Shown here piece by piece: positions 1 to 44,188 of a stretch of 44,188 nt of DNA. Positions within the stretch are counted from its first letter, which is position 1. The number at the start of each line of letters is the position of its first letter. The stretch is from positions 1 through 44,188 of the IMG/VR virus record IMGVR_UViG_3300006119_000020; one strand, written 5' to 3'. A program made the translations under genes and the position numbers. The notes under the pieces were generated by a model. It was not told the origin of the DNA, searched no databases, and was given only the letters and a program-made list of their open reading frames with translations. The stretch comes from a virus.

Positions 1-27
1 AGCTAAGACTCGCTCTTTCTAATGGGT

Positions 28-73
28 AAAATCGTTCCGGCGTCAACCGGACGGAACTGGACGGAACGATTTT
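28..73. repeat. 12-bp inverted repeat next to att
   Basis: Positions 28-39 (AAAATCGTTCCG) and 62-73 (CGGAACGATTTT) are perfect reverse complements separated by 22 bp. The right half also holds a direct repeat, GGACGGAAC at 49-57 and 59-67. Each arm ends in four or five A/T bases, so it could be a bidirectional terminator for the end of the late minus-strand transcript. It could also be integrase arm-type sites because it lies 18 bp from the tRNA-derived att core. The sequence alone does not decide. Confidence 0.6.
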
Positions 74-91
74 TCTAAGTGATTGATTTTA

Positions 92-136
92 TGGAGCGGG
101 CGAAGGGAATCGAACCCTCGTATACAGCTTGGGAAG
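92..136 (-). other. tRNA-Gly(CCC) 3' half, probable attachment-site core
   Basis: On the minus strand the sequence reads from an anticodon loop TTCCCAA through the T arm (GAGGGTTCGATTCCCTT) to the acceptor end CGCCCGCTCCA, with an encoded CCA. This is the 3' part of a glycine tRNA with anticodon CCC. The 5' half is absent: upstream sequence cannot pair with the anticodon stem or acceptor. A 45-bp tRNA 3' identity segment at the edge of a temperate phage is the classic form of attP/attL/attR for tyrosine integrases. No integrase gene is visible in the window. Confidence 0.8.
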
Positions 137-156
137 TAACCATCACTCATTGTTTT

Positions 157-564
157 TTAACGCTTAGATCCGGCGCTGTTATTCTCAAATGCTTTGCCGC
201 CGCCAGTTAAATTAGGAAAGTTTGGTTGAGGAAATGCGGACTTGTCTGCGGGCTGATCCCGACACTTCAAAGCCATTTCGATGAGGCGATCATTTAAGTC
301 TCTCTCTCGCGTATCACGCAGCGCGATATAGCTATAGATGCGATCATCATTGCGCATCATATACCAGCCGAGCGCGCCAAGGATTGTGAGCAACAAGACG
401 ATCATTGCGATCATGACCGGGTTGATCCGATAAGCCTCGAAGACTTTGCCCGCCACGGTATTAACAGTTCCGCTGCTAACCTGTGGATAACTATCCTGGT
501 CATACCGGGTAGGTTCTGGATAGCTTGTCGGGTAGTTTCTGCGTGGTGGTTGTGGTTTGTCCAT
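157..564 (-). CDS. single-pass membrane protein, lysis region
   Basis: A 135-residue protein with a proline-rich N-terminus of about 48 residues, one strong hydrophobic segment at roughly 50-69 (VMIAMIVLLLTILGALGWYM) and a charged C-terminal domain that starts with an Arg/Asp-rich, probably helical stretch. This topology fits an inner-membrane protein with an outside domain, such as an i-spanin or an accessory holin. It is the last late gene, downstream of the endolysin, which favours a lysis role. No family motif is recognisable, so the function is inferred from position and topology. A stem-loop (573-588) lies just before its start. Confidence 0.65.
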   Translation of the reverse strand: MDKPQPPRRNYPTSYPEPTRYDQDSYPQVSSGTVNTVAGKVFEAYRINPVMIAMIVLLLTILGALGWYMMRNDDRIYSYIALRDTRERDLNDRLIEMALKCRDQPADKSAFPQPNFPNLTGGGKAFENNSAGSKR

Positions 565-572
565 GAGAGTTA

Positions 573-588
573 GGGGGATTGCTCCCCC
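573..588. promoter_or_regulatory. G5/C5 stem-loop before the membrane protein gene
   Basis: GGGGG (573-577) and CCCCC (84-88 of the 500s, i.e. 584-588) can pair around a 6-base loop. On the minus-strand mRNA the purine-rich stretch that could serve as ribosome binding site for the gene ending at 157 is part of this stem, so it may slow translation of that gene. It lacks a following T run, which argues against a terminator. Confidence 0.35.
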
Positions 589-597
589 CTCCCATTA

Positions 598-1326
598 TTA
601 GAAGCCGGTTCCGTAATTTCCCTGACCGCCACCAAATACGCTAGACGTATTCTGAGCAACGCCCTGGATCGTGCCTGGGCCGCTGGCAACAACATTTGAT
701 GATGTTGAGCCAGATACAGTGCCGCTACCCGTAGCGTTAAGATTGCCGGAAAACGTCTGTGTGCCAGCACCAGTTGACGAGCCGCCGAACGTATTGTTCA
801 GAGCCGTGTTCTGTGTCTGACCACTCGTCAGGCCCGTTGTGCCATTGGTTGTCGTAGCAGACGTGCTGCTATTACTTCCAGTGATTGACGCAGGACTTGT
901 CGATCCCGTCGCGCCAGCGGAATTAGTGCCGCTCCCGCTCAGGTTAGTCGTATTGCCAACAGTCGTATTCTGTGTGCCGTTAAGCGACCCAGTGTTCGTT
1001 TGCGACCAAGTTCCGTTGTTGGAGTTGTTGGCGCTGTTTGTGTTGGAGCCGCTAAAAGTCATGCTGCCAGTAATGTTACCAGTAGCATTTCCCGTCAGAG
1101 ACGCCGTGTTGTTGGACGTGCCAACAGCACCAGCCGAACCTTGGTGCGCAGTAGCAGAGTTAAGATTAACAATGCCACCGCCCATTGATGTGAAATTTCC
1201 ACCATTGGAGAAATTTCCACCAGTAGCGCCAGAGCCAGCGTTTACAGGCGCAGGGGCCGTAAATTGCTGTGCATTAGCAGCACCAGCGACAGTCAACCCA
1301 ACTGCCAGGGTTACAAGATATTTCAT
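598..1326 (-). CDS. exported Asn/Ser/Thr/Gly-rich low-complexity protein
   Basis: A 242-residue protein starting with a clear signal peptide (MKYLVTLAVGLTVAGAANA, cleavage probable after AxA). The rest is low-complexity, dominated by N, S, T and G in degenerate repeats such as SGSNTNSANNSNNG and TGNATGNITGS. The second ATG is chosen because AAGGAG sits 7 bases before it; the first ATG is only 1 base from that site. Such composition suggests an extracellular or periplasmic, beta-rich or disordered protein. It lies between another exported protein and the membrane protein. No known family is recognised; a surface or lysogeny-related role is possible but unproven. Confidence 0.7.
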   Translation of the reverse strand: MKYLVTLAVGLTVAGAANAQQFTAPAPVNAGSGATGGNFSNGGNFTSMGGGIVNLNSATAHQGSAGAVGTSNNTASLTGNATGNITGSMTFSGSNTNSANNSNNGTWSQTNTGSLNGTQNTTVGNTTNLSGSGTNSAGATGSTSPASITGSNSSTSATTTNGTTGLTSGQTQNTALNNTFGGSSTGAGTQTFSGNLNATGSGTVSGSTSSNVVASGPGTIQGVAQNTSSVFGGGQGNYGTGF

Positions 1327-1352
1327 GTCCATACTCCTTAAATTAGAGGGAA

Positions 1353-2099
1353 CTACCGCCCTCCCCGGCTAGTGAAAACTGGGACAACCCATTCTCCACT
1401 ATCTGACTTGATTGCCCCAGCGGATCTGGCATGTTTGTCTGAGGGAAACTGTTGCGCTTTAAATGCGTTTCCCTGGCTATCGTAAAATAAATCTTCTATT
1501 TTCTCGCTATCAGTTCTTGTGTCTTGTTCTTGCGCAGCTTCTTTTGCCTGTTCTTCTATTTGCTGTTTTGATTGCTCATTTATATATTTTGCTATCTCGC
1601 CCATGTATTCAGTTTGGCGATGATCGCTGAGTTTCTTTTCTGACGCTTCAATAGTAGGGCAGAAAAGCCCCGCCGCTGCCAACGCACGTGTAATGTCATC
1701 ACGCCCCTGACACAGCAGGACTAAAGCAGCGGTTGCCTGTCCAAGCTGGCTTAACATTCTGGCATTTAATCGGTTTGTGCATTGCTTATCCTCCATTGGG
1801 ATACCGACTGAAACGCCGCCAAGAATAGTGCTGGCTCCAAAGGTCATGCTGCCGAGACAGGTTTCAACGGCGCTAACCGCCATGCCAGGAGCTATCGCGC
1901 CGGGGGCTTGTCTGGGTATCCGACTAATACTGACTGATGGTTGGTTTACGTTTGCCCCAGAATTAACAGCTAAGTCAGTCGTGCTAGTGTTATTTGTCGA
2001 TGCAGCGTTATTGTTGGCTTGGCTATATGCGGGTGTTGTAACAAAAAATAATAACGCAGCTGCGACAACGCTACGCAGAACCATAATCATTGTCGGCAT
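1353..2099 (-). CDS. exported protein of unknown function, coiled-coil C-terminal half
   Basis: About 248 residues from an ATG at 2099; a longer frame opens at 2135. The N-terminus has a hydrophobic export signal ending in TPAYSQA. Four cysteines in the mature part (in SAVETCLG, DKQCTNR, VLLCQGR and LFCPTI) could form disulfides in the periplasm. A Glu/Gln/Lys-rich stretch near residues 160-205 looks like coiled coil (EQSKQQIEEQAKEAAQEQ). The start lies inside the end of the endolysin gene (29 bp overlap), which suggests translational coupling. Position between endolysin and a second exported protein hints at lysis or superinfection functions. No family recognised. Confidence 0.65.
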   Translation of the reverse strand: MPTMIMVLRSVVAAALLFFVTTPAYSQANNNAASTNNTSTTDLAVNSGANVNQPSVSISRIPRQAPGAIAPGMAVSAVETCLGSMTFGASTILGGVSVGIPMEDKQCTNRLNARMLSQLGQATAALVLLCQGRDDITRALAAAGLFCPTIEASEKKLSDHRQTEYMGEIAKYINEQSKQQIEEQAKEAAQEQDTRTDSEKIEDLFYDSQGNAFKAQQFPSDKHARSAGAIKSDSGEWVVPVFTSRGGR

Positions 2100-2841
2100 A
2101 GGCCATCTCTGGGCCATACTCATCGTGAGGCTCATCCATTGGATCTAACTCCGATACTTGATTTGGCTCGTCAGTGAGTTCCTCGCCTGGATAAACCAGC
2201 GCAAGGATCGCCTCTCTTACTTCCTCATCCTCACGCAACGCAGCCAACAACCATGCGCGGAAATCTGCCGTCGCCGCTTCTGGAACTGGCGCTGGCGTTG
2301 GTTGTTTTTGCTCGGCAGCTAATAGCGCCTCACGGAACTTCTCAGCGTAGCCAGCAATCAATTGAGCGCGATCTGTGCCGTTAATAATACGGCGCGCACC
2401 AACGTAATCTCTGCGGCCATTGCCAATGTAATCGGACAATTTCTTGCCAGTAAAAGCCCCTTCTGCCATGCCCTCAAACGTGGCGCGCAAAGCAATCGGC
2501 CAGCTCAATCCATCCTCGATTGAGCTAATCCCCCATCGTTTCCAGTTTGCAGCCCATGTTACTTGAACAAGGCCGACGCCAATATAGGGATAATATTTCT
2601 TTGACCTTAGATATTGCTGGCCACCGCCCTCTTTTATGGGGCGCATAACTTTGCCAGTTTCGTGATAGATTGTTGCCAGAATATACGCCAACTCTGCGAG
2701 CTGGATCTTCCATCTGTTTTTTGAATATTCATCTTCCCAACATTTAATGATCCGCTCCATCCCATCGACCTGACCCTTAGTCAGGCCGTTAGGAAATAAC
2801 GTCTTACGGACAGCGGAAAAGAAGACGGCGAGATCAATCAT
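2071..2841 (-). CDS. endolysin, chitinase-like (GH19 type) muramidase
   Basis: 256 residues. The N-terminal domain (about 1-170) has the GH19/lysozyme-like pattern seen in phage endolysins: YILATIYHETG with the probable catalytic Glu61, a second acidic residue Glu71 in RPIKEGGG, then YYPYIGVGLVQVTW, which matches the substrate-cleft G-x-G-x-x-Q-x-T-W signature. The last 80 residues are an acidic, proline-containing extension without a recognisable domain. It should cleave the peptidoglycan glycan backbone during lysis. No signal peptide is seen, so it would need a holin or spanin partner; the membrane protein at 157-564 is a candidate. It directly follows the tail-collar genes. Confidence 0.88.
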   Translation of the reverse strand: MIDLAVFFSAVRKTLFPNGLTKGQVDGMERIIKCWEDEYSKNRWKIQLAELAYILATIYHETGKVMRPIKEGGGQQYLRSKKYYPYIGVGLVQVTWAANWKRWGISSIEDGLSWPIALRATFEGMAEGAFTGKKLSDYIGNGRRDYVGARRIINGTDRAQLIAGYAEKFREALLAAEQKQPTPAPVPEAATADFRAWLLAALREDEEVREAILALVYPGEELTDEPNQVSELDPMDEPHDEYGPEMAYADNDYGSA

Positions 2842-2842
2842 G

Positions 2843-3427
2843 CTAGGTCTTTATGCAGGGCAACAAGGCGACGTTCTTGGGGCGCGTTTCATTACCGCCA
2901 TTTACGGCTATTGAAATGCCTGTGTCGGATCCGCGAGTAAACAATTCTCCATATGCGTTGGCATAAATGCCACACGCTATATAGTCAGGATCATTGTTCG
3001 CGCCGTTACTGCCAGATTGAGACGCTTTATGATGAGCATGACCGGGATCATTAACGCCGTGACCATGACTTTCAAAAGCATCATCTTGGAATGAACCAAA
3101 CACGCGCGCAGGATCTACGTTCTTTCCATCATCCCAGCCACGGATAAAGTTTGCGCGTAAATCCGGGACGTTAAAATTTGTGGCGTCACCTCCAAACGTG
3201 TCGCCTATAGCGGCATGTAAGTTTGGATAAGTTGCAATCGGATGTGACGACCCATCGCAAACCAGCCATCCGGCAGGTGGCGTTTGCATAGCGTAATACA
3301 TGACAGCGCCGGGGGCAGCGCCGCCGCTTGTAGGGCTATAGAAATCAACAGAGCCATCTGCATTAAGCGTCAGATTGTTTTCTTGGCTCGACGGATGTTT
3401 GATGATTGTGGTTTGCAGTTCAGACAT
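2843..3427 (-). CDS. tail-collar domain fibre protein
   Basis: 194 residues. The N-terminal 35 residues contain the short motif LTLNADGSVDF, shared with the neighbour at 3427-4005 (IKLNGDGSVVF). Residues about 40-100 form a phage tail collar domain: PPAGWLVCDGSSHP, then PNLHAAIGDTFGGD and FNVPDLRANFIRGWD. The C-terminus is His/Gly rich (HGHGVNDPGHAHH, possible metal-binding trimer axis) and ends in the usual NVALLPCIK. Such proteins form trimeric fibre tips or short fibres. Start and upstream stop share one base. It is a paralogue of the protein at 4014-4610. Confidence 0.82.
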   Translation of the reverse strand: MSELQTTIIKHPSSQENNLTLNADGSVDFYSPTSGGAAPGAVMYYAMQTPPAGWLVCDGSSHPIATYPNLHAAIGDTFGGDATNFNVPDLRANFIRGWDDGKNVDPARVFGSFQDDAFESHGHGVNDPGHAHHKASQSGSNGANNDPDYIACGIYANAYGELFTRGSDTGISIAVNGGNETRPKNVALLPCIKT

Positions 3428-4005
3428 TATAGCCCCCAGATCACGCTATATTGACCAGTGCATTGAGTAGAACCATCAACGCCGACAACGCGAATACTGT
3501 AATTATTTGTTGGCTTTGTTACCGCGCCCATCAATGCCCTGCCCGCTGTAACAACATTGGCGACTTTTGTGTGGCATGTAACAAGACCACTTGCGGCCCA
3601 AACAGTGCTGGCCTCAAATTTTTCAAACCTTACATTTCCAGCAAGGGGAAACTGATAAAATCCATAAAACGCTATTCCTTGATAAAATTGTCCAGATCCA
3701 CTTCCGAGGCCGTCAGCAAAAAATGTAGATACGCAGTTATAATTATTATTTAGAAACCCTCCATCAAACCCAAGCTGAATACAAAACGCAGTCGACGGAT
3801 GAGCAACGTCAAACAAACTTACGCTTATCATGCGCGCGTCAGGCGATATTCCATTAAAAGGCTGCGAAGCATCTATTGGCGTGGGCGAATGATAAAACTG
3901 TGTTGGCAAAGGTTCCTCAAACACGACAGAACCATCGCCATTCAGCTTTATGTTTTGCTGGGTATCGCGCCCAATTATCCCACTACCGCTTAGTGTGACA
4001 GCCAT
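3427..4005 (-). CDS. fibre-associated structural protein
   Basis: 192 residues, no named domain recognised. The first 40 residues include IKLNGDGSVVFEEPLP, similar to the N-terminus of the collar protein encoded next, so both may attach to the same virion component by a shared N-terminal peptide. The remainder is Gly, aromatic and beta-strand rich (QFYQGIAFYGFYQFPLAGNVRF) and ends in YSVIWGL, like a small receptor-binding beta domain. It lies between two collar paralogues in the tail fibre block and is coupled to the next gene by a one-base overlap. Role in host recognition is inferred from position. Confidence 0.65.
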   Translation of the reverse strand: MAVTLSGSGIIGRDTQQNIKLNGDGSVVFEEPLPTQFYHSPTPIDASQPFNGISPDARMISVSLFDVAHPSTAFCIQLGFDGGFLNNNYNCVSTFFADGLGSGSGQFYQGIAFYGFYQFPLAGNVRFEKFEASTVWAASGLVTCHTKVANVVTAGRALMGAVTKPTNNYSIRVVGVDGSTQCTGQYSVIWGL

Positions 4006-4013
4006 TGTGAACC

Positions 4014-4610
4014 TCAGTATTTAATGATGGGAAGAAGGGCGACGTTAACTGGCCTATTTTCTGGCGCAGTTGGAACAACGCGAGAAGCGTCAAATTCAAG
4101 AAGATTAGGCGAAGGATTAGCTGTTTCTGCCGCCGCAGAGTTGCCACCACCAATTAAATAAAATGCTCCTGTGCCGCCATCAAAACAATTTCTGTTACTT
4201 TGCTGACCAACGCTACCCGTTATATTTCTAATCGCGTCTCCTTGCGCTGAACCAAAACCTCTACCGGGATCAACACCGCGCCCATCATCCCATCCGCGTA
4301 TGAACTCGCCGCGCAAATCTGGGACATTAAAGTTTGTTGCATCGCCGCCAAACGTATTGCCGATTGCAGCATGTAAATTAGGATATGTTGCAATAGGATG
4401 AGATGACCCATTGCATATTAACCAACCGTCAGGCGCAGCTGGATACGCTCCGAAAACAACAGTGCCGCTTGGAATACCAGTCGTAACGCCAACGATGGCT
4501 AATTCACCGCTAACGGTTGGCATCTTAACAGTTGTCGTATTCGGGCTATCATTTGATACAAGTATCGCCTTGCCGCCCTGTGCATTTACAAGTCCAACCG
4601 CGCTAACCAT
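4014..4610 (-). CDS. tail-collar domain fibre protein, paralogue
   Basis: 198 residues. After a 45-residue N-terminal part, a tail collar domain follows (AAPDGWLICNGSSHP, PNLHAAIGNTFGGD, FNVPDLRGEFIRGWD) and the protein ends in NRPVNVALLPIIKY. Its collar core is nearly identical in amino acids to that of the gene at 2843-3427 but the DNA differs at many third positions, so the copies have been kept by selection on protein. The N-terminal and the middle distal parts differ, which fits two tips with different targets or one nested assembly. It directly follows the collagen-like fibre gene. Confidence 0.82.
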   Translation of the reverse strand: MVSAVGLVNAQGGKAILVSNDSPNTTTVKMPTVSGELAIVGVTTGIPSGTVVFGAYPAAPDGWLICNGSSHPIATYPNLHAAIGNTFGGDATNFNVPDLRGEFIRGWDDGRGVDPGRGFGSAQGDAIRNITGSVGQQSNRNCFDGGTGAFYLIGGGNSAAAETANPSPNLLEFDASRVVPTAPENRPVNVALLPIIKY

Positions 4611-4619
4611 TGCCGCCTC

Positions 4620-6695
4620 TTAAATGATTGTCCAAACGCTGCCGCTCGGTATCTCAACCGTAACGCCATCGTTGATTTTCACAGGCCCAAATGTGCCAGC
4701 GTTTTTACTGTCAGGAATTATGTATGAGTGCGCGACGACAAGATCGTTGAGGAAGAACACCTCATCACCGCCAGCGCCAGTTGCACCACCGCCACCGCCT
4801 TGACCGCCGGGAAGGTTTTTCAGCAACGAGCCATCAACTGCGGGAAGACGCGCAGCTTCATCTAATTGCACAACATTGTTCGGCAGCTCGCCAGCATCTA
4901 ATATCGCGGCAGTTCCAAGATTAAGGTTCTCACGCGCAAGGCCAGCATTGGTTAAGTCAGAAAGGTTTGCGTCTTTCTTTAATGAATTAACGTCAGGCGG
5001 TCCCTCTGGGCCAACAGGCCCCTCTTTTCCGGGCGGGCCGGGTTCTCCTTGCGGGCCGCGCTCTCCGACATCGCCGTCTTTTCCCGGCGGCCCAGCAACG
5101 CCCTGCGGTCCCTCTTTTCCTTGCGGGCCAACGATACGACCAGCGTTAATCCAGCCATCAACCTCAAAACCGGGGCTATTAGTGAAGATATAAAGATTGC
5201 CAGTATTCTGTGGTTGCTGTGTGCCGTTGTAAATAAGCGCATCGTTAGCGGCGAACTGAATATCAGCCGGAGGTTTACCGGGACCATCAAAGTCTTTCGG
5301 GATTAAACCATTGGCTGGCAGCTCGTCAGGTGTGCGATTAACAAACTCACCCTTAGCTTGGCCTGTAGATCCGGGAGGACCGCGATCACCGTCCCGGCCT
5401 TGTATTCCTTGCTCGCCGGGAGGACCACGCTCGCCGGGGTCTCCGGGAGCGCCATCTGCGCCATCATTTCCGCGAGGCCCTTCGGGACCACGAACACCCT
5501 GTATTCCCGGCTCGCCAGCGGGGCCGGGCGGTCCTTGCACATGACCAGAATTAACCCAACCAGAAAGGTTATATTCATTGGCCGTAACATAAACCCAGAT
5601 GTCGCCCGTTGGCGTGTAGATCAAACCATCATTATAGGCGACTTGATATGACTTCGGCGGTTTACCGGGGCCATCAAAGTTAGCAGGGATTAATCCGCTT
5701 GGCGGCAATTCTGACGGCGTGGCAGTAGAGAAACTACCCGTTACCGTTGCAAACTCTCCGGGCGGTCCTTGAACACCAGCGGGACCAGCAACGCCCTGCA
5801 ATCCCTGCACACCCTGCGGCCCAACCTGTCCGTCAAATCCGCGAGGCCCTGTCTCGCCCTTAGGTCCGCGCACACCTTGCGGGCCAGCAACAGCGCCAAG
5901 GTTTGCCCATGTTGACGGCGCATCGCCAGCTTTAAAGGTAACAGTCGTGCGATTGATTAAATCGCCAACGTAAGAATAGACATGATAATTATATGCCGCA
6001 CCAAAGACGACAGCTTCTCCGGGTCTGAATTGAACATCCTGCGGAGGAATACCGGGGCTATCAAAGTTCTTTGGAATTAAGCCATCAGCGGGAAGATCGC
6101 TTGGAGTTTTATTAGCAACCGCAAAACGTAAATCTGCCGTTTGGCCCGGAGGTCCAGAATTTCCCTGCGCTCCTTCTGGTCCGACCTCGCCCGGCTCGCC
6201 GCGCGGCCCGTCTTGGCCCTGCAATCCTTGGACGCCTTGCGGCCCAACTAATCCGTCTTTTCCCTGCGGGCCCTGTGGTCCGGGTGGTCCAGCGGGAATA
6301 TTGTTTATGCGCGTATAGGCTTCGCGCAACGCTGTGACGACATAACCGTTTTCATAATTATATTCACGGCGCGATATGCCAGAAGCAGTCGGCATAACAA
6401 GTTGTCGAGGGCGTATGACGCCGACAACTTCAATTTTTGTAAATGCTGGAACCGGAGAGACAAAATTAATCTGCGCATCAGTTAATGGTTGCGGTAATGA
6501 TGCAAGGTCTTGGCCGCTTTTAGATGATAAAGTCCAAACATTCGGGTTCTGATCCAACCCGTTAAATCTTACGAGAAGATCCTCCGCACCGCCGTAAACT
6601 GGATAAGGGACATCAACAAAAGAAACTGGTCCCGTATTCGTGTAAACAGCAATTCGGTCGGCATCTGCTACTGGCGGGACGGGTGGTAAGGACAT
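4620..6695 (-). CDS. collagen-like tail fibre with T7-type N-terminal attachment domain
   Basis: 691 residues. Residues about 1-135 resemble the T7 gp17 N-terminal domain ([13 protein letters not shown], ... [14 protein letters not shown], then REYNYE), which docks fibres to the tail. Four Gly-X-Y collagen stretches follow (about 138-187, 268-313, 383-445, 520-567), separated by three related globular modules that begin [32 protein letters not shown] and [16 protein letters not shown]. The C-terminal 120 residues include a Gly-rich hinge and a beta-rich end. Collagen repeats imply a homotrimer. It lies directly after the internal virion protein genes, as the T7 fibre gene lies after gp16. Host adsorption is the expected role. 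Confidence 0.85.
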
Positions 6696-6757
6696 GCTTC
6701 TCTCTCTTGATTACCGAGACAAAAAAGCAGTCATTCACCCCAGATTAAACGCACCGA

Positions 6758-9700
6758 CTAATAGCCCCAATTTTCCATCATGGTCTTTTGTTTCTTAGTC
6801 GGCTTAACATCTGCGCCACTAACCGCCGCAGCTTCGCCTAAATCATACAAAGGCCAAGCAAGGAAATGATTTTGCCCCGGCATCATCTTTCTAAGATTGT
6901 GATACGTCGAGCCAGTAGCGTTTCCTGACGCCGCATCTATCGCAGCATTAATACCATTGCCAACAAGACCAAAGGCTGGACCCATTACAGCTTGAATTTG
7001 TGTCCTATCGCCAGCGCGCATATATGGGCTATCAACGCCAGCCAATCTCCAAGCGTCTAACCTGCCATTTGTTGCAGATGAAAACTGCTTGTTGATGTCG
7101 CTATAGATCGGCGCAAATGACGCAAGATCGGAAACCTCTTTGATGACCTGCATTGGATCATCTGGAAATTCCTCGCCTCGATCCATCTTCTGCAAGTAAA
7201 GGGCTAATGTCCCTAAGCCGCCAGCCCATAAATAACCGCCGAGCAGCTTCATATTAAGATTCTGCATGTTCGACGTAGCCATGATTTCATGTGCGCGCCA
7301 AGCATAGCTTTTGAACTGGAACACAGGAGCGAGCAGTTTGTGGCTTGTCCAGATAGGAGCTGTAGCAACCCCCGGAGTCATAACAATCGTGTTACCCTCA
7401 CGGCGCATCGCCATCTTAAAATAACGCTTGGCTTCTTGCGCCTCTGGCGTCATGTCCCACTTGTCTATATTGGCGAACCTAAAGCCAATGTTGAGATTGT
7501 CGGCAGCATGTTTCTCATACTGGCGACCAATTTCCTTGGCGACATCAACCGGAATGTTGGCGTCAAAAAGTCTTTGCAAGTCCTCTGCGGTATGGGCGCC
7601 ATTAGCGACACGCTGCGCGGCCTCTCCAAAGACGCGCGTTGCCGCAGTAACACCCCATGATTTCATCGCATCGGTCCAAGGCATTAGACCGTTGAGGATC
7701 ATGTAGCGGCTTGTTCCATAGGCAAGTGACTTGGAAAAAGGATTGCCCGGACCCTGCACAATCTCTGGCAACTGAGCCCGCATAAGGGTCATCGCCGTTT
7801 CTATACCAAGACCAAATTCTTTTGCTTGGCGTCGAACTTCAGCGTCATACATCCCCGGCTTCATTTGAGCCAAAGCTCTAATCATTGGGAAGTATTGATG
7901 TTTAAATACGTTGCCAAGACCCCAACGCAATGACGCAGCGCCGCCAGCGTCAACGACTGAGGAGAGAACGGCGCGACCTAGAGACGCAACCGTAGAAATG
8001 CTCTGCATGTCTCTGGCAAAACCAGCGGCCATGTTGGTGGTCATGTCAGGCGTATAGCCATGAATACCGCGCAACCGCTCAGCAACAACAGTCAACTGAT
8101 CTTTGTCGATCTTTTGCTGTGCGGAATAATTATTAATCAACCTCAAATGTTGTTCTTTACTTATTTCACCGTCCTCTAAGCGTTGATTTGCCGCTCTTTT
8201 AAGGTCGAGGTATTCATTATCGATAAGAGACTTTCTCTCAGCGAGATCAAGACTACCCATTTTTTCAGCAAAGATAACGTCAGTTGGAACAGTCCTTGAC
8301 CATGACGCCATAACGTCGCGCATGTCTGACTTTAGAAACTTAGATTTTTGATCGAAAGGAATTGGAACAGTTCTACCCCTAAAGCCGCCGCGCAGCTCTG
8401 GATCTGCTTGATACACAGGGCCATGATTTGCTTTGTCGCCATCATAGTTAAGTCGGTTATTAGATGAATATCTAATATCGTCAGCAATCTCGTTGGCTTG
8501 TTTTAGAAGATTATTGTCTAATTCTTTGCCAGTTAGATCGAGGTCTGTTCTGCGCATGACGCGACGAGCAAAAGATTCCACGGCTTGGTCAGCAGTCGTA
8601 AGACGCTCACCGCGACCTTGATACGTTCCTTCTTCGATCTTTGCGTTACGCTCTGCCTCGGCCTCAGCTCTTGCAGCCAAAGCTGCCTTTGCTTCTTTGT
8701 TGCTTTTGCCAACCCATTCACCGACATGCTTTTCAAGCAACTCGCGCATATTGTTGTTGTGGCCTATTTCCTCGGATAGTTTTCTTTTAGCCTCATCAAC
8801 TGTAGCAATATGGGCCGACTCTTTATTGGCCAATGTATTGCCACGGTTTCTAATCTCAGTCTCAAATACAGCGCCACCCTTGGCGAGATCGCCGCGAGAA
8901 GCCATAAGGTTTGTTATGTCGTTTCTATTCTTTTTGATTGCCTTGGTATAAGGCGCAATCTCTTTTCTGATCTTTGCAGCTTGAGCCCTTAACGCTTTTA
9001 AGGTCGCCGCATCTGGCATTGAATTAGCGAGCTTGGCATTTTCAGACGCCCCTCTAATGCCGCCCTTTGCTGACTCAATTAAAGAGTCAATGTGATTAAC
9101 TAAATCTTCAGCGCCAGCAACATGCTCAAACGCAGACTTGGTGTTTTTAAGTCTAGCGTTTGCATTGATGAGATCGAATATCTGGCTCTCTACTTCTTTG
9201 ATATGAGGTAGACTGTCTTTCTCAGCGCCAATCTTTGTTCTAAGAGCCTCAAGTTTATTTAGCTGCGGCTGAATAGAATCGGTTAATTTCCTGACATTAG
9301 CGCGAGCTGTATCAATCGGCGCGCTTAGATCAGCCGATCGCGCATAGGCAAACTTGTTAAAGCGCCTGACTTCTTCTTGCTGAATAGCGAGCTTGTCGAG
9401 ATTTTCCTGACCACCATCGATGATTTTGTTTAATGTCTCGATAAACTCATCAGATGATTTTAATGCGTTATGATAAAGGCTGATCTTTTCACGCGATGCG
9501 ACCTGAGCCTCATGTTGAGACTTGAGGCTTTTGTAAAACATATCAATAAAACCAGTAGGGTTTTTATCGATTTTTACAGGGTCGTATATGTGCGGCGCAT
9601 ATGTTTCTGCACCCATAGGGCTACCAAGCTCATCAGCTAACAGCTTAGACCCGTCATTCATCGTGACTTTTTGAGCGCGTTGCTGCCAATCACTAAAGAT

Positions 9701-11491
9701 TTTTCTGACAGCCTTTGCAGCGTTTTCAACTTGCGGCAATGCTTCTTCTGGGCTGACAGCTCCTACGTCTTTGTCGCCCATGTTGAGAGCCTTAAAGACG
9801 CGATCATTAAATTCTTCATATGATAAAGATTCGGCGGGCTTAGGGGTGACGCCCCAATAATTAGACCCCGTTATTCTTAATGTTGGCTCTTTATCTGCGC
9901 TGCCAAACCGATGTTCGGCATAAGCCTCGTCAACAGCTCTGATTGAATTATACAGCTCAATGTCTTGAGCCATGCCTTTTTCAACTTCAATCGAACCGCC
10001 ATTTAAGGTTCTCAGCTCTCCAAGTTGCTGGTTAGCCGATCGTCTTGCCGTGTCTGCCATGTCAAGCAAAGTTGCGCGAGCAACCTTTGAATGACTGTTC
10101 TCCATTATGTTGCCAACAATACTATTGCCAACAACATGAGACATGCGGCCAAGAGGCGTAACAATGTCGGCAACAATGCCGCCAGCCTTTGTCCTCGCTA
10201 TACCTTCAATGATCTGACCAGCCTTGTCGTAAACAGGCTCAAGCATCTTTGGCCCGACCGTGGCATGGTCAAGCTCCCTGCCCTGCAATATCTCATCGGC
10301 CTTTGTCTGAGGCTGCTCGCCTTTATACTCAGAATAGACCCATGCTTTTTTAGGCTCTGGCGTCTCTGGCGCGACCTCGATGCCGCCCTTAACGCCGTTC
10401 ATCTCGCCCGTTACTGGCGGTGCAAGGTTCTCTCCATCGGTCTTTACCTTCTCGCCGTTCAGCATCTTCATATCTTGCGTGACGGCAGGAGCTTCTGGCC
10501 CAAATGGATTGTCGCTGGAATAGGCCGTAAAATCGCTCTCAGGAGGGTTTACAACAACATTCCTGCCCTCATCTCCAAGAACAGGCTCAGCCTCACCACG
10601 CGCCTGTTTTATGCGCTCTATGACGGGGGCCAGCTTCTCTCCGGCATAGGCCAACCCTTTGCCTAAAACGACAGATCCCACAGCGGCGGCAGATATTGCC
10701 ATTAATGAATCTTCATTGGTGCGCGTTGGATCATTGGCGCGATACCAAGGCTCCATAGCGCCAGCGGCCACAGCGCCGCCTAGTGCCATCTTAGCGCCTA
10801 GCGACCAAGCCTTTGGACCCATCATGCCGGGAATAACAGCCGCCGGACTAACCATCCCGTTTAGAAACCTAACAGGAACCCCAGACCAACCCATGCTCTC
10901 CAATATCTTGTCGTTATCGATATGCTCCTGCCCCTCGGCAATGAAGCTGTCGAACTCAGACCTGTTATGCAAATTGACGAGCTGATCTAACTTACCTTCA
11001 GCCCATGTTCCGTGAGCTGCCTCAATGGGATTAAAGTTAGGGTCAGGTGTGCGATCAATGGCGCCATTGTTATATTGATCGCGCAATGTGTCGTAGAGAA
11101 CATAGAAATCATTCTCATGCCAAAGGGCATTGAGGTAATCCCAAGTCGTATAATCTTTAGGAGCCTCTGGCGCTTTTTGAGGCGCTGGCGCTGGTTGCTG
11201 TGGTTGAGGCGCTACAGTCTGGTTTGGGTATTTCTCAGCAATTTGTTGCCGTGTCGCCTCAATGCTTTTTTGCCGCGAATTATCTGGCGGCGTAAACATA
11301 ACATTATCTTGAGTTTCTGGTTGAGACTGCGGCTCATCAGCCTGAGCAACTTGATATGGATTTAATGCTGGCGCTTCTTCTACCTGACGCGCCGAAATTT
11401 CATTCTCTACACGCTCATTAATGTCAGGAGTTGCTGAACTGCCTGACGCTGTTGGCGACTCAGGCAGAGATACATTTTCTTCTTCATCCAT
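6758..11491 (-). CDS. giant internal virion (DNA ejection) protein
   Basis: 1577 residues, the largest protein in the window. No enzyme motif is evident. The N-terminal 120 residues are Pro/Gln rich and disordered; residues about 180-300 contain Gly/Ala-rich hydrophobic segments (AVIPGMMGPKAWSLGAKMAL) that may insert into membrane; residues about 600-1000 are long charged helices, likely coiled coil; a further hydrophobic stretch (GGYLWAGGLGTLALYL) lies near the C-terminus. Size, place between the enzyme-bearing internal protein and the fibre gene, and composition match T7 gp16-like ejectosome proteins, which form a channel across the cell envelope. The family assignment is by context, not by motif. 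Confidence 0.7.
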   Translation of the reverse strand: MDEEENVSLPESPTASGSSATPDINERVENEISARQVEEAPALNPYQVAQADEPQSQPETQDNVMFTPPDNSRQKSIEATRQQIAEKYPNQTVAPQPQQPAPAPQKAPEAPKDYTTWDYLNALWHENDFYVLYDTLRDQYNNGAIDRTPDPNFNPIEAAHGTWAEGKLDQLVNLHNRSEFDSFIAEGQEHIDNDKILESMGWSGVPVRFLNGMVSPAAVIPGMMGPKAWSLGAKMALGGAVAAGAMEPWYRANDPTRTNEDSLMAISAAAVGSVVLGKGLAYAGEKLAPVIERIKQARGEAEPVLGDEGRNVVVNPPESDFTAYSSDNPFGPEAPAVTQDMKMLNGEKVKTDGENLAPPVTGEMNGVKGGIEVAPETPEPKKAWVYSEYKGEQPQTKADEILQGRELDHATVGPKMLEPVYDKAGQIIEGIARTKAGGIVADIVTPLGRMSHVVGNSIVGNIMENSHSKVARATLLDMADTARRSANQQLGELRTLNGGSIEVEKGMAQDIELYNSIRAVDEAYAEHRFGSADKEPTLRITGSNYWGVTPKPAESLSYEEFNDRVFKALNMGDKDVGAVSPEEALPQVENAAKAVRKIFSDWQQRAQKVTMNDGSKLLADELGSPMGAETYAPHIYDPVKIDKNPTGFIDMFYKSLKSQHEAQVASREKISLYHNALKSSDEFIETLNKIIDGGQENLDKLAIQQEEVRRFNKFAYARSADLSAPIDTARANVRKLTDSIQPQLNKLEALRTKIGAEKDSLPHIKEVESQIFDLINANARLKNTKSAFEHVAGAEDLVNHIDSLIESAKGGIRGASENAKLANSMPDAATLKALRAQAAKIRKEIAPYTKAIKKNRNDITNLMASRGDLAKGGAVFETEIRNRGNTLANKESAHIATVDEAKRKLSEEIGHNNNMRELLEKHVGEWVGKSNKEAKAALAARAEAEAERNAKIEEGTYQGRGERLTTADQAVESFARRVMRRTDLDLTGKELDNNLLKQANEIADDIRYSSNNRLNYDGDKANHGPVYQADPELRGGFRGRTVPIPFDQKSKFLKSDMRDVMASWSRTVPTDVIFAEKMGSLDLAERKSLIDNEYLDLKRAANQRLEDGEISKEQHLRLINNYSAQQKIDKDQLTVVAERLRGIHGYTPDMTTNMAAGFARDMQSISTVASLGRAVLSSVVDAGGAASLRWGLGNVFKHQYFPMIRALAQMKPGMYDAEVRRQAKEFGLGIETAMTLMRAQLPEIVQGPGNPFSKSLAYGTSRYMILNGLMPWTDAMKSWGVTAATRVFGEAAQRVANGAHTAEDLQRLFDANIPVDVAKEIGRQYEKHAADNLNIGFRFANIDKWDMTPEAQEAKRYFKMAMRREGNTIVMTPGVATAPIWTSHKLLAPVFQFKSYAWRAHEIMATSNMQNLNMKLLGGYLWAGGLGTLALYLQKMDRGEEFPDDPMQVIKEVSDLASFAPIYSDINKQFSSATNGRLDAWRLAGVDSPYMRAGDRTQIQAVMGPAFGLVGNGINAAIDAASGNATGSTYHNLRKMMPGQNHFLAWPLYDLGEAAAVSGADVKPTKKQKTMMENWGY

Positions 11492-11492
11492 A

Positions 11493-14400
11493 TTACTGAC
11501 CTAAGTTTGGAACAGGCATCTGTTGCTGCGCGCTCTCATTAGGAAGACCATAGCGCAATGGCTTCTTGTTTTGATCTAAAAGCAGGTGCCACTTGCCATC
11601 AACGTCCTTGACTTGGATCATGTATGTTGGGTTCTTCATGTCGATGCGCTCATTTGCCGTTTGCTTGTCGGACAAAAGATAAGCTCCGGGCTTTGCGCCA
11701 AATCCAAATGTTCCGGAAGATCCAGCCGCCATTTGCGGCGTAAAGATAGCATTGTTATCAAGTCTGATATTTTGCTTCATCGCATTATCAAACACAAACT
11801 TGTTAAGCCCTTGCGTAAAAGGCTGAAGCATTTCTGGATGTTCTCCGTAAACATTCTCAGGAGAGTTCCATAGCAAACGACCGCCATTAAAAGATGATCT
11901 TTTAAATGAGTCTCCAACATAAGCTGCCGCTATTTCCTTAGCGCCTTTATCTGTTGCATTGTTGGCATATGCGCTGATGTATCGTTTACGGAAAAGATCA
12001 ACCATTGCATTTTCGCCACTTTCTTTGCTGAATTTGTCTGGAGAAACTGGAGAATCTTTTGCCACATTATGAAAAAAGCTATCGTTTGACATAGACTCAA
12101 TAGCTTTGTTGTCTTTAAGATAAGACATTACTTTGGTTGGCGTAAAATCAAGAGCGGCCTTTGCTGCCTCTCTTTCTTTTGCGCGATAAACAGGATCGCT
12201 TGTATTTAATTCACGCTGGCTATTTTGAAGCTCAACAGCGGTTTTCCCAGAATTATATCTAGCATTATACATAAAGGCTTTGATGTCATTTACAGACTTC
12301 TCGCCAAAGTTCCCACTAAAAACAACTGGCCCCATATCATGGGCGTAATCAAGGAACTTGTTTGCGGGCAAAGCACGATTAATATCGTCAGACTTTGATA
12401 AACCAAACAATGATTTGACTACGTTCTTATTGCTAAGAATACGCGCCATTTCCTGCGGACTAGAAACATTGGCTTGAATCCCGCCAAGTATTTCCGAAAC
12501 CTGTAAACCATCGGCATTGTCAAGCGTATCTGCTAGAGCATCTAAATCTTTTTTTGGATAAACATATTCCATTAAACTTCCAGTGCCGATCTTTTCTTTA
12601 AGAGCAGCACCAAATTGTTTACGCTGATCCATTGCTGTCCCAATAACCTGACCAGCATTTTGAGCGCCAAACTGTTGTGGGTTTGTTGCTTCAGCCCAAT
12701 TAATTGGTTTGGATTTCGATACGCCAGATCGATAACCGTATTCCCAAGGATCATCGTTCTGCAATTTTAAAGCTGCTTCAGACTGCGCCTTGGCTTCTTT
12801 TGCAAGTATTTGTGTTCTAAGGTCTGGGCTTGTCTTGGCCATTTCATAAGTTTGATCTAGCCATTGGTTTAAGTCTTTGCCGTTTAGTTTCCAAACATTT
12901 TGAGATGCTTCAGAAATAGCTGACAGCTTTTCAAAAACTCCGGGCAGCTTTTCTGGATATGCTTTTGCAAATTGCATAACTGATGCGACCATTTCTTGAT
13001 CTGGGGCAATTCCTTTACGCAAATTATCTTCAATCCCCGGCAATAAACCTTTTAATGTTCCTGCTTCTGTATTCAGATCGTTGACTTTATCTCTCACAAA
13101 GTCAGACCCAAGATACATATTGTGGGCCATTTCATCGACTGTAAATGGAATTGCTGAACTTGGTCCAGCATATGTCGTATTCATTGGCTCAGTCATGGGC
13201 GACGGTCCAGATGGGCCGCTTGGCATATAAGAACCTTGGTTGGCTCCATAGCCGGATCTGTCTTGATACAGACGACCCATAACATCAGTCACATAGCCAG
13301 AAACGGATTTGCCGTTACCGTCTTTCTTATCTTCTTTGTATGGCTGAGCGTAGCCCATAGGAGCCACGTTGCCCTCGCCTGAGAAATAAGCGACAGCAAC
13401 GCGAGAAACATCGCCATTATATTTTTTCATATAATGATCGATAATACGCTGACCAACGCGAGCATTATGCTCAGGGTTGCTGATGTTTTCTCCGGGCTGC
13501 GCAAACTGATTAAAGGTGCCTTGCGTAATCTGCGCTATGCCGTGGGCGCCATTAACGGATGTCCTTGCATTAGGATTCCACCCGCTCTCTTGACCAAAGA
13601 TAGCATTGGCAACAGACCTGTTAGATACGGGGCCTTGCGAATAGCTGTATTGTTGCTGGCCCCTCGACCCTTCAAGCTCAACGTGCCACTTCTCCCATGA
13701 CATAGGAAAGTGAAGACCAAAACGCTGAGCGTTTCTTTGCGCCCAATTTAGATCGCCGGAAAGGTCTGCCGCATCTCCATTGGTGTGATGAGAATGTTTA
13801 GCAACCCAATGTCCAGAGCCATCTGATTGCGCAAATAATCTATCTTGATGCTCTTGGCTTCTAAAGCCGGAATGAATTGAGAGCGGGACACCTTCAGCTT
13901 TAGCGGCGCGCATCATTGCCGCAACTCTATCTCTAAACTCAGGCTTCATGCCGCCAACAACATATGACTCGCCATAGTGAGCAGCAGATCCACTTAATGG
14001 AATATCTCCAGATTTATATGAGCCAAAGCCGCCAGTTTGGTCTGGAAACATATAAGGCCGAGATTGTTTTTCACCTCTATAGCGTTGAACGTCTTGGTCA
14101 AAATATGGATGAATGTCTTTTAAATAACGCTCATCCAAAGCCTTTGGATCATCGCTTGATGGATAACGCTCAATGCCTTTTGCATAAGCCCTATTAAGCG
14201 CCTCAGTCTCAGTGTGCCTTTTGCCATTCCAAATGGTCGGCACATTGTAAAATTTGCCATCTACCGGATTTTGAACAATTGCCTGTTCAATTGTCGAACG
14301 AGAACCGTCTGGGTTATCGATGCCGCCATTGCCCCAAAGGTTTTCAAGATGATCGTCGTATAGGTTTCTTTCTTGAGGCGTGGCTCCTTTTTCTAAAATC

Positions 14401-15932
14401 AACTTATCTTTAAACTCATTATAATTCATCATCCCATTTTTATGGGCTGTGTCCATTATGTTTGATTTAGCAGTCGATGTAACAATAGATTTTCCGCCGG
14501 GGCCAAACAATGTTTCCACGGCTTTAACGGCTGGCAACTGAAAAGCAGTCTGAACGTCTCGGCTATTATTAATGCGGGCTAAAGATTCAAGCGCCAAGGC
14601 TCCCTCTGGATAATGAGCCTTACGCGCAGCCGCAGCCATATTTAATATGTCTTGATGGGGAATAATTTTAAATCCACCATTTCTTAAATCAGTCATCATC
14701 TTTTGCGTTGCAGATGCCGCAGCCGATCGCTCTGCTTTTTGCGTTTCATTAAGAGCGTTAATTTCAGCAACGCCAGCGCGCCAAGCAGTCGTCTTTTTCT
14801 CAGGCGACAACGATGAGTTTTTATTTTCAATCGTCTCGTTTTTTAACCATTCATAGGCGGCGTCATATCCTTTTTCATCTCTTATCGATGCAGCCTTGCC
14901 AATTACATATTCTTGGCGAGCGGTGTCTTTAACAGCTTCTAAATAATTAGCGGCTTTTTGCTGACCAAAATCAGAATTAAGCGCCGGGTTTGTTGAAATG
15001 CCAGCGACGTTATTGTTCAGCTCTTTCCATTGCGGGCTATTGCTAAACCAATCATCAAAACTTTGCTTGGAATCATCATAAGTGCGCGAAGTGCTATATA
15101 GATCATTTGTCAGCGAGTCATTGCGCGCTAACGTATCGTTGTAATCACCCCTTAGCTTTTGCGCTGTGTATTTAGATGATATGCCGCGATAAAGCTGTCC
15201 AGCAAAATTAGTCGCATGTTCAAAGGCTTTAATGCCGCCCTTGCCAAGGGATGTGCTAAGTTCATATTGTTTAGCCAGATATTCATTTGATGCTTTTAAA
15301 TAGCCAGATGGATTAGAAGCGTTTTCGTTTGCAATGTCTTGAAGGTCGTTTTGTAGATTTTGCAAATGCTGCGCAGGTCCAGCAACAATGGTTGCTTGTG
15401 CGACTGTGCCGGGGCCTGTCACTTGTCCGGGTTTACGCTCGCCAATATTGGCTGGCCGCTGACCAGCTTCTTCTGTAGTTGGCGCTGTATAATTTCCAGA
15501 CCCGCTGCTTGATTTAAAAAATCCGCCAAGAAGATCATCGCCAATTGAGCCGCCTGAGAACATATCATTGGCGCCAGAAAATGGCTGGCCGGGGCCAACG
15601 GCGCTCATGCGACCAGACTCAGGATCTACCTGATATGCAATCTGATCCTCGCCGCCCTGCTCTTTGAAATTCTGCTTTAACTTTCCAGCCATCTGAGCAA
15701 GACCGCCCATAGCGGCCTCGCCAATAGAGGCGCTATTCTTGATGCTGGATATTTCTCTGTTGGTCTGCGCGCTACCATAAGCAGCCAAGCCCTGAGCGAG
15801 AGCAACCATGCCATCGCCAGTTGATTTAAGATCGCCGCGCTGAAAGATAGAATTTTCTAACTGTGGCTCTTGAACGTCAGCAAGGATTGGTTTGTCTTCT
15901 TCTGCGTTTGGCAGATTCAGCATATTAGCCAT
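11493..15932 (-). CDS. internal virion protein with M15 peptidase and lytic transglycosylase domains
   Basis: 1479 residues. After a helical, Ala/Asn-rich N-terminal half, two wall-degrading domains sit side by side. About 650-755: M15 (VanY-like) D,D-carboxypeptidase, with SGFRSQEHQ, the zinc motif SHHTNGDAADL (H-x6-D type) and the third ligand in WEKWHVE. About 770-860: SLT-type transglycosylase, with catalytic Glu in IFGQESGWNP, then GAHGIAQI and VAVAYFSGEGN. The C-terminal 600 residues are helical. The protein should be packaged in the head and cut peptidoglycan locally as DNA enters. A spacer of 1 base separates it from the giant internal protein gene. T7 gp16 carries only a transglycosylase, so the added peptidase is notable. 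Confidence 0.85.
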   Translation of the reverse strand: MANMLNLPNAEEDKPILADVQEPQLENSIFQRGDLKSTGDGMVALAQGLAAYGSAQTNREISSIKNSASIGEAAMGGLAQMAGKLKQNFKEQGGEDQIAYQVDPESGRMSAVGPGQPFSGANDMFSGGSIGDDLLGGFFKSSSGSGNYTAPTTEEAGQRPANIGERKPGQVTGPGTVAQATIVAGPAQHLQNLQNDLQDIANENASNPSGYLKASNEYLAKQYELSTSLGKGGIKAFEHATNFAGQLYRGISSKYTAQKLRGDYNDTLARNDSLTNDLYSTSRTYDDSKQSFDDWFSNSPQWKELNNNVAGISTNPALNSDFGQQKAANYLEAVKDTARQEYVIGKAASIRDEKGYDAAYEWLKNETIENKNSSLSPEKKTTAWRAGVAEINALNETQKAERSAAASATQKMMTDLRNGGFKIIPHQDILNMAAAARKAHYPEGALALESLARINNSRDVQTAFQLPAVKAVETLFGPGGKSIVTSTAKSNIMDTAHKNGMMNYNEFKDKLILEKGATPQERNLYDDHLENLWGNGGIDNPDGSRSTIEQAIVQNPVDGKFYNVPTIWNGKRHTETEALNRAYAKGIERYPSSDDPKALDERYLKDIHPYFDQDVQRYRGEKQSRPYMFPDQTGGFGSYKSGDIPLSGSAAHYGESYVVGGMKPEFRDRVAAMMRAAKAEGVPLSIHSGFRSQEHQDRLFAQSDGSGHWVAKHSHHTNGDAADLSGDLNWAQRNAQRFGLHFPMSWEKWHVELEGSRGQQQYSYSQGPVSNRSVANAIFGQESGWNPNARTSVNGAHGIAQITQGTFNQFAQPGENISNPEHNARVGQRIIDHYMKKYNGDVSRVAVAYFSGEGNVAPMGYAQPYKEDKKDGNGKSVSGYVTDVMGRLYQDRSGYGANQGSYMPSGPSGPSPMTEPMNTTYAGPSSAIPFTVDEMAHNMYLGSDFVRDKVNDLNTEAGTLKGLLPGIEDNLRKGIAPDQEMVASVMQFAKAYPEKLPGVFEKLSAISEASQNVWKLNGKDLNQWLDQTYEMAKTSPDLRTQILAKEAKAQSEAALKLQNDDPWEYGYRSGVSKSKPINWAEATNPQQFGAQNAGQVIGTAMDQRKQFGAALKEKIGTGSLMEYVYPKKDLDALADTLDNADGLQVSEILGGIQANVSSPQEMARILSNKNVVKSLFGLSKSDDINRALPANKFLDYAHDMGPVVFSGNFGEKSVNDIKAFMYNARYNSGKTAVELQNSQRELNTSDPVYRAKEREAAKAALDFTPTKVMSYLKDNKAIESMSNDSFFHNVAKDSPVSPDKFSKESGENAMVDLFRKRYISAYANNATDKGAKEIAAAYVGDSFKRSSFNGGRLLWNSPENVYGEHPEMLQPFTQGLNKFVFDNAMKQNIRLDNNAIFTPQMAAGSSGTFGFGAKPGAYLLSDKQTANERIDMKNPTYMIQVKDVDGKWHLLLDQNKKPLRYGLPNESAQQQMPVPNLGQ

Positions 15933-16525
15933 TAGATAAACGCTCCAATCAACCCTAGCCCGCTACTTGCCAACCCAATCATAGACTGTGTCCTAGCACT
16001 CGCTTTTTCTGTATTTGCATTATCAGACGCCGCAATACCTTGAAGCAAAGCTCCCATTGCAGCCATGTTTCCAGAAGCCAACGTCGCTATCGAGTTATAC
16101 TCGGCAACGTCCATTTCTTTATAACCTTGAATCATGTCCATGTTTGCAGCAAATCTCTGACCCTCAGAGTCCATATGAGAGTTCCAATTTGCTTGTTGTA
16201 TTTGTCGATCTGACTGGCCTTGTGACCAATTTCTCACAGCATAATTTGTCGGGCTTAAGCTATCGTCTGTTCCAGATAGCGCCATAATTGCATCTGCATT
16301 AGCCATGTCATCGGCGGTTCTTCGCCTCATTGCATAATCAGTCTGCGTTGCTTTTAGGTCTGTCATACGAGCAGCCAACTGCTCTTGACCTGCCGCATAT
16401 TCATTTTGGAATAATGCGTCTTGTCCACGCTGACGAATGTTTGCAGCATCGACCTGCGAGTTCATCATAATGCCTTGAGCTGAAATCCAGCCTGACATTA
16501 ATTGTGTGTCAGCTCCCGATCCCAT
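15932..16525 (-). CDS. small internal core protein (T7 gp14-like position)
   Basis: About 197 residues from ATG at 16525; an ATG 10 codons upstream exists, but AGAGGT lies 9 bases before the chosen start, which also overlaps the nozzle stop by one base. The protein is Ala/Gln/Met-rich and helical, with QRGQDALFQNEYAAGQEQLAARM in the middle and a hydrophobic C-terminal tail (SMIGLASSGLGLIGAFI). Order nozzle - this gene - large enzyme-bearing core protein - giant protein mirrors T7 genes 12-14-15-16. It therefore probably forms the outer-membrane part of the ejection channel. Assignment rests on order, length and composition. Confidence 0.65.
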   Translation of the reverse strand: MGSGADTQLMSGWISAQGIMMNSQVDAANIRQRGQDALFQNEYAAGQEQLAARMTDLKATQTDYAMRRRTADDMANADAIMALSGTDDSLSPTNYAVRNWSQGQSDRQIQQANWNSHMDSEGQRFAANMDMIQGYKEMDVAEYNSIATLASGNMAAMGALLQGIAASDNANTEKASARTQSMIGLASSGLGLIGAFI

Positions 16526-18759
16526 TAGTTTGATACCTCTAATGTTAGCTCGCACAGAGTAAATGGACCGGGGCGATGCTTCGTTACTGTAACAGTTTGC
16601 TGCCAGCCCCGACCAAAGGGACGAATACGGAAACTGCCATCGAGGAGAACAGGCTGCGCTGAACCATCGTCTCCAAAGCGTTGGCAGGGAAATACTTTGT
16701 TGTTGAGCGTAAAATCTGTGGCATTGGTCACGTTAATAAATACGCGATTTAGTCCAATGCGCTTTGTTCTATCTCCGACTTTTTGGAAATAGCTAAATGG
16801 TTCAAACACTGGCGCGACAAATGTGCCGCCAACTAAAGTTGGGCTTGGCAATTGTTCATTAGGGCTAAACACAACAAAGCCGTTTATATCGATAGGCCGC
16901 TCGCCGTAATCGATATTGCCATCCATAATTGTAACCATTGTTCCTGTCGGGAACTTATAAAACGGGCCATAGCCTGTTGGTGGATTCGCGTTGCCATTGC
17001 TTGAATTAATAAGAAGCGCATCATCCAAATATAGCTGCTCAGTTTCAAGCTGAACTGTGTAAAAAGGCCCAACATTGCCGACATTCCCGACTGTGTAAAA
17101 CACGTTCGGCCCTTGGGCAGAAACCCATTTAACTGGCCCTTTGGATTGCCAAGGTGTCCAGCCAACAAATAAGTTTTCATTATCAAAGACGGCTTTGCCA
17201 ACAACAAGACCGCCATCTTGGTTCACAACATAAACAACACGCTCTGGCCTTACGCCATCGCCAGTTCTAACTGTGATATGTGTTGGATTTTTAAACAGGT
17301 CGGTATGGGTGTCTGTAAAGTCTTGGACCAAGAAAGGACGAGTATATGAACCCGTTGGGCGAATAGCGGCAATGCGGTTCTGGCCAGCGTTAATAAATAA
17401 AATGGCGTCTTGAATCGTTGTTGGCCGCACATTGGAAACGCCATCGTCTGAAATCTTTTCAAACGTCACGTTTCCGGGCTGCATTGGGTATTGTTGACTG
17501 ATAGGCGTAAAGTAAACGCCGCGCCTCGTAAAAGTGAATTGACCTTGCTGCCAACCCTCAACAAAGAATATGTCAGACGATCCAGACACAAGCTCAAAGA
17601 TCGCAGACTTGGCATCTGCGCCAGCTCCTGGCTGTGAATTAGATGCGATGCTATCAATCCAAAAGCTATTCGGAGAACTGATCTGCGACCAAAGAATAGC
17701 GTTTGATGCTTGAGGAAACCCCGTAAAGATCAGACGGCCACGGTCATAAGAAACGCTGCTTGGATAACCCTCTTTGGCTGAGAAAAATTCCTCCTGCCAT
17801 TGAACAGTCGGAGATCCCGGATCTGCCTTTGCAGGGACAGCCGTTGTCGTAGATGAACCAAGAGGGCTAACCACAACAGGCTTCGTCGTGGCGTCTGTTG
17901 GAAAGGCCAACGGGTCAAATGTGAGTTGAGACGTTAATACGCCAACAATCGATTTGTTCGTCGCATCAATGGTTCCAACTTCAAACTTAATCCCCTCAGA
18001 CGCAAACTGGCAAATCATTCCGGGAAGAAATGGCGTCGTGTCCTCCACGATGACCGCGATACTGTCCGGCAATTGATAGTTTATCTGCGCCGTTACTTTA
18101 TTGCTGGCAATGAAAGATTTGATAATTACTTGCTGACCAACAATAGAAATTGTTGACCCCACCATGTCAGCCGAGAAATAAGGCTGGGAACAAGTGAGTG
18201 TTGCTAACCCTGTCGTCTTATCAAATGAAATAACAGCACCAAGAACCGCCCTGCGATAGAACGGCATTTTAATGGCGCCCTGCCCTTCGTCAAAAGCAAA
18301 CTGGTAAAAAGACCAGTTGCGCGCCGTTCGATCCCACACGGCTTGATATGGCCTCATGCGAGGATAACAAATAAAGATCGTATCTTGCGCTTGAGCCCAA
18401 GTAATAAGGTCAAGCGTATTATTATCCCATATGAGCTTTGTCGGATCGCTTGATACGGCAATAGAATTTCCGACCAAATCAAACAGTGCGACTTTGTTAG
18501 CCCCAAATCTCAGCGTAAATTCTTCGCCCGTCGAAACACGGATAAAGTCTCCGCGCGGGCAATCGGTATAATAAAGTATCTCTCTGCCGGGGCGAGGAAT
18601 GAGCTGGCCCGTTGCTGTTGACTGCCAGTTAAGGACAGTCTGACCGCCCTGCTTTACAACGTCAGTGTCGGTCCTGCGTCGAGCAGACTGATTGATCTGC
18701 CCGCCAGAAAAATCAACTTGAATGTCGAGTTCTGATTTACCGCTCAACGGAGATACCAC
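16525..18759 (-). CDS. tail nozzle protein (tail tubular protein B-like)
   Basis: 744 residues, beta-strand rich with many short Gly turns and no catalytic motif. It begins with a GTG codon inside the end of the upstream tail-tube gene (16 bp overlap). Sequence features such as FSGGQINQSARRRTD near the N-terminus, RPGREILYY, RPYQAVWDRT and the long beta region with SYDRGRLIFTGF followed by ILWSQISSPNSFW are typical of podovirus nozzle proteins that describe propeller-like folds. In the particle it would form the distal tail tube beneath the adaptor encoded just upstream. Length is close to T7 gp12 (about 790 residues). Confidence 0.8.
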   Translation of the reverse strand: MVSPLSGKSELDIQVDFSGGQINQSARRRTDTDVVKQGGQTVLNWQSTATGQLIPRPGREILYYTDCPRGDFIRVSTGEEFTLRFGANKVALFDLVGNSIAVSSDPTKLIWDNNTLDLITWAQAQDTIFICYPRMRPYQAVWDRTARNWSFYQFAFDEGQGAIKMPFYRRAVLGAVISFDKTTGLATLTCSQPYFSADMVGSTISIVGQQVIIKSFIASNKVTAQINYQLPDSIAVIVEDTTPFLPGMICQFASEGIKFEVGTIDATNKSIVGVLTSQLTFDPLAFPTDATTKPVVVSPLGSSTTTAVPAKADPGSPTVQWQEEFFSAKEGYPSSVSYDRGRLIFTGFPQASNAILWSQISSPNSFWIDSIASNSQPGAGADAKSAIFELVSGSSDIFFVEGWQQGQFTFTRRGVYFTPISQQYPMQPGNVTFEKISDDGVSNVRPTTIQDAILFINAGQNRIAAIRPTGSYTRPFLVQDFTDTHTDLFKNPTHITVRTGDGVRPERVVYVVNQDGGLVVGKAVFDNENLFVGWTPWQSKGPVKWVSAQGPNVFYTVGNVGNVGPFYTVQLETEQLYLDDALLINSSNGNANPPTGYGPFYKFPTGTMVTIMDGNIDYGERPIDINGFVVFSPNEQLPSPTLVGGTFVAPVFEPFSYFQKVGDRTKRIGLNRVFINVTNATDFTLNNKVFPCQRFGDDGSAQPVLLDGSFRIRPFGRGWQQTVTVTKHRPGPFTLCELTLEVSN

Positions 18760-19484
18760 CCAAATCTACGGACAGTGCGGATATGTTGTAGCTTAGACTT
18801 GAACATAACCTTTGGTGAATCTTCTTGGGCGTTGCGGGCAATCGCTTCTTTAAGAAGCATCTCAGCCCTGCCGTCATACGCCCCTGAGCTTTGCATATCT
18901 TCATTTAATGAACGATAGAGATTGGCCTCAATCTTCATTCTTAGACATGCAACAAATCCAGTAGACCAATCCTGCGCCCCTTGCGGGAACTGCGAGTATT
19001 TAGCCATCAAGCCCTTCGGGGCTTTGGTGTGAATGTTGTCGCCTATGACGGAATAGGTCAGGTCAGGTGGCCTAATATCTGCCATTGCGTGACCAAATGC
19101 TTTTGTCCAACTATCGAGCTTTTCTTGATCGTCTGTGCGCCACACATTGATAAGCTGGAGACAGTCTACAGGCTTGGCGTAAACATCAGAATAGCCGGGA
19201 TAAGAACTATCGCCCAACCTTAAAAGAGGAGCAACTTCTGTAGAGAAGTTCCAATCTCTAACACCTAAAAGATAAAGGACATTTTGCTCAAAGGCATTGT
19301 TTGCCGCGAGCCATTCGTCAGAAGCGTCATCATTAATGTTTACGGGATTATTGCCCGTATTGATAAGGGCTTCATTAAGAATCTTCAGCTTGTCGCTGAT
19401 GTCATAGACGCGCCGTTGAGGATAAGCGTCTGGATAGGTGATGTTGGGATTGTTAGCCATGACGGGAACACTACCCATCGGCAT
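18744..19484 (-). CDS. head-to-tail adaptor (tail tubular protein A-like)
   Basis: 246 residues as drawn; a start at 19460 (MANNPNITYP) is equally possible. The helical protein with LKILNEALINTGNNPV near the start, VLYLLGVRDWNFSTEVA, then SDVYAKPVDCLQLINVW and a C-terminal helical part (MKIEANLYRSLNEDMQ) has the pattern of T7 gp11/P22 gp4-type adaptors: an N-terminal helical bundle that binds the portal ring, and a middle WNFA-like segment. It directly precedes the nozzle gene, as gp11 precedes gp12. A stem-loop terminator lies just upstream, so its expression may be set partly apart from the capsid genes. Confidence 0.75.
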   Translation of the reverse strand: MPMGSVPVMANNPNITYPDAYPQRRVYDISDKLKILNEALINTGNNPVNINDDASDEWLAANNAFEQNVLYLLGVRDWNFSTEVAPLLRLGDSSYPGYSDVYAKPVDCLQLINVWRTDDQEKLDSWTKAFGHAMADIRPPDLTYSVIGDNIHTKAPKGLMAKYSQFPQGAQDWSTGFVACLRMKIEANLYRSLNEDMQSSGAYDGRAEMLLKEAIARNAQEDSPKVMFKSKLQHIRTVRRFGWYLR

Positions 19485-19506
19485 TTTTTAGATCGACGCA
19501 CCAAAA

Positions 19507-19535
19507 AGCCGGAGATTTCTCCCCGGCTCTTTTTT
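19507..19535. terminator. bidirectional stem-loop terminator
   Basis: AGCCGG (19507-19512) pairs with CCGGCT (19523-19528), extended by GAGA/TCTC with a small bulge. It is flanked by CTTTTTT on the plus side and, on the minus strand, by GGCTTTTTGG after the hairpin. In the minus-strand late transcript it separates the capsid genes from the tail-tube genes and could reduce read-through so that capsid proteins are made in excess. Confidence 0.75.
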
Positions 19536-19547
19536 GGTAAAGAAGAA

Positions 19548-19742
19548 TTAACCTCTTGTAGGTGTCGGCTTCTTTTCTTCAGCTTTTGCTACAGAACCAA
19601 AGCCGTTTTCGGTTTTGCTATACTGATCTGGAAAACGCCGGATGGCGTCAACAAGATCGATTCCATGCAATGATACAGGAACCACACCCTTAACAGGGTC
19701 TTTGTAATAGCCCGTAACCCAGAAGTTATTTCCACTATCCAT
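19548..19742 (-). CDS. small protein downstream of capsid genes
   Basis: 64 residues (starts MDSGNNFWVTGYYKDP, contains GIDLVDAIRRFPDQY and ends in a Lys/Pro/Thr-rich tail). No family recognised. It is the last gene before the stem-loop at 19507-19535 and lies 12 bases after the cement-like gene, so it probably belongs to the head gene group. A minor head or decoration role is only an inference from position. Confidence 0.55.
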   Translation of the reverse strand: MDSGNNFWVTGYYKDPVKGVVPVSLHGIDLVDAIRRFPDQYSKTENGFGSVAKAEEKKPTPTRG

Positions 19743-19754
19743 TGTCCGTCCTCA

Positions 19755-20276
19755 TTAACCAGCGTCGTAAGTTAGCCAAGCATTGCAAACTGCGTTAGGC
19801 GCTGTTCCGTTAAGATCAATGCCAGCGCGGATATAACGATATACAATACCAGAACGGAAGTTCAGAACTGGAATGTAATCAGTTTCCCCGGTAGCCACAG
19901 CCGGAGAAGCGCCAGCCGCGATGAACGATGGGGAAATTGCAGAGCGAGCCCCGCCAAAGTCCTGCACCGTTAACATCTCAACATTGCCAGCGGCAAAGTT
20001 AGGGTCGTTAGAACCGAGAAGATACACAGTGTATTCCTCAGTGCCAGACGACTGTTTGCGCGAAACCCAATCGATGATGAAGTAACCATCGAACAGGCCC
20101 GGACCAACATCGAGCTGAACAGGGTTGCCGCCGCTTGTGAAGAAGCCAGAAGCCGAAAACGTCTGAGGCGTAATGTCACCCGTAAAGCAGGTAGCCGCAT
20201 CAAATGTGCCGACTTTCGTTGGTGGATTAAACGGAACTGGCGCTCCGTTGTTTCCAATAAAAGGACCAAGTGCCAT
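19755..20276 (-). CDS. putative capsid cement/decoration protein
   Basis: 173 residues from an ATG preceded by AAGGAGACAACGACA; the frame stays open further upstream but that region overlaps the capsid gene without a ribosome site. The protein is beta-rich: LDVGPGLFDGYFIIDWVSR and SGTEEYTVYLLGSNDPNF alternate strands, then a Gly/Ala-rich C-terminal half (SGIVYRYIRAGIDLNG). Its place directly after the major capsid gene and its size fit head-stabilising proteins of BPP-1-like podoviruses (Bbp16-type cement). I see no diagnostic motif, so the role is from gene order and fold-like composition. Confidence 0.6.
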   Translation of the reverse strand: MALGPFIGNNGAPVPFNPPTKVGTFDAATCFTGDITPQTFSASGFFTSGGNPVQLDVGPGLFDGYFIIDWVSRKQSSGTEEYTVYLLGSNDPNFAAGNVEMLTVQDFGGARSAISPSFIAAGASPAVATGETDYIPVLNFRSGIVYRYIRAGIDLNGTAPNAVCNAWLTYDAG

Positions 20277-20299
20277 TGTCGTTGTCTCCTTACAATTTG

Positions 20300-21286
20300 T
20301 TACGCTGCAATTTTTGCAGCGGTGATTGACGTAAGGCGAGCGACAGCGCGAGGATGTTCGCGGGCGATACCCCAGTCCCATTTGATGTGGGTTGAGCTGA
20401 ACGGAGCGCCGATCAACTGACCCTCTGGGCGAACGGTAAGAGGCGTCTGCTCAATTGAGTAAAGGCCACCGTCACGCAAAGAAACACAGTAAATCGATGC
20501 CGTCTGAGCAGCGCCACCACCAACACCAACTTCTGTGAAAGGCAGCATGTCAGGTGAATCGTCAGGCTCATAGCCGAACAGGATCGGAAGACCCTTGTAA
20601 CGCATAACGCGACGACCAAGCGGATCTGCTTGATCGTAAGTCACCGTGTTGTTGGTGAGCTGTGGATCGCGCGCAGAAGCGTCGAGATAAGGCATAAGTC
20701 CGCGAGGCATCAGCCAATGCGTTGGCTTGTTGACGAGCCAATACAGGATGTCGAGGTTAGCGAGCGAAAGAGGGCCGCCGCCAGCCGTAACAGAATTGTT
20801 CAGAAGGTTGCCGCCCGTTCCTGCATTGGTAGCAAGATTGAGGCAACGTGACTGAATACCATTCGGAGCCGTTGGGTTCAGATCGTTGTCGCTTTTAATA
20901 AAAGCAGCCGTAAACATTTGCGCAAGAGCAGTTGTCTTCAGCTTGATCTGACGAGCTTCGTGATCTGGGCCGAGACGATCTTGGATCGCGCGGTCAACTT
21001 TAACGTATTCGTCAACGAAGAACGTGTCTTCTTCACGGAGGTTGAAGTGACCCGTTGCTTCGCCGCCAGCCGTGTTAAGGCCACGGAAACCAACCGATGG
21101 GACATTCGCAATGTCCATATAGGCGCGTTTACCGTTCTGCGCAGGAAGAAATGGCATTGCTGCCATAAGGTCAGATTCAGACGCCATATTCTCCACGAAT
21201 ATGCGCGTTGGGCTGTCCTGCTCCATTGTCTTGGCATATTCCAAGAGGGTAATTGGAGCAGAGACGGAGCTATAAATAGTAGCCAT
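20300..21286 (-). CDS. major capsid protein
   Basis: 328 residues, HK97-type coat protein by position and features: N-terminal helical arm (ITLLEYAKTMEQDSPTRIF), E-loop-like stretch around FRGLNTAGGEA, long spine helix with RAIQDRLGPDHEARQIKL and ALAQMFTAAF, and a C-terminal segment with RVMRYKGLPILFGYEPDD and GQLIGAPFSSTHIKWDWG. GAGGTAAACTGAG precedes the ATG. It follows the scaffold gene by 14 bases and precedes the cement-like gene, the usual order. It would assemble with the scaffold and portal into the procapsid. Confidence 0.88.
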   Translation of the reverse strand: MATIYSSVSAPITLLEYAKTMEQDSPTRIFVENMASESDLMAAMPFLPAQNGKRAYMDIANVPSVGFRGLNTAGGEATGHFNLREEDTFFVDEYVKVDRAIQDRLGPDHEARQIKLKTTALAQMFTAAFIKSDNDLNPTAPNGIQSRCLNLATNAGTGGNLLNNSVTAGGGPLSLANLDILYWLVNKPTHWLMPRGLMPYLDASARDPQLTNNTVTYDQADPLGRRVMRYKGLPILFGYEPDDSPDMLPFTEVGVGGGAAQTASIYCVSLRDGGLYSIEQTPLTVRPEGQLIGAPFSSTHIKWDWGIAREHPRAVARLTSITAAKIAA

Positions 21287-21300
21287 CTCAGTTTACCTCG

Positions 21301-22065
21301 TTAGTTAGCACCACGGCGGTCATGCTGGGACCGAGCCGCCCAGCGTTGCTCGAACGTCATCTTGTCCCAACCCTCGATGTCGCCGCCGCCAACGCCATCG
21401 CGCCCCAAACCATTGAACGATGACGCCCCTTGGTTTGTGAGAGCCTTTTGAATTTTCTCGAATGATTTAACGATGTCTGGCGTGTGCAGCGTATAAGCCA
21501 ACTGCGAGCCGACCTTTTCGCCAAAGGCAGAATTGAACCAGACCTTAACAGCATCAACGCGCTGCGCGCCGTTGTCTCCAAGAGCCGTGAACAACTGTTT
21601 ACGCTCTGCCTCAACCTGAGACATGTAATCTTTTTGAGACTCTGCGGCGAGATTGACGTAACGCTTAGCTAAGTCCTTATACTCAGACTTTGTAAGGTTC
21701 TTTTCTAACGCAACTTCTTGCAAGAATTTCCACATGCGATGGCTTGGATCGATTTTAAATCCTTGTGGGACTTCATCGCCCTCACCAAGAACACCATAGC
21801 CATCTGGCGCTTCTGGCATTTCAGCGCGGCGCTTTGCAGCAAGTTCATCTTGCTGACGTTTAAACTCATTTAGCTCTTTGAACTTATTGCCAAGCTCATC
21901 ATATTTGACGCCGCGCTGCGGATCATAAAACTCCTCAGAAACCCAAGCAGGGCGTGAAGGTGGTTCACTTCTCTGTTGGGAGACGGCGGGAGATTCCGCG
22001 CTGTCCAGTCGCAATTCCGCTTGTGCGGGTGCGAGCGAGTTCTGCTGCGTCAGGTCGTCTGTCAT
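21301..22065 (-). CDS. capsid scaffolding protein
   Basis: 254 residues, highly charged and helical, rich in Glu, Lys, Gln and Ala (KFKELNEFKRQQDELAAKRR, LAAESQKDYMSQVEAERKQL), with a Pro/Ser-rich N-terminal 40 residues and a Gly-rich linker before the C-terminal helix (WDKMTFEQRWAARS). This composition and the place between portal and major capsid genes are typical of podovirus scaffold proteins, which guide coat assembly and leave before packaging. Its first 100 bases overlap another frame (21965-22270). The ribosome site is weak (AGAGAAC). Confidence 0.8.
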   Translation of the reverse strand: MTDDLTQQNSLAPAQAELRLDSAESPAVSQQRSEPPSRPAWVSEEFYDPQRGVKYDELGNKFKELNEFKRQQDELAAKRRAEMPEAPDGYGVLGEGDEVPQGFKIDPSHRMWKFLQEVALEKNLTKSEYKDLAKRYVNLAAESQKDYMSQVEAERKQLFTALGDNGAQRVDAVKVWFNSAFGEKVGSQLAYTLHTPDIVKSFEKIQKALTNQGASSFNGLGRDGVGGGDIEGWDKMTFEQRWAARSQHDRRGAN

Positions 22066-22270
22066 GCGGTTGTTCTCTAAGTTCCATTAAGGTTAGAAGT
22101 TCGAGCGCGAAACTGCGGCGACCTTCATTTCTTTCCAACGCACCGGCCTCTGATCCAGCCGGAACAACATATTGAAGTGTGCGAAGAAGAAGCTGAGAGA
22201 GATATTGAGCGTCTGCATAAAGACCTAAACGCTTCAAACCTTCTCGTTCTTCATCATCTGGAAAAACCAT
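21965..22270 (-). CDS. small protein overlapping the scaffold start
   Basis: 101 residues. It begins 13 bases after the portal stop and has a good ribosome site (AAGGATC, 6 bases before ATG), better than that of the scaffold gene it overlaps by 101 bases in another frame. The first 60 residues look like an ordinary small helical protein (EREGLKRLGLYADAQYLSQL and FALELLTLMELREQ); the last 35 residues, within the overlap, are Arg/Thr-rich and probably less constrained. A small gene between portal and scaffold is common in T7-like phages. Function unknown. Confidence 0.6.
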   Translation of the reverse strand: MVFPDDEEREGLKRLGLYADAQYLSQLLLRTLQYVVPAGSEAGALERNEGRRSFALELLTLMELREQPHDRRPDAAELARTRTSGIATGQRGISRRLPTEK

Positions 22271-22283
22271 TTTGATCCTTTAT

Positions 22284-23936
22284 TTATTGAGGCATTTGCG
22301 CTTCTGGCGGCATTGGTGGTCCACCACCGCCCTGTGGGATTGCAGGTGGCTTAGGCGGCAATGCGCCGACAAGTTTCTGCATTTGCGCAACAGCCGCAGC
22401 TTGTTCGTTTGGATCGCGCTGAACCCAAATTGAATTGACACCCATTTTGTTGGCGATGTTCTTCAAGGTCTTCTGACCATCGGTCGCCATCTTCCATTCC
22501 TCTGGGAATGAACCAGCGCCGATCTGAGCGAAGCGCGCAAAGAGCGCGACTTCTTCCTGCTCCGCAGAACGGATCGCAGGGTTGTAAGGCAGCATTGCAA
22601 TTTCATGCTTTTCGCCGCGCACACCTTCAACCGTCACACGATCGACAGCGCCGGATTTCTCAAGCAGATATTGGAATCTTGTAAAGGTGCCAGCGCAAAA
22701 CTCTTGCCAGAACACAAGACCCGGTGTGCCGATACGACGCTGTGCGAGCGTCATTTCATCAAGCCATTGCGTTGCCGTTGGTGGCGTCTTTCCGTCTTGT
22801 TGCGGCCAATCCAAGAAGAACAATTTCTTGACGCGCGCTTCAATCTCATTCGTCATGTAGATCGCAGGATCTAATGGCGGGAATGAATAAAGGTTCTTAA
22901 TAGCTCCTTCTTCGCCGGGGCGAATAGGATAAGCCATGCCTGACTCGATGCCGTCTTGAATGTTTGTGAATGAACTATCTGGGAAAGAGATTGGTGGAGA
23001 TAAAGCAAAGTCCACGTTACGGACTTTCATTGCCGCCAGCTCGTCAACGACACGGAGATCGGGCAACGCTTGAACCAAAGGCCCGACCCCCCACGCCCAA
23101 TCGGGCGTAGCGTTGAAACGCGCAACAACTAACGGACAGGAACCTTTGCCTCTTAAAATTGCTTCGTGGCAAATAAAGCCATCAATGGTAATCGTGTGCT
23201 GCCATTTCTCGACGCCGCTATCATCGTAGATGCGCCAGAATCCCCATACAACAACGCACGATTTATTCTCATCACGCTCGCCGCGCTCAACCACCTTTGG
23301 CGGGATCTCGACATTGTTTGGGAGAATAGCTTTTAAATATCGATAGCGCGTGTGACGAACGACAAAGCGATCGTCAATACTGCCGTCAGGACCGACATTA
23401 ATCTCAAGCTCGCGGATAGGAACACACTGAACGACAGGTGGTTTCCATCCATGATCCTGCTCGATCCATAGCGCCACAGTGCCAAGCGCAAGGTCTGGAT
23501 TAAAAGCCTTGCCGCACTCTGCGTAGAAATTGCTGGCAAGGATCGATTGAAAGATAATCTTGTCGGCGTCAGCCGTGGCCCGCTCGACCATAATCCGCTG
23601 ATCCAATGGGACGAATGAAGCCGGACGGCGCGTCAACCATTGTTGGGTTTGCGGGAAAAACGTATTGATAATGACTGTTGGAAAGTCGCCAGCCAACTCA
23701 AAGCCAAGCGATGTATTGATCTGCGGGATGTCAAACCATTTGCCCTGCGGCTTTGGGCTTGATGAATTTACCGTAATGGCGCGATGAGGCGCTGCAAAGA
23801 CGTAGCCCTCGCGGAAATCAAACTCAAAGGGAGCTTTTTGTTTGCGCGCATCGGCCAAACGCCGACGCACAGCAATCTGTAGCATCTCTCTATTTCTGAC
23901 AGGCTCTAGTTGCTCAATAGCAAAAATGTCAGCCAT
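22284..23936 (-). CDS. portal (head-to-tail connector) protein
   Basis: 550 residues, matching the phage head-to-tail connecting protein family of T7-like podoviruses: N-terminal KWFDIPQINTSLGFELAGDF and PTVIINTFFPQTQQWLTRRP, a wing region with GTVALWIEQDHGWKPP and VPIRELEINVGPDGSIDD, then the conserved stem/crown stretch VGPLVQALPDLRVVDELAA, followed by ALSPPISFPDSSF and LFFLDWPQQDGKTPPTATQW. The C-terminus is Pro/Gly-rich. A dodecameric ring of this protein is the DNA entry channel, the motor docking site and the tail attachment site. Start and upstream stop overlap by ATGA at 23936. Confidence 0.88.
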   Translation of the reverse strand: MADIFAIEQLEPVRNREMLQIAVRRRLADARKQKAPFEFDFREGYVFAAPHRAITVNSSSPKPQGKWFDIPQINTSLGFELAGDFPTVIINTFFPQTQQWLTRRPASFVPLDQRIMVERATADADKIIFQSILASNFYAECGKAFNPDLALGTVALWIEQDHGWKPPVVQCVPIRELEINVGPDGSIDDRFVVRHTRYRYLKAILPNNVEIPPKVVERGERDENKSCVVVWGFWRIYDDSGVEKWQHTITIDGFICHEAILRGKGSCPLVVARFNATPDWAWGVGPLVQALPDLRVVDELAAMKVRNVDFALSPPISFPDSSFTNIQDGIESGMAYPIRPGEEGAIKNLYSFPPLDPAIYMTNEIEARVKKLFFLDWPQQDGKTPPTATQWLDEMTLAQRRIGTPGLVFWQEFCAGTFTRFQYLLEKSGAVDRVTVEGVRGEKHEIAMLPYNPAIRSAEQEEVALFARFAQIGAGSFPEEWKMATDGQKTLKNIANKMGVNSIWVQRDPNEQAAAVAQMQKLVGALPPKPPAIPQGGGGPPMPPEAQMPQ

Positions 23937-24343
23937 TAGGCCGTCCCGGTCGTGCTATTAATGGCGCCAGAATTAATGGCCGATTGAAGCGGCATAACCG
24001 TCTGAGCAGGAGCAACGCCCGACGCGACTGTGCCAAGATTCTGGTTTGCGCCAAGGATTGAATTGGTCGCACCAAACTGGCGAAGCATGTTCCATGTGCC
24101 GGATGATACGTCAGCTTGAACCTGACCAACCTGCTTCTGGATTGCAGCCTGTTGCTGCGCGGTCATCTGAGCTTGTTGCTGAGCTTGTTGCGCTGCGGCT
24201 TGGTCTGCCTGAGCCTGTTGCTCGGCTTGGAACTGAGCCTGTTGCTGAGCCATCTGTTGCTGCATTTGCTGTTGCATCTGCATCTGCATCATCATCATCA
24301 TCATCATGCCCATGCCGCCGTCGCCGCCGCCGCCACCGCCCAT
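23936..24343 (-). CDS. Met/Gln-rich low-complexity protein upstream of portal
   Basis: 135 residues with an extreme composition: a glycine run, then seven consecutive Met, then mixed Met/Gln (QMQMQQQMQQQMAQQQ) and Gln/Ala heptad-like repeats to about residue 75; the C-terminal 60 residues are ordinary (GTWNMLRQFGATNSILGA). GGAGGG lies at the proper spacing before the ATG but is part of a stem (24350-24381). It overlaps the portal start by ATGA. In T7 the gene just before the portal (7.3) encodes a small Ala/Gly-rich tail-assembly protein; equivalence is only positional. The run of ATG codons is also a trinucleotide repeat prone to slippage. Confidence 0.7.
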   Translation of the reverse strand: MGGGGGGDGGMGMMMMMMMQMQMQQQMQQQMAQQQAQFQAEQQAQADQAAAQQAQQQAQMTAQQQAAIQKQVGQVQADVSSGTWNMLRQFGATNSILGANQNLGTVASGVAPAQTVMPLQSAINSGAINSTTGTA

Positions 24344-24349
24344 GAAAAA

Positions 24350-24381
24350 ACCCTCCGACCAAAATTAACTGGCGGGAGGGT
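24350..24381 (-). promoter_or_regulatory. hairpin that can sequester a ribosome binding site
   Basis: On the minus strand ACCCTCC (24381-24375) can pair with GGAGGGT (24356-24350) across an 18-base loop. GGAGGGT is the ribosome site of the Met/Gln-rich gene and is followed by TTTTTTC and the ATG. It therefore resembles both an intrinsic terminator and an RBS-hiding leader, and could set the ratio between terminase-side and portal-side translation. Confidence 0.5.
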
Positions 24382-24410
24382 ATGAAACGCTCAGGCTAAG
24401 ATCGACGCAC

Positions 24411-24809
24411 TCAACTCTTTAGATGTTCAGCTCCATCTTTAATCAATTCCCAATAAAGCTGGTCAGGCGTGACAACCCACCACCTTTTGAATCCTAATGA
24501 ATGTTTGACAAATGAAACGCATGTAGCAAAGCCACGAAATACAAATTCTCTGTCTTTGACATTGGCCCTTACAATAGCGCAATCGCCGCCAGATAAGACC
24601 TTGGCTATGGGCGCCACACCATTTTCTGTTCCGTGGACGGAAAAGATATGGACCCCTTTAAAGTCAAAATCGACATAGACCCATGTGTTTGTTTCGACCA
24701 TATAGCGAAACAATGAGACATGTTTAAATTCGCCGGGGGTTAGTTTGCCATACCATGTCGAGGCGTTGCGCCAAAAGGCTATGCACCAATCGTTGCTGCC
24801 ATTGGTCAT
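24411..24809 (-). CDS. conserved-looking phage protein next to large terminase
   Basis: 132 residues, no domain recognised. It is rich in aromatic residues (six Trp, many Phe), with WCIAFWRNASTWYGKLTPGE at the start, WVYVDFDFKGVHIFSVHG in the middle and GFKRWWVVTPDQLYWELIKD at the end, which suggests a compact alpha/beta fold. It overlaps the terminase end by ATGA and is therefore probably made with it. A hairpin follows before the next gene. The role is unknown; packaging or head assembly is suggested only by the neighbours. Confidence 0.65.
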   Translation of the reverse strand: MTNGSNDWCIAFWRNASTWYGKLTPGEFKHVSLFRYMVETNTWVYVDFDFKGVHIFSVHGTENGVAPIAKVLSGGDCAIVRANVKDREFVFRGFATCVSFVKHSLGFKRWWVVTPDQLYWELIKDGAEHLKS

Positions 24810-26323
24810 GCGTGAATTTTCCTCAAATCCTTGCGGCCTTTTTCCACCCTGACATAGCGAGGCAATGAATTAACGTGAGATCCATTAAGGACTCGGCCAT
24901 TGCCAAGGAACAAAACCATATATTGCAGACAGTCACAGATGTCTGAATACTTGTCTTTCTCAGGCGTAGGATCTTCGCCAAACATCAGTTTGCGCATTTG
25001 ATACTTGCCGGACATGCCAGCAACCAATGTAGGACAATTCATGGGATCGACATTAATCCTTGGACCGCCATTGACCAGCTCATTCAAAGCCTGTTCGACG
25101 GCCATGATGCGCGTTTCGATATGATTGTTTTTAACTGGCGCTGGCGTGACATTCATGCCATTGGCGCGGAAAACATCATAGGCTGTTCGCTCGTCAGCTT
25201 GACCGCGATCTTGGCCCTTTGGATCGCCAGTGAAGCGATACATCGCTCCGGGGAAATGCTGATCGAGGAATCTTTTTAAAGCTGGCGCAAAGGTTGCCGC
25301 CCCAACGCCATACATTCTAAATTCGCGTAGGATGTAGAGCCTGTTCCCGATTTCCTGCGCGACAAGAGCAGATGGGCGACGACCAAAATCCAGAGCAACA
25401 ATGACAGCGTAAGAAGGATTATATTCAAGACCGCGCGGTGAAACATGCGTCTCTCTCCTAAACATTGGCCATACAGGATCGCCGTCAACCACAAATGTTA
25501 TGCGGTTCATAAGTCGGCTATCAATCCATTGTTTAGATTTTCCCCGGCGTTTTTCAGAATAGAAATGATCTTCTAGCCACCGCGCATTTTCCGCTTCTGG
25601 GTTTGGAATATAGTCATTGACGGTCTTGCCATCTGCCGCAAAAACTTCAACCAACGCTGGCGGTTGCACATAATATCCCCAATCGCTTGGCCAGTATGAT
25701 CGATCTTCTTCTGCTACTTCGTCAGGATAAGGCACCTCTGCCGTCATTTGAACAAGCCAATGATCTTCATTAGGCGCGTTAAGATCGGCTAAGACGCCAG
25801 ACCATTTAGAGCCACCATCTTTTAACGCAGGATAACGACCTGTGCGACTTTCCGCTTCGTCAAAGATAATCTTCGGAATATATTCAAGCTCGTTAAACCA
25901 AACGCCCGTCAACTCTAATGATCTGAGCTTGGCAATGTCTGACTCGTCATCGAGGGCGAGAAAGATAACTTCACATTCAACATCAGCCCATTTCATCACA
26001 TGGTTCATTGGTTTGCCCCAATTAAATCTCCCATAGAGATTTTCTGGGAACCAATCGAGCCACGTTCTTACGGTTGTGTTTCGTAGAGCTGGATAATTGT
26101 TTCGGATGATCGCCCAACGGGATCTTCTGATCCCGTCGAGCGGTGATTTGTTTTGCTCGGCAGCCAACATAGCAATCTTGATACAACTACATGAAGAAGT
26201 GCCGCTACCGATAGGACCGCGAATAATAGAGACATGACGACGATCGACAAGATACTCAGACAGAATTTTTCCGTCAGGCTCGTAAATTTTCCGTCCGTAT
26301 TCATCAATGTCTAACGCCGCCAC
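24806..26323 (-). CDS. terminase large subunit (TerL)
   Basis: 505 residues from a GTG at 26323 preceded by AAGGAAG at 7-base spacing; a longer frame from a GTG at 26401 has no ribosome site and would overlap the upstream small gene by 98 bases. The N-terminal ATPase has a deviant Walker A, GPIGSGTSS (about residues 36-44, Thr in place of the usual Lys), and Walker B-like LTGVWFNELEY. The C-terminal RNase H-like nuclease shows YAVIVALDFGRRP, RFTGDPKGQD and DKYSDICDCLQYM with the expected acidic residues. It cuts concatemers and pumps DNA through the portal. Confidence 0.9.
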   Translation of the reverse strand: MAALDIDEYGRKIYEPDGKILSEYLVDRRHVSIIRGPIGSGTSSCSCIKIAMLAAEQNKSPLDGIRRSRWAIIRNNYPALRNTTVRTWLDWFPENLYGRFNWGKPMNHVMKWADVECEVIFLALDDESDIAKLRSLELTGVWFNELEYIPKIIFDEAESRTGRYPALKDGGSKWSGVLADLNAPNEDHWLVQMTAEVPYPDEVAEEDRSYWPSDWGYYVQPPALVEVFAADGKTVNDYIPNPEAENARWLEDHFYSEKRRGKSKQWIDSRLMNRITFVVDGDPVWPMFRRETHVSPRGLEYNPSYAVIVALDFGRRPSALVAQEIGNRLYILREFRMYGVGAATFAPALKRFLDQHFPGAMYRFTGDPKGQDRGQADERTAYDVFRANGMNVTPAPVKNNHIETRIMAVEQALNELVNGGPRINVDPMNCPTLVAGMSGKYQMRKLMFGEDPTPEKDKYSDICDCLQYMVLFLGNGRVLNGSHVNSLPRYVRVEKGRKDLRKIHA

Positions 26324-26483
26324 GCAATCTTCCTTCACAGATATATCTTTTGTGCTTTTCCTCAGTTGGCTTGAGGCGGTCTGCCTCTGCCACGCAATCA
26401 CCTATGGTTGAATAGCGGCGAATATCCTCGCAGACTTCGCCGCTAGACGACATGAATGTGCAAAGCATCAGCACATAAATCAT
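26304..26483 (-). CDS. small exported or membrane-anchored Cys-containing protein
   Basis: 59 residues from an ATG that overlaps the upstream small gene by ATGA; GGATGGG lies 8 bases upstream. It starts with a short hydrophobic segment (MIYVLMLCTFM) followed by a small soluble domain with cysteines in GEVCEDI, GDCVAEA and RYICEGR. Such small Cys-containing exported proteins are common in phage lysis or accessory positions. It overlaps the terminase start by 20 bases. Function unknown. Confidence 0.55.
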   Translation of the reverse strand: MIYVLMLCTFMSSSGEVCEDIRRYSTIGDCVAEADRLKPTEEKHKRYICEGRLRGGVRH

Positions 26484-26587
26484 CCTACTACCCATCCAAT
26501 AACGACAGCAATCACCTCGTTAATGAAAGGACACTCAGTCGGCCAAGGCGCTGCAACGCCTTTTTTAACTACAGCCATAAGCATCAT
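26480..26587 (-). CDS. 35-residue membrane peptide
   Basis: A short frame coupled at both ends by ATGA: its ATG (26587) overlaps the stop of the gene at 26584-27270, and its TGA overlaps the ATG of the next small gene. The peptide begins MMLMAVVKKG, has a WPTECPF centre and ends in a hydrophobic stretch (INEVIAVVIGWVVG) able to span or enter a membrane. The perfect coupling on both sides supports translation. Function unknown; holin-like accessory peptide is one option. Confidence 0.5.
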   Translation of the reverse strand: MMLMAVVKKGVAAPWPTECPFINEVIAVVIGWVVG

Positions 26588-27270
26588 GCTATCTCCATAA
26601 GGTAGTCAGCCACACTCATTTTGAGACTTTCCTTAGACGCTTTAGCAATCAGCATGTCGCGTCTTTCTTGCTCGCCGAACTCAACAACCTTGGCGTCAGA
26701 CCGTTCCCATGTTGTGAATGTGCCGTCAGGATTTTGGATGATAAACGCCACGCCAACTGGACCAACACCTTCTGCCATCCAGTAGCGCGCGCCACTTACC
26801 TTTGTTCCCCATTTCTGAGCATATGAGAAGACAAGCACATTGTTGAACTTGTCTCCCTGCCATGTCTCAAACTCAGGCAACAATTCCTCATACACAACAG
26901 TTTGTTCAGCTTCGGCAATGATTGTTGGAATACATTGCCAAGGGTCTGTCTCAACCTTGTTGTAGTAATTGCCGGGAACATACTCGACATTGCCCCAACC
27001 AATTGGCGGGTTCATCACAACGATACGCCCGTCTGGGTAATCGTCGCGCCATTCTGCAACGCCAAACGCAGTTCTAATCTGCATGAACCATTTATTTAAA
27101 AATGTTCCATCGGCAGCATAGTTTTCCTGCGCCATAGAGTTGTGATTGCTGTCATAGTAGAAATTGGTGGTATAGGGCGCGACCGCCCCATCCTTTGTTG
27201 AATACTGGAACTGGCGAAGACCAGAGAAGAAAAACGGCCAGTAGTTTCCGATATAGACTTGCTGCGTCAT
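26584..27270 (-). CDS. fibre-linked protein of unknown function
   Basis: 228 residues from ATG at 27270, four bases after the fibre stop. Aromatic and beta-rich N-terminal half (VYIGNYWPFFFSGLRQFQYS, WFMQIRTAFGVAEWRDDY), a central segment with YNKVETDPWQCIPTIIAEAE and a C-terminal helix (RRDMLIAKASKESLKMSVAD). No chaperone or enzyme motif is recognised. It directly follows the second fibre gene, a position often taken by fibre assembly proteins or fibre-tip adhesins; both are possible. It is coupled to the membrane peptide downstream. Confidence 0.6.
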   Translation of the reverse strand: MTQQVYIGNYWPFFFSGLRQFQYSTKDGAVAPYTTNFYYDSNHNSMAQENYAADGTFLNKWFMQIRTAFGVAEWRDDYPDGRIVVMNPPIGWGNVEYVPGNYYNKVETDPWQCIPTIIAEAEQTVVYEELLPEFETWQGDKFNNVLVFSYAQKWGTKVSGARYWMAEGVGPVGVAFIIQNPDGTFTTWERSDAKVVEFGEQERRDMLIAKASKESLKMSVADYLMEIA

Positions 27271-27274
27271 CGGA

Positions 27275-29644
27275 CTAATACTCAATAATCACAACGCCGC
27301 CACGACCAACGTAGCCGCCGCCGCCACCGCCAGAGTTGTTTGCTTCGCCAGCACCACCCGCGCCAGTGCCATAACCAGAGGTAGGAAAAGTGCCGCCAGA
27401 TGTTCCCAAGAAGGAACTGCCGCCAGCGCCGCCAACAGTTTTTGGGCCATGCGGCGTCGTAACACTTAGTCCCGGCAAACCATTGCCGCCTGACACTGCA
27501 TCAAGATTGAACATTACTGCGCCGTCAAAGCCATCGGTTTTCACAACACCGCCGTCGCCCGGCTTTGTGAAGCCTTTCTTCTCACTGCCTTGCACATAGC
27601 CACTCTCGCCGCCTTTGCCGCCCTCGCAGTAAAGATACGATGATGCTTTACTTGCAAGACGGAAATAACTTTCAGTTCCGTCGCCTAATCCTTTGTAGTT
27701 TGAACAGCCAACGCGAACCTTAAACGCATCACCAGCCTTAAACTTGTAGCCGTAGAACATTGCGCGAGAATAAGCACCGCCGCCGCCACCAGCGCCGCCA
27801 GAACCTTCATTCGCGTTATTCGACCAGCCGCCACCAGTGCCGCCGCCGCCAACAACCGTCACACGGAAATACTCAACTCCTTCCGGCAACGTCCAATCAT
27901 AATCCTTTTCGTAATATGTGTTATTTTCAAAAACCCTGCGGTTTAAGAAGCCAACAGCATCGGTCGTGTTGATCACGCCGTTTGCATCGACCTCTAGGCC
28001 CTTGCCGATTTGAACAATGCCCGGAGTTGCCGTTGTTGCAAGGCTTGGCGTGACAAGACCATTTGCGTCAACATCCAAACCACCGCCAATTTTAACAAGG
28101 CCAAGGTCTGACTTGCTTGTCGTTTTAACGCTGACAACACCCTTTGCATCAACGTCAATGTTGTTGCCAACTTGCACAACGCCAAGTTTTGCTTTGGTCG
28201 TGTAACCAATAGCGTCTTGTATTGGGCCAAAAGCAACCGACACATCGACGTTATCAACCTGCGTCACAAACGGCATAAAGCCCGCTTTAACATTCGGGCC
28301 ATTTGTCAGAAGAAGCGTATAGTCAAAGCTATCGTTCTTAATAGCAGCGCGATATGCACCCGTCTGGTCAAGCAATGTAATCTGACCGCCAAACGATACC
28401 GTCTCGCCTAACGTGCCGTCTTCCTTAACAACAGGCGCAACGCCACCAAGCACAAGATTGCCGTTAATGAAACTTGCCGTCGTTGACGCTGCAATCTTGC
28501 CATAGCCATCATAAACAACGGCAGCAAAAGGTTGGCCTGTAAATGGCTTGGCGCTAATCATGCCGTCAGGCGCAATGGAGAAATTGCTGTCAGGCATAAT
28601 GCCGCCAACAACACCTTCACTTGCGTTTGTCGGAGGAAATGCTTTTGGCTTATCAACAATGTCCAGCCAATATGGCGCGCTGGCCTCAGTTCCAATCGTG
28701 CCGTCTTCTGCAACGCTAATGCCCGCGCCGATCTTTACGCCGCCAAGCAAATAGGTCGAGGCAATCGGGAGATCCACCGCAGCCGCATTAATCGTTCCAT
28801 CTGGATCAATGCTGATATTGTTGCCAGCCTTAACGCCACCAACCTCAGTTTCCGAGGCAATCGTTGGAGGATAAGCAATCGGCTTATCAACAATAATGTC
28901 CCAATCCACTTGCTGGATGTTTGCGCTAAGTGTCCCGTCAGGCGCAATCGACACGCCGTTGCCCTGCTTTACGCCACCAAGAACATTGGTTGCCGCAACA
29001 GGCGGCGGGAAACTTGCGGGCTTGTTAAGAATTTCATTCCACTCAGGCGCAGCCGATACAGTGCTAATCGTGCCGTCTGGTTCAATGTTAATACCAGCGC
29101 CCTCTTTAACGCCACCAAGCTGACTTGCTGACGCAATAGCAACCGGGAACGTGGCTGGCTTATTGATAATGCTATTCCAATCCGGCACAGCGTCTTGCGT
29201 TGATAATGTGCCGTCACCCGTAACATTAAGGCCAGTGCCGACTTTAATGCCGCCAAGCACAGTTGGCGTTGCTGGAACAATCGTCCCGCCAGCGGCGCTA
29301 ATGGTGCCATCAGCGCCAATCGTAATGTTGGTTCCCTGCTTTACGCCGCCGACAACAGCCGCCGTTGCAATAGGTGGTGTGAATGTTGCGGGCTTATTGG
29401 TGATTTGCGACCAATCAGTTGAGCCGCCACCACTTGCTGAAATTGTTCCGTCAGCGGCAATCGTAATATTTGTGCCAGCTTTAACGCAGCCAAGAGTAGA
29501 TTTAACTCCGGGGTTGTCTGGATATTCACGACCGGGAGCGCCGATGTCATCGCCATAGATATATACGTTTGCGCCACCTTTACCGTTGACGGTATTAATA
29601 GCGGCAGGGTTTGGGACAGGCCCTTTCTTAATCTCATCGGTCAT
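27275..29644 (-). CDS. second tail fibre with about 11 beta repeat modules
   Basis: 789 residues from the ATG that overlaps the upstream membrane peptide by ATGA. About eleven repeats with core GGVKxGxxIxIxxDGTIS fill roughly residues 45-370 and 510-590. Most are about 46 residues long, with a linker DWxxIxNKPAxFPPxIA; some are near 30. Between the two blocks lies a non-repeat beta domain. The C-terminal 200 residues are very Gly-rich (GGGGTGGGWSNNANEGSGGAG, ending GGGGGYVGRGGVVIIEY), a type of distal domain known in adhesins that use polyglycine sandwiches. Homotrimeric receptor binding is expected. The gene is upstream of TerL, far from the first fibre at 4620-6695. Confidence 0.8.
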   Translation of the reverse strand: MTDEIKKGPVPNPAAINTVNGKGGANVYIYGDDIGAPGREYPDNPGVKSTLGCVKAGTNITIAADGTISASGGGSTDWSQITNKPATFTPPIATAAVVGGVKQGTNITIGADGTISAAGGTIVPATPTVLGGIKVGTGLNVTGDGTLSTQDAVPDWNSIINKPATFPVAIASASQLGGVKEGAGINIEPDGTISTVSAAPEWNEILNKPASFPPPVAATNVLGGVKQGNGVSIAPDGTLSANIQQVDWDIIVDKPIAYPPTIASETEVGGVKAGNNISIDPDGTINAAAVDLPIASTYLLGGVKIGAGISVAEDGTIGTEASAPYWLDIVDKPKAFPPTNASEGVVGGIMPDSNFSIAPDGMISAKPFTGQPFAAVVYDGYGKIAASTTASFINGNLVLGGVAPVVKEDGTLGETVSFGGQITLLDQTGAYRAAIKNDSFDYTLLLTNGPNVKAGFMPFVTQVDNVDVSVAFGPIQDAIGYTTKAKLGVVQVGNNIDVDAKGVVSVKTTSKSDLGLVKIGGGLDVDANGLVTPSLATTATPGIVQIGKGLEVDANGVINTTDAVGFLNRRVFENNTYYEKDYDWTLPEGVEYFRVTVVGGGGTGGGWSNNANEGSGGAGGGGGAYSRAMFYGYKFKAGDAFKVRVGCSNYKGLGDGTESYFRLASKASSYLYCEGGKGGESGYVQGSEKKGFTKPGDGGVVKTDGFDGAVMFNLDAVSGGNGLPGLSVTTPHGPKTVGGAGGSSFLGTSGGTFPTSGYGTGAGGAGEANNSGGGGGGYVGRGGVVIIEY

Positions 29645-29733
29645 CTGAAAACCATCCATGTCATGAGTGTGATCCCGCCAGCCCACAACAGGCCCAACGT
29701 GACACCAGCAATGACAAAGAGGCGGTCATCCAT
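29641..29733 (-). CDS. 30-residue membrane peptide before fibre gene
   Basis: A short frame starting MDDRLFVIAG, with a continuous hydrophobic segment (VTLGLLWAGGITLMTWMVF) and a terminal Arg. Its TGA overlaps the ATG of the fibre gene (ATGA). Charge distribution and length suggest a single membrane span. AAGAG lies about 13 bases upstream, a weak ribosome site. It may mainly serve translational coupling. Function unknown. Confidence 0.45.
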   Translation of the reverse strand: MDDRLFVIAGVTLGLLWAGGITLMTWMVFR

Positions 29734-29751
29734 AAACGCACTACTCTTTTA

Positions 29752-29982
29752 CTATCTTTTAAAGCCATAAAACGCTGCCTCTAATTCAGCAATTCGCGCT
29801 TTATCTTTGCGCCAATGGTCATCAAGAACGTCTATTTCTTTCATCAAATGCTCAATAGCGTCGGCGGCTTCAAGCGCATCTTCTGGGTCAACCGTGGGCG
29901 CTAATTCCGCACATTTCAATGTGTCTCGGGCAGCAATACCATCACGACGCAATCGCTTCACAAGGTCTGAATAGTCAGTCAT
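29752..29982 (-). CDS. small helical protein, paralogue of the next upstream gene
   Basis: 76 residues. It starts DYSDLVKRLRRDG and has the same plan as the protein at 29979-30368: DLVKRLR, a Cys-containing loop, EAADAIEHL, then a helix ending RIAELEAAF. That arrangement (short N-terminal helix, EAADAIE, coiled-coil tail) is frequent in small phage proteins of unknown role. GGGAGAGAAGG precedes the ATG and is at the same time the codons of the upstream protein's C-terminus. Start and upstream stop overlap by ATGA. Confidence 0.6.
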   Translation of the reverse strand: MTDYSDLVKRLRRDGIAARDTLKCAELAPTVDPEDALEAADAIEHLMKEIDVLDDHWRKDKARIAELEAAFYGFKR

Positions 29983-30368
29983 TCCTTCTCTCCCAATACC
30001 TTACGGGCTTGGCGTAGGTCGCCACATGATACAACTTGCATCAAAGGATAGTCGTCTGATGCAGCATTATGTCCGGCTTCTATTGCTGTCTCTCCTAGCG
30101 CGAACGGCTTTAACGCTGCCTCTAGTTCATCAATCCGCTCATTAGCCTTTACTATGTCAGCCAAATATTCCAAAGCCAGTTCCTTTTGCTGCTCCCATAG
30201 TTCAGTCGCACACTTTAGTTCGCGCTGTAAAAGCTCAATAGCATCAGCGGCTTCATCACAAGAACTTTCAGGCCAATATGTATCGCAACAACATTCGCTG
30301 GCTGACTTAGCGGCACAAGTGCAGTTTAACTTTTTGCCGCGCAATCGCTTCACAAGGTCATCACTCAT
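29979..30368 (-). CDS. Cys-rich helical protein, paralogue
   Basis: 129 residues. The N-terminus SDDLVKRLRGKKLNCTCAA leads into a Cys cluster (NCTCAAKSASECCCDTYW; seven Cys in the first 40 residues counting CDEAADA), which could bind a metal. Then DEAADAIELLQRELK and a helical segment with RIDELEAALKPF. The C-terminus reads QARKVLGEKE, matching the 16-residue remnant upstream. Function unknown; metal binding is an inference from the Cys spacing. It belongs to a tandem family in this operon. Confidence 0.6.
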   Translation of the reverse strand: MSDDLVKRLRGKKLNCTCAAKSASECCCDTYWPESSCDEAADAIELLQRELKCATELWEQQKELALEYLADIVKANERIDELEAALKPFALGETAIEAGHNAASDDYPLMQVVSCGDLRQARKVLGEKE

Positions 30369-30415
30369 TCCTCCTCTCCCAATGCCTTACGGGCGTGGTT
30401 GTAGACCTCATTCAT
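30365..30415 (-). pseudogene. 16-codon remnant of a tandem paralogue
   Basis: A tiny frame MNEVYNHARKALGEEE ends with ATGA on the next gene's start. Its last ten residues (ARKALGEEE) match the C-terminus of the downstream protein (ARKVLGEKE). It looks like the tail of a third copy whose body was lost, kept perhaps because its codons GGGAGAGGAGG are the ribosome site for the gene at 29979-30368. Confidence 0.35.
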
Positions 30416-30419
30416 CACT

Positions 30420-30548
30420 TTATCCAATCGAAATGATAGTTGACGCCAGCCATTTTTCACGATCACGCTCACGTTCTGCTTCTAGCTCATCGGCTAAAAG
30501 CCATCTGCCGATCGTCACTTTGATCCAATTCAATAACCACTCAATCAT
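30420..30548 (-). CDS. 42-residue amphipathic protein
   Basis: A short frame whose ATG overlaps the upstream stop by one base (TGATG). It begins MIEWLLNWIKVTIGRWLLAD, a Trp/Leu/Ile-rich amphipathic or membrane-associated helix, continues with a charged ELEAERERDREKW helix and ends TIISIG. The perfect junction with the upstream gene supports translation. No function is recognised. Confidence 0.45.
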   Translation of the reverse strand: MIEWLLNWIKVTIGRWLLADELEAERERDREKWLASTIISIG

Positions 30549-30808
30549 CAATGAACCCTCACGATCATAAAGGTCATACACCTATGACCATCATCTTCCG
30601 ACGCATCGAGTGTGATGCGATAGGGCTGCTTGTTCTTCTTGCAAAACATGTTGAACTTGCTCAGCGTAAAACCATTCAAATCATCAACCATGAAATCGTA
30701 ATCTTCTTCAGATTCGGCCATGTCCCGAAACTTATCCAGCGTGTCGTGATAAAAGCTCATCAATGAACTAAACAGCTCTCCGACATCCTCTGGAACATTT
30801 TCAAGCAT
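30548..30808 (-). CDS. hypothetical acidic protein
   Basis: 86 residues, acidic N-terminal half with SEEDYDFMVDDLNGFTLS, then a basic stretch KFNMFCKKNKQPYRI and a beta-like end (RCMTFMIVRVH). No family recognised. It overlaps the end of the probable small terminase gene by 8 bases, so it is in the same transcript and probably coupled to it. Function unknown. Confidence 0.55.
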   Translation of the reverse strand: MLENVPEDVGELFSSLMSFYHDTLDKFRDMAESEEDYDFMVDDLNGFTLSKFNMFCKKNKQPYRITLDASEDDGHRCMTFMIVRVH

Positions 30809-31370
30809 CTTCTTCTGCCTGTAGTTCTAACGGCGGCTTCTCAATCCCATCTTTCAACCTAATCACGATGCCGGGCTGAAGTTGTATCGCTGTATTAACC
30901 GTGACATTGACGTTGCCACCCTTACCGTCTCCCGGCTCTCCGAGGATCATCTGGGCCGCAGCCAAGTTCACCTTCGCCCATGCTGCGCTCCCATCACCGG
31001 GATCATTCAAGACTTCGATCGTCTTCCTAACGGCATCAGCCTTTGCGCCATCTCTCAGCGCAGCAATCTCTGAATGATAAAACTTTTGAAACACAGCCTG
31101 AGTAAACAAATGCCGCGCATGTCTCAGCCTAAAGCCCAACACCTTCGCAGCTTCTTCAACCCTCAACGGCTCCCCAACCTTCAGCTCCCTAACTCTATCG
31201 GGATCATCCTCAGTTGGACTCTTGCGATACACACCGCGCAGCAAATGCGCCTTATCAACACCATTCACCACATACTGCGCTAACAACTTATGCTTCGGCG
31301 TCAGCTCCCTTAATGGCCCCATCAGCGCCTTGGGCGCCACAGCCTGTCCCTTCACTCTTTGCTGCGCCAT
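30801..31370 (-). CDS. probable terminase small subunit (TerS)
   Basis: 189 residues. N-terminal part with LTPKHKLLAQYVVNGVDKAHLLRG, then a likely helix-turn-helix (RVEEAAKVLGFRLRHARHLF) and a helical oligomerisation stretch (AVRKTIEVLNDPGDGSAAWA and KVNLAAAQMILGEPGD), followed by a beta-like tail (NVNVTVNTAIQLQPGIVIRL). DNA-binding helices followed by a KVNLAAAQ-type helix and a GEP turn is the usual plan of phage small terminases, which choose the packaging start on DNA. It lies near the start of the late operon, upstream of TerL. The assignment is by pattern and position. Confidence 0.6.
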   Translation of the reverse strand: MAQQRVKGQAVAPKALMGPLRELTPKHKLLAQYVVNGVDKAHLLRGVYRKSPTEDDPDRVRELKVGEPLRVEEAAKVLGFRLRHARHLFTQAVFQKFYHSEIAALRDGAKADAVRKTIEVLNDPGDGSAAWAKVNLAAAQMILGEPGDGKGGNVNVTVNTAIQLQPGIVIRLKDGIEKPPLELQAEEDA

Positions 31371-31594
31371 TCCACTAACGTCCCTTGCAACTGACCTATG
31401 CGTTTACGCAGTCGCTCAATCTCAACATCACGCTCAACTAACCCTCGCGCTAAACTCTTATTCACCTTTTGCAACCTCGCAACGATCTCATCGTAGCCAC
31501 CAGCCTTTTCCACATTGCCGCCATAGCGATCCGCCACCGCAGTCGCCACATCACCAAATGTTTCCGGCGATCTGATTTTTTTTCGACTCGTCAT
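31352..31594 (-). CDS. small coiled-coil protein upstream of TerS
   Basis: 80 residues: a basic N-terminus (MTSRKKIRSPETFGD), then YDEIVARLQKVNKSLARGL and VERDVEIERLRKRIGQLQ, which is a clear coiled coil with heptad leucines and isoleucines. It overlaps the TerS start by 19 bases. Possible partner or regulator of packaging, by position only. Function unknown. Confidence 0.55.
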   Translation of the reverse strand: MTSRKKIRSPETFGDVATAVADRYGGNVEKAGGYDEIVARLQKVNKSLARGLVERDVEIERLRKRIGQLQGTLVEWRSKE

Positions 31595-31825
31595 GTTTCG
31601 ATTCCAGATTTTTTTTAGATATGTCTGTGTGACGGGGGGAGGACGTAGGGGTGTGCCCCGTTTTGCCCCCCCGACCCCCGATCGCCTGTCGTCGCTTTTG
31701 ATCGATCGTTTAACCTATTGATTTGATTCATCATTTATTCGATCACACCGAGGGCGCCCTTGCCATACAGCTAGTGAGACTGTGTGATTGATTGCTAAGT
31801 CGCTGTTTAGACTCGCTTCGTTCCG
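31595..31825. other. non-coding gap with G and C tracts
   Basis: 231 bases with no convincing gene. It holds G6 and C7/C5 homopolymer tracts (near 31634-31678) and a small hairpin GGGG-TGTG-CCCC followed by GTTTT (31648-31664). Near 31701 lies GATCGATCG and further on an AT-rich segment. It precedes the TerS block on the minus strand, so it could contain the packaging recognition site or a late promoter; no consensus promoter is clear to me. Confidence 0.4.
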
Positions 31826-32170
31826 TCATGACATGGGGGGATTAAACGCTAGCCCTACTATGAAGCGACCAACTAGCGCCGCATTGTCTTTGGAGAGTTG
31901 TAGTTGAGCCTTTTGTATCGCGTCGTTTAGCTGGAATTGCCCTAAGTCGGTTACGAGCGTCGTGTCATTGCGAATATTGAGGGCGCTTTGTTGCTTCTCT
32001 GAGACACGACCTTTTGTCCCCTCAATCTCGCTTTGATTGATTGCGCTTTGATTGCTGCGATATGCTGTGATCTTGGCGCTATTGATTAGGTCGCTGTGAG
32101 TGATGCCAGCCGCTCGCATAGCCTCTTGATATTCGGCTATCTCGCTTATGCCAGGGCGATAGTCTGTCAT
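31826..32170 (-). CDS. hypothetical helical protein
   Basis: 114 residues, Gln/Asn/Ser-rich and helical: ISEIAEYQEAMRAAGITHSD, then QSAINQSEIEGTKGRVSEKQ and LGQFQLNDAIQKAQLQLSKD, with a short hydrophobic tail (ALVGRFIVGLAF). Composition resembles small virion or assembly proteins, but no family is recognised. Start overlaps the stop of the preceding short ORF by ATGA. It may be the first or second gene of the late minus-strand transcript. Confidence 0.5.
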   Translation of the reverse strand: MTDYRPGISEIAEYQEAMRAAGITHSDLINSAKITAYRSNQSAINQSEIEGTKGRVSEKQQSALNIRNDTTLVTDLGQFQLNDAIQKAQLQLSKDNAALVGRFIVGLAFNPPMS

Positions 32171-32301
32171 TGTGTGTCGCTCGCTATTGCGCCGTTATTG
32201 TGTGTCATCTCTTGTTCGATCATTACGCTAAAGCGCCCTTTAATCTCACAAGATAAAGCATTGTCGCCGCGCAAAGAGATTTGACTCAATTTCAATCTCA
32301 T
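32167..32301 (-). CDS. 44-residue ORF coupled to next gene
   Basis: A short frame starting MRLKLSQISLRGDNALSCEI, ending in EQEMTHNNGAIASDTQ, whose TGA overlaps the next ATG (ATGA). There is no strong ribosome site before its ATG. The coupling and the absence of a better gene in this stretch support it weakly. It would be the first gene of the leftward late operon. Function unknown. Confidence 0.4.
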   Translation of the reverse strand: MRLKLSQISLRGDNALSCEIKGRFSVMIEQEMTHNNGAIASDTQ

Positions 32302-32503
32302 TACGACGCACCATACTCACACGTGGTTAAATAATGAGTAAAAACAGATAGTTGACTCACTTGATTGCCTATCCGCGCCACAAACAAATCACTTGACAAA
32401 ATAGACGGCGCTTATCACGGCGCTAAATAAACATTGCATATCCTTTAGCCTCGTGTTAAATCTGATTTGCGTCTACCAGCGCATAACAAAAGGATTAATC
32501 ACC
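32302..32503. promoter_or_regulatory. divergent control region between late and plus-strand cassettes
   Basis: About 200 bases with no gene, between leftward late genes and the rightward cassette. It contains a consensus -35 hexamer TTGACA at 32393-32398, two direct copies of ACGGCGCT (32405-32412, 32417-32424) just downstream, AT-rich TAAATAA after them, and the first CTACCAG hairpin (32468-32483). A -10 hexamer at ideal spacing is not evident, so promoter positions are not fixed; an activator binding the ACGGCGCT repeats is possible. Confidence 0.4.
32468..32483 (+). promoter_or_regulatory. hairpin 1 with TCTACCAG loop
   Basis: TGCG (32468-32471) and CGCA (32480-32483) enclose the 8-base loop TCTACCAG. 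It lies 20 bases before the ATG of the 30-residue ORF, just before its AAAAGGAT ribosome site. The same loop recurs at 32650, 35604 and, shifted by one base, at 35910. Confidence 0.6.
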
Positions 32504-32596
32504 ATGAATACAGTCATCGAAGAAACAGCCGTAGCAGTTGGCGTCTTAATGCTCGCCGCGAGCGTTATCGCTTCGCCCTTTATCCTCTTTCATTGA
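32504..32596 (+). CDS. 30-residue membrane peptide
   Basis: A short frame with a good ribosome site (AAAAGGATTAATCACC before ATG), the same AAAGGAT signal used by the other plus-strand genes here. It starts MNTVIEETA, then a hydrophobic stretch (VAVGVLMLAASVIASPFILF) and ends in His. Probably a single membrane span. It is the first gene of the plus-strand cassette and lies between two TCTACCAG hairpins. Function unknown. Confidence 0.5.
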   Translation: MNTVIEETAVAVGVLMLAASVIASPFILFH

Positions 32597-32649
32597 TTGC
32601 GACTTTAAGCGCCTCACAAGGGCGCTTATGGGCGCAATCAAGCGTCGAT

Positions 32650-32665
32650 CCCGTCTACCAGCGGG
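32650..32665 (+). promoter_or_regulatory. hairpin 2 with TCTACCAG loop
   Basis: CCCG (32650-32653) pairs with CGGG (32662-32665) around the loop TCTACCAG. It is 18 bases before the ATG at 32683 and directly precedes the ribosome site GAGAGGAT. Same architecture and distance to the gene start as hairpin 1, with a different stem, i.e. compensatory change. Confidence 0.65.
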
Positions 32666-32682
32666 CTTTGAGAGGATAAGAC

Positions 32683-34314
32683 ATGTTTACCCTGTATTCC
32701 TTGGAGCAATCACAACTGCTATCTAATCGTATAACCTTTGTTGACGGTAAAAGAGCCGCTCGCGCCGCTCGCCTCTTATCCGTTAAAACTAAGGCTAAAT
32801 TTCAAGTCAGGAAATGTGAAGAAACAAGCGCCATTGCTTGGCAAGAGCGAGAAACGGCGCGCTTTGAAGCGGGCGAATATAAGCCATTGGAAGAAAGATT
32901 GCACAATCTCTCAATAGAGCATTTCCCGCTTCATTTCGCGCACATAGCAAAGAAAAAGCCCTCACTTATCGCCTATACAAAGGACGAAGTTAAAGGCGCC
33001 TCAGATAAGCAATCACTCATATCAATTGAGGCATATGTCCAACTATTGGTAGATAAAGGCGCTATTGAGCAAGATGACGTTAAAGTCATTGCGCGCCGCC
33101 ATGCAAACTATGCAAAGGTTGTTGAGGGCGCGCTTAAATTCGCAACAACCCCAGACGAAATTGAGCGAGTATATATCAATTACGACGCCTCAATCCATGC
33201 TTTGAGCGTATCTTGCATGAGACACGGCCTAGCACATTGGCCACGGGTAAATGGCGACCGTTATCACCCAACAAGAGTATATGGGGCTGGCGACCTAGCA
33301 ATTGCCTATATCTCCGACGATGAAGGTCGCACAATCGCCCGCGCCCTTTGTTGGCCTGAGAAGAAAATATATTCGCGCGTCTATGCAGGGGAAAATTCAC
33401 CCCTGCATGATCTGTTAAAGTCTGAGGGGTTTGAGAAGTCGCGCTATTATTCACTTCAAAATCCTTCAATGCAGGGCGCGCGTCTACTGCTAGTCGAGAA
33501 TGATCACGGAAATTATGTCGCGCCATATATGGACGAATGTGGCGCTGCGACTGATAACGGCGAATATCTTATTGTCGCTGAATATGGCGATTACAACCTT
33601 AATCAAACAAATGGTGAGGTCGAAAACACACACGCTGATGATCGTCCTATCTGTGAGAATTGCGACGAAAGGACCGACGAGAGCGATATGACTACTGTTT
33701 ATAACGCAATTATTCGCAATCGTCCTGATAATCCATCATATATGTGCGAGCATTGCGCCGATAGAAATTCCTACTATTGCCACGGCTACCAAGAAAGATT
33801 GAGCGACGATATTCACTCAGTTGAGGTAGACGGCGATCTTTATTCTTACAACTATGTCGAGAGTAGCGGAGATATTAATTATTGCGAATATAGGCACGAA
33901 TATACTACCGAGGATATTCATAGCGTCATTGTTAATGATAGCGGAGACGAAGAATATTGGTCACAGTCATCAGTCGATGATAGCGCCTTTGAGTATGACG
34001 GAAAGTATTATTCAAATGATCTTGACCATGTTGAGGTTGTAACAGAGCGTTATGTGCCGCGATACAATAGAAGCTGGAAATATCTTTCTCGCGCCAGTAA
34101 TTGGAGAGGCGAGATAAAAACTAATGTATGGTTTGTAGATGAAGAAACAAAGATCCCTCAATCAGTCATCGATGACGGCGAGATTGAGATATATGAGGGT
34201 GTAGACGGTCGCACATATGCGACAGACTACAAAGACAACTACCCCGTCAATCGTGCGCGCGTCATGCCTATTGAGGCTCATGAGGATGACGGCGAGCAAT
34301 CAATAGCAGCATGA
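32683..34314 (+). CDS. large cassette protein with a zinc-ribbon-like Cys motif
   Basis: 543 residues. The first 130 residues are basic and helical; about 165-290 form a domain with SCMRHGLAHWPRVNG, YGAGDLAIAYISDDEGRTIA and GARLLLVENDHGNYVAPYMD; then a possible zinc ribbon, CENCDERT at about 321 and CEHCADRNSYYC at about 354-365. The last 170 residues are acidic with repeated Tyr/Asp/Ser-rich turns (DDIHSVEVDGDLYSYNYVES, EDIHSVIVND), two copies of a DIHSV motif. Not a known enzyme to me. GAGAGGATAAGAC precedes the ATG. A nucleic-acid or protein-binding role is suggested by the Cys pairs only. Confidence 0.7.
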   Translation: MFTLYSLEQSQLLSNRITFVDGKRAARAARLLSVKTKAKFQVRKCEETSAIAWQERETARFEAGEYKPLEERLHNLSIEHFPLHFAHIAKKKPSLIAYTKDEVKGASDKQSLISIEAYVQLLVDKGAIEQDDVKVIARRHANYAKVVEGALKFATTPDEIERVYINYDASIHALSVSCMRHGLAHWPRVNGDRYHPTRVYGAGDLAIAYISDDEGRTIARALCWPEKKIYSRVYAGENSPLHDLLKSEGFEKSRYYSLQNPSMQGARLLLVENDHGNYVAPYMDECGAATDNGEYLIVAEYGDYNLNQTNGEVENTHADDRPICENCDERTDESDMTTVYNAIIRNRPDNPSYMCEHCADRNSYYCHGYQERLSDDIHSVEVDGDLYSYNYVESSGDINYCEYRHEYTTEDIHSVIVNDSGDEEYWSQSSVDDSAFEYDGKYYSNDLDHVEVVTERYVPRYNRSWKYLSRASNWRGEIKTNVWFVDEETKIPQSVIDDGEIEIYEGVDGRTYATDYKDNYPVNRARVMPIEAHEDDGEQSIAA

Positions 34315-34325
34315 GGGCTTGACAT

Positions 34326-34351
34326 TATGGGCGCGCATAATCGCGCCCATA
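34326..34351 (+). promoter_or_regulatory. perfect 10-bp stem-loop between cassette genes
   Basis: TATGGGCGCG (34326-34335) and CGCGCCCATA (34342-34351) form a perfect 10-bp stem with a 6-base loop; there is no T run after it. A second GGCGCGCCC (34354-34362) can compete for the GGGCGCG arm, so alternative structures are possible before the peptidase gene. The element CTACCAG (34371-34377), here without a clear stem, follows, then AAAAGGAT. Confidence 0.55.
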
Positions 34352-34391
34352 TTGGCGCGCCCTTGCGTCACTACCAGAAAAGGATCACAGC

Positions 34392-35369
34392 ATGACAAGG
34401 ATAATCAAACATAGCGCGACAATCGCGCAACAAGAGCTGGTTAATATGCTAACACATAGGCGACCGGCCCGCTCAAAAACTGAGGTAGCATTTGTCGATC
34501 ATTATATTGATAGTTTACCCCAGATATATTCCGACTCATACGGAAACAGATATTGCAAGATAGGCAAAGCGCCCTCAGTCTTATGGTCATGTCACACAGA
34601 CACAGTTCACACAAAAGACGGAAATCAATCAATCGTGATTGACGGCGACAATGTGCGACTTGCAAAGACTGAGAAGCAATCCTCTTGCTTAGGCGGCGAC
34701 GATAGCGCCGGAGTCTGGATTATGCGCCAAATGATTAAGCGCCGAATTGAGGGCCTGTATATCTTTCATAGGGATGAGGAGGTTGGAGGGCTTGGCAGCG
34801 ACTTTATCGCCAAGAATAACGCGCGCGAGCTAGAGCATATACAGGTCGCAATCGCATTAGATAGGCGCGGCTATGATAGCGTCATCACCCATCAAGGATT
34901 AAGGACGGCGAGTGATGACTTTGCCAAGTCATTGTCAAAGCAATTAGGAGGGCTCTACAAACCAGATAGCGGCGGCACATTCACAGATACAGCCAACTAT
35001 AAGCGTTTAATCCCAGAATGTAGCAATCTATCATGCGGCTACAATGACGCACACAGCGCCCTTGAAAGTCAGAATATACGCTTTGCCTCTCAGCTCTTAG
35101 ACAGACTATGTGAAATTGACTTTTCAAAGATCACGGTCGCTCGCAATCCCGCTGATATAGATGATGATCTATATTATTCTAGGGGTTCCAGCTTTTTTGA
35201 TGATGACTGGCATTTCACGAAACCAGCGCGACGATCACGGCGCGACACATATCAAGAATTGCTCGACCTAGTTAGCCTATACCCGCGAGAGGTAGCCGAC
35301 TTTTTAGAGTCGCAGGGTTTTACCGCTGATGATATAGCCGACCAATATGGGATCTATACGCAAGTTTAA
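34392..35369 (+). CDS. M20/M28-type zinc peptidase-like protein
   Basis: 325 residues. The ligand set of di-zinc exopeptidases appears in order: His68-x-Asp70 in WSCHTDTVH, Asp103/Asp104 in GGDDSAG, the catalytic Glu pair Glu129-Glu130 in HRDEEVGG, Asp157 in ALDRRGY and His221 in GYNDAHS. This matches tripeptidase T/M20- or M28/M42-type aminopeptidases, though the protein is shorter and has a charged C-terminal 80 residues without the usual lid length. No signal peptide, so it should act in the cytoplasm, perhaps on peptides or an amide-linked small molecule. AAAAGGATCACAGC precedes the ATG. It is unusual cargo for a podovirus. Confidence 0.8.
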   Translation: MTRIIKHSATIAQQELVNMLTHRRPARSKTEVAFVDHYIDSLPQIYSDSYGNRYCKIGKAPSVLWSCHTDTVHTKDGNQSIVIDGDNVRLAKTEKQSSCLGGDDSAGVWIMRQMIKRRIEGLYIFHRDEEVGGLGSDFIAKNNARELEHIQVAIALDRRGYDSVITHQGLRTASDDFAKSLSKQLGGLYKPDSGGTFTDTANYKRLIPECSNLSCGYNDAHSALESQNIRFASQLLDRLCEIDFSKITVARNPADIDDDLYYSRGSSFFDDDWHFTKPARRSRRDTYQELLDLVSLYPREVADFLESQGFTADDIADQYGIYTQV

Positions 35370-35411
35370 TAGGGGGGGATATAAAACCCCCTATCTTAAA
35401 AAGGATCTACA

Positions 35412-35690
35412 ATGGCGCCTATCAAACCCCCGCCCTTATTCATAAAGGCATGGCGGGAACATCTTGGATTGCGCAATATCGATCTAGCCCAAAAGCTAGG
35501 CGTGAGCGCGTCACAGCTCGCACAATGGGAGTCGGGCAACCGTCTTCCCACACGCCACACACAGGCCGTTATAGCGAGCGCATTGGGCATCGGCTATCTG
35601 TCCCTCTATCATCTACCAGTGAAAGAGAAGCAAAATGTTAAGAACAGCAATCGCAATTCTCCTACTAACAAAATCCGCAATCGCTTGTGA
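35412..35690 (+). CDS. HTH transcription regulator (XRE type)
   Basis: 92 residues with a Cro/CI-type helix-turn-helix: WREHLGLRNIDLAQKLGVSA then SQLAQWESGNRLP, the usual Q-x3-W-E-x-G-x-x-x-P signature. The C-terminus is a short basic tail. AAAAAGGATCTACA lies before the ATG. It is downstream of the peptidase gene in the plus-strand cassette and may regulate that cassette. Its last 56 bases overlap the next gene, and hairpin 4 lies within its 3' end. Confidence 0.8.
   Translation: MAPIKPPPLFIKAWREHLGLRNIDLAQKLGVSASQLAQWESGNRLPTRHTQAVIASALGIGYLSLYHLPVKEKQNVKNSNRNSPTNKIRNRL
35604..35627 (+). promoter_or_regulatory. hairpin 4 with TCTACCAG loop
   Basis: CTCT-a-TCA (35604-35611) pairs with TGA-a-AGAG (35620-35627), one A/A mismatch, around the loop TCTACCAG (35612-35619). 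It lies 8 bases before the ATG at 35635, and its right arm (GAAAGAGAAG) is the ribosome site of that gene. It is inside the 3' end of the HTH gene. Confidence 0.6.
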
Positions 35691-35901
35691 CGAAGGTTCA
35701 AGCTGTCCCGGCCCATTAGACCTAGGGCCACCCTTGCCAACACAAGGCGACTATATGCCAAGCGATATTGACGCCCCGCCCTCTCGAACAAGCGGCGGCA
35801 CATATGTGCAATCTGGCAATATCGGAAATTGGTATGGCGATAATGGCTCCCATTGCGTGTCAACTAATTTCAATGGGATCGTAAACGTATCTTGTTTTTA
35901 A
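35635..35901 (+). CDS. small exported protein
   Basis: 88 residues with a short signal peptide (MLRTAIAILLLTKSAIACDE), possibly cleaved after SAIA. The mature part is Pro/Gly/Ser-rich with two Cys in CDEGSSCPG and two near the C-terminus (SHCVSTNF, NVSCF), so disulfides are likely. The central part has PPSRTSGGTYVQSGNIGNWY. It overlaps the HTH gene by 56 bases and ends the plus-strand cassette. Role unknown; periplasmic lysogenic-conversion or exclusion factor is possible. Confidence 0.6.
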   Translation: MLRTAIAILLLTKSAIACDEGSSCPGPLDLGPPLPTQGDYMPSDIDAPPSRTSGGTYVQSGNIGNWYGDNGSHCVSTNFNGIVNVSCF

Positions 35902-35909
35902 AGAGATTG

Positions 35910-35935
35910 GGGCGACTCCTACCAGAGAGTCGCCC
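35910..35935 (+). promoter_or_regulatory. hairpin 5 with CTACCAGA loop
   Basis: GGGCGACTC (35910-35918) pairs perfectly with GAGTCGCCC (35927-35935) around the loop CTACCAGA. It follows the last cassette gene and precedes an AAAGGAT signal at 35950-35956. No T run follows. It is the strongest stem of the CTACCAG series. Confidence 0.6.
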
Positions 35936-36022
35936 TAGCTCACGCGCGAAAGGATCGACACGGTGAGCCAAGGTTGGTCTTTCTCAAGCCAACCCCACAC
36001 TAGCTCTAAGGGTCACGCGAAT

Positions 36023-36502
36023 TTAAAACAATTCGCCCTGCTCAATGTTCCCCATGTTTTGCTTAATTTGACTCTTTTTCAGCAATTTAGCCCCAATTTT
36101 CTTGTCGGCTTTTCTCTTTGCTGCGCTGGCCCGTCCAGCCATCCTTGCTATTTCTCTGCGTCTATTTGAGTCGAGCTTTTTAGCTCGCGCAATACCACCG
36201 CTGGCGGCTATTTTTTTTCTTTCTTTCCTGTGGAAAACTTCATAACTATCTCTAGTTGTTCCATCTTCTTTCAACTTGCTAGGAGAAAGAACAACCATTA
36301 ATTCGCAGTCTAGGGCGCGCAGTATAGCAGGTAGCGAGAGCGGTCCTAGTGCTTTTAGGCCACAGAAAATTTTATTTGAATAACCACCCTGCAATCCGGC
36401 GCGGTCATTAAGCTCCATTAGGGTCATACCGCGATGGATACGAACCCTATTGAGAGCTGCAATCAAGTCAGCCATCGTAACGATTGACGGCTGGTTCATC
36501 AT
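36023..36502 (-). CDS. HTH regulator with basic C-terminal tail
   Basis: 159 residues from ATG at 36502, which overlaps the upstream stop by ATGA. Residues about 10-75 form an XRE-type helix-turn-helix (RIHRGMTLMELNDRAGLQGG, then YSNKIF, LGPLSLPAILRALDCEL). The C-terminal 70 residues are strongly basic and contain AASGGIARAKKLDSNRRREI and ARMAGRASAAKRK, similar to the GGxAR...RR motif common in phage HTH proteins. It is the last gene of the leftward replication operon and meets the plus-strand cassette tail to tail. Likely a DNA-binding regulator. Confidence 0.7.
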   Translation of the reverse strand: MMNQPSIVTMADLIAALNRVRIHRGMTLMELNDRAGLQGGYSNKIFCGLKALGPLSLPAILRALDCELMVVLSPSKLKEDGTTRDSYEVFHRKERKKIAASGGIARAKKLDSNRRREIARMAGRASAAKRKADKKIGAKLLKKSQIKQNMGNIEQGELF

Positions 36503-37101
36503 TCGGCGGCTTCGCTCAGGCCGTAATACTGACGGTTGTTTTGTTTTTCCCAAACCTCAAGCCATGAGGCTGGAATTGTCCTTGTCACAACTGGCCTAAC
36601 AGGTCCGGCAGCTATCTCAGCCTTGGTCATGTAGCCGTAGGGATGGTTCGGCCTCATCGTATAACGATCTGAACCTAGCCTATTGACGATGAAATTTTCA
36701 TCAGCCAGCTCATCGGCAGTAAATCCATTTGTCGGTGGCTCTAGTTTTCCTGACTTCAGCTTATCAACAAGCTCATTGAAGCGGCGCTTCATATCCTCGC
36801 GCTGCTCCTCCGGCATTTCATAGCGCGGTAAACGTGGTAGGGCCTCAGTGAGTCTCTCGACCCTTCTGGCTGCGTTTTCCTGCGCCGCGCTATATACCTG
36901 GCCAGCCGATGGAATAAACGCGCTGTTGGTCTTCGCAAGGCGATTACAGGCCATCTCAACATCGATGGCGTTGGTTGATCCCATTGTCTCGCAATAATCC
37001 TTGATCCGGCTAACCAGATCCTCACGACCCAACGCAGATGAGGCGGGGAATTTGTTGAACAGGTGAACTATCGCTGATTGAATCCGTTTCTTGTTGTCCA
37101 T
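36499..37101 (-). CDS. putative helicase loader
   Basis: About 200 residues (a start three codons earlier is possible). The N-terminal 75 residues show the pattern of phage helicase loaders (G39P/lambda P-like context): DLVSRIKDYCETMGSTNAID, VEMACNRLAKTNSAFIPSAG, QVYSAAQENA, i.e. two helices and the phrase FIPSAGQV. The rest is basic and partly disordered. It directly follows the initiator-like gene, with which it overlaps by about 80 bases, as O and P lie together in lambda. It would bring the host replicative helicase to the origin. Assignment by pattern and neighbours. Confidence 0.55.
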   Translation of the reverse strand: MDNKKRIQSAIVHLFNKFPASSALGREDLVSRIKDYCETMGSTNAIDVEMACNRLAKTNSAFIPSAGQVYSAAQENAARRVERLTEALPRLPRYEMPEEQREDMKRRFNELVDKLKSGKLEPPTNGFTADELADENFIVNRLGSDRYTMRPNHPYGYMTKAEIAAGPVRPVVTRTIPASWLEVWEKQNNRQYYGLSEAAE

Positions 37102-37828
37102 GATCGTCATCCAAAAATAAAATTGCTTCGGTTATCGCGGAGATTTTTTGCTTGGCGGGATGTGCGCGAGGCTCGACATGAGCGGGCGCGTCTTCCCATC
37201 GACGTTGATTGAGAAACGTCGCAGGGTTGAGCCACGGTCTGTCCGGCGGCTTATTGGCGATGTAGTTGGAGAGCCCGAACATGATCGCGTCATGCTCGGC
37301 GGCAACCTTGGCGTATGATTTTTGCGCCGCTGGTTTGCCAACCTTGTTTGGCCAAGCTGACCAAAATTCATCAAATTGATTGACAGAGACAACGCGCGTT
37401 ACGCGCGCCTTTTTCGTATCACTATGTTCTGTATCTGTATCTGTATCTGTATCTGGTAGCCGTGACGTTACGGGCGTCACGCGTGACGCGTCACGGTCGT
37501 CACGTTTCCTGTCACGGTAACGCTTAGCCCTAGCCGCAGCGGTAGCGTCTTTTAAGTCGCTGATATACTGACGTTTTTCCCAATTTGTAGGAAAATTATT
37601 TTCATCAATTAAATTACGGTCGCGTAACGCCTCTTTCGTGACGCGCCATTGTTCAGCCGTGACGCGTAACGCGAACGTCACGGCATCGTCACGCAAATCG
37701 TCACGCTTGTTGCTCATGCACCTCATGCACAAAAGCATGATGAAACGGCGCTGGTCTTGCTCCGATAGCATCTGAACTTTTGGGTCTGATAAGAACTCAG
37801 CGTGGAGTCTGAACCAAGGGTTGCTCAT
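37022..37828 (-). CDS. replication initiator-like protein (lambda O / DnaT-like plan)
   Basis: 268 residues from ATG at 37828, with GGAAGG 5 bases upstream. N-terminal winged-helix-like domain (NPWFRLHAEFLSDPKVQML, DQRRFIMLLCMRCM, VTAEQWRVTKEALRDRNLID), then a basic hinge (ARAKRYRDRKR) and a Thr/Asp repeat TDTDTDTDTE, then a C-terminal domain with FDEFWSAWPNKVGKPAAQKS and RPWLNPATFLNQRRW. Proteins with this layout are common phage initiators, and the FWxxWP...K domain is shared with DnaT/lambda-type replication proteins. The coding region holds ten CGTCACG heptamers, so it may contain the origin it binds. Confidence 0.75.
   Translation of the reverse strand: MSNPWFRLHAEFLSDPKVQMLSEQDQRRFIMLLCMRCMSNKRDDLRDDAVTFALRVTAEQWRVTKEALRDRNLIDENNFPTNWEKRQYISDLKDATAAARAKRYRDRKRDDRDASRVTPVTSRLPDTDTDTDTEHSDTKKARVTRVVSVNQFDEFWSAWPNKVGKPAAQKSYAKVAAEHDAIMFGLSNYIANKPPDRPWLNPATFLNQRRWEDAPAHVEPRAHPAKQKISAITEAILFLDDDHGQQETDSISDSSPVQQIPRLICVGS
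37461..37705. other. putative replication origin: iterons around an AT-rich core
   Basis: Ten exact copies of CGTCACG or its complement CGTGACG lie within 245 bases: five at 37461, 37475, 37482, 37489, 37498 and five at 37637, 37658, 37676, 37687, 37699. They flank 37560-37620, which is strongly AT-rich (TTTTTCCCAATTTG, AAAATTATTTTCATCAATTA), a fitting unwinding element. A GATACA-type hexamer tandem (37427-37455) lies beside them. As in lambda, the cluster is inside the initiator gene. Confidence 0.75.
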
Positions 37829-38361
37829 GCTACCTTCCCCCATGATAGATAATTAAGATTGGGAAGGATGAGGCGCAGATCGGTCAGAGCAGACTGAGGG
37901 ACGAGCCATGATGGATCGCCGCCATTTCCCCATGACTGTTCCCAGAAACGATCCACCATCGCGTCAGCGCCTTTGATGGCGCCGTGGATGACGAACTGAG
38001 GTAGAGATGCTGGCATCTCCTTGTAGGTCACAAGGACGAAATACCGATGAGCCCTTTCACGATCTTTCTTGCGTATGATTAGACGCCCGTTAAAATGATG
38101 GGTCGCCCTAACCTCAATGCCATTGGATAGATCGGCATCGTCCGGGTCATAGCCGCCCTTCAATGCTGACGGATATGATCCCGTAAACCGACCGACAATA
38201 ATCTCAGCCATGACAGACCAGACTTCTGACTCAGGCGTTGTCGATACGCCATGACCAGAATTTTGATCGCGTGATGCTCTGAGAATTTCACGGCGACGGC
38301 CAGCCTCGCTCCATGCGTGAGAATATTCGCTCCGGGTTATGAGGGTCGTGTATTTGTTCAT
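37825..38361 (-). CDS. PD-(D/E)XK nuclease-like phage protein
   Basis: 178 residues from ATG at 38361, with GGAGGG 7 bases upstream; it overlaps the upstream stop and the downstream start by ATGA each. The central part has MAEIIVGRFTGSYPSALKGG, DPDDADLSNGIEVRATHH and GRLIIRKKDRERAHRYFVLV. The order Glu, Asp-x-Leu, then Ile-Glu-Val-Arg on a strand, followed by a beta strand and basic residues, resembles the PD-(D/E)XK fold with Arg in place of the usual Lys. Trp-rich C-terminus. Nuclease activity is an inference; it could be an inactive relative that binds DNA. Confidence 0.55.
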   Translation of the reverse strand: MNKYTTLITRSEYSHAWSEAGRRREILRASRDQNSGHGVSTTPESEVWSVMAEIIVGRFTGSYPSALKGGYDPDDADLSNGIEVRATHHFNGRLIIRKKDRERAHRYFVLVTYKEMPASLPQFVIHGAIKGADAMVDRFWEQSWGNGGDPSWLVPQSALTDLRLILPNLNYLSWGKVA

Positions 38362-38567
38362 CGTCCACCCTCCGGCCAAATCTCATCGAACTCTCGGAGA
38401 GCTTGTTCACGCACCTCTGGCGCGTCAGGCAGGATTGGTTTGCCTTTGCCAGCCCATTTGTATCGAGCCGTATAGCCGTCATCGAAGCCGCTATATTCCC
38501 ATCCAAGATCCTCGTAGAACTTGCGGATATTGTGCGGCACATAGATAAAGATTCCACCCTTAGCCAT
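38358..38567 (-). CDS. small hypothetical protein
   Basis: 69 residues: MAKGGIFIYVPHNIRKFYED, then WEYSGFDDGYTARYKWAGKG and EVREQALREFDEIW. The N-terminal beta strand and helix plus aromatic turn suggest a compact fold. Coupled on both sides: its ATG overlaps the 54-residue gene's stop, its stop overlaps the next ATG. In the replication operon; function unknown. Confidence 0.6.
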   Translation of the reverse strand: MAKGGIFIYVPHNIRKFYEDLGWEYSGFDDGYTARYKWAGKGKPILPDAPEVREQALREFDEIWPEGGR

Positions 38568-38731
38568 CAGCGTTGCCCCTTCTCAAGAGCCGCTTCGATG
38601 CGGGCGATGATCGTATCGATGATGTCGTTGATGAACTCGCGCTCAGACTTGGAGCCAGTAACCTGCCCGCGCTTCTGATCTTCTCTGACTTTTCGCAAAG
38701 CCATTAATTGTTGCGATGGAGAATGTTTCAT
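38567..38731 (-). CDS. small helical protein in replication operon
   Basis: 54 residues, fully helical and charged: MKHSPSQQLMALRKVREDQK, then SEREFINDIIDTIIARIEAA and a basic end. Its ATG overlaps the DnaA-like gene's stop by one base, and its TGA overlaps the next start. The position in a tightly coupled operon supports that it is real. Function unknown. Confidence 0.55.
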   Translation of the reverse strand: MKHSPSQQLMALRKVREDQKRGQVTGSKSEREFINDIIDTIIARIEAALEKGQR

Positions 38732-39273
38732 CACGCGCCCCAATAAACATTGTTGGAGGATGGGGCGAACAAACGATTGCGAAGCAAAAGAATATCGTGC
38801 GCGACCTTTGGGTTATCCAAAATCAAACGCTCGATCTTTCTAATGCCAGATAAAATGGTTGTATGATCGCGCTGAAATGATCGGCCAATCTGGGTTAGAG
38901 ATTGCGTCGAACAACTCTTGCAGAGATAAAACGCCAGATGGCGTGGATAAATAAGATCCGCGCAGCGACGATCGGCTAGAAGATCAATCTCGCTGACGTT
39001 AAAAAAGTCACATATGACTTGAACAACTTGGCGGGTGATTGGCTTGTATGGAACGTGGGGATATTCGCCATACTGATTTTTATAAACGATTTGTTTGGTT
39101 TTCTTGGTTGAAGGAACCTCAACAATCTTTGGCGCTTCAACAACAGCCGGCGGTGCAATTTGAATTGGCTTGACCACAACGGTTGCTACCGTTGTTTTTG
39201 ACATGCCCATTCTTTTCCAACGCTCTTTAGCGGCTTGATGATAATCCTTTTTTGAGATGCTGGTAGACATCAT
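38731..39273 (-). CDS. stand-alone DnaA domain IV (DNA-binding) protein
   Basis: 180 residues with no AAA+ ATPase. After a linker rich in Pro, Val and Lys, the last 100 residues are DnaA domain IV: VICDFFNVSEIDLLADRRCA, IYPRHLAFYLCKSC, LTQIGRSFQRDHTTILSGIR, with RDHTTI at 135-140 matching the DnaA box-reading signature. GAGGGG precedes the ATG pair. It could compete with or recruit host DnaA, or bind the phage origin. Located between RusA and the small replication genes, overlapping the RusA stop. Confidence 0.85.
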   Translation of the reverse strand: MMSTSISKKDYHQAAKERWKRMGMSKTTVATVVVKPIQIAPPAVVEAPKIVEVPSTKKTKQIVYKNQYGEYPHVPYKPITRQVVQVICDFFNVSEIDLLADRRCADLIYPRHLAFYLCKSCSTQSLTQIGRSFQRDHTTILSGIRKIERLILDNPKVAHDILLLRNRLFAPSSNNVYWGA

Positions 39274-39671
39274 TGTTCTAACCCCTCAATCGTTACGATT
39301 GTTTCCGACTTGTGGCCGTATGATTTTCTTGCAATGCTCTCGACCACCTGAGCATCGTCATTCCAGACAACGCCGTTAAGCGCGTCTTCAATGATCTTTT
39401 GAATGTTTGATAAATCTGGGCGCGATACTTTCCAGAACGTCGCGTCTTTTCTTTTTTGCGACCATGACTCAGGACGAGAGTATCGAGCCTCGATCGTCAA
39501 TCTGAGGGCGCCATCAAGCAATCGTTTATTTGTCATCGACGTATGAGCGATGATTTTCACCATCGACATAAATTGAGATTGCTTGGCAGGAGTGAAGCGG
39601 CGTTTACCCATTGAACCAGCGCGGGCAAATGGAACTGGATCTCCGGGGATGACAAAGGAAATAAGCCGCAT
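39270..39671 (-). CDS. RusA-family Holliday junction resolvase
   Basis: 133 residues from the ATG at 39671; a longer open frame adds 44 non-conserved residues. The N-terminus FVIPGDPVPFARAGSMGKRRF and the acidic core RPDLSNIQKIIEDALNGVVW followed by NDDAQVVE (Asp86, Asp96, Asp105/106) are the RusA signature. As a dimer it cuts four-way junctions, here likely debranching recombining or replicating phage DNA before packaging. It is second in the leftward operon, after the Cro-like gene. Confidence 0.88.
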   Translation of the reverse strand: MRLISFVIPGDPVPFARAGSMGKRRFTPAKQSQFMSMVKIIAHTSMTNKRLLDGALRLTIEARYSRPESWSQKRKDATFWKVSRPDLSNIQKIIEDALNGVVWNDDAQVVESIARKSYGHKSETIVTIEGLEQ

Positions 39672-39766
39672 CTTATTCTCTGAAGAAATGCCCCCGATCA
39701 CGACATCGAGCGTGACCGGGGAAGTTGGCGCGGGGTAAAGAAATGGGGAGATCCCCGCGCGGGAGG

Positions 39767-40000
39767 TTAGTCTTTGCGCAAAGACGTTCGCGCTCTTGTC
39801 CATTTGAAAATGGAGAGATCGGGCTCAAAGCCTCGGCGCTTTAATGCGCGGTGTAATTCCGGGTATCGGTGAGCCGGTATGTAACCTTGCTCTTGCCAAT
39901 AAATGATCGCAGTCTCGCGGAGATCGCAGAGTGCAGCGACGGAGCGACGACCGCCTAGCGCGGTAATCAGACCGTCTAAGGTTTTGACTGATTTGCTCAT
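39767..40000 (-). CDS. Cro/YdaS-like small HTH protein
   Basis: 77 residues: VKTLDGLITALGGRRSVAAL and LRETAIIYWQEQGYIPAHRY. The leading LDGLITALGG-x-x-x-VA stretch and the W-x-x-x-G-x-I-P turn are those of YdaS/Cro-type single-domain repressors. It is the first gene after a consensus promoter (40007-40035) that overlaps operator O1, and the predicted transcription start falls at or next to its ATG. It is divergent from the CI-like gene. It should act as the lytic-side repressor. Confidence 0.78.
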   Translation of the reverse strand: MSKSVKTLDGLITALGGRRSVAALCDLRETAIIYWQEQGYIPAHRYPELHRALKRRGFEPDLSIFKWTRARTSLRKD

Positions 40001-40006
40001 TTTCAG

Positions 40007-40035
40007 ACTATTAAGGGGCTCTTAATGCCTGTCAA
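40007..40035 (-). promoter_or_regulatory. leftward early promoter (Cro-like gene)
   Basis: On the minus strand TTGACA (40035-40030), a 17-base spacer, then AATAGT (40012-40007). Operator O1 (40010-40026) lies in the spacer and reaches the -10, so repressor binding should block it. Transcription would begin about 40000-40001, where the ATG starts, so the mRNA may be leaderless. Confidence 0.7.
40010..40026. promoter_or_regulatory. operator O1
   Basis: ATTAAG-GGGCT-CTTAAT, a perfect 6-5-6 palindrome of 17 bp inside the leftward promoter. Best match to the consensus of the five sites. Confidence 0.75.
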
Positions 40036-40040
40036 GAAGC

Positions 40041-40057
40041 ATTAAGGGTGTCTGAAT
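40041..40057. promoter_or_regulatory. operator O2
   Basis: ATTAAG-GGTGT-CTGAAT, one half-site base different from O1. It lies just upstream of the leftward -35 and 31 bp from O1. Confidence 0.7.
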
Positions 40058-40081
40058 AAAATATTTGGGGGTTTCTACTTA

Positions 40082-40110
40082 TTGTGTTAAGAAATTCTTA
40101 ACGCTATACG
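40082..40110 (+). promoter_or_regulatory. promoter of the CI-like repressor gene
   Basis: Weak -35 TTGTGT (40082-40087), 17-base spacer, -10 TATACG (40105-40110). Operator O3 (40086-40102) overlaps spacer and -35, so high repressor or Cro-like protein could shut it off. Confidence 0.45.
40086..40102. promoter_or_regulatory. operator O3
   Basis: GTTAAG-AAATT-CTTAAC, a perfect 17-bp palindrome of the same 6-5-6 design, 45 bp from O2 and within the repressor promoter. Confidence 0.7.
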
Positions 40111-40148
40111 GTTTGTGGAATCTGTTGAGTCAGGGTAATTGTGAGTCT

Positions 40149-40472
40149 ATGGAAAAATCTGATTGGAAATCAGTCGGGGACCGCCTTAAAGCGATACGCT
40201 TGGCCAAGGGATTTACAATCCAAGCGGGCTACGCAAGGCTGATTGGCTACGAGCCGCCGACTTATAATATGTGGGAGCGCGGCAATAGCCCCTTCCCTGT
40301 AGAAGCGGCTTTAAGAGTTTGCACCTTTACTGGCGCAACCCTTGATTACATTTACCGGGATGACATTTCTTCTTTGCCGACGAGTTTGATGACATTGCTC
40401 TCGTCAAACTCAGACGACGATCCCCCGCGCAATGCCCGCGCCTCAACCTCGGCCAAACGTTCGTCCAAATAA
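40149..40472 (+). CDS. CI-like repressor (short XRE type)
   Basis: 107 residues from the ATG at 40149. The helix-turn-helix lies at about 8-65: VGDRLKAIRLAKGFTIQAGY, then LIGYEPPTYNMWERGNSPFP. No LexA/S24 peptidase domain follows, only a short Ser/Arg-rich tail, so SOS-type self-cleavage is not expected. It is divergent from the Cro-like gene with three 17-bp operators between them. Its 3' end overlaps the opposite-strand gene at 40352-40639 by 121 bases. It probably maintains lysogeny. Confidence 0.75.
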   Translation: MEKSDWKSVGDRLKAIRLAKGFTIQAGYARLIGYEPPTYNMWERGNSPFPVEAALRVCTFTGATLDYIYRDDISSLPTSLMTLLSSNSDDDPPRNARASTSAKRSSK

Positions 40473-40639
40473 TCCTGAGTCACTGGCACCCGCCCCTGCG
40501 GGTAAAGTGTGCGATCTTGAAAGAGCCAATAGTCCGATAGCTCACGCATGAGATCGAGAACAAAATAAAGATCCTGAGCGTCTTTTGGCAATTGCGAGGC
40601 TAATTGCATCGCAAGATTGCGTAAGTCCCTGTTACTCAT
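40352..40639 (-). CDS. small protein convergent with and antisense to the repressor end
   Basis: 95 residues: SNRDLRNLAMQLASQLPKDA, QDLYFVLDLMRELSDYWLFQ and VTQDYLDERLAEVEARAL. AGGGGT precedes the ATG at good spacing, and the hydrophobic helix pattern looks protein-like. Its mRNA end is antisense to the last 121 bases of the repressor gene, so expressing it may lower repressor synthesis. It starts 86 bases from the second operator cluster, which may control it. Function unknown; antirepressor-type role is speculation. Confidence 0.6.
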   Translation of the reverse strand: MSNRDLRNLAMQLASQLPKDAQDLYFVLDLMRELSDYWLFQDRTLYPQGRVPVTQDYLDERLAEVEARALRGGSSSEFDESNVIKLVGKEEMSSR

Positions 40640-40748
40640 ACGCTACCCCTACATTTTACATGCAACCAAAAACACAACAGAAGTCATTGAGCAAGATCAA
40701 AACTTAGTCATTGATAAAAAAAATCTTCAGACGTTATTAACAGGGTCC

Positions 40749-40765
40749 ATTAAGAAACTCTGAAT
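40749..40765. promoter_or_regulatory. operator O4
   Basis: ATTAAG-AAACT-CTGAAT, same 17-bp design, upstream of the recombination operon. A degenerate sixth copy (CTTCAG-ACGTT-ATTAAC) lies at 40725-40741. Confidence 0.7.
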
Positions 40766-40771
40766 ATTTTA

Positions 40772-40799
40772 TTGCCTATTAAGAGCCTCTGAATATATT
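40772..40799 (+). promoter_or_regulatory. rightward early promoter (recombination operon)
   Basis: TTGCCT (40772-40777), a 16-base spacer, then TATATT (40794-40799). The spacer coincides with operator O5. An alternative promoter is TTGATA (40711-40716), 17 bases, TTATTA (40734-40739), overlapping the degenerate sixth site. Confidence 0.55.
40778..40794. promoter_or_regulatory. operator O5
   Basis: ATTAAG-AGCCT-CTGAAT, 29 bp from O4, exactly between the -35 and -10 of the rightward promoter. Confidence 0.7.
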
Positions 40800-40831
40800 G
40801 TTGTTCTTCCGATTTGAATGGAGGAACGAAA

Positions 40832-41053
40832 TTGAGGCTGATTAGCACCGCTCACTACATGCTTGAGGGCGATGTCAAAATGAACATCGTCGAATATAGC
40901 GACAACCCAGAAGTTGGCGCTGTGTTCATCAACGTCACCGATAACGGTGGCTACCCAAACATCATCTTCTCAACGACAGAAGTTAATCGGAACAAATGGG
41001 CTCGCGCCATTGCTGCGTTTAACGCAATCATGGGAGAGCTTAATGCTGACTAA
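40832..41053 (+). CDS. first small protein of the recombination operon
   Basis: 73 residues starting at TTG (40832), chosen because GGAGGA lies 6 bases upstream; an upstream TTG at 40814 has no site. The sequence RLISTAHYMLEGDVKMNIVE and IIFSTTEVNRNKWARAIAAF is a small alpha/beta fold without a recognised family. It overlaps the exonuclease gene start by 11 bases. A role as a host nuclease inhibitor (like Gam or Abc) fits the operon position but is not shown by sequence. Confidence 0.6.
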   Translation: MRLISTAHYMLEGDVKMNIVEYSDNPEVGAVFINVTDNGGYPNIIFSTTEVNRNKWARAIAAFNAIMGELNAD

Positions 41054-41345
41054 AGAGCAGATTGAGCGCCGCCGTCATTTCCTTGGCGGCTCTGACGCAA
41101 ACATCCTTGTTGGTGGTGATCCAGAAAAGATCCGCAACCTTTGGTTGTTTAAGCGCGGCCTTATCGACGCTGAAGACTTGTCAAACAATCTCATGGTGGC
41201 GCTTGGCTCATTCACTGAGCCCTTTAATGTCGCTTGGTTTGAGAAGCAAACAGGCAAAACCGTCACCAACCAAGGCGATGAAAGATCATCATTTGATGAG
41301 CCTTTTATGAGCTGCACATTAGACGGGATGGTTGACGATGAGTAA
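41043..41345 (+). CDS. YqaJ-type exonuclease, N-terminal half
   Basis: 100 residues, the first half of a YqaJ/lambda-Exo-like recombinase nuclease: RRRHFLGGSDANILVGGDPE, then LWLFKRGLIDAEDLSNNL, ALGSFTEPFNVAWFEKQTG with Glu59, and CTLDGMVDDE with Asp94. The frame stops right after the LDG motif. The catalytic Glu-x-Lys strand is in the next ORF (41338-41829), overlapping by 8 bases (ATGAGTAA). GGGAGAGCTTA precedes the ATG. The nuclease would resect ends for the ERF annealase. Confidence 0.8.
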   Translation: MLTKEQIERRRHFLGGSDANILVGGDPEKIRNLWLFKRGLIDAEDLSNNLMVALGSFTEPFNVAWFEKQTGKTVTNQGDERSSFDEPFMSCTLDGMVDDE

Positions 41346-41829
41346 GTGGGTCTTTGAAGCAAAGCATGTCAATGCTTTTGCCAAGCCAGAAGAAATACAA
41401 GAGCGTTATTACCCGCAGCTCCAACACAATATCTATGTGACTGGCGCTGACGGTGCATATCTCTCCGTCATTTACGGCAACCATAAATGGGAAGTTTATC
41501 AGATCCCACGCGATGATGGTTATATCACAGGGCTTATCGGCGTTGAGCGTCAGTTCTGGCGTTGCGTAGAAACAGGTGACGAGCCTGTGCCAGTTGAGCC
41601 ACCAAAGGCCAACGTCGAAGCTGTGCGCAAAGTTGATATGAGCGACAGCAATTCATGGGCTGAACACGCAAACGTATGGCTCGCCAATAAAGGCTACGCC
41701 AAAGCGTTTGAAACATCCGTCAAAGAGATCAAGGCGCTTATCGAGGAAGATGTTGCCGAGGCTTTTGGCCACGGCATTAAAGCATCACGTTCAAAGAGCG
41801 GCGCTATAACAATCAGAGAGTCAAAATGA
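41338..41829 (+). CDS. YqaJ-type exonuclease, C-terminal half
   Basis: 163 residues. It begins MSKWVFEAKHVNAFAK with the PD-(D/E)XK strand Glu7-x-Lys9, then YYPQLQHNIYVTGADGAYLS and YGNHKWEVYQI, IGVERQFWRCVETGDEPVP, as in the second half of YqaJ nucleases. The remaining 80 residues are a helical extension. Together with the upstream ORF it makes a complete YqaJ protein; alone it lacks the Asp of the active site. It may be made by re-initiation at ATGAGTAA, or the gene may be broken by a one-base change or error. Confidence 0.8.
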   Translation: MSKWVFEAKHVNAFAKPEEIQERYYPQLQHNIYVTGADGAYLSVIYGNHKWEVYQIPRDDGYITGLIGVERQFWRCVETGDEPVPVEPPKANVEAVRKVDMSDSNSWAEHANVWLANKGYAKAFETSVKEIKALIEEDVAEAFGHGIKASRSKSGAITIRESK

Positions 41830-42470
41830 CTGAGGCCATAAAAAATTTTTACACATGTAAGAGAGAAGTTTTGATGGTTTTAACCAACCTTCATACGGAT
41901 AAAAAAGGCGCTTATAAAAACGCCTATTCTTCTCTGGCAAACACGCTTGAAAGTATCATCAAACTCTACGCCGATCATCACTTGGTATTTTCACAATCAA
42001 CTTTTGTTGAGGGCGAACTTGTTCAATTAAAAACATCTCTGACATGCGACCTCACTGGCGAGAGTGAGGAATGTATCATGCCAGTAGCGCGGTTTCCTTT
42101 GCCTGACAGTCAGAAATTCGGCAGCGCATTATCATATGCGCGCCGCTTCTCGATGCAGACGCTTGGCCTTGTCGCGCCAGATGAAACGCTGGAGGACGAT
42201 GGCGAAGCAGTTAAGGGCATAGCTATTCCAGCGCCTAAGCCGCCAAAGCCTAAAGAGGAACCAAAGGCTGAGCCAGTAATTCCAATGACGGAGGAGGAAT
42301 CTTCCGAGGCTCGTAAAAAATATCTTGCACAACTGGCGCGCATAACAACGCGCGAACAGCTCAAGGTTTGGGCGAAAGACACAAAGCAAGAGCGTGATCG
42401 CATGGACGTTGCTGACCAAGCAGCGATCAGAACTGAGTTCAACAATATCGATACAGATTTGAAAGGATAA
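41826..42470 (+). CDS. erf: ERF-family single-strand annealing protein
   Basis: 214 residues. The ERF core is seen in KNAYSSLANTLESIIKLYAD and the signature KFGSALSYARRFSMQTLGLV with APDETLEDDG (about residues 98-125), matching the G-x-A-x-x-Y-A-R-R-Y motif and acidic DDG of P22 Erf relatives. The C-terminal 85 residues are a Pro/Lys linker and a helical tail. It overlaps the nuclease by ATGA. It would anneal the single strands made by the YqaJ nuclease, for genome circularisation or recombination-driven replication. Confidence 0.88.
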   Translation: MTEAIKNFYTCKREVLMVLTNLHTDKKGAYKNAYSSLANTLESIIKLYADHHLVFSQSTFVEGELVQLKTSLTCDLTGESEECIMPVARFPLPDSQKFGSALSYARRFSMQTLGLVAPDETLEDDGEAVKGIAIPAPKPPKPKEEPKAEPVIPMTEEESSEARKKYLAQLARITTREQLKVWAKDTKQERDRMDVADQAAIRTEFNNIDTDLKG

Positions 42471-42473
42471 GTC

Positions 42474-42725
42474 ATGGCTGAGTTTGATAAAAAAGGCACA
42501 GGCACATTAAGCGAAAACGAGCGCAAGACTGAGTCTTGGCACCCAGAGCAACGTGGATCTGGCGTTTGGTTTGATGGAACTGAGTTTTGGATCGACGCTA
42601 AAGAGCGCGAAGGTCGCAACGGCGGCAAGTTCTTATCATTAAAGTTCAAGCTGAAAGACGGCGAAACCAAAAAGGTGCAGGTTCAAGTCACGCCTGACAA
42701 CCTTGACGACGAAATTCCGTTTTAA
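42474..42725 (+). CDS. small protein with SSB-type acidic tip
   Basis: 83 residues. The last nine, DNLDDEIPF, match the conserved acidic tip of bacterial single-stranded DNA binding proteins (DDDIPF type), which recruits replication and repair enzymes. The body (SGVWFDGTEFWIDAKEREGR, then FLSLKFKLKDGETKKVQVQV) is a compact beta fold without the usual SSB motif, resembling small OB-like phage proteins. AAAGGATAAGTC precedes the ATG. It lies just after erf. It probably binds ssDNA or mimics the SSB tip to engage host proteins. Confidence 0.7.
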   Translation: MAEFDKKGTGTLSENERKTESWHPEQRGSGVWFDGTEFWIDAKEREGRNGGKFLSLKFKLKDGETKKVQVQVTPDNLDDEIPF

Positions 42726-42785
42726 ACAGAAACGGAAATTTCATTACGGTGACTAAAACAACTGCCAGAAAAAAGGATCATTAAA

Positions 42786-43574
42786 ATGGCTAAAGCAAAG
42801 CAAGTAGAAGTAGAAGTAACAGAGCTGCACACACGCAAACTTAATTGTTTGGTTGTTGGCGAGACGCCCTTAATCATGAACCGCTTTAGTGAAAAAGCGC
42901 GTCAAGAAATGCTTATGCCAGCGCCAAAAAAGAACCGCGCTGAAAAGGCTACGTCATTAAAGCACGACCCTATCGCTGAGTTTCGTAGCGGCATGTATAT
43001 GAGCCGTTCTGAAAACTATCCAACGGCTGTTCATTTGCCGACAAATTGTTTCCACAAAGCAATAGGTCAAGCGGCGGTTGATATGCCCGGAGCAACACGG
43101 GCTGCTATCATGCGCTTAACTGGCATTACATCGCACACAGTTCATTTCTATGGATTGCCATCGATGTTCTGCCGCATGGTTCGCAGTAGCGGGATGAACA
43201 GTGTTCCAGATATGCGCACCCGTCCGATCTTTAGAGAATGGGCCTGTGCATTGGAGATTCAGATTGTTTCTAACTTGGTCAAAGAGAGCCAAGTCTTGAA
43301 CCTTCTGGCTGCGGCTGGAACGATTGTCGGAATTGGCGATTGGCGCCCACAAAAGGGTGGCAGCTTTGGTCGTTTTCGTTTGGTTACTGCGGATGACGCT
43401 GATTGGTTGCGCATCACTCAGCATCAAGGTCGTGAAGCACAGATAGGCGCGATTGAAACTCCTGTTTCATTTGATGATGAGACGGATGAATTGATGTCGT
43501 GGTTCTTTGATGCAGCGGCAGAGCGTGAACTACGTCCAACACTTCCCGGCAGTTATGCAATTGCAGCGGAATAA
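42786..43574 (+). CDS. conserved-looking protein of unknown function, end of recombination operon
   Basis: 262 residues, no family that I can name. Striking stretches that look conserved are ETPLIMNRFSEKARQEM, AVHLPTNCFHKAIGQAAVDM, the block MRTRPIFREWACALEIQ and AAAGTIVGIGDWRPQKGGSF followed by GRFRLV. The alternating beta/helix pattern with two Gly-rich turns could be an enzyme or a nucleic-acid-binding ferredoxin-like fold. AAAAAAGGATCATTAAA precedes the ATG. It is the last gene before the terminator and the pentamer array, so a link to that array is worth testing. Confidence 0.65.
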   Translation: MAKAKQVEVEVTELHTRKLNCLVVGETPLIMNRFSEKARQEMLMPAPKKNRAEKATSLKHDPIAEFRSGMYMSRSENYPTAVHLPTNCFHKAIGQAAVDMPGATRAAIMRLTGITSHTVHFYGLPSMFCRMVRSSGMNSVPDMRTRPIFREWACALEIQIVSNLVKESQVLNLLAAAGTIVGIGDWRPQKGGSFGRFRLVTADDADWLRITQHQGREAQIGAIETPVSFDDETDELMSWFFDAAAERELRPTLPGSYAIAAE

Positions 43575-43583
43575 TTGAGATGG

Positions 43584-43611
43584 GCTGCGCCGGGAAACTG
43601 GCGCAGCTTTT
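43584..43611 (+). terminator. rho-independent terminator of the recombination operon
   Basis: GCTGCGCC (43584-43591) and GGCGCAGC (43600-43607) form a perfect 8-bp GC-rich stem with an 8-base loop, followed by TTTT. It lies 10 bases after the last stop codon and ends 4 bases before the pentamer array. Confidence 0.9.
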
Positions 43612-43614
43612 ATG

Positions 43615-44188
43615 CGCGGCAGGTGAGGTGAGGTTGGGACAGGACCGGAGACGCAAGGCAGGAAGGGCTACTTCTGGAAACATTAGGCTAGGCAAGGCTG
43701 GATAGGAAAGGTCTGGTTTGGCGCGTAGAGGCGCGGCGCGGAGAGGCAGGAGTGGGGTGGCTAGGTGTGGCGCGGAGCGCAGAGGCGGGTTGCGGCAAGG
43801 CAGGAAAGGTGGGGCGAGGAATGTTCCGGCGAGCAACGGATTGGCGCGGCAGGAAAGGTGGGGCGAGGACAAGCTTGGAAAGGTGCGGCTGGGTTTGGCG
43901 AGGCAGGAATGGAAGGGCGAGGTTTGGTGCAAAAAGGTAATGCGGGGCGCGGCAGGAATGGTGAGGCGAGGAATGGCAGGGAAAGGCTCGGCGCGGCAGG
44001 AGGGGTGAGGCGAGGAATTACGGGGAGTGGAAATGCCAGGCGAGGCAGGAATGGAAAGGTATTGCGGGGTGAGGACGGGAACGTTCTGGCGTGGCCCGGA
44101 GAGGCAAGGCAGGAAAGGCATGGCGGGGTATGGTCGGGAACGACATGGCATGTTCTGGCGAGGCGAGGCAGGAGCGGTGTGGATGGGT
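43615..44188. repeat. NNNGG pentamer array with CAGG punctuation
   Basis: From the first cgcgg (43615) to the window end the plus strand can be read as consecutive 5-base words, 87 of 104 ending in GG. Frame is shifted by a 4-base word CAGG (once CTGG) at 43620, 43659, 43698, 43747, 43801, 43850, 43904, 43953, 43997, 44046, 44110 and 44169. Spacings are 39, 39, 49, 54, 49, 54, 49, 44, 49, 64, 59, all equal to 4 modulo 5. In units five to nine the order after CAGG is similar (aaagg/aatgg, tgggg/tgagg, then cgagg), and most units end cgcgg, cgagg or caagg. No gene fits; a long minus-strand open frame here is a by-product. It continues beyond the window. Confidence 0.92.

Follow-up and report, generated by a model that had tools for sequence, protein, structure and literature searches.

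The plus-strand cassette at 32400–36000 of the window (the whole 44,188-nucleotide stretch of viral DNA analysed here) carries short hairpins in which stems of unrelated sequence present one loop, UCUACCAG, and hairpins with other loops precede early genes in related phages. We hold, with about even confidence, that these hairpins represent a post-transcriptional, probably translational, putative operator common to the early genes and read by a factor that is probably phage-encoded.

Hairpins of the early cassette

The first-pass annotation had drawn attention to five plus-strand copies of CTACCAG between 32468 and 35935, and all five were found (32473, 32655, 34371, 35613 and 35919). In 32400–36000 this compares with 0.10 copies in 1000 shuffles (largest count 2); across the whole window and both strands there are seven copies, against 2.25 in dinucleotide shuffles, with none of 100 shuffles reaching seven. 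Taken post hoc, the heptamer count alone is unremarkable: other 7-mers also occur five to six times in 32400–36000, and the commonest 7-mer of the shuffled interval occurs four to six times in 291 of 300 shuffles. In contrast, TCTACCAG forms the 8-nt loop of three different perfect 4-bp stems, a recurrence equalled by any 8-mer loop in only one of 200 shuffled windows. The unusual feature is the hairpin context and not the heptamer count.

All four hairpins proposed earlier are present on their unrelated stems (Table 1), with the loop of the terminal one moved by one base to CTACCAGA. A sixth, which spans the start of the minus-strand DnaA-C-domain gene, had been missed. The stems in the window are mostly of 4 bp and their folding z-scores lie around -2, except for the terminal hairpin; the copy at 34371 does not fold.

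Table 1. Hairpins, stemless copy and genes of the cassette and its neighbourhood
Feature	Positions	Strand	Context
Hairpin 1, TGCG-TCTACCAG-CGCA	32468–32483	+	before the 30-aa ORF (32504)
Tiny hydrophobic ORF, 30 aa, probably single-TM	32504–32596	+	hydrophobicity and single TM judged by eye
Hairpin 2, CCCG-TCTACCAG-CGGG	32650–32665	+	before the 543-aa gene
543-aa gene, no family assigned	32683–34314	+	homologues in Rhizobium phage Pasto and Bradyrhizobium phage BDU-MI-1
Stemless CTACCAG adjoining AAAAGGAT	34371–34377	+	before the 325-aa gene; folding z-score +0.42
325-aa peptidase-like gene	34392–35369	+	phrog_4191; sub-threshold Peptidase_M28
HTH_3 protein gene	35412–35690	+	no CTACCAG before start
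Hairpin 4, CTCTaTCA-TCTACCAG-TGAaAGAG (one A.A mismatch)	35604–35627	+	within HTH ORF 3' end, just before the 88-aa gene
88-aa Cys-containing protein gene	35635–35901	+	no family match
Terminal hairpin, GGGCGACTC-CTACCAGA-GAGTCGCCC	35910–35935	+	folding z-score -4.87
HTH-like protein, Lys/Arg-rich C-terminal tail	36023–36508	-	convergent with cassette
Bac_DnaA_C domain gene	38731–39273	-	PF08299, E 1.4e-20
Sixth hairpin, GATG-TCTACCAG-CATC	39256–39271	-	over start codons of the DnaA-C-domain gene

The proposal that every copy marks a gene boundary holds for five cassette boundaries and needs qualifying at two of them, as the copy at 35613 falls within the 3'-terminal part of the HTH ORF, 22 nt ahead of the next start, and that at 35919 sits after the last cassette gene with no convincing gene behind it. 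As had also been proposed, a ribosome site follows: AAAGGAT occurs within 30 nt after three of the plus-strand copies. In most copies the hairpin and the Shine-Dalgarno sequence (SD) are separated by A/C-rich linkers such as CAACAGAAGGA or CAACCGAGAGGA. At several boundaries of the window and of the relatives G003 and L208, the layout is one of two hairpins, in which the stop codon is followed first by a strong GC hairpin and then by the loop hairpin. An element serving the 'whole cassette' proved too wide a description, given the stemless copy at 34371 and the bare start of the HTH gene at 35412; it was also too narrow, because the motif reaches the DnaA-C-domain gene and, in relatives, a CI-like repressor gene.

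Recurrence and loop exchange in related phages

Comparison with relatives, through both covariation and recurrence, strongly supports the view that a constant loop on variable stems is the sign of a conserved RNA structure. Enrichment at intergenic sites of relatives, the absence of which had been set beforehand as the refuting outcome, is present in syntenic cassettes, which hold other genes, among them ArdC (ArdcN-MPTase) and DUF932 genes, behind the same hairpins on new stems before the ribosome sites. Small hydrophobic ORFs similar to that of the window follow hairpins in G003, L208, G012 and G026. A related-locus search with the cassette proteins returned L003, whose sequence matches the window at 100% identity, and L004, a distant relative. 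The boxes of Rhizobium phage Pasto are of another, palindromic kind.

Among 13 hairpins of the window, G003 and L208, picked by their 8-nt loop so that 6-nt-loop copies (CGCCAG) and terminal hairpins fall outside the pair counts, all five pairs change on both sides, and double changes fill 25 cells where shuffles give 7.5 (none of 500 shuffles reaches 25). Six of six pairs covary in the seven hairpins of L312 (16 cells against 5.2; 0 of 500 shuffles). A search blind to the loop, covering 2003 hairpins before an SD and start codon in 193 loci, placed TGCCAG at the top of the 4096 loop 6-mers and CGCCAG in joint second place. Under a stricter search of all loci of at least 5 kb, convincing arrays appeared only in L154/L191, L204–L206, L208, L213 and L312, with L012, L035, L072, L079 and L244 set aside as overlapping-repeat artefacts. 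The YRCCA matches of G014, G017, G022, L298, L312, a Microcystis phage and some of those of G023/G024 were counted as chance, being located in long frames or lacking a second copy. No array was recognised in G009, G011, G014, G017, G022 or G025, which are relatives by capsid or terminase, and a pattern scan of viral contigs (at least 80 loci) gave stems of at least three pairs in 4 of the 80 loci tabulated. Loops, stems and positions are now known in about nine lineages, including prophages of Pseudooceanicola endophyticus and Gellertiella hungarica. From loop end to start codon the median distance is 27 nt (range 10–50) over 30 curated copies, four of whose hand-entered starts are off by 1–2 bases (listed as TGT, TGC, TGA and TGG).

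The loop is uniform inside each phage and different from phage to phage. It is CUACCA in the window, CCGCCA in two relatives at orthologous sites and UGCCAG or UGCCAC in others, while in the Pseudooceanicola prophage CCGAAAC precedes each of the cassette genes read. Six of six window copies have TA as their loop core; it is CG in the seven copies listed for G003 and in the seven listed for L208. Orthologous sites changed their loop along with the remaining ones: in G003 and L208 the terminal hairpin shows CCGCCAG loops on different stems, and the DnaA-C start hairpin keeps its stem in G003, L208 and L215 under loops TCCGCCAG or ACCGCCAG. The invariance of this last stem may be due partly to coding. 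A loop fixed in each virus and differing between viruses suggests that one factor reads it and controls the genes jointly, and co-evolution with a single trans factor would lead one to expect a concerted change at all sites. As for loop pairing with host RNA, CCGCCAG is presumably the complement of a 16S segment and CUACCAG is not; as for pairing with another phage RNA, the complement CTGGTAG is confined, on the plus strand of the window, to the sites facing the two CTACCAG copies of the minus strand.

A host regulatory element was rejected, as no host copy clear of noise was found in three genomes, in each of which 150 of 1262–2083 candidates were scored; the only copies to stand out were those of prophages or phage contigs. 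The hairpin models match their own source sequences by construction. With model R1, the whole Pseudooceanicola genome gave seven matches (E 0.0011–0.010), all in C2:34096-44324, and a next best of E 0.60; with model R3, one Hyphomicrobiaceae MAG gave only its two contig-429 copies at E≤5, and Gellertiella its prophage copy at the top (E 0.845) and one other at 4.9. Rfam returned no gathering-threshold match in five sources and none at E≤1 within 32100–36100, and in the literature we found no report of such a hairpin array.

A putative shared operator and its alternatives

The hairpins would form one family of cis-acting RNA elements in which a short stem of any sequence presents a fixed loop, about 20–35 nt upstream of the start codons of early genes or, in the DnaA-C gene, over the start codon. 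A factor, most likely a phage-encoded RNA-binding protein, would read the loop and act jointly on translation initiation of all hairpin-bearing mRNAs; entry, counter-defence, replication and, in relatives, repressor genes would thus be one post-transcriptional regulon. Related phages have exchanged the loop at all their sites together. The translational operator of the first-pass annotation is the best-fitting function, which we infer from the tight position before start codons and from the copy at the DnaA-C start. Presumably the RNA rather than the DNA is the active form; as to direction, repression through occlusion of the 30S subunit is our guess. Comparing all ORFs of ten hairpin-positive and six 'negative' records, we saw no trans factor emerge, and among the 40 rows listed there was no small non-structural family common to the positives alone. 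Structural genes and HTH genes led nowhere as candidates in these comparisons. The HTH/basic-tail family matches seven of ten positives and five of six 'negatives', and the HTH-like protein beside the cassette is a weak candidate.

Several other readings account for part of these observations. The two-hairpin layout would suit transcript processing or stabilisation, with a nuclease cutting between the GC hairpin, which would protect the upstream 3' end, and the loop hairpin, which would protect the downstream 5' end; we think this rather unlikely, since stability alone needs no fixed loop that switches in concert between relatives, and no upstream partner hairpin was seen at the DnaA-C start-codon copy. 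Antitermination could operate through an N-like arginine-rich reader, as with boxB, or by direct action on RNA polymerase, as with HK022 put, which is reportedly an RNA-only case. In N/boxB logic each phage has its specific loops and a basic-tail protein as reader, and the phage-specific loops and syntenic basic-tail protein fit it; it is made quite unlikely here by copies that precede single genes with a defined spacing to the start codon, and lie over one start codon, instead of occurring once per operon. A protein-free aid to translation, in which the hairpin does no more than hold the ribosome site and linker accessible or act as a standby site, would fit the A/C-rich linkers and leave unexplained why each phage has one fixed loop that differs between phages; we judge it distinctly improbable.

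A DNA-level element (an operator, an ssDNA promoter of the plasmid leading-region type or a replication site) recalls the ArdC and DUF932 gene content of such regions, yet the leaders of DUF932/ArdC homologues on five alphaproteobacterial plasmids have no hairpin, the SD/ATG spacing suits RNA and promoter patterns in the cassette did not exceed chance, so that we give it very little credence. Dimer operators conserve their arms and not their centre; here the arms vary freely about a fixed centre, and a dimeric DNA operator was rejected. Because the five plasmid homologues lack the hairpin, we also rejected the idea that it simply belongs to these gene families. Accidental repetition of a short-stemmed heptamer, for which the usual four to six occurrences of the commonest shuffled 7-mer might speak, has next to no probability and is refuted for the hairpin family by covariation and independent recurrence in relatives, although single window copies such as that at 34371 may be chance. 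An intrinsic terminator was rejected as there is no U tract and the plus strand of the cassette shows no terminator pattern; such a pattern fits the terminal hairpin only when this is read on the minus strand. CsrA/Rsm sites carry GGA in a hairpin loop, and were rejected because no loop of the window or listed relatives contains it.

Extending the shared-operator explanation, we tentatively propose that in an alphaproteobacterial phage and prophage lineage the early, counter-defence, replication and repressor genes might form one RNA-level regulon with a phage-specific loop code and its own RNA-binding reader. This would be an RNA counterpart of repressor–operator immunity specificity, rewritten in concert (CUACCA versus CCGCCA) and replaced elsewhere (CCGAAAC), an idea that we regard as possible if somewhat doubtful.

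Comparison with known systems

The MS2-type coat protein operator is a hairpin that includes the start codon, a feature shared by the DnaA-C copy; it differs in being a single site in an RNA phage, with other loop and stem sequences. Lambda N/boxB and HK022 put are phage-specific RNA hairpins on early transcripts, with one or two sites per operon that act on RNA polymerase, whereas here there is one per gene, adjoining the SD. Lambda boxB has a purine-rich pentaloop on a 5-bp stem and adjoins boxA; the loops here are of 6–8 nt with a YRCCAG core.

The T4/RB69 gp43 operator, through which the DNA polymerase regulates its own synthesis, is a 16–18 nt RNA hairpin that lies ahead of the start codon and is recognised by way of its loop, and its loops vary among related phages (PMC3014915). 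Our hairpins resemble it in both position and loop variation. The gp43 operator serves a single gene through a loop with -UAAC- or -UAAA-, whereas here many genes per phage carry YRCCAG or CCGAAAC loops; neither the window nor the relatives have UAAC/UAAA loops, and no polymerase domain was found among 20 window proteins scanned. T4 RegA is one phage protein that acts at the initiation regions of about 30 early mRNAs and represses them (PMC3014915); its sites are unstructured and A+U rich, in contrast to the hairpins here. Polyvalent proteins act early in invasion (PMC5512222). The ArdcN-MPTase and DUF932 genes behind hairpins recall these proteins and the anti-defence genes of plasmid leading regions, from which they differ in that the hairpin is absent before the five plasmid homologues examined.

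To our knowledge, known phage translational operators either serve a single gene (gp43, MS2 coat) or reach many genes through sites that have no structure (RegA). If correct, a structured operator that recurs ahead of an entire set of early genes, its loop constant in each phage and exchanged between phages, would provide a natural series of RNA–protein specificity pairs. It would also point to a means by which a phage could jointly turn down entry and anti-defence genes once these have done their work.

Hairpins of the cassette and their counterparts in related phages

The phage record of 44,188 bases carries a plus-strand cassette (32.5-35.9 kb) flanked by minus-strand gene blocks. The first-pass annotation had listed five plus-strand copies of CTACCAG, and our search of the window recovered all five (32473, 32655, 34371, 35613 and 35919). 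Four lie in hairpin loops with unrelated stems, as had been claimed, and the copy at 34371 has no stem; the list was nevertheless incomplete, having overlooked a sixth, minus-strand copy. Abundance of the heptamer is unremarkable (the commonest 7-mer in cassette shuffles is about equally frequent), and its count alone is little proof. Of 200 shuffled windows, 1 had an 8-nt loop of any sequence on three different perfect 4-bp stems, which makes the hairpin context less common by chance than the heptamer count; the case rests on comparison with relatives.

Searches with the capsid, the small and large terminases and 36499 brought together related phages and prophages; the locus L003 contributes no information, its sequence matching the window at 100% identity. 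G003 (records L168-L170, capsid 93% identical) has a syntenic cassette of mostly different genes, many preceded by a hairpin with loop CCGCCAG, then ACAGAAGGA and ATG. The same arrangement with other stems recurs in the related loci L204-L206, L208 and L213. In 13 hairpins taken from the window, G003 and L208, every one of the 5 pairs varies in both arms. Pairing holds in 89.2% of cells, compared with 51.6% in shuffles; double changes occur in 25 cells, where shuffles give 7.5 (0 of 500 match the observed count), and sliding the arms by 1-3 columns abolished the covariation. In the Pseudooceanicola endophyticus prophage L312, all 6 pairs covary across its 7 hairpins.

The loop core is TA in 6 of 6 window copies and CG in the 7 listed copies of G003 and the 7 of L208. 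This switch can be followed at the start of the gene for the DnaA C-terminal-domain protein, where the window has GATG-T-CTACCA-G-CATC, G003 has GATG-T-CCGCCA-G-CATC, and L208 and L215 have GATG-A-CCGCCA-G-CATC, despite only ~25-29% identity between the proteins; the invariance of the stem may owe something to the first codons. The CI-like repressor gene of L208 and L215 is also preceded by a hairpin, TGCTG-ACCGCCAG-TAGCA, and a similar one with one mismatch is readable before that of G003. A temperate switch in the window is suggested by its divergent gene pair, one YdaS/MerR-like and the other HTH_3/CI-like. At several boundaries the stop codon of the preceding gene is followed first by a second, stronger, GC-rich hairpin and then by the loop hairpin. 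The gene 3' of one hairpin in five lineages encodes a very small protein, hydrophobic by eye.

Features of the window and its relatives, with locations
Feature	Location	Sequence or context
Sixth hairpin	window 39256-39271, minus strand	GATG-TCTACCAG-CATC, then AAAAAAGGAT; over start codons of DnaA C-terminal-domain gene
Hairpin	among L204-L206, L208, L213	GTCA-CCCGCCAG-TGAC; 5' of an ArdC gene
Hairpins	among L204-L206, L208, L213	ACGCG-CCCGCCAG-CGCGT; CGACG-CCCGCCAG-CGTCG; CTTG-CGCCAG-CAAG
Terminal hairpin	window, after last cassette gene	GGGCGACTC-CTACCAGA-GAGTCGCCC
Terminal hairpin	G003, after last cassette gene	GGGGGGATCT-CCGCCAGA-AG-TCCCCCC, one bulge
Terminal hairpin	L208, after last cassette gene	GCGGCGACC-CCCGCCAGAA-GGTCGCCGC
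Two-hairpin intergenic unit	window 32593-32641, 34314-34363; L168, L208 intergenic regions	GC-rich hairpin and loop hairpin
Gene for very small hydrophobic protein	window 32504-32596; L168 ~8025; L208 ~8202; L191 ~13690; L335 ~1990	
Divergent genes	window 39767-40000 and 40065-40472	YdaS/MerR-like and HTH_3/CI-like
Degenerate tandem repeats	window 43802-44173	near record end; periods 15, 44, 59
Palindromic boxes	Rhizobium phage Pasto (L006) ~395, 543, 697, 1305, 3533	like AGTCACTCWWARGTGACT; early gene boundaries

Loop types and apparent phage ownership

With no loop specified, a detector of hairpins before a ribosome site and start codon, applied to 193 family loci (2.37 Mb), returned 2003 distinct hairpins, in which the commonest loop 3'-end 6-mers were TGCCAG (8) and CGCCAG (7, tied with GTGTCT and CGTGTC). 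TGCCAG hairpins lie 5' of genes in G018 (a Hyphomicrobiaceae MAG contig) and the record sets G023, G024, G026 and G008, with TGCCAC in G012. In L312 the loop is WCCGAAAC, before every cassette gene read, including a DUF932 gene; the rhodobacteral plasmids L345, L346 and L347 encode a DUF932 protein with 68-71% identity to the one in this prophage. A stricter detector, run on all loci of at least 5 kb, listed L154/L191, L204-L206, L208, L213, L312 and five others, which were judged artefacts; the window is absent because its stems are of 4 bp. By our reading, YRCCA hairpins before a ribosome site and start codon are credible in 14 of 29 record sets and L312 adds another loop, giving about nine lineages, L312 included. 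Arrays were not recognised in G009, G011, G014, G017, G022, G025, Pasto, the Bradyrhizobium phage BDU-MI-1 or a Microcystis phage.

A model of the L312 loops found 7 matches (E 0.0011-0.010) in a search of the whole Pseudooceanicola genome (5.2 Mb), all within C2:34096-44324, the next standing at E 0.60. Six were model sequences and one was new (44305); one model sequence was missed because 150 of 1262 candidates were scored. Among the candidates it scored, the TGCCAG model matched at E<=5 just the two copies on contig 429 in G018, and in Gellertiella the prophage copy (E 0.845) ranked ahead of a single weak match (E 4.9). On five alphaproteobacterial plasmids, the leaders of the DUF932 or ArdC homologues did not contain the hairpin. 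From these matches and hairpin-less leaders, the motif appears to belong to the phages rather than to the host or the gene families.

A candidate RNA element and its proposed reader

Across the 30 copies curated, the end of the loop lies 10-50 nt upstream of the start codon (median 27; 21-35 in 26 of 30), four start codons having been entered by hand and being off by one or two bases, and most copies have an A/C-rich linker and ribosome site in between. A bound 30S subunit has its upstream edge at about this distance. RNA is the best reading of the element, because its arms are free, its centre is fixed, its distance to the start codon is set and one copy lies over a start codon. The palindromic boxes of Pasto, two of which overlap the ribosome site, have conserved arms and are thus more like a DNA operator.

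A loop that stays constant and yet changes in concert suggests a single trans factor for each phage, and we propose that a loop-reading factor would exert translational control over an early regulon; that this would be repression is a guess. Rival explanations are that the hairpins serve transcript processing, antitermination or a protein-free aid to translation. For the proposed loop-reading factor, the product of 36023..36508 (HTH with a basic tail), which adjoins the cassette and is found in G003, L213, G026, G018 and G008, is a weak candidate, since its family also matches most genomes without a recognised array.

Rfam gave no match for the hairpins, and a literature search by title and abstract start, with subscription journals mostly outside its coverage, returned no report of such an array. 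T4 gp43 and RegA (PMC3014915) are the nearest systems in logic to the hairpin array, which is neither of them.

Follow-up and report, generated by a model that had tools for sequence, protein, structure and literature searches.

The dense cluster of CGTNACG sites described here is, with a probability that we put at about 85%, a phage replication origin located within the stretch that codes for the phage's own initiator and read by the N-terminal part of that protein. The window, i.e., the entire stretch of DNA analyzed, is a viral contig 44,188 bases long; its genes include terminase, connector, RusA, Erf and RecE-like ones. The original prediction of an origin-like iteron cluster is supported by the annotation of the initiator, by the conservation of the repeats as DNA at two places in distant relatives, and by the covariation of the repeats with a residue of the protein; at the level of sequence, these observations point to a putative origin.

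The repeats themselves are unambiguous. On its two strands together, the whole window has 13 copies of CGTCACG against 3.7 expected, and none of the shuffled sequences reached 13. The ten CGTCACG/CGTGACG heptamers that had been reported at 37461-37705 were recovered with exactly that count and those coordinates, five on each side of an AT-rich stretch whose central 60 bp (37561-37620) are 73% AT, a value that ranks in the top 0.06% of the window. The repeat unit is nevertheless broader than the heptamer first described, being CGTNACG in the subclade of the window and ACGTTACA-like in most relatives. When any central base is allowed, 14 copies of CGTNACG lie at 37397-37705 versus 10 in the remaining 43.9 kb, where no 309-bp window holds more than 2. 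Seven of these sites form cluster A (37623-37705; starts at 37623, 37637, 37658, 37665, 37676, 37687 and 37699) and six form cluster B (37461-37504; starts at 37461, 37466, 37475, 37482, 37489 and 37498), whereas the fourteenth, a CGTTACG at 37397-37403, is an outlier within the palindrome CGCGCGTTACGCGCG. A strong helical period was not found among the window sites.

The sites lie in a gene on the minus strand (37022-37843, 822 nt), the likely start of which is the Met of MSNPWF at 37828; the resulting protein has 268 aa, and residues are numbered here from that Met. Its reading as initiator-like is borne out by profile matches to PHROG 10469 (DnaD-like helicase loader, E=4.4e-19) and PHROG 270 (replication initiation, E=1.1e-15). 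The PHROG 10469 profile matches the N-terminal domain, as it does in all 35 family members examined; PF09681 (Phage_rep_org_N) matches weakly in 19 of the 35, and the window domain scores 16.0 bits, below the Pfam gathering cut-off of 23.3. The structure model has a winged-helix N-terminal domain at residues 4-88, followed by a basic helix at 97-113; a linker predicted to be disordered (approximately 117-148) then leads into a helical C-terminal domain (from 149 to 207 and further). Foldseek placed DnaD and a pSK41-type Rep N-terminal domain at the top of its matches to the model, in both cases weakly; for the full-length model, which was built from an alignment without two rows from phage records, DnaD leads the list, unreliably. 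Within the winged helix-turn-helix, it is cluster A that encodes the loop, helix 2 and the recognition helix, and cluster B encodes the start of the linker; both positions match those of the corresponding clusters in the family. A linker placement thus holds for cluster B, whereas cluster A falls within the folded, DNA-binding domain.

Such repeats could in principle be a by-product of the protein: if Arg-Val-Thr and Arg-Asp repeats were required, the DNA repeats would follow from codon usage, and VT and VTL are indeed common at cluster A of the relatives. The repeated Arg-Val-Thr that had been noted is correct for part of the sites; it fails as the sole reading, as all three codon phases are used. 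CGTNACG encodes Arg-Asp in phase 0 (RDD/RDA), x-Val-Thr in phase 2 (RVT/AVT/PVT) and Ala-Leu/Ser-Arg in phase 1 (ALR/ASR/TSR), and CGTGACG is absent from phase 1, where it would create a stop codon. When the gene's own synonymous codons were shuffled with the protein fixed, none of 10,000 sequences reached 14 CGTNACG (mean 2.4, max 8), and the same was true of 10,000 sequences resampled with the codon usage of the phage structural genes (mean 1.1, max 6). Because neither null ever yields 14 sites, the constraint acts on DNA, and the window heptamers cannot follow from the protein sequence. With sites in three frames and synonymous nulls failing widely in both the window and the family, we regard a purely protein-level constraint as scarcely credible.

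Relatives of the gene were drawn from IMG/VR and from genomes of Pseudomonas, Massilia, Pandoraea, Stenotrophomonas and others; a single-protein genome scan returned no exact close relatives, and class- and order-level searches yielded few family members. The first set of relatives had been selected in part by a DTDTDTDT pattern, and the statistics therefore rest on a set of 69 non-redundant genes picked solely by N-terminal patterns that do not overlap the iterons. The exact-7-mer maximum is a weak blind detector, giving only p=0.13 even for lambda O, and we therefore relied on motif counts. The 69 genes, which are related and thus not independent of each other, contain 469 CGTNAC/GTNACG words versus 176 +/- 11 expected from synonymous shuffles that keep the proteins constant, and at least three such words occur in 63 of them. 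CGTTAC is the most enriched of all hexamers in the family genes (366 vs 69 expected), and the flanking ORFs show no excess (286 vs 269). Relative to the W-x-KRQ codons, the sites peak at -165 to -75 and at +45 to +135, with almost none between; both clusters are present in 95 of 104 genes, with means of 3.0 and 3.0 sites, and the family sites, like those of the window, are read in three frames. The relatives do not have the same protein without heptamers, a finding that would have counted against the original prediction; their heptamers have another, matching sequence, although the clusters are missing from some distant or HNH-fused members (L339, L341). Taken as sequence comparison, these counts show that the family iterons are under DNA-level selection in a bipartite layout.

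Two features of gene architecture were observed alongside. In L217 (gene 3998-5161), L339 and L341, an HNH endonuclease domain separates the basic helix from the DTDT-type linker; this insertion falls inside the putative origin DNA, and L339 and L341 keep few or no iterons. The C-terminal helical domain (residues 149-212, codons at 37193-37384 on the minus strand) is swapped between family members while the N-terminal domain and the iterons stay linked, as if the linker and origin were a recombination joint.

Covariation, as a sequence signal, between the iteron word and residue 101 is the best indication that the sites are read by the initiator itself. The codon of this residue (Ala in the window; Val, Thr or Ser in most relatives) lies at 37526-37528 on the minus strand. 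Residue 101 belongs to the basic helix (codons at 37490-37540, minus strand), the proposed base-reading element, in which R100 and R105 are invariant; the spacing R100-x101-x-x-104-R105 resembles that of a bZIP basic region. The words used among the relatives are CGTTAC, CGTTTC, CGTCAC and CGTTGC, and in every gene (113/113) the word class follows from residue 101 (V 89/89, T 12/12, S 5/5): Val is paired with CGTT(A/T)C, Thr with CGTCAC and Ser with CGTTGC, and the Ala of the window with CGTCACG. No other N-terminal column performs as well; the next best reaches 93% and is itself encoded by cluster A. With the exception of four genes, the iterons do not overlap the codon of residue 101, and varied codons are used for it. 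Leave-one-out prediction succeeded for 112 of 113 genes, the sole failure being the unique Ala101 of the window, which is a single case. A further 26 held-out genes, found later and sharing less than 85% identity with the first set, gave no contradictions, with agreement in every gene that allowed a word call (18/18 Val, 2/2 Thr). In each of three nearby relatives (L237, L248 and L241), residue 101 and the word differ together. The tree shows several concordant changes; the independent ones that can be counted on well-supported branches, three for Thr and two for Ser, are all concordant, although a phylogenetic sign test on so few changes is underpowered. The subclade with A, M, Q or N at position 101, which includes the window, has the palindromic CGTNACG with G at position 7, whereas the V, T and S members have A at that position. 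We consider it fairly probable that these genes form a very widespread phage initiator family with a bipartite in-gene origin, in which one residue of the basic helix dictates the iteron (V101, CGTT(A/T)C; T101, CGTCAC; S101, CGTTGC; A/M/Q/N101, palindromic CGTNACG).

Covariation speaks to recognition, not to the consequence of binding, and it would also suit an intragenic operator, at which the bound initiator represses its own gene by blocking elongation while the true origin lies elsewhere. This explanation appears unlikely to us: the density of a gene's own word falls from 11.0 per kb in-gene to 0.39 per kb elsewhere in the loci, which is background, and the loci show neither a cluster at a promoter nor a second origin-like cluster. 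Two clusters beside an AT-rich stretch or purine tandem within an initiator gene also resemble proven origins (PMC7466680, PMC6316719, PMC5703833).

The sites might instead serve another DNA-binding factor, namely the DnaA-domain-IV protein encoded by the phage, a partition protein or a factor from the host. Such a factor is conceivable, as a gene upstream of the initiator gene, where a RusA gene also lies, encodes a protein of 180 aa in which a long N-terminal tail is followed by DnaA domain IV alone (38731-39273, minus strand; PF08299, E=1.4e-20). CGTNACG, however, is not a DnaA box, DnaA boxes form no cluster at 37.4-37.7 kb of the window, a DnaA-IV-like gene is near only 4 of 118 loci while nearly all have the iterons, and it is with a residue of the initiator itself that the word covaries; we accordingly judge another reader very improbable. 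With no box cluster at the heptamer site, a DnaA-box origin was likewise rejected. An initiator-read origin remains our preferred reading, to which the DnaA-IV protein is a possible accessory factor. The DnaA-box core TTATCCAC occurs at 38950 on the minus strand, inside the DnaA-IV gene, as one of only two in the window, and stand-alone DnaA-IV genes are also found near the initiator in L046, L088, L051 and MW202613 (L006). On the other side, a gene (36499-37110, minus strand) overlaps the 3' end of the initiator gene. In relatives this place is taken by a helicase loader or helicase, such as the DnaB-like helicase of L007; for the gene of the window, Pfam and PHROG profile searches gave no family match. 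Elsewhere in the window, approximately 550 bases of degenerate G-/purine-rich repeats (GGCGAGGCAGGAAAGGT-like, periods 15, 44 and 59) lie at 43620-44188, to the right of the recombination genes, where GC skew has its window maximum of 0.29, and the gene at 4620-6695 on the minus strand encodes a long protein, probably a tail fibre, whose GPQG repeats resemble collagen.

Two elements may provide the site of DNA opening. The stretch between clusters A and B (37550-37622) is 70% AT and is a candidate unwinding element. The second candidate is the hexamer tandem that had been noted beside the heptamers and is indeed there: TCTGTA in 4.7 copies at 37428-37455, which reads GATACA on the coding strand and encodes DTDTDTDT. 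A purine-rich tandem adjoining cluster B recurs across the initiator family, and GATACA-tandem words are the second most enriched in hexamer counts of the family genes. Since the peptide form differs between phages (DTDTDT, EQNRTEQ, EEKREEK), the tandem seems to be kept as DNA and not as peptide. The family-average AT content between the clusters is raised only mildly, so that the opening site is uncertain. Cumulative GC skew, which had been proposed as a check, has its minimum at 38748, approximately 1 kb off and in a flat stretch of 33-40 kb; as skew in the window is confounded with gene direction, this is compatible with the location and not decisive.

An origin within an initiator gene is already known as a type. 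In the case of lambda O and ori-lambda, as well as of P27/933W, the initiator gene carries its iterons and an AT-rich tract centrally (PMC7466680), and the gene of the window likewise combines both; the parallel drawn earlier with lambda ori, with a different repeat unit, is right in kind. Lambda, however, has four 18-bp iterons in one cluster, of unrelated sequence, whereas the window has 7-bp CGTNACG sites in two clusters, one of them in DNA-binding-domain codons, and we found no match of the window initiator to the lambda O family. In SPP1, direct repeats and an AT-rich unwinding element lie within gene 38, encoding gp38, at oriL (PMC6316719). The window resembles this arrangement with different repeats; SPP1 has, in addition, a second origin that lies outside gene 38, and it supplies a loader and a helicase of its own. 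In pSK41, the Rep boxes are central in rep and are bound by the winged-helix N-terminal domain; Rep has DnaD-like domains, and its linker is encoded by origin DNA (PMC5703833). Domains of pSK41-type Rep are at or near the top of the Foldseek list of the window protein, with weak scores (E 0.08-0.24, TM below 0.5); a VIA-align comparison with the RepA_N-type winged helix gave Z 6.8-7.3, inside the range for unrelated winged helices, and the RepA_N family is absent from Pfam scans of the window initiator. The window also differs from pSK41 in having two clusters instead of one and a proposed reading helix that comes after the winged helix. By profile, the protein family of the window gene is PHROG 10469, with the PF09681 replisome organisers matching weakly. 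CGTNAC/GTNACG iterons or a residue-101 code in either group were not found in the open-licence literature searched; as far as that literature shows, the iteron family, the bipartite placement and the residue-101 code are new.

Binding, opening, helicase loading and origin use by the initiator are inferred from these features, and we propose the following scheme. The N-terminal part of the initiator would bind each CGTNACG site, with the basic helix that follows the winged-helix domain (R100-x101-x-x-[HY]104-R105) reading the bases and residue 101 setting the iteron base at position 4 or 5. Several initiators on clusters A and B, approximately 0.2 kb apart, would wrap or bridge the DNA, and this nucleoprotein complex would open the DNA at one of two places, the AT-rich stretch that separates the clusters or the purine-rich tandem next to cluster B. 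Loading of the replicative helicase might then be assisted by the DnaD-like C-terminal domain. By analogy with lambda O, SPP1 gp38 and pSK41 Rep, a nucleoprotein complex that opens DNA and recruits the helicase is the most likely mode of action. With origin and reader in one gene, the two would be inherited and changed together.

Most temperate phage origins are unmapped. If the residue-101 rule holds, both the origin and its iteron word could be read from the initiator gene in hundreds of prophages of Pseudomonas, Burkholderiales and others, and replication compatibility groups would, if the rule is true, become readable from sequence. One substitution together with synonymous edits in the same gene would then suffice for a new replication specificity. 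The family would thus be a rare natural case in which the recognition rule of an initiator changes repeatedly while the target sites, in the codons of the same gene, change along with it, and the evolution of initiator specificity may thereby be approached by a single-residue swap.

Follow-up and report, generated by a model that had tools for sequence, protein, structure and literature searches.

The window analysed here is an entire virus record of 44,188 bases. Its immunity locus, very probably one by the evidence below, has a small Cro-like gene heading a leftward operon, a divergent gene for an XRE-family repressor, a gene convergent with and overlapping the latter, and a rightward operon coding for recombination proteins (Table 1). 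Missing from the record are 1,928 bp by which the near-identical contig L010 (positions 7363-9290) connects its end (44188) to its start (1). This missing segment encodes a tyrosine integrase (PF00589, 2e-9) and two further ORFs. The phage is thus temperate, and an integrase is found in all five relatives tested. Its host belongs probably to the Alphaproteobacteria, a class taken from the relatives.

Table 1. Features of the putative immunity locus in the window, with the LexA boxes of its relatives.
Feature	Position	Strand	Remarks
Leftward operon: RusA resolvase and DnaA C-terminal-domain protein	38731..39803	-	profile matches
Cro-like protein, 77 aa	39767..40000	-	resembles Xfaso 1 Cro and, weakly, YdaS; opens the leftward operon
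Leftward early promoter TTGACA-17-AATAGT	40007..40035	-	promoter scan
O1 ATTAAGGGGCTCTTAAT	40010..40026	.	perfect dyad ATTAAG-N5-CTTAAT; under leftward promoter; perfect TTAA-N7-TTAA CtrA-type box
O2 ATTAAGGGTGTCTGAAT	40041..40057	+	31 bp from O1; in L055-L057 the second site is at 29 bp
Candidate repressor promoter TTGTGT (40082)-17-TATACG (40105)	40082..40110	+	read from sequence; overlaps O3
O3 GTTAAGAAATTCTTAAC	40086..40102	.	perfect dyad GTTAAG-N5-CTTAAC; 45 bp from O2; perfect CtrA-type box
XRE-family repressor, 107 aa	40149..40472	+	HTH_3 3e-5; phage repressor PHROGs 4e-8
Convergent gene, 95 aa	40352..40639	-	shares 121 bp with the repressor 3' end; conserved helical family
O4 ATTAAGAAACTCTGAAT	40749..40765	+	starts 29 bp from O5
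Rightward early promoter TTGCCT-16-TATATT	40772..40799	+	promoter scan
O5 ATTAAGAGCCTCTGAAT	40778..40794	+	exactly fills spacer of rightward promoter; same position in most relatives
First rightward-operon gene	40832..41053	+	TTG start after GGAGG
YqaJ/RecE-like exonuclease (two overlapping frames) and ERF-type annealing protein	41043..42470	+	profile matches
LexA boxes in relatives	L009:4230, L029:3571, L053:3431, L054:1063, L055:3474, L056:3447, L057:3448, L024:3356, L025:2428		exact GTTCN7GTTC

The Cro-like protein matches the Cro protein of Xfaso 1 (3bd1), both by profile (E 8.8e-5) and as top fold match. Its hit to the YdaS profile (7.6e-4, 19.7 bits) is under the curated cut-off of 30, and all four aligned members match this profile weakly. 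Profile searches with the repressor match the helix-turn-helix (HTH) alone and reveal no S24 peptidase domain, the module of oligomerisation and self-cleavage, indicating a protein that is lambda-like in function and not a member of the lambda CI family. No YdaT/CII-like gene was recognised in the window. In the rightward operon the exonuclease is encoded by two frames (41043-41345 and 41332-41829) whose stop and ATG overlap at GATGAGTAAG, apparently as in L058 (about 595-894); it is a single frame in L029 (3991-4776), whereas in L009 (5089-6125) an additional ORF interrupts it. The end of this operon (about 43580-44150) has purine-rich repeats and low-complexity Gly/Arg-rich frames.

An earlier note on this DNA had proposed five 17-bp operators, O1 to O5, of the form RTTAAG-N5-CTKAAY. 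Each of them fits this pattern exactly at the positions of Table 1, and the phage-wide scan for the consensus that the note suggested found no exact match elsewhere: the whole record holds five, against 0.02 expected from dinucleotide shuffles and none for the reversed control pattern. All five lie inside 785 bp around the repressor gene and are present in near-identical contigs; the missing 1,928 bp contain no match. The placement of O1 and O5 within the early promoters also holds, O1 taking up 14 of the 17 bases of the leftward spacer plus half of the leftward -10 element and O5 occupying the rightward spacer from end to end. The position given to O3 inside the repressor promoter stands in part. 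It overlaps the best candidate available, but this is a weak promoter with 7 of 12 consensus matches that is absent from the promoter-scan output, and O3 is a plausible, weak operator for repressor expression. Since only 6 nt separate the leftward -10 from the ATG of the Cro-like gene, the mRNA of the latter should be leaderless. A sixth site claimed at 40725 has two mismatches, a quality for which 19 matches are expected in the window; no relative has a matching third right-hand site, and this operator was dropped as unsupported.

Repressor searches provided relatives from IMG/VR viral contigs, bacterial genomes and named phages. The bacterial-genome scan gave no relative with two repressors as query, and found them with a four-repressor alignment. 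Fifteen loci were studied in detail: L009, L017, L029, L052/L058 (two ends of one contig), L053-L057, L047-L049 and L060-L062. Their common gene order comprises a Cro-like or other small gene, the divergent small XRE repressor, usually a small convergent gene, and the rightward promoter. All 15 carry a 17-bp dyad of 6-5-6 architecture at the leftward promoter with copies at the right end, where the site pair has starts 29-32 bp apart in every relative (30 bp in L058). The right copy agrees with the left one at 12 of 12 arm positions in L017, L029, L053 and L054. A scan of ten lineages showed that copies of each leftward-promoter dyad, the best ones included, cluster in the two control regions of the locus; weak second and third sites, with three mismatches, tie with background. 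Several left-hand second and third sites are such poor matches (three mismatches), and site choice was partly by eye, so that the left spacings are read cautiously: 29 and 44 bp in L055-L057, where the counterpart of O3 is a weak third site, close to 31 and 45 bp in the window, and 25 and 26 bp in L047, L049 and L061. The distance from the -10 to the Cro-like ATG is 5-7 nt in the relatives examined for it, making the leaderless mRNA a conserved prediction. The dyad itself differs among lineages: TTAAG in the window, CCAC, CCAA, CCTAA, AACAA, TCGAA or TTCAC in others. The comparison marks the locus as a genuine immunity region whose layout is kept, with the operator code alone apparently altered between groups.

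The operator code changes together with the repressor. Differences in its recognition helix correlate with operator differences in a Mantel test that ignores shared ancestry (r 0.67, p 0.0002, ten loci with near-duplicates included). For seven non-redundant loci the same test gives r 0.32 (p 0.09) with the whole helix, and r 0.64 (p 0.04) when two contact-like helix residues are compared with the operator core. The helix YNNWETG goes with CCAC operators in L009, L029 and the bacterial loci L047-L049, the last three examined after the Mantel test.

We favour the hypothesis, which we hold to be very probable, that the region works like the lambda OR/OL switch in a temperate phage. The lambda-like logic proposed in the earlier note, with one operator family of non-lambda sequence at both early promoters, agrees well with the same layout and geometry in relatives that have different dyads, and with a temperate phage. 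A regulator pair of this type is established in CP-933P (PMC8630535). Dimers of the XRE repressor would occupy the 17-bp dyads. Bound to O1, together with O2, they would cover the leftward promoter and silence the Cro-like gene along with the replication/resolvase operon; bound to O5, together with O4, they would cover the rightward promoter and silence the exonuclease/ERF operon. The starts of O4 and O5 are 29 bp apart, near three helical turns, so that two dimers could bind cooperatively. Looping by octamers as in lambda has no evident basis because the repressor is HTH-only. O3, near the repressor gene, could expose this gene to regulation by the repressor, by the Cro-like protein or by both. 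The Cro-like protein, probably translated from a leaderless transcript of the leftward promoter, would recognise these dyads too and favour the lytic course. Which protein binds, in what order the sites are occupied and how cooperatively is what we infer from the sites, promoter-like elements, gene order and geometry visible in the DNA. Counting against this hypothesis are the HTH-only repressor, the weak repressor promoter, the poor second and third left-hand sites of several relatives, and the sequences of O1 and O3, which suit CtrA boxes just as well.

The convergent gene may bring a further input in part of the family. GTTCN7GTTC is the LexA box of alphaproteobacteria. It is found exactly upstream of the convergent gene in seven relatives (L009, L029, L053-L057) and in the same area of two more distant loci (L024 and L025); in the 56.7 kb of these nine loci the exact box occurs 11 times, where 1.7 occurrences are expected. 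The window has no GTTCN7GTTC upstream of its convergent gene, whether exact or with one mismatch, and no other LexA box type better than two mismatches. The box is also absent from the sister group of the window (L015, L017, L018) and from L052/L058, in which no convergent gene was found. The arrangement suggests for the box-bearing relatives, not for the window, an SOS induction without repressor cleavage, mediated by a convergent antirepressor or by an antisense transcript. This hints at how phages with an uncleavable repressor could still answer DNA damage. The convergent protein has no Pfam or PHROG match and none in named phages, and its structure model is of low confidence (mean pLDDT 64). 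In two Bradyrhizobium phages (L060:1961-2548 and L062:1928-2563) it keeps the helical core (LALQLAIQLP / LELAIQLP) and runs on into extended hydrophobic segments, which may make it a membrane-bound form. A second group of relatives has an unlike small protein (DRRLDRMIEIA...MGRC) in this convergent position: L024 (3162-3353), L061 (1908-2090) and, right of the repressor, L047 and L049.

O1 and O3 are the sole exact matches in the window to TTAA-N7-TTAA, the box of the host cell-cycle regulator CtrA, a count that is unremarkable window-wide, where 0.83 are expected, although both lie in this locus; O2, O4 and O5 read TTAA-N7-TGAA and are not such boxes. Control of alphaproteobacterial phage promoters by CtrA through this motif was shown experimentally (PMC9437464). 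An exact box is also kept 14-43 bp before the repressor start in L009, L055, L056 and L057, whose operators are unrelated, and is absent there in L017, L052 and L054. All five sites could be phage operators of which O1 and O3 are bound by CtrA as well, coupling lysogeny to the host cell cycle. The two exact boxes, the experimental precedent and the boxes of the relatives speak for this coupling, as does the position of O3, since several relatives have a separate CtrA-type box at their repressor promoter. Yet the match may be an accident of TTAAG specificity in this lineage, the boxes of L055-L057 represent a single event and three relatives have none, so that we regard the dual use of O1 and O3 as possible but rather unlikely. 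It raises nonetheless a testable link between lysogeny and a cell-cycle regulator. Doubtful to a greater degree is a combination of three inputs, with the repressor and Cro on all dyads, CtrA on O1 and O3, and LexA via the convergent gene, the last in the family and not in the window. That O1 to O5 are CtrA boxes and nothing else, timing the phage early genes, is very unlikely. The same boxes and precedent can be invoked for it, but it leaves O2, O4 and O5 unexplained, it does not require the G and C that stand beside the TTAA halves in five of five sites, and the corresponding positions in relatives are non-CtrA dyads that track the repressor helix. Its exact boxes are moreover close in number to chance expectation, and the host class is deduced from the relatives.

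The dyads might instead be recognised solely by the Cro-like protein, the XRE protein acting elsewhere, as the start of the Cro-like gene directly at O1 and the binding of Cro proteins to such dyads could suggest. Operator changes track the Cro-like helix less well than the repressor helix, however (r 0.49 versus 0.67 for ten loci, 0.15 versus 0.32 for the non-redundant ones), and in prophage CP-933P the region is a target of repressor and Cro analogue alike (PMC8630535), which makes this alternative highly improbable. Outside this phage the paired-operator pattern is seen in seven viral contigs (L030-L034, L036 and L039): L030 and L031 were rejected as repressor loci on close reading, L033 and L034 have the sites of L031, and L032, L036 and L039 were examined at the sites alone. 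These contigs, apparently not repressor loci, make it barely credible that O1 to O5 are replication iterons, terminators or AT-rich dyads arisen by chance, against the 0.02 matches expected, the location of sites on two promoters and a layout conserved while its sequence changes.

The immunity switch favoured here would belong to a family of phage switches that is uncharacterised in the open-access literature searched, with a fixed map and spacing and with co-changing operator and repressor helix. Immunity groups might then be predictable from sequence alone.

In lambda the repressor gene lies between two operator groups that each overlie an early promoter; a Cro-type gene diverges from it in one operon, and the other operon holds recombination genes. 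The window shares these bipartite groups on early promoters, the divergent Cro-type gene and the recombination operon, in a mirrored map where O1-O3, on the leftward cro side, are the equivalent of OR, and O4-O5, next to the recombination genes, that of OL. It differs by its three plus two sites of 17 bp (6-5-6), by a repressor without cleavage/oligomerisation domain, by a predicted leaderless mRNA for the Cro-like protein and not for the repressor, and by a convergent gene that takes the place of rexAB. LexA-controlled antirepressors of non-cleavable repressors are known in 186 (Tum), the Gifsy phages and N15 (AntC). The relatives have likewise a small gene with a LexA box and a repressor without cleavage domain; they differ in that the convergent protein has no family match and that its gene is convergent with, and overlaps, that of the repressor, while the window has no LexA box. 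TTAA-N7-TTAA boxes in the early regulatory region are a trait shared with CtrA-regulated alphaproteobacterial phages, whose box clusters are read by the host protein (PMC9437464); in the window two of five sites fit such boxes, whereas a phage repressor explains five of five. The Bradyrhizobium phages ppBeUSDA76-1 and ppBdUSDA122-1 and EBPR podovirus 2 share the divergent small gene, the HTH regulator, the overlapping convergent gene and dyads at both ends, with the right pair 31-32 bp apart. Their operators, TTCAC, TTACAC or ATCCAC, are unannotated in the records, and the convergent protein of the Bradyrhizobium phages has an added, apparently membrane-spanning region.

The closest characterised system is PaaR2-YdaS-YdaT of CP-933P from E. 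coli O157:H7, in which PaaR2 is a CI-like protein without peptidase motif and YdaS the Cro analogue (PMC8630535). One set of palindromes lies there on the PR/PRM side and another at PL, and each of the two regulators represses both promoters (PMC8630535). Each palindrome spans 18 bp, with GTTTAGTAA as the half-site consensus, and the leaderless repressor gene is followed by toxin-antitoxin genes (PMC8630535). Common to both systems are a repressor without peptidase motif, a gene for a Cro analogue and palindromic sites at both promoter regions. The leaderless gene is that of the repressor in CP-933P and, by prediction, the Cro-like gene here, and sites are of 18 versus 17 bp. The present family fits a system of the CP-933P kind with its own operators, its convergent gene and a predicted leaderless Cro-like gene.
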